From: an uncultured Eubacterium sp.
Lineage (GTDB): Bacteria > Bacillota > Clostridia > Lachnospirales > Lachnospiraceae
Assembly (NCBI GenBank): GCA_946611445.1
Contig: CAMODP010000030.1
Coordinates: 1-14,492 of the forward strand
DNA: 14,492 bases
Reading direction: 5' to 3'
The translations under genes and the position numbers were made by a program. Below the pieces are notes generated by a model. It saw nothing but the letters and a program-made list of their open reading frames with translations, searched no databases and was not told the DNA's origin. This document shows positions 1 to 14,492 of the stretch, one piece after another (the first letter of the stretch is position 1; every line of letters begins with the position of its first letter).

Positions 1-525
1 CAGCCTTTCCAACTTCCCGAACATAGAGCCGTCTGCCATATTGTGTCCGTAAATGACACTGTTGCGGTCCCGGAGCCGCGCGTTGTTTTCAGCCAGCAGG
101 AAAAGACTGCCTCCTGGATTTATCCTACCGTCCGGGAGACGATGCAGATAATAACTGTTGTCCTTCCCCTGCATGACAGGATAGCTGATGCTCCCGAACC
201 GAAGCCATGCTGCAACATCCGTTCCCCGAAACCTCTTCCAGTCAATCTTCAGACCATCAGCGGGCCATCCTTTCCCGGAGAATTCCCCTGTGGAGTCCAT
301 GTCCGGATCTGGGGCAGGATCCGGACCTGTTCCATCTGAAGGCTGCGGTTCTTGCCCCTCTTCATCCGGCTCTCCTGATTCCTGCAATTCCACGCTTCCG
401 CGCATGTGCCTGAAAAACAGAAAACTCTCCGCGTACATCCAGAGTCTGAAAACAAGCAGAACAGCCAAAAACAGAAACCCAAAGAACAGGATCCGCCTCC
501 AGATCCGATTTCTTTTTCTCTTCAT
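1..525 (-). CDS. srtB: Class B sortase, 3' part cut by window edge
   Basis: Membrane-anchored transpeptidase that joins sorting-signal proteins to the cell wall or to pilin. The frame is open from an ATG at 523-525 to the window edge, giving 175 codons. Residues 1-10 are strongly basic, 11-30 form one membrane anchor, and 50-80 are a Pro/Asp/Glu-rich linker. The catalytic domain starts near residue 88. The stretches ISYPVMQGKDNSYYL (113-127) and VIYGHNMADGSMFG (157-170) are the usual class B signature, with the catalytic His at residue 161. The family's catalytic Cys and Arg would lie beyond the left edge and cannot be checked. The SD (GGAG, 537-540) is 11 nt from the ATG, slightly far. The gene stands alone behind its own promoter and a structured leader (526-734). 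Class is confident; substrate unknown. Confidence 0.9.
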   Translation of the reverse strand, partial: MKRKRNRIWRRILFFGFLFLAVLLVFRLWMYAESFLFFRHMRGSVELQESGEPDEEGQEPQPSDGTGPDPAPDPDMDSTGEFSGKGWPADGLKIDWKRFRGTDVAAWLRFGSISYPVMQGKDNSYYLHRLPDGRINPGGSLFLLAENNARLRDRNSVIYGHNMADGSMFGKLERL

Positions 526-734
526 ACAAATACCCACTCCGCCGTCATTGGCTGACGGTACAAATAGTCATGAAAGGCTATTGTCCTTCGGCCTCCCCTG
601 AAGTATTAGGCCTCAGCCGTACCTTTGCCGCAGAATAATTGCCGCTGCGCCCAGCTAATACAAGAAAAATTGGCGATAATCGCCGGAAAGAAGGGACTGC
701 GAAAGAGTCCCGAGAAAATGATTTGTTTCGGTAT
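526..734 (-). ncRNA. Structured 5' leader of the sortase gene, candidate riboswitch
   Basis: From the predicted start near 734, about 208 nt precede the sortase ATG. Perfect inverted repeats seen, in plus coordinates: 693-698/706-711 (6 bp), 672-676/680-684 followed on the minus strand by AATTTTTC, 655-661/603-609 (7 bp) enclosing 645-649/629-633 (5 bp), 608-612/590-594 (5 bp), 619-623/557-561 (5 bp), 613-618/550-555 (6 bp) and 553-558/542-547 (6 bp). Several exclude one another: 603-609 overlaps 608-612, and the last hairpin, which ends two bases before the SD, competes with both the 619-623 and 613-618 pairings. Competing folds ending at a ribosome binding site are typical of a translational riboswitch or protein-binding leader. 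I compared it from memory with TPP, SAM, cobalamin, lysine, M-box, c-di-GMP I/II, c-di-AMP, THF and glutamine classes and saw no match. Class and ligand are unknown. Confidence 0.55.
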
Positions 735-740
735 GACAAT

Positions 741-769
741 ATATTACCAGACTATGTCGATATATGCAA
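741..769 (-). promoter_or_regulatory. Sigma-A promoter for the sortase leader
   Basis: On the minus strand, -35 TTGCAT (764-769), a 17-bp spacer and -10 TAATAT (741-746). TG plus one base directly precede the -10, so it also fits an extended -10. A start near 733-735 is expected. It is the only good promoter seen upstream of the sortase. Confidence 0.75.
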
Positions 770-784
770 GTAGGAAATCGATAT
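757..784 (-). promoter_or_regulatory. Candidate operator: direct repeat around the sortase -35 box
   Basis: TCGATAT (plus-strand reading) occurs at 757-763 and 778-784, 21 bp apart or two helical turns on one DNA face, flanking the -35 box. Response-regulator dimers often bind this kind of spaced direct repeat. A perfect 7-bp inverted repeat (842-848/858-864) lies about 75 bp further upstream. No regulator gene is visible in the window. Confidence 0.3.
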
Positions 785-991
785 CTCGCACTTGCGCCTG
801 TTATTATCGCTTGATTCTGATTTTCCAGCTCCTGTTACATTCTTCACTGTCTAGTAAAGTGAAGCCCGCCTGCTGTGTTTTGTTTGGGTATTATCACCCC
901 TCGCGTGGGTTTTTTGCACACTCCTCCTCCTCAAAAACCCATTTCCTGCCGCGCCATGCGCTTTCTGGGTATTTTCACGCAGAAAGCCGGC
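770..991. other. Non-coding spacer between hslO and the sortase promoter
   Basis: I see no convincing gene here. It holds small inverted repeats: 842-848/858-864, 886-889/896-899, and a 10-bp A/T-rich pair at 906-916/932-941. On the minus strand the segment 970-932 pairs ACCCA with TGGGT, followed by TTTTG, which could act as a weak second terminator for hslO. Confidence 0.4.
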
Positions 992-1007
992 TCAAAGGCC
1001 GGCTTTC
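982..1007 (-). terminator. Hairpin at the hslO stop codon, probable terminator
   Basis: A perfect 10-bp stem (982-991 with 998-1007) with a 6-nt loop. The hslO stop codon (992-994) lies in the loop, so the last codons form one arm. Only TTTC follows on the minus strand, so termination may be partial and the hairpin may instead protect the mRNA 3' end. Confidence 0.5.
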
Positions 1008-1870
1008 TCAAGGATTGTTTTCAATTCTTCGGTCAGAAATACATACTCTTTGTTGCAGAAGTGGCAGTGCAGTTCGGCGGGCTTTCCTTCGTCTATCATG
1101 TCCTGCAGTTCTTTTCTGCCCAGGCTGATCAATACTTTTTCCACCCGTTCTCTGCTGCAGCCGCAATGAAATTCGGCGGGCCTTGTGTCCAGGATTTCCG
1201 GATCCATGCCTTCCAGCAGCCGCTCCAGAATTCCTTCCGGCGTCAGACCTTCTTCCAGCATGGAGGTGACGGAAGAGACCTTGCCCAGATTCTGCTCGAG
1301 CAGGCTGATGGCCTCGTCGGGTGCGCCCGGCATCAGCTGTACGATAAAGCCGCCTGCCTGCCGCACGCTCTGGTCGCGGTCTACGAGGACGCCCAGTCCG
1401 ACAGAGGAGGGAACCTGCTCACTGGTCACGAAATAATAGGTCAGGTCATCCGCGATCTCTCCGGTCTGCAGCTGCACCTGGCTGGAATACGGCTCTCTCA
1501 TGCCCTGATCCCGCACGACTGTCAGGGTTCCTTTTCCGACGGCCCCGCCGACGTCAAGTTTTCCGTTTGGCTTGCGCTCTATCCACACATCGGAGCAGTA
1601 CGGGAAGCCTTTTACCCGGCCGTTGGAATCAGCCGTCACGGTCAGACCCTGAATCGGGCCGTCGCCGCGCACTGTCAGTGTCAGCAGGTCCTTGTCTCCC
1701 TTCAGCATGAGGCCCATCATAGTGCCTGCTGTCATCAGCCGTCCAAGGGCCGCGGTTACGACCGGACTGGTATGGTGTATCTGTCTTGCTTCCTCCGTGA
1801 GACCTTTTGTCACTGCGGCAAAGGCACGTATGTAGCCATGTGCTGCCGTTGCCCGTACGATATAATCCAT
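992..1870 (-). CDS. hslO: Hsp33 redox-regulated holdase chaperone HslO
   Basis: Cytoplasmic ATP-independent chaperone that unfolds its redox switch under oxidative stress and holds aggregation-prone proteins. The product is 292 aa, the family's usual size. The N-terminal core begins MDYIVRATAA. The C-terminal zinc switch is complete: C236-G-C238 and C269-H-F-C272 are the four zinc-binding cysteines. I chose ATG 1870 over in-frame ATGs at 1894 and 1906 because the Hsp33 consensus starts there and GGAG (1881-1884) lies 10 nt upstream. It is downstream of the methyltransferase gene on the same strand, separated by a tandem repeat block. No clear own promoter was found. Confidence 0.96.
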   Translation of the reverse strand: MDYIVRATAAHGYIRAFAAVTKGLTEEARQIHHTSPVVTAALGRLMTAGTMMGLMLKGDKDLLTLTVRGDGPIQGLTVTADSNGRVKGFPYCSDVWIERKPNGKLDVGGAVGKGTLTVVRDQGMREPYSSQVQLQTGEIADDLTYYFVTSEQVPSSVGLGVLVDRDQSVRQAGGFIVQLMPGAPDEAISLLEQNLGKVSSVTSMLEEGLTPEGILERLLEGMDPEILDTRPAEFHCGCSRERVEKVLISLGRKELQDMIDEGKPAELHCHFCNKEYVFLTEELKTILEKAGL

Positions 1871-1954
1871 ATGCTGTTTTCTCCAATTCTCCATGTCTAT
1901 TATCATGTCTGTCTATCTGCCTCTGCGCTGAAGTGCGCTCTTTTCTTGTAAACT

Positions 1955-2142
1955 GCCCAGCCAGCAGCCCCATGCGGATCTGCCTGATGGATAACTCCAC
2001 GCGGATCTGATCAGCAGACGCCCGCCCTGCGGATCTGCCTGACGAACGACCCCTGCAGACCTGACCGAAGGACGGCCCCTGCGGATCTGACCGATGGGCA
2101 GTTTTCTGCGGATCTACCCGATGAACGACTGCTTGCGGATCT
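1955..2142 (-). repeat. Seven degenerate 26-28 bp tandem repeats at the methyltransferase 3' end
   Basis: On the minus strand, seven units each begin AGATCCGC (one has AGGTCTGC) and end near a CATCGG/CATCAGG-like segment. Unit starts are 2142, 2115, 2088, 2062, 2036, 2008 and 1981; lengths are 27, 27, 26, 26, 28, 27 and 27. The first unit encodes the last eight residues of the methyltransferase (IRKQSFIG) and its stop codon lies at the unit boundary; the other six are in the spacer before hslO. Unequal unit lengths mean the repeats do not keep one reading frame. Confidence 0.85.
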
Positions 2143-2881
2143 CCCGGGCGGCGATCAGGATTCTCTCTGAATCCGGTGTCACAGGCAGGCCGGTGTAGGC
2201 ATCCTGCGCATCGATCCATGCCAGGCCGGCTTTCTCGATCAGCGTGCGAAGCTGGCCGGCGGACCAGGCTCTCTGTGTGTGGATTTCCTCCTGCCGCCGG
2301 TACAGCCCGTTGTCTCCTTCCGGCAGGAACAGCGTCAGGCAGTATTCGTTCAGATTGCTCTCCGCGTCATAGCTGTTCTCCCAGATAAAGCTGGCTTCCT
2401 CCCTGCTCTCCGCGATTACGCTGTCGCCGATGGCTTCATATTTGGCAGCCGTATTCACGTCGAAAAGGAACAGGCCGCCGGGATCCAGGTAATTGTTTAC
2501 CAGCTGAAATACCCGGAGCAGCTCCTGTTCATCCAGGATGTAATTCAGACTGTCGCAGACGCTGATGACTGCCCGGACAGTGCCGTACAGCTCGAATTCC
2601 CGCATATCCTGCAGCAGGTACAGAATGTCCGCGCCGGACCTGTCTTTTTTCTCCTGGGCGGCCGTCAGCATCTCCGGGGAGTTATCAATCCCGATCATGT
2701 CGTAGCCGGCACCTGACAGGAGCTCCGTCATAGTCCCCGTGCCGCAGCCCAGTTCACACAGCAGGCCGTCTTCTATTCCGTTTTTTCTGAGCATTCCGGT
2801 CAGATACCGGCACCACCCCTCATAGTCCACGTCTTCCATAAAAAGATCATAGACCGAGGCAAGACTGTCGTATGCCGCCAT
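2114..2881 (-). CDS. Class I SAM-dependent methyltransferase
   Basis: A soluble Rossmann-fold methyltransferase of 255 aa; the methyl acceptor cannot be read from the sequence. The N-terminus (YDSLASVYDLFM, 4-15) is typical of the small-molecule methyltransferase families Methyltransf_11/25. Motif I is ELGCGTGT (43-50), the SAM-binding glycine loop, and the acidic end of strand 2 is D66 in GIDNSPEML. GGGAG six bases before ATG 2881 supports the start. The last eight residues are encoded by the first unit of a tandem repeat that continues past the stop. It sits between the amidohydrolase and hslO, all codirectional. Nothing in the context fixes its substrate. Confidence 0.9.
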   Translation of the reverse strand: MAAYDSLASVYDLFMEDVDYEGWCRYLTGMLRKNGIEDGLLCELGCGTGTMTELLSGAGYDMIGIDNSPEMLTAAQEKKDRSGADILYLLQDMREFELYGTVRAVISVCDSLNYILDEQELLRVFQLVNNYLDPGGLFLFDVNTAAKYEAIGDSVIAESREEASFIWENSYDAESNLNEYCLTLFLPEGDNGLYRRQEEIHTQRAWSAGQLRTLIEKAGLAWIDAQDAYTGLPVTPDSERILIAAREIRKQSFIG

Positions 2882-2959
2882 ATTTATCTCCCGTCATAAC
2901 CATGTCTGAGGAACTCTGGGAAGGATCCTCACTTCTTTGTCCCCGTCCTGCAACCTATT

Positions 2960-3076
2960 TGCAGGCTTCACCGTCCCCGTCAGTACGCTGTCGAATTTTC
3001 GTGCAGCCCGCCCGCGCCTCCCTGCAGGCTTCACCATCTCCGTCAGTACGCTGTCGACTTTCCGAGCAGCCCGCCC
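2960..3076 (-). repeat. 63-bp direct duplication of the amidohydrolase 3' end
   Basis: The segments 2960-3013 and 3023-3076 align over 54 bp with 5 mismatches, at a period of 63 bp. The right copy contains the last codons and stop (3043-3045) of the amidohydrolase gene. The left copy is a diverged duplicate lying wholly in the spacer, including a second copy of the TACTGA stop region. Confidence 0.88.
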
Positions 3077-4608
3077 AGAATGGCAGGGCCGACGCTGCGC
3101 CGGCAGCTCTCATAGGGTTTCCCGCCCAGCAGGAGGCTCTCGACCCGCAGGTTTTTGATCTCCTCCTTCGGCGTGGTGTAAGGATCCGCGGAAAGGATCA
3201 CCATGTCCGCGACCTTTCCGGGTTCCAGCGAACCTCTTTCCATGTCATCAAAAGTCGTGTAATATCCGTTATACGTGCACATCCGCAGCGCATCCTGTAT
3301 GGAAACGGATTCCGCGCCGTTGTTCACGGCCCTGTCCATCCACACAATCGGATCCGGCGAGGTGCAGGGTGCGTCACTGCCGAAAGAGATCAGGATGCCC
3401 TTGTCGTGCAGCGTCTTCAACGGATTCAGCCGGGCCGCGCGCTCTTCACCCAGGATCGAGACCAGATACTCATCCGGCTCCTGCTTCCAGTTGATAAAGG
3501 CGCTCTGCATCGGCATCTGGATATGATACGCAGCGCAGATGCGCATGCCTTCCTCTGTGGGCAGGCAGTCATGGATGATACCGTGCCGGTGATCCTTTCG
3601 CGGATAGTCATCCAGCGCCGCCTTCAGGGCCCGGGTCGCCTGATCAAAGGCGGCGTCGCCAATGGCGTGCACTTCGATCTGCAGGCCGGCCCTGTTTGCC
3701 GCCTTGCAGAACTCTGTCACTTTTTCATCAGAATAATACAGCACGCCGCTGCCGCCTTCCGCATCAGCATACGGCTCGTTCATCGCCGCGTCATGCGAAC
3801 CGAAGCAGCCGTCCAGCGCGCACTCAAAGCATCCCCCGATCCGCGGCAGTTTCCGGCTCTGCGCGGTCCTGATGTCCATGGACTGCGGAAAGACCCGGAT
3901 CTGGAATCCGTTTTTCAGGGATTTCGCAAAGATCTTCTCAAAGGTAATGTCCAGGTTTCCGGCGAATCCGACACCGCTGACCGAATGAATCATGCCGATT
4001 CCCTTCGCGGCGTGGAAATCCACAGACGCCTGCATGTTGCGGAACAGGTCAATCAGAGAGAGGGAACCCGTGATGTGATCGGAGAAGCGGAAAAAAGCCT
4101 CCTGGTTCATCTCTCCGGTATCCGGATGATAGCCGCGCAGCCCCTTTACCTTGTCCGCCAGCTTCTCCAGAAGCTTTGAATTGGTGATGCAGGCATGCCC
4201 GTCATACTTGACGACCATGAGTTCCTTGTCAGGGCAGACAGCATCCAGCTCCTCGCGGGTTATAAGCCGCCGTTCCTTCACCGACCAGGGTGAAGCCCCG
4301 AAGGCAACAAGGGTCTTGCCGCGTGACCGCCGGGCAAAATCCCGGACCATATCCTTGATCTCTTCGTTGGATTCCGCGTCCATCACGTTCAGACCGGCCT
4401 GGAAGGTAGAAAAAGAAGCAAAATGCTGGTGCGTGTCGGCAAAAGCGGGAACCAGCGCGCGCCTGCCCAGCTCCGTGATCTGTGCGCCGGCATACTTTTC
4501 AGGCAGCGCATTTCCGGTCCAGACGATTCTGCCGCCTTCCTCCGCGAGATACGACACGACTCTGTTCTCAGGATCCACGGTCAGAATCGTTCCATGATAC
4601 AGCTTCAT
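3043..4608 (-). CDS. YtcJ-like metal-dependent amidohydrolase
   Basis: A 521-aa member of the amidohydrolase-3 (YtcJ/AepA-like) branch of the metal-dependent hydrolase superfamily, probably cytoplasmic since no signal peptide is seen. These enzymes hydrolyse C-N bonds; the substrate is unknown. The visible active-site set is complete: H60-Q-H62 in PAFADTHQHF, H314 in EVHAIGDAA, H346 in GIIHDC and D412 in SFGSDAP. The C-terminal LEPGKVADMVIL segment returns to the small beta-sandwich domain. The start is ATG 4608, six codons inside a longer frame, because GGAGG lies seven bases upstream. The last codons are part of a 63-bp duplication. It follows the Pr6Pr-like gene by about 110 bp. Family confident, reaction not. 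Confidence 0.9.
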   Translation of the reverse strand: MKLYHGTILTVDPENRVVSYLAEEGGRIVWTGNALPEKYAGAQITELGRRALVPAFADTHQHFASFSTFQAGLNVMDAESNEEIKDMVRDFARRSRGKTLVAFGASPWSVKERRLITREELDAVCPDKELMVVKYDGHACITNSKLLEKLADKVKGLRGYHPDTGEMNQEAFFRFSDHITGSLSLIDLFRNMQASVDFHAAKGIGMIHSVSGVGFAGNLDITFEKIFAKSLKNGFQIRVFPQSMDIRTAQSRKLPRIGGCFECALDGCFGSHDAAMNEPYADAEGGSGVLYYSDEKVTEFCKAANRAGLQIEVHAIGDAAFDQATRALKAALDDYPRKDHRHGIIHDCLPTEEGMRICAAYHIQMPMQSAFINWKQEPDEYLVSILGEERAARLNPLKTLHDKGILISFGSDAPCTSPDPIVWMDRAVNNGAESVSIQDALRMCTYNGYYTTFDDMERGSLEPGKVADMVILSADPYTTPKEEIKNLRVESLLLGGKPYESCRRSVGPAILGGLLGKSTAY

Positions 4609-4647
4609 TTGAAAACCTCCTCCCAAAAAACAGCAGAACCCCCGGTA

Positions 4648-4737
4648 CCCGTATCGCTTCTGTCAGGCTCGGCGGCGCCTTTATCGCTTCTGCCAGGACG
4701 TGCTCCCGTATCGTTTCTGTCAGGCCCGCCGGCGTGT
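4648..4737 (-). repeat. Three degenerate 27-30 bp repeats at the 3' end of the Pr6Pr-like gene
   Basis: The 20-bp segments at 4648-4667, 4678-4697 and 4705-4724 share the pattern YNTATCGYTTCTGYCAGG in plus-strand reading, with spacings of 30 and 27 bp. The outer two copies extend into a similar G/C-rich tail (4668-4680 and 4725-4737). The stop codon of the membrane-protein gene (4720-4722) lies inside the third copy, so its last codons belong to the repeat and the other copies fill the spacer before the amidohydrolase SD. Confidence 0.8.
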
Positions 4738-5334
4738 CAGCCGGCCCCGGAGCCACATATACGCGGCGGCCAGCATCAGGCAAAGCGCCGCAATAATCAC
4801 AAACCAGAGAAACACGGTCACGGGCGCCTCATCATGTATCCGCAGGAAAAAGTACGGGCCGTCTGCCAGGCGCAGGGCATTCAGGACCAGCAGTACATCC
4901 CCGTACAGAAGAGAGGCGGCAGCAGGCGCCAGGACGGCCTTCCGGGGCAGTATCCCGCTCTTCCCGGAAAACAGGAAGGTCAGGACAGACAGGAGCGGCG
5001 CCAGGAAATGATTGATCGGCGCCACATCAGACAGGAAATAATACGCGAATCCTTCCTGCGGCGCCAGCACCAGAGCCGCGATCAGAAACGTGACCGTCAG
5101 GGCCACGGCGCAGACCAGGTGCAGAACCTGCAGATACAGGGGAACGCACGCGTCTTTTTCCTCCCCTCTCCGCAGACACAGCAAAATTCCTGCAGACACA
5201 AACATCTGCAGGACATTGCTGTCAATCGTGTAATATTGGAAAAGGCCCCCGCCGAACGCATAGAAATCATGTGCCAGAGCGATCAGCTCCAGCACAATGA
5301 GTATGATGTGAATATATCTGAGAGACCGGTTCAT
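4720..5334 (-). CDS. Pr6Pr-like integral membrane protein of unknown function
   Basis: A 204-aa membrane protein with about six hydrophobic segments: roughly 6-25, 38-55, 67-90, 105-122, 130-152 and 170-195. The tail RGRLTRRRA is basic, suggesting a cytoplasmic C-terminus. The segments QYYTIDSNVLQ (33-43) and APINHFLAPLLSVLTFLF (about 104-121) resemble the conserved T-x-x-SN and H-x-x-x-P-L-L patterns of the Pr6Pr/FAR-17a-like membrane family. That assignment is from memory of the pattern. No enzymatic role is established for bacterial members. The AAGGA-type SD before ATG 5334 is modest. The C-terminal codons lie in a repeat that continues downstream. It is the first gene after clpB, separated by a hairpin-rich spacer. 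Confidence 0.7.
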   Translation of the reverse strand: MNRSLRYIHIILIVLELIALAHDFYAFGGGLFQYYTIDSNVLQMFVSAGILLCLRRGEEKDACVPLYLQVLHLVCAVALTVTFLIAALVLAPQEGFAYYFLSDVAPINHFLAPLLSVLTFLFSGKSGILPRKAVLAPAAASLLYGDVLLVLNALRLADGPYFFLRIHDEAPVTVFLWFVIIAALCLMLAAAYMWLRGRLTRRRA

Positions 5335-5365
5335 TTTCTGCCATCCTTGTTGGAATTGATATCAC

Positions 5366-5516
5366 GGATTGCTCCGCACTCCGTGCTCTCACAATCCTCC
5401 CCTTCATTCGCAAATCGCGGGGCCCCTCCCCCGCTTTTTGCTCATGTCGGGGGCGGGTCGCAAGCCCTCTTACCCATAGGCAAGCAAGCTTGCCATGGGT
5501 TCGGGGCTTTCGGCCC
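5366..5516. repeat. Cluster of four to five hairpins in the clpB/Pr6Pr spacer
   Basis: Consecutive inverted repeats: 5366-5371/5392-5397 with inner 5376-5379/5383-5386; 5417-5422/5429-5434 with outer 5410-5414/5437-5441; 5451-5454/5464-5467; 5473-5477 plus 5479-5484 paired with 5489-5494 plus 5495-5499; and a GGGC/GCCC hairpin at 5504-5516. Nearly the whole 186-bp spacer is therefore foldable on either strand. No T-run follows in the clpB direction, so it is not a standard terminator. It looks like a composite intergenic repeat element, but dispersal cannot be tested from one window. Confidence 0.55.
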
Positions 5517-5526
5517 TGGCATCAAT

Positions 5527-8130
5527 TCACTCTACTACTTCGACGGCAGGCCTGTCAATAGCTGTCAGTTCTCCGTCCCGCAGGTCGATGAGAATCGTGT
5601 CGCCTTCGTGGATGTCGCCCTTCAGGATCAGCTTTGCGGACAGGGTCTCTACATATTTCTGCAGGTACCGCTTCAGCGGACGCGCGCCGTAGACCGGGTC
5701 GTAGCCGTTGTCGCTGATATACTTCTTCGCCTCCGGCGTGATCTCGATCTTCAGCTCCTGAGCCGCCAGACGGCGGTTCAGATCCGCGACCTGCAGGTCT
5801 ACGATATAGCCGATGTTTTCTCTGGTCAGCGGATGGAACAGGATCGTCTCATCCAGCCGGTTCAGGAACTCCGGACGGAAGTGCGCGCGCAGGTCGGCGG
5901 TGACCATCTCCTGCGCCTGCTGGCTGATGGTGCCGTCTTCATTGATGCCTTCCAGAAGATACTGCGAGCCGATGTTCGAAGTCATGATCAGGATGGTGTT
6001 TTTGAAGTCCACGGTTCTTCCCTGGGAATCCGTGATCCGCCCGTCGTCCAGCACCTGCAGCAGCACGTTGAAGACATCCGGATGCGCTTTTTCTATCTCA
6101 TCGAACAGGACGACGGAGTACGGCTTTCTGCGGACGGCTTCCGTCAGCTGGCCGCCCTCTTCATATCCGACATATCCTGGAGGCGCTCCGATCAGACGGG
6201 ACACGGAGAATTTCTCCATGTACTCACTCATGTCGATCCTGACCATGTTCGACTCATCGTCAAACAGCTTCTCCGCCAGCGTCTTGGCCAGCTCGGTCTT
6301 ACCTACGCCGGTGGGTCCCAGGAACAGGAACGAGCCTATGGGCTTGGACGGATCCTTGATGCCGGCCTTCGAGCGGATGATGGCGTCGGCCACCTTTTCC
6401 ACGGCCTCATCCTGACCGACCACGCGGGAATGCAGGTCATCCTCCAGATGCAGGATCTTCGCGCGCTCTCCCTCCGTCAGCTTCGCCACCGGAATGCCGG
6501 TCCAGCGGGAGACGATCTTCGCGATCTCATCATCCGTGACATTCTCGTGCACCAGAGACAGATGCTCCCTGCCGATCCTGTCCTCCTCCGCCGCCAGCTC
6601 CTGCTGCAGCCGCGGAAGGACGCCGTTTTTCAGCTCCGCCAGCTTCGCGTAGTCATACTGCCGCTCCGCTGTCTCGATCTCCTTATTGAGCTCTACGATC
6701 TGTTCACGCAGCTCAGAGAGCTTTCCTACGGAAGACTTTTCATTCTCCCAACGCGCCTTTTTCTCATTGAACTCCTCCGTCACCTCCGCCAGATCCTTCT
6801 GCAGGGTCTCCAGGCGCTCGCGGCTGAGGTTGTCGGTCTCTTTTTTCAGGGACTCCTCGTCAATCTTCATCTGCATGATCCGGCGGTCCAGGGTCTCCAG
6901 CTCCACCGGCATGGAATTTTTCTCCGTCTTGATCTGCGCGCAGGCCTCGTCCACCAGGTCGATCGCCTTATCAGGCAGAAAACGGTCGGAAATATAGCGG
7001 TCAGCCAGCGTCGCGGCCGCCACCAGCGCGCCATCGGTGATCTTGACGCCATGATATACCTCATAGCGTGCCTTCAGACCTCGGAGAATCGTGATGGTCT
7101 CCTCTACGGAAGGCTCATCCACCATTACGTGCTGGAACCTGCGCTCCAGCGCGGCATCTTTTTCAATATACTGCCTGTACTCGTCCAGCGTCGTCGCGCC
7201 GATGCAGTGCAGCTCGCCGCGGGCCAGCATGGGCTTGAGCATATTGCCGGCGTCCATGGCGCCCTCTGTCTTGCCGGCGCCGACGATCAGATGCAGTTCA
7301 TCGATAAACAGGATGATCCTGCCCTCGCTGTTCCGCACCTCTTCCAGTACTGCCTTCAAACGCTCTTCAAACTCGCCCCTGTACTTGGCGCCCGCAACCA
7401 GCGCGCCCATGTCCAGGGAAAAGATCGTCTTGTCCTTCAGGCTGTCCGGCACATCGCCTTTTACGATACGCTGCGCCAGGCCCTCCACCACGGCAGTCTT
7501 GCCGACGCCCGGCTCACCGATCAGGACCGGATTGTTCTTTGTCTTTCTGGACAGGATACGGATCACATTGCGGATCTCCTCATCCCTACCGATGACCGGG
7601 TCCAGCTTCTGATCCCGCGCCCGCTCGACCAGATCCTGGCCGTACTTGTTCAGCGTGTCATACGTGTCCTCCGGATTGTCCGACACGACCCGCTGGTTCC
7701 CGCGCACAGACTGCAGCGCCTGCAGGAACCGCTCCTTGTCAATCCCGTTCGCCCGCAGCAGATTTTTCATCGAAGGACTGGGATTCTTCAGCATGGCGAG
7801 AAACAGATGCTCGACCGAGACATACTCATCCCCCATGGCCCGGGCCTCATCCTCCGCCATGTTCAGAGACTTGTTCAGATACTGCCCTATCACATGCTGA
7901 CCGCCCTGCACCTTCACACGCCCGTTCAGCGCCTGCTCAACCTGGCTGCGGAAATAATTTGCATCCACTCCCATCTTGCCGACCAGCTGCAGGATCAGAC
8001 TGTCCTCCTGGTTCAGCAGATTGTACAGCAGATGCTCCTGCTCAATCTCCTGATTGCCGAATTCATAAGCGGTCTTCTCCAGATCATTAATCGCCTGGAT
8101 CGACCTCTGCGTAAATTTCTGTATATTCAT
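5527..8130 (-). CDS. clpB: ClpB protein disaggregase (Hsp100 AAA+ ATPase)
   Basis: Hexameric cytoplasmic chaperone that, with DnaK, pulls polypeptides out of aggregates. The product is 867 aa, normal for ClpB. Order of domains: Clp_N double repeat (about 1-145), first AAA+ module with Walker A GEPGVGKT at 205-212, a long coiled-coil middle domain (about 410-525, rich in Glu/Lys/Leu), and a second AAA+ module with Walker A GPTGVGKT at 605-612 and GYVGYEEGG pore-loop segment. The long middle domain separates ClpB from ClpC, ClpA and ClpE. ATG 8130 matches the family N-terminus (MNIQKFTQ) and has a GGGGG-type SD about nine bases away; a GTG three codons upstream overlaps that SD. A promoter overlapping a CIRCE element controls it. 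It appears to be monocistronic or to read into the Pr6Pr-like gene. Confidence 0.97.
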
Positions 8131-8192
8131 AAAGCACACCCCCTTCCGGTGATACAGATTTTTTCTTATGTAATCTATTCAAATCTGAGATC

Positions 8193-8221
8193 ACTATAGC
8201 ACCGGCTGTTAGCACTGTCAA
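8193..8221 (-). promoter_or_regulatory. Sigma-A promoter of clpB
   Basis: On the minus strand, -35 TTGACA (8216-8221, consensus), a 17-bp spacer and -10 TATAGT (8193-8198). The start should fall near 8186, giving a leader of about 55 nt. The -35 box lies inside the CIRCE element. Confidence 0.88.
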
Positions 8222-8235
8222 GTGGTGAGTGCTAA
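8209..8235. promoter_or_regulatory. CIRCE element, HrcA repressor binding site
   Basis: TTAGCACTG-N9-GAGTGCTAA matches the CIRCE consensus TTAGCACTC-N9-GAGTGCTAA at 17 of 18 arm positions; the mismatch is the last base of the left arm. That base belongs to the TTGACA -35 box, so the deviation may be a compromise between promoter strength and operator symmetry. HrcA bound here would block RNA polymerase and be released on heat shock. Confidence 0.95.
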
Positions 8236-8296
8236 TTTTTTCAGAATATTTACCGCGTGCTTCTTCTTGCCGGCATATCGAAAGGAGACAGCGAAA

Positions 8297-8323
8297 GGAG
8301 ACAGGGGTCAGACCCCTGTCCCC
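8297..8323. repeat. Dispersed palindrome, copy A
   Basis: GACAGGGGTC (8300-8309), a central A (8310), then GACCCCTGTC (8311-8320) form 10-bp perfect arms. The flanks GGA and CCC extend the resemblance to copies B and C. Its central base is A where B and C have T, so it lies inverted relative to copy B 35 bp away. This REP/BIME-like arrangement occurs in the operon/clpB spacer. Confidence 0.85.
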
Positions 8324-8352
8324 TCCGTCTTTAGCTGATTTTCGGCGCCACT

Positions 8353-8385
8353 AAAAAGGGAGACAGGGGTCTGACCCCTGTCTCC
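8353..8385 (-). terminator. Palindrome copy B acting as terminator of the importer operon
   Basis: Arms of 13 bp (8359-8371 and 8373-8385) flank a single central base. On the minus strand the second arm is followed by CTTTTTAG (8358-8351), so it has the form of an intrinsic terminator 66 bp after the last ATPase gene. The same sequence is a copy of the dispersed palindrome, so a mobile or amplified repeat seems to have been put to use as a terminator. Confidence 0.75.
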
Positions 8386-8389
8386 TCGT

Positions 8390-8416
8390 CGTCTCCTTCG
8401 TCTCCTTCGTCTCCTC
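8390..8416. repeat. Three 9-bp tandem repeats beside the operon end
   Basis: CGTCTCCTT occurs at 8390-8398 and 8399-8407, with CGTCTCCTC at 8408-8416. An 8-bp direct repeat CAACTCAC (8426-8433 and 8448-8455) follows, and its second copy covers the stop codon of the ATPase gene. This short low-complexity tract links the ATPase 3' end to palindrome copy B. Confidence 0.7.
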
Positions 8417-8451
8417 CTTCTCCGTCAACTCACTTCTCCTCGCCTCACAAC

Positions 8452-9243
8452 TCACAGCATCCAGAACCCGGCCGTCCGGAGTTCCCGCACGTATGCGTCG
8501 TCTGGCTGGTCGAGCACCGCGCCGCAGTCTCCGGTCTGCAGGATGCGGCCCTGGCGCATTACCATGACGCGGTCGGCCATTTTTCGGATGACGGCCAGGT
8601 CGTGGGTGATGAACAGAATCGTCAGGTTATACCTGCGGCGCATGTTCAGGAGCAGCTGCAGGATCTGGTTCTGGACGGCCACATCCAGCGCAGATACGAT
8701 CTCGTCGGCCACCAGGAGTTTCGGTTCCATGAGCAGGGTCCGGGCGATGGCGATTCTCTGGAGCTGGCCTCCCGAGAACTCTCCGGGCCGCTTGTCCAGG
8801 CTTGCCTCCGGCAGGCCGCACTCTTCACACATCTGCAGCACCCGTTTCATCCGGTCGGCGTCGCCTTCGCCGATTTTCCACGCGCGCAGCGGCTCCAAGA
8901 GCAGGTTCTTCACCTTCATGCGCGGGTCCAGGCAGCCAAAGGGATTCTGAAAAACCATCTGAATCTCGCGGCGCAGAGGATGATAGTCCCGGTCAGACAG
9001 ATGGCCGATCTCTTTTCCTCTGTAAATAATCTCTCCTGAAGAAGGATGCAGCAGGCCCAGCAGCATGCGCGCCATTGTAGACTTGCCGCAGCCGGACTCC
9101 CCGAGCAGCCCCAGGATCTCGCCTTCATACATGGTAAAAGACGCGTCATCCACGGCGGTAAAAAAGTCCCGTCCGCGCCGGCCGCCGGATGCCATCGCCG
9201 GAAACCGGCAGGTCACATGATCAAATTGCAGAATAGAGTTCAT
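8452..9243 (-). CDS. Nik/Opp-type ABC importer ATPase, second subunit (NikE/OppF position)
   Basis: A 263-aa cytoplasmic ATPase that powers the importer with the 9301-10113 ATPase. Walker A is GESGCGKST (48-56), the Q-loop Gln is 99, the signature FSGGQ is at 156-160, Walker B is LLVADEI with D180 and catalytic E181, and the H-loop His is 214. Position 182 is Ile where most relatives have Pro (DEP). The protein stops shortly after the core, without the roughly 60-residue oligopeptide-type C-terminal extension, so the size fits NikE better than OppF. AGGAG lies seven bases before ATG 9243. It is the last gene of the operon and is followed by a palindromic terminator. Confidence 0.92.
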   Translation of the reverse strand: MNSILQFDHVTCRFPAMASGGRRGRDFFTAVDDASFTMYEGEILGLLGESGCGKSTMARMLLGLLHPSSGEIIYRGKEIGHLSDRDYHPLRREIQMVFQNPFGCLDPRMKVKNLLLEPLRAWKIGEGDADRMKRVLQMCEECGLPEASLDKRPGEFSGGQLQRIAIARTLLMEPKLLVADEIVSALDVAVQNQILQLLLNMRRRYNLTILFITHDLAVIRKMADRVMVMRQGRILQTGDCGAVLDQPDDAYVRELRTAGFWML

Positions 9244-9300
9244 GGCTGTGCTCCTGAATAAAATGTTCCTTAATAAAATGATTAGGCCGCCAAAAGCAGC

Positions 9301-10113
9301 TTACCTCTGCAGACTTTTCGTCCCCTCCAGCAGTGCCTTTGTATAGGCCGCCTGCGGATCTGCAAAGACCTCGTCTGTCCTGCCCTGTTCGATGATGCGT
9401 CCGTCCTTCATGACGGTCACCGTGCCGCAGATTGCCTGCACAATTCCCAGGTTGTGCGTGATATACAGCATGGACAGGCCTCTTTCCCGGCAGAGCTCCA
9501 CGATAAACTCCACGATCCGTCTCTGGTTGATCGTGTCCAGAGACGTCGTAGGCTCATCCGCGATCAGGAGCTTCGCCGGCGACTCCAGCGCCATGGCGAT
9601 CGCGATCCTCTGCCGCATCCCGCCGGAGAGCTGGTGCGGATACTTCCGCAGCACCTCTTCACCGCCGTGAATGCCGAAGGTGTCCAGCTGCTGCAGGATC
9701 CGCCCGCGGATCTCGTCCCTGTTCCCGCCGGGCCGGTGCAGCAGCGCCGTCTCCATCCACTGCGCGTCGATCCGCTCAAAAGGATTCAGCGCATTGATGG
9801 AATCCTGCAGGATCAGACAGGTGTGCGAAGCAGAAAACCGCTGCCGCTCCTTCCATGGCAGCTTCAGCAGATCCGTACGGCTGCCGTCCTCCTCCCGGAA
9901 GAGGATCTCCCCGCGGATCTGCACCGTTCTGCGCGGCAGCAGAGACGTCAGACAGTACATGGTCATACTCTTGCCCGCGCCGGACTCCCCGGCAATGCCC
10001 CGCAGCTCCCCTTCCTCTACGGAAAAGGAGACATCCCGCAGAATCGGGATCGCGCGCCGGTCTTTTACAATATCCAGGTTGAGGTTCCTGACCTCCAGCA
10101 CCGGTTCAGTCAT
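9301..10113 (-). CDS. Nik/Opp-type ABC importer ATPase, first subunit (NikD/OppD position)
   Basis: A 270-aa ATPase, partner of the 8452-9243 protein. Walker A GESGAGKS is at 42-49, the Q-loop Gln at 103 (LILQDSINALNPF is the family pattern), the signature LSGGM at 162-166, Walker B LLIADEP with D186 and E187, and the H-loop His at 220 in ITHNLG. All catalytic residues are present. OppD/DppD proteins are usually about 320-340 aa; this one is NikD-sized and lacks the C-terminal iron-sulfur-type extension. Its ATG overlaps the stop of the upstream permease gene by eight bases (10106-10113), which implies translational coupling. A 57-bp gap containing CATTTTATT twice separates it from the last gene. 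Confidence 0.93.
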   Translation of the reverse strand: MTEPVLEVRNLNLDIVKDRRAIPILRDVSFSVEEGELRGIAGESGAGKSMTMYCLTSLLPRRTVQIRGEILFREEDGSRTDLLKLPWKERQRFSASHTCLILQDSINALNPFERIDAQWMETALLHRPGGNRDEIRGRILQQLDTFGIHGGEEVLRKYPHQLSGGMRQRIAIAMALESPAKLLIADEPTTSLDTINQRRIVEFIVELCRERGLSMLYITHNLGIVQAICGTVTVMKDGRIIEQGRTDEVFADPQAAYTKALLEGTKSLQR

Positions 10114-10903
10114 AGATCGTCACCTTCTCTCCCTGCAGGCTGCCGCTGTCAAACATTACATGGAAGAAAACGGTCAGCAGCGTGATAGCCGCCGCCGGAT
10201 AAATGACCAGCGTCGGATGGCTCATCATGTAGATCCTGTACTGGTACAGCAATGTCCCCCAGTCCGGCTTCGTGATGTCGGTGCCCAGCCCGATAAAAGC
10301 CAGCCCGGAATACTGGATCACGACATTTGCCGCCTTGTTTCCCAGGAAAACCAGCAGCTGCCCGCAGATATTCGGCAGCACGTGGAATACAAGGATCGGC
10401 AGCTTGCCCAGGCCGATGACCTTCTCCGCGTCGATGAATTCCTGCTTTTTCAGCACGTAGGCCAGATTGTAGGCCTGGTTTACATACTCGCCCATATTGC
10501 CGATGCCAAAGACAACGCCGGCCATCAGCGGGCTGAAGCCGAACAGGGCCGAGAAAACCATCGCCATGATAAACGACGGAATGATCAGCGTGTAATCGGC
10601 AATGAACTGAATCACATTGCGCACCAGGCCGCCCCAGAATGCCGCGATCAGGCCGAGGGCCGTGCCGCAGAAAAATGAGATCGCAGCCGAGAGGAATACC
10701 ACCTCCATGGTCCGCAGGCCGCCTTCCACCAGCAGGGAATACACATCCCTGCCCAGGTTGTCGGTACCAAGCCAGTGCGCCGCGGATGATGGCGCATACA
10801 TATTCAGCACATCGGTCGACATGATATTCTGCCGGGGCGAAAAGGCCAGGAACAACATGAACGCCGCCAGCGCCCCCAGGCAGATCCACTGTTTTTTCTT
10901 CAT
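10106..10903 (-). CDS. Nik/Opp-type ABC importer permease, NikC/OppC position
   Basis: A 265-aa inner-membrane permease that forms half of the transport channel. After one N-terminal membrane segment (about 6-22) comes HWLGTDNLGRDVYSLL (43-58), the hallmark of the OppC/DppC/NikC family. The BPD_transp_1 domain follows with about five membrane segments. The cytoplasmic EAA-type loop that contacts the ATPase is EFIDAEKVIGLGKLPILVFH. Its ATG overlaps the stop of the OppB-type gene by four bases (10900-10903), and its own stop overlaps the next ATPase start, so the two permeases and first ATPase are translationally coupled. The NikC-like length (E. coli NikC is 277 aa) supports the metal-type reading without proving it. 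Confidence 0.93.
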   Translation of the reverse strand: MKKKQWICLGALAAFMLFLAFSPRQNIMSTDVLNMYAPSSAAHWLGTDNLGRDVYSLLVEGGLRTMEVVFLSAAISFFCGTALGLIAAFWGGLVRNVIQFIADYTLIIPSFIMAMVFSALFGFSPLMAGVVFGIGNMGEYVNQAYNLAYVLKKQEFIDAEKVIGLGKLPILVFHVLPNICGQLLVFLGNKAANVVIQYSGLAFIGLGTDITKPDWGTLLYQYRIYMMSHPTLVIYPAAAITLLTVFFHVMFDSGSLQGEKVTIYD

Positions 10904-11823
10904 GCGCGCCTCCTGACATCAATCGCGTACAGCACCAGGTTCAGGATCAGGTGGACGACAAACATCCAGATCACCACAACCAGCAGATATGTCTGCAGAA
11001 CCGTGTAGTCACTGGATTTCATGCTGTCAACCAGAAAATAGCTGATGCCCGGTATCGAAAAGGCAAACTCCAGCACGGTGCTGCCGCCAAACACCCAGGC
11101 AAAACTGGAGATCACCGCAGCTATGAGCGTGCACAGAACCGGCCGGGAGGCATGGCGGAACAGTACGTAGCCGCGGTCAAAACCCCGCGAGATGGAAAAA
11201 CGCACATAGCTCTTCGTCATTTCTTCGCGGAAGGCATTGCGCACAACTCTGGAGAGGCCGCCCAGCTGATAGAGCGCCGTGATCAGGATCGCCGTCACGA
11301 CGGCGTGCACCGGGTTTCCGGTGAAAAACTTCACGGCTTTCAGTTTCACGCTGAGGAAATAGATGATGAAGACACTGGTGATAAAGCTCGGGATAGACTG
11401 CGAAAAGACAGCCAGCGCGCTGCTCAGCCTGTCGCAGAAGCCGCCCGCGTGCAGCGCCGCGCGATATCCCAGAAAAAAGGCTGCCGCCGCGGACAGCAGG
11501 ATGCCGCACAGGCCGATGCTCACCGAATACGGCAGCTTCTGGAAGAACGTATCCCGGATGCTGACATGGCTGATCAGGGACAGCCCCCAGTCACCGCGGA
11601 AAAAGTTCCGCATCCACGCCAGATACTGTACCGGAAGCGGCTGGTCCAGGCCCATCAGCTTCGTCACCCTTTCGATATTTTCCGCTGTGTGCGGCAGGTT
11701 AAAAGAAGTGAGCCACTGCTCTACGGGTGTCGTCGGCATCAGCCGCACCACGCCGAAGATCATAATAGAAGCAGTCAGGAAAATCAGCAGCCATTTTCCA
11801 AGAAAAGAGAGGACATTTTTCAT
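10900..11823 (-). CDS. Nik/Opp-type ABC importer permease, NikB/OppB position
   Basis: A 307-aa permease, partner of the 10106-10903 protein. Residues about 8-28 form the first membrane helix. The family segment MGLDQPLPVQYLAWMRNFF and RGDWGLS precedes the BPD_transp_1 domain, and the EAA-type loop reads SISRGFDRGYVLFRHASRP. About six membrane helices are expected. I chose ATG 11823 over one 15 codons upstream (11868) because the protein then starts MKNVLSFLGKWLL like its relatives, with GGAG nine bases before it. It lies 178 bp downstream of the binding-protein gene, and that gap holds stable hairpins which may lower permease expression relative to the binding protein. Confidence 0.92.
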   Translation of the reverse strand: MKNVLSFLGKWLLIFLTASIMIFGVVRLMPTTPVEQWLTSFNLPHTAENIERVTKLMGLDQPLPVQYLAWMRNFFRGDWGLSLISHVSIRDTFFQKLPYSVSIGLCGILLSAAAAFFLGYRAALHAGGFCDRLSSALAVFSQSIPSFITSVFIIYFLSVKLKAVKFFTGNPVHAVVTAILITALYQLGGLSRVVRNAFREEMTKSYVRFSISRGFDRGYVLFRHASRPVLCTLIAAVISSFAWVFGGSTVLEFAFSIPGISYFLVDSMKSSDYTVLQTYLLVVVIWMFVVHLILNLVLYAIDVRRRA

Positions 11824-11918
11824 ATGTAAATACTCCAAAGGAGCGGCCCGGAAACATCCGACCTGCATGCTGTCACTCCTGTCTCCGACGCCGCCCCTGA
11901 AATGCTGCTATGTTTACG

Positions 11919-11954
11919 CCCGGCAGCCGTTCAGCTGTGCTGCATGCTGCCGGG
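11919..11954 (-). promoter_or_regulatory. Intercistronic hairpin between binding protein and permeases
   Basis: CCCGGCAGC (11919-11927) pairs perfectly with GCTGCCGGG (11946-11954), an 18-nt loop between. A second hairpin with arms TGTGC/GCACA lies just upstream in the transcript, near 11969-11994. No T-run follows either, so they more likely stabilise the binding-protein mRNA end than terminate fully. Confidence 0.5.
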
Positions 11955-12001
11955 ATCAGTCTTTTTTGCCTGTGCCCGCAAAGCGCGGCACACAGATGGT
12001 G

Positions 12002-13501
12002 TTACTCCAGTCCCAGTTCCGGATTCACGACATAGTAGTCGCCGCAGTACGGAACATAATCAGCCAGCTTCTCCGACACGGCGATGTGCCATTCCGGATC
12101 GATCAGGTAGATCATAGCGCCTTCCTCGCCTGCGATCTGCTGCACCTGCTTCGCCAGGTCATCGCGCTCCGCGCCGACCTCCAGCTCGCCCATCTGGTCA
12201 AGCAGAGCGTCAACTTCCTCGTTGCTGTAGCCGTTGTGATTCTTGGAGCCGTCCGTGCGGAAGAACATGTTCAGGGCATAGGCCGGCTCGCCGGTCGGAG
12301 CCGTGTGCTGTGCGTAGAAAGCGATATCAAACTCGCCGTTTCCCAGTACTTCATCGATATTGTCCACGATGCTGGTCGTCACCTTGATGCCGGCAGCGTC
12401 CAGTGCGGAAGCGGTCAGCTGCATCAGCACCGGCAGGTCCGGGCGGTAGGAGTAGGTCAGCAGCTGCAGCTCCAGCGCCTCGCCGTCCTTGTCCAGATAG
12501 CCGTCGCCGTCGGAATCGGCATAACCTGCCTCCTCCAGCAGAGCCTTCGCGTCATCGGTGTCCGTCTTCGCGTCGAACTCGCCCGCGAAGCTGTAGTAGG
12601 TGGCAAAGAGACCCGTCGCCTTGCGGCCGCCGCGCAGAACGGTCAGCATGGCTTCGCGGTCGATCAGCTCACTGATGGCCTTCACGACATTCGGGTCATC
12701 CAGCGGAGCCTTCGCCAGATTCGGAATGGCAAAATACTGATAGCCCGCGTCAAAATTTTTCACGGTCAGGCCCTCGCCCTCCAGGGCTTCCGCGATCTCA
12801 TTCGTCACGGTAAAGGCCATGTCGATCTCGCCAGCTTCAAAAGCCTGCTGCATGGCTGTCGTGTCCTTGAAGCAAAGCAGCTGCACATCCGGTCTGTCGG
12901 CAGCGCGGTCATCATAATACTCATTCGGTACCAGGTTCACCGATACGCCGGGATCAAGGGAATCCAATACATACGGGCCGGTGAAGACATAGCCTTCTTC
13001 CTCGCTGCCCTTGAATACGATGTTGGCCCACTCGCAGAGAATAGACTTCATGACAGTGGTTTTTCTCTCTGTCGTCAGGGTCACGGTGCCGTCCTCTGCC
13101 GCCTCAAAAGTGATCTTGCCTGCGGAATCGGAAGCATTCGGGTTCATCTCCATAACCGTGTTCATGCTCTCGGCCACTGCCGCGGCGTCACAGTCCGAGC
13201 CGTCGGAGAACTTCACGCCGTCTTTCAGGGTGAGCTTCCAGGTGAGGTCATCCACCTGCTCCAGATCCTCTGCGATATGGGAGACCAGCTCGCCCTCCGC
13301 GTTCTGCATGAAGATCGTCTCGCTGATGCCGTCCGCCGTCAGAGACCACGGATCGCCGCCGTAGGTGGGATCGACCTTGTCAATCACATTCGTCACGCCG
13401 ATAATCACAGGCGCATCCGCCTCCTCAGCCGCAGCCGTCACAGGCAGGATCCCGGTCAGACACAGGGCACCCGCCAGCAGTACAGAAAGTCTTTTTTTCA
13501 T
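12002..13501 (-). CDS. Family-5 extracellular solute-binding protein of the B12-controlled importer
   Basis: A 499-aa SBP_bac_5 protein, the family of peptide, nickel and opine binding proteins; it captures the substrate outside the membrane. Residues 1-25 form a signal peptide (MKKR, a hydrophobic core, then AAA before EEADAP). The only early Cys (C14) is preceded by GAL, which is not a lipobox, so a signal peptidase I site after A25 is more likely. LTWKLTLKDGVKFSDGS is the classic family motif, and GYADSDGDGYLDKDG is the usual loop before the C-terminal lobe. ATG 13501 is preferred over an ATG ten codons upstream because AAGGAG lies six bases before it. First gene of the operon under a cobalamin riboswitch. 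Substrate inferred only: cobalt, a chelate, or a corrinoid. Confidence 0.93.
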   Translation of the reverse strand: MKKRLSVLLAGALCLTGILPVTAAAEEADAPVIIGVTNVIDKVDPTYGGDPWSLTADGISETIFMQNAEGELVSHIAEDLEQVDDLTWKLTLKDGVKFSDGSDCDAAAVAESMNTVMEMNPNASDSAGKITFEAAEDGTVTLTTERKTTVMKSILCEWANIVFKGSEEEGYVFTGPYVLDSLDPGVSVNLVPNEYYDDRAADRPDVQLLCFKDTTAMQQAFEAGEIDMAFTVTNEIAEALEGEGLTVKNFDAGYQYFAIPNLAKAPLDDPNVVKAISELIDREAMLTVLRGGRKATGLFATYYSFAGEFDAKTDTDDAKALLEEAGYADSDGDGYLDKDGEALELQLLTYSYRPDLPVLMQLTASALDAAGIKVTTSIVDNIDEVLGNGEFDIAFYAQHTAPTGEPAYALNMFFRTDGSKNHNGYSNEEVDALLDQMGELEVGAERDDLAKQVQQIAGEEGAMIYLIDPEWHIAVSEKLADYVPYCGDYYVVNPELGLE

Positions 13502-13579
13502 CCTTCGCTCCTTTTCTGATAATGAAAACATTCAAGTATCTTCTATCTGCAGCGGTCATGCATACCGTTACATTCACGC

Positions 13580-13616
13580 AAAAAGAAAAAGCATACCCGG
13601 CCGAAACCGAATATGC
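13580..13616 (-). terminator. Riboswitch-controlled intrinsic terminator before the binding-protein gene
   Basis: On the minus strand, 13616-13607 pairs with 13600-13591 over 10 bp (two G-T wobbles) around a 6-nt loop, followed by TTTTTCTTTTTG. This is the best terminator in the window and lies in the leader, about 80 bp before the binding-protein ATG, so it must be conditional. Confidence 0.88.
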
Positions 13617-13721
13617 TCCCTGTACTTCATGATTCACCATGCGGCAGCTGCTGCTATTCTGCATGCACAACGGCGGAGAATCTGTCTGTGATGAAAAAAG
13701 GAACATACCTCTCCCGGTTCC
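13610..13721 (-). promoter_or_regulatory. Candidate antiterminator and anti-antiterminator of the cobalamin leader
   Basis: GGTATGTTCC (minus strand, 13709-13700) can pair with GGAGCATATT (13619-13610) over 10 bp with three G-T wobbles. That uses seven bases of the terminator's first arm (13616-13610), so the two folds exclude each other. A second hairpin, GGAAC (13721-13717) with GTTCC (13704-13700), would take the antiterminator strand and allow termination; it is followed by T6. The pairings are visible; their order of action is inferred. Confidence 0.55.
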
Positions 13722-13740
13722 GGGGATCCGATACATCATC

Positions 13741-13918
13741 CTCACAGGAAGGTCTTCTGACTCGGCGTCACCGCGTCCGGCACCTTCTCGGCTCTGAGAG
13801 GTATACCCTCCCCGCCAATGGCAATCCGCCGTCCGCTCAGCCTCACAGCAACGGTCTTGTCGGAGAATCACACTCCGTTCCCTATTCTCCCGCCCTTTCA
13901 GGGGCAGGCGCCTGTGAG
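13741..13918 (-). ncRNA. Cobalamin (B12) riboswitch aptamer
   Basis: Binds adenosylcobalamin or a related corrinoid and normally lowers expression of the downstream genes. The closing helix CTCACAGG/CCTGTGAG (13918-13911 with 13748-13741) is perfect. The 3' B12 box reads GAGTCAGAAGACCTTCC (13763-13747), against the usual AGTCAGGAGACCTGCC. The conserved core includes AGGGAA, GTGTGATTCTCC and GACCGTTGCTGTGAGG, near 13887-13840, matching the GGTG-AAT-CC and CGC-ACTGT blocks with small deviations. It lies 240 nt before the binding-protein ATG with a terminator and antiterminator in between. It is the key evidence about what the importer carries. Confidence 0.92.
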
Positions 13919-13945
13919 TACCCTAATCTACGTTAGATTGTTGTA

Positions 13946-13974
13946 ATTATAGCACGCTGCGATTTTCACTGCAA
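13946..13974 (-). promoter_or_regulatory. Sigma-A promoter of the riboswitch-importer operon
   Basis: On the minus strand, -35 TTGCAG (13969-13974), a 17-bp spacer and a consensus -10 TATAAT (13946-13951). The start should be near 13939. A 6-bp hairpin AATCTA-ACG-TAGATT (13938-13924) would form at the very 5' end of the RNA. Confidence 0.85.
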
Positions 13975-13999
13975 CCGCCTGTTTTAGTTATGGCAGTCC

Positions 14000-14028
14000 G
14001 GGAGACAGGGGTCTGACCCCTGTCTCCC
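14000..14028. repeat. Dispersed palindrome, copy C, downstream of rubrerythrin
   Basis: Perfect 14-bp arms (14000-14013 and 14015-14028) around a central T, the longest of the three copies, with a partial repeat CTGTCTCC right after it. It lies between the rubrerythrin stop and the importer promoter. It could end rubrerythrin transcription, but no T-run follows on the minus strand. Confidence 0.88.
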
Positions 14029-14070
14029 TGTCTCCGCGTATCGCGTATTCTGAGCTGTAATGCCATGTAA

Positions 14071-14492
14071 TCAGTAATTCTCAGTCGCCACTTCGAAGTA
14101 TGCCTGCGGATGGGCGCACACCGGGCAGATGTCCGGCGCCTCGGTGCCGACCACGATGTGGCCGCAGTTGCGGCATTCCCAGACTTTGACTTCGCTCTTT
14201 TTGAACACTTCCTGCATCTCTACATTTTTCAGCAAAGCGCGGTATCTCTCCTCGTGATGCTTCTCGATCGCAGCCACGCCGCGGAACTTCGCTGCCAGCT
14301 CCGGGAAGCCCTCTTCCTCGGCTGTGCGCGCGAAGCCTTCGTACATATCCGTCCACTCGAAATTCTCACCGTCTGCGGCGGCAGCCAGGTTTTCCGCCGT
14401 ATCCCCGATGCCGTTCAGCTCTTTGAACCACATCTTCGCATGCTCTTTCTCATTGTCAGCTGTCTTCAGGAACAGCGCAGAAATCTGCTCAA
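14071..14492 (-). CDS. rbr: Rubrerythrin, N-terminus cut by window edge
   Basis: Cytoplasmic non-heme iron protein that reduces hydrogen peroxide in anaerobes. The frame is open through the right edge; 139 complete codons are visible and roughly the first 50 residues are missing. The ferritin-like di-iron domain shows two ExxH motifs, EKEHAK near the window edge and IEKHHEERY further on. The C-terminal rubredoxin-like domain has the iron-binding pairs CRNC and CPVC in [10 protein letters not shown] and [12 protein letters not shown]. The ATG at 14433 is internal, since the di-iron ligands upstream of it are in the same frame. Its promoter is outside the window. Confidence 0.96.

Follow-up and report, generated by a model that had tools for sequence, protein, structure and literature searches.

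A cobalamin riboswitch heads a Nik/Opp-type ABC importer operon in an uncultured Eubacterium, with cobalt for B12 synthesis as its probable substrate

The window analysed here, a stretch of 14,492 nucleotides, is contig C30 of a host genome of 1.95 Mb that is 67% complete. Five codirectional genes on its minus strand encode a PF00496 binding protein, two PF00528 permeases and two PF00005 ATPases, which confirms the preliminary description, where a binding protein, two permeases and two short ATPases had been read in the same orientation. The substrate-binding protein (12002..13501, minus strand) has 499 aa, belongs to family 5 (PF00496, 211 bits) and carries a signal peptide without a lipobox. 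Also on the minus strand are permease 1, which is Opp2B/NikB-like (10900..11823; PF00528; Opp2B 199 bits, cut-off 350), permease 2, which is Opp2C/NikC-like (10106..10903; PF00528; Opp2C 159 bits, cut-off 300), ATPase 1, a CntF/CntD/NikD-like protein of 270 aa (9301..10113; PF00005; CntF 216.5, cut-off 385; NikD 209.9, cut-off 318.7), and ATPase 2, a DppF/OppF/NikE-like protein of 263 aa (8452..9243; PF00005; PRK11308 239.6, cut-off 408; NikE 233.3, cut-off 332.55). The reading frame of permease 1 is open from 11868; the start is more likely near 11823, because many relatives have 304-319 aa there.

For all five proteins the best scores were obtained with peptide/nickel-importer models, below every curated cut-off shown, and for the binding protein and the permeases the closest annotated models are nickel ones. 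As a single operon encodes a family 5 binding protein together with two permeases of the BPD_transp_1 type and a pair of ABC ATPases, the system is a PepT/NikABCDE-like ABC importer. It is not a NikABCDE equivalog, as all five proteins stay under the curated NikA-E cut-offs, nor a CbiMNQO system, as there is no CbiM or CbiN among the operon's five proteins, nor a BtuFCD system, as the 8 NCBIfam hits include no BtuF model and the binding protein matches PF00496 only. The window protein, the eleven homologs closest to it (P0001-P0011) and two binding proteins encoded on host contig C3 show no match to a simple lipobox pattern, which is present in 20 of the 28 other loci of the binding-protein clade described below.

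A cobalamin riboswitch aptamer precedes the operon (13730..13930, minus strand). The preliminary description had staked its reading of a B12 aptamer with a B12 box on a covariance-model match, and the match at 13930-13730 is strong, with 89.3 bits against a gathering cut-off of 31.5, an E-value of 2.2e-21 and coverage of the whole RF00174 model (1-189 of 189). The B12 box GCCATTGG lies within this match; GCCATTG alone occurs at chance level in the window. The leader terminator that had also been proposed corresponds to a terminator-like hairpin of 16 pairs with a T-rich tail (13586..13621, minus strand), which is the probable expression platform. For the leader after the aptamer, an alternative fold is predicted in which the 5' part pairs with the terminator, at a z-score (-0.86) that is not significant. 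The proposed promoter stood in part: TTGCAG-17-TATAAT (13946..13974, minus strand) can be read by eye with a perfect -10 element, but the -35 element matches in only 3/6 positions and the site is absent from the list of the promoter scan. Taken together, the window contains a complete cobalamin riboswitch that heads the five-gene importer operon, and switching by AdoCbl is predicted.

Two further elements were seen in the window. The operon is flanked by three 29-bp palindromes that are nearly identical to one another (8296-8324, 8358-8386 and 14000-14028; 5 strand matches in the window versus a mean of 0 in shuffles) and, to our eye, reminiscent of REP elements. A Clostridiales-1 RNA (RF01699, 118.9 bits) is found at 5524-5357 on the minus strand, just 3' of a gene that we named clpB-like by eye.

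The binding protein falls into a clade of its own (clade A), set apart by a branch supported at 100/100, and the binding-protein scores split cleanly, with at least 608 bits for the clade and at most 288 for the other proteins scored. Using a profile of 22 homologs, we found 28 named loci beyond the host, not all of them independent, as L017 and L018 are nearly identical, and so are L025 and L026. Permeases and ATPases come next in 25 loci, and the other 3 end at contig ends. The ATPase is a single ORF of 554-636 aa in L017, L018, L031 and L036, and split ORFs occur in L018 and L037.

A cobalamin riboswitch is located just before the binding-protein gene in 20 of the 28 other loci, in 17 of them at Rfam thresholds (15 RF00174 and 2 RF01689). 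The remaining three were added on weaker evidence from our own riboswitch model R1, which favours clade A because 12 of its 19 training rows are clade A riboswitches: L042 (43.1 bits), with an aptamer core recognized by eye, and L032 (27.6 bits) and L016 (23.1 bits), both with sub-threshold RF01482 matches as well. In the search of the sister loci, R1 recovered all 11 Rfam-known sites kept out of its training. No riboswitch was found in L019, L022, L029, L033, L034, L035, L038 and L039, of which seven were in addition screened at permissive Rfam settings and L039 with gathering-level Rfam and R1.

Sister operons served as control. A riboswitch match (E < 0.01) was found in only 1 of 23, namely L143, where it lies some 640 bases upstream of the first permease gene and is a candidate leader of the operon. 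The 23 comprise 20 operons for which at most 4.98 kb was covered upstream, plus L116-L118, which are more distantly related to the C3 operons; in L132 and L134, which have further genes upstream, and in L138, at a contig end, a riboswitch farther up could escape. A second B12-linked group, made up of L114, L119 and both C3 operons of the host, is not part of the 23, and counting L114 and L119 in gives 3/25. An initial control with 18 sister loci, in none of which a riboswitch was seen, was dropped, because it covered only about 1.5 kb upstream and permeases mostly come first; L053, negative there, has a riboswitch before the operon that is seen in L114, which makes its label in the tree incorrect. 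The comparison bears out the expected conservation of riboswitch and operon in relatives, and the riboswitch goes with the binding-protein clade. As to the earlier reservation that the protein might fall into a characterised peptide-binding clade, it was found in a separate one, linked to B12 in most loci.

The host genome contains eight RF00174 matches. Apart from that in the window, three lead Nik/Opp-type genes, two on contig C3 and one on C138. On C3 (L012, 83-11098), two complete Nik/Opp-type operons stand in tandem, each behind its own cobalamin riboswitch, with the gene order permease, permease, binding protein, ATPases. On C138 (L010), a cobalamin riboswitch precedes Nik-type permeases and ATPases, with a methyltransferase-like gene upstream (by eye), and the contig ends before any binding protein. 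Among the C3-type operons, a riboswitch is present in the two of the host and in those of G015 and G004, and none was found in three more distant relatives; a fifth close relative, in G007, stops at a contig end and was not counted. Judging from the tree, Nik-type importers have probably been brought under B12 control repeatedly.

The other host matches have different targets. On C40, the riboswitch leads a protein with a putative F420-0 binding protein as best model (BtuF 31 bits), behind which a permease and then an ATPase gene were recognized by eye. On C4 (14540-14747, minus strand; L014 10541-10748), a cobalamin riboswitch of 60 bits precedes an operon that contains NuoD-like and HypA genes, an unusual target, together with NuoC- and Mrp-like genes seen by eye. 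On C224 (L011, 95-1156, minus strand), the riboswitch-led gene encodes a protein of 353 aa that matches no NCBIfam model and has, judged by eye, a signal peptide; C141 ends soon past the riboswitch match. Also present in the host are cbiC and a 352-aa ECF protein, CbiM-like but under all CbiM cut-offs; no riboswitch was found in the 8-kb stretch around its gene.

Structurally, the window's binding protein is nearest to the S. aureus NikA (SaNikA) fold. Similarity to S. aureus NikA / Opp5A (PDB 4xkr, 3rqt) is limited, as the window protein reaches only 253.8 bits versus a cut-off of 600, its His399 aligns with a Gly in S. aureus NikA, and the cobalamin riboswitch also sets the window system apart. 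His399 is invariant and clade-specific, and in a low-identity alignment it may coordinate metal like His416 of E. coli NikA, which we take to be a metal ligand there (cf. the title of PDB 3qim). The nickel-site residues of E. coli NikA are given in a passage of PMC2667541 as Arg97, Arg137, Tyr402 and His416; when aligned at about 18% identity, two of the four columns fall in gaps, Arg97 corresponds to Asn122 and Tyr402 to Thr403 of the window protein.

We consider it rather likely that the operon serves the B12-repressed uptake of cobalt, probably in chelated form, for B12 synthesis. With plentiful AdoCbl, the bound aptamer would let the leader terminator form and switch the operon off, and with scarce AdoCbl the importer would be made. 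The binding protein would then capture Co(II), most likely chelated by a small molecule, and the imported cobalt would enter de novo corrinoid synthesis. The preliminary description had proposed cobalt, chelated cobalt or a B12 precursor, and not peptides, as substrate; this holds up well for the class as a whole, and within it cobalt is favoured over corrinoids by comparison, short of proof.

Systems of this kind have been proposed before. According to the relevant parts of Zhang et al. 2009 (PMC2667541), B12-riboswitch NikABCDE systems in Clostridium tetani and Desulfitobacterium hafniense are an exception to nickel specificity, and its Table 2 enters two NikABCDE systems of Clostridia under cobalt. 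They likewise consist of a NikABCDE-type importer led by a B12 riboswitch; their proteins, in contrast, were accepted as NikA partly on nickel-site residues, and we liken them to the window system by description only. No locus titled C. tetani or D. hafniense is among the 28 clade loci. CbtJKL of Sinorhizobium meliloti resembles the window system in being an ABC importer with a binding protein under an AdoCbl riboswitch, and differs in that its binding protein is BtuF-like; in the sections of PMC7689651 used here, it is described as first taken for a B12 importer and later reported to import cobalt. This history, as we read it, illustrates that cobalt and B12 importers are easily confused.

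The main alternative is corrinoid import, be it of cobalamin, cobinamide or other cobamides, in which a DppA/NikA-type binding protein would stand in for BtuF. We regard it as unlikely, even though it accommodates the B12 riboswitch as well as cobalt import does: B12 repression does not separate cobalt from corrinoid. It would also suit the clade-specific aromatic residues of the binding protein, W158 (in 28/29) and Y254, Y256, Y302 and W471 (in 29/29). At L033 (12905-17424), two TonB-dependent receptors follow the importer, with a B12 receptor as best model, far under the cut-off; these receptors fit corrinoid uptake as well. Against corrinoids, the nearest solved fold binds metal chelates, and the host has the separate riboswitch-led BtuF-like operon on C40, which differs from the window system in its BtuF-type binding protein.

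The genomes that carry a clade locus also argue against salvage, which would predict the reverse of what was seen, namely that the carriers mostly make the corrin ring. CbiC was detected in 26 of the 29 distinct carrier genomes versus 226 of 397 family genomes, in a comparison where the carriers span several lineages, the background is one family and many genomes are incomplete. G114 is a copy of G004 (identical match coordinates) and was counted once. For two of the three carriers without CbiC, the locus (L017 and L025, respectively) recurs almost unchanged in a second genome, which does bear CbiC. At L031, in G114, a genome of the host's genus, an oppositely oriented riboswitch (4016-4208) leads a CbiK-like gene that matches sirohydrochlorin cobaltochelatase with 191.5 bits (cut-off 400). 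This gene and the importer are about 4 kb apart, and a homocysteine methyltransferase-like gene lies between them. In the CbiK-like protein (2407-3819, minus strand), the match begins only at residue 182 of 470, and an export signal may reside in the N-terminal portion.

If cobalt is the substrate, the relation to CbiMNQO is of interest, which shares cobalt import and is itself riboswitch-led in three carriers (cbiMN in G099, G105 and G117; doubtful in G120, at 27 bits; no riboswitch listed near cbiMN in G118 and G122), but differs as an ECF-type system that works without a family 5 binding protein. In the host, cobalt could also enter through its own ECF system. The ECF marker CbiN was found in 6 of 30 carrier genomes versus 80 of 397 family genomes, the same overall rate, so that the importer alone does not go with CbiN absence; the 30 include G235, whose L068 equals L029 in binding-protein score, length and span, hence the 29 counted otherwise. 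The suggestion that carriers are without CbiMNQO is thus correct for most of them (24/30 without CbiN), but equally so for the family (317/397). The split by riboswitch does differ: among carriers, CbiN is present in 2 of the 21 whose importer is riboswitch-led versus 4 of the 8 others (Fisher 0.033), or 1/18 versus 5/11 when only riboswitches at Rfam thresholds are used (p 0.018), an association that is suggestive only, because the tree offers 3 or 4 independent supported contrasts. Four carriers, the genomes of L019, L029, L033 and L038, have neither a riboswitch-led importer nor CbiN.

CbiM (PF01891) was dropped as a marker in favour of CbiN, because it matches 15 of 29 carriers, some with ORFs of 350-400 aa, which we presume to be NikM-type. 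ORF length is no clean mark of CbiM, as CbiM and CbiN share one 373-aa frame in G117. Also dropped was a comparison of CbiN in 2/18 versus 80/226, which assumed CbiC in every CbiN genome, an assumption that does not hold for G033 at least.

A nickel importer under B12 control, for instance for nickel/cobalt balance or the supply of a B12-regulated hydrogenase, is improbable. Nickel is suggested by the closest models of the binding protein and permeases and by the top sequence matches in the PDB, and the NuoD/HypA operon of the host likewise stands behind a cobalamin riboswitch; however, the scores lie far under the nickel equivalog cut-offs, HypA was detected in only 14 of 29 carriers, one column has Arg in 40 of 41 sister proteins and Tyr in all 29 clade rows, and 22 of the 23 sister operons are without a riboswitch. 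A riboswitch-HypA link considered for G110 and G111 fell, as the RNA lies behind a homocysteine methyltransferase-like gene (by eye) and, in G110, points against hypA. In these two carriers (L120 6145-6336, minus strand; L121 4472-4659, plus strand), the cobalamin riboswitch is directly 3' of that gene. Still less probable is the import of a peptide or another B12-sparing nutrient, such as a lower-ligand precursor, at B12 shortage, although Dpp and Opp importers belong to the superfamily and B12-independent alternatives are also under B12 riboswitches, as stated in part of PMC545781.

Returning to cobalt uptake, a broader version is conceivable but doubtful: clade A may represent a dedicated cobalt-chelate (cobaltophore-like) importer with a clade-specific His ligand that replaces CbiMNQO in many gut B12 producers, with Nik-type importers placed under B12 control at least twice and 3-4 of them at work in one genome, perhaps for different cobalt chelates.

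As far as the cited parts of Zhang et al. 2009 (PMC2667541) go, the kind of importer was predicted earlier, and the separate clade, the 28 named loci beyond the host and the sister control are added here. Because the best model scores of the binding protein and permeases are nickel ones, a cobalt supply route for B12 synthesis in rumen/gut Clostridia may be overlooked. If confirmed, the present reading would help to explain the cobalt supply of B12 producers without CbiMNQO, and clade membership together with the riboswitch would provide a rule for assigning cobalt import.
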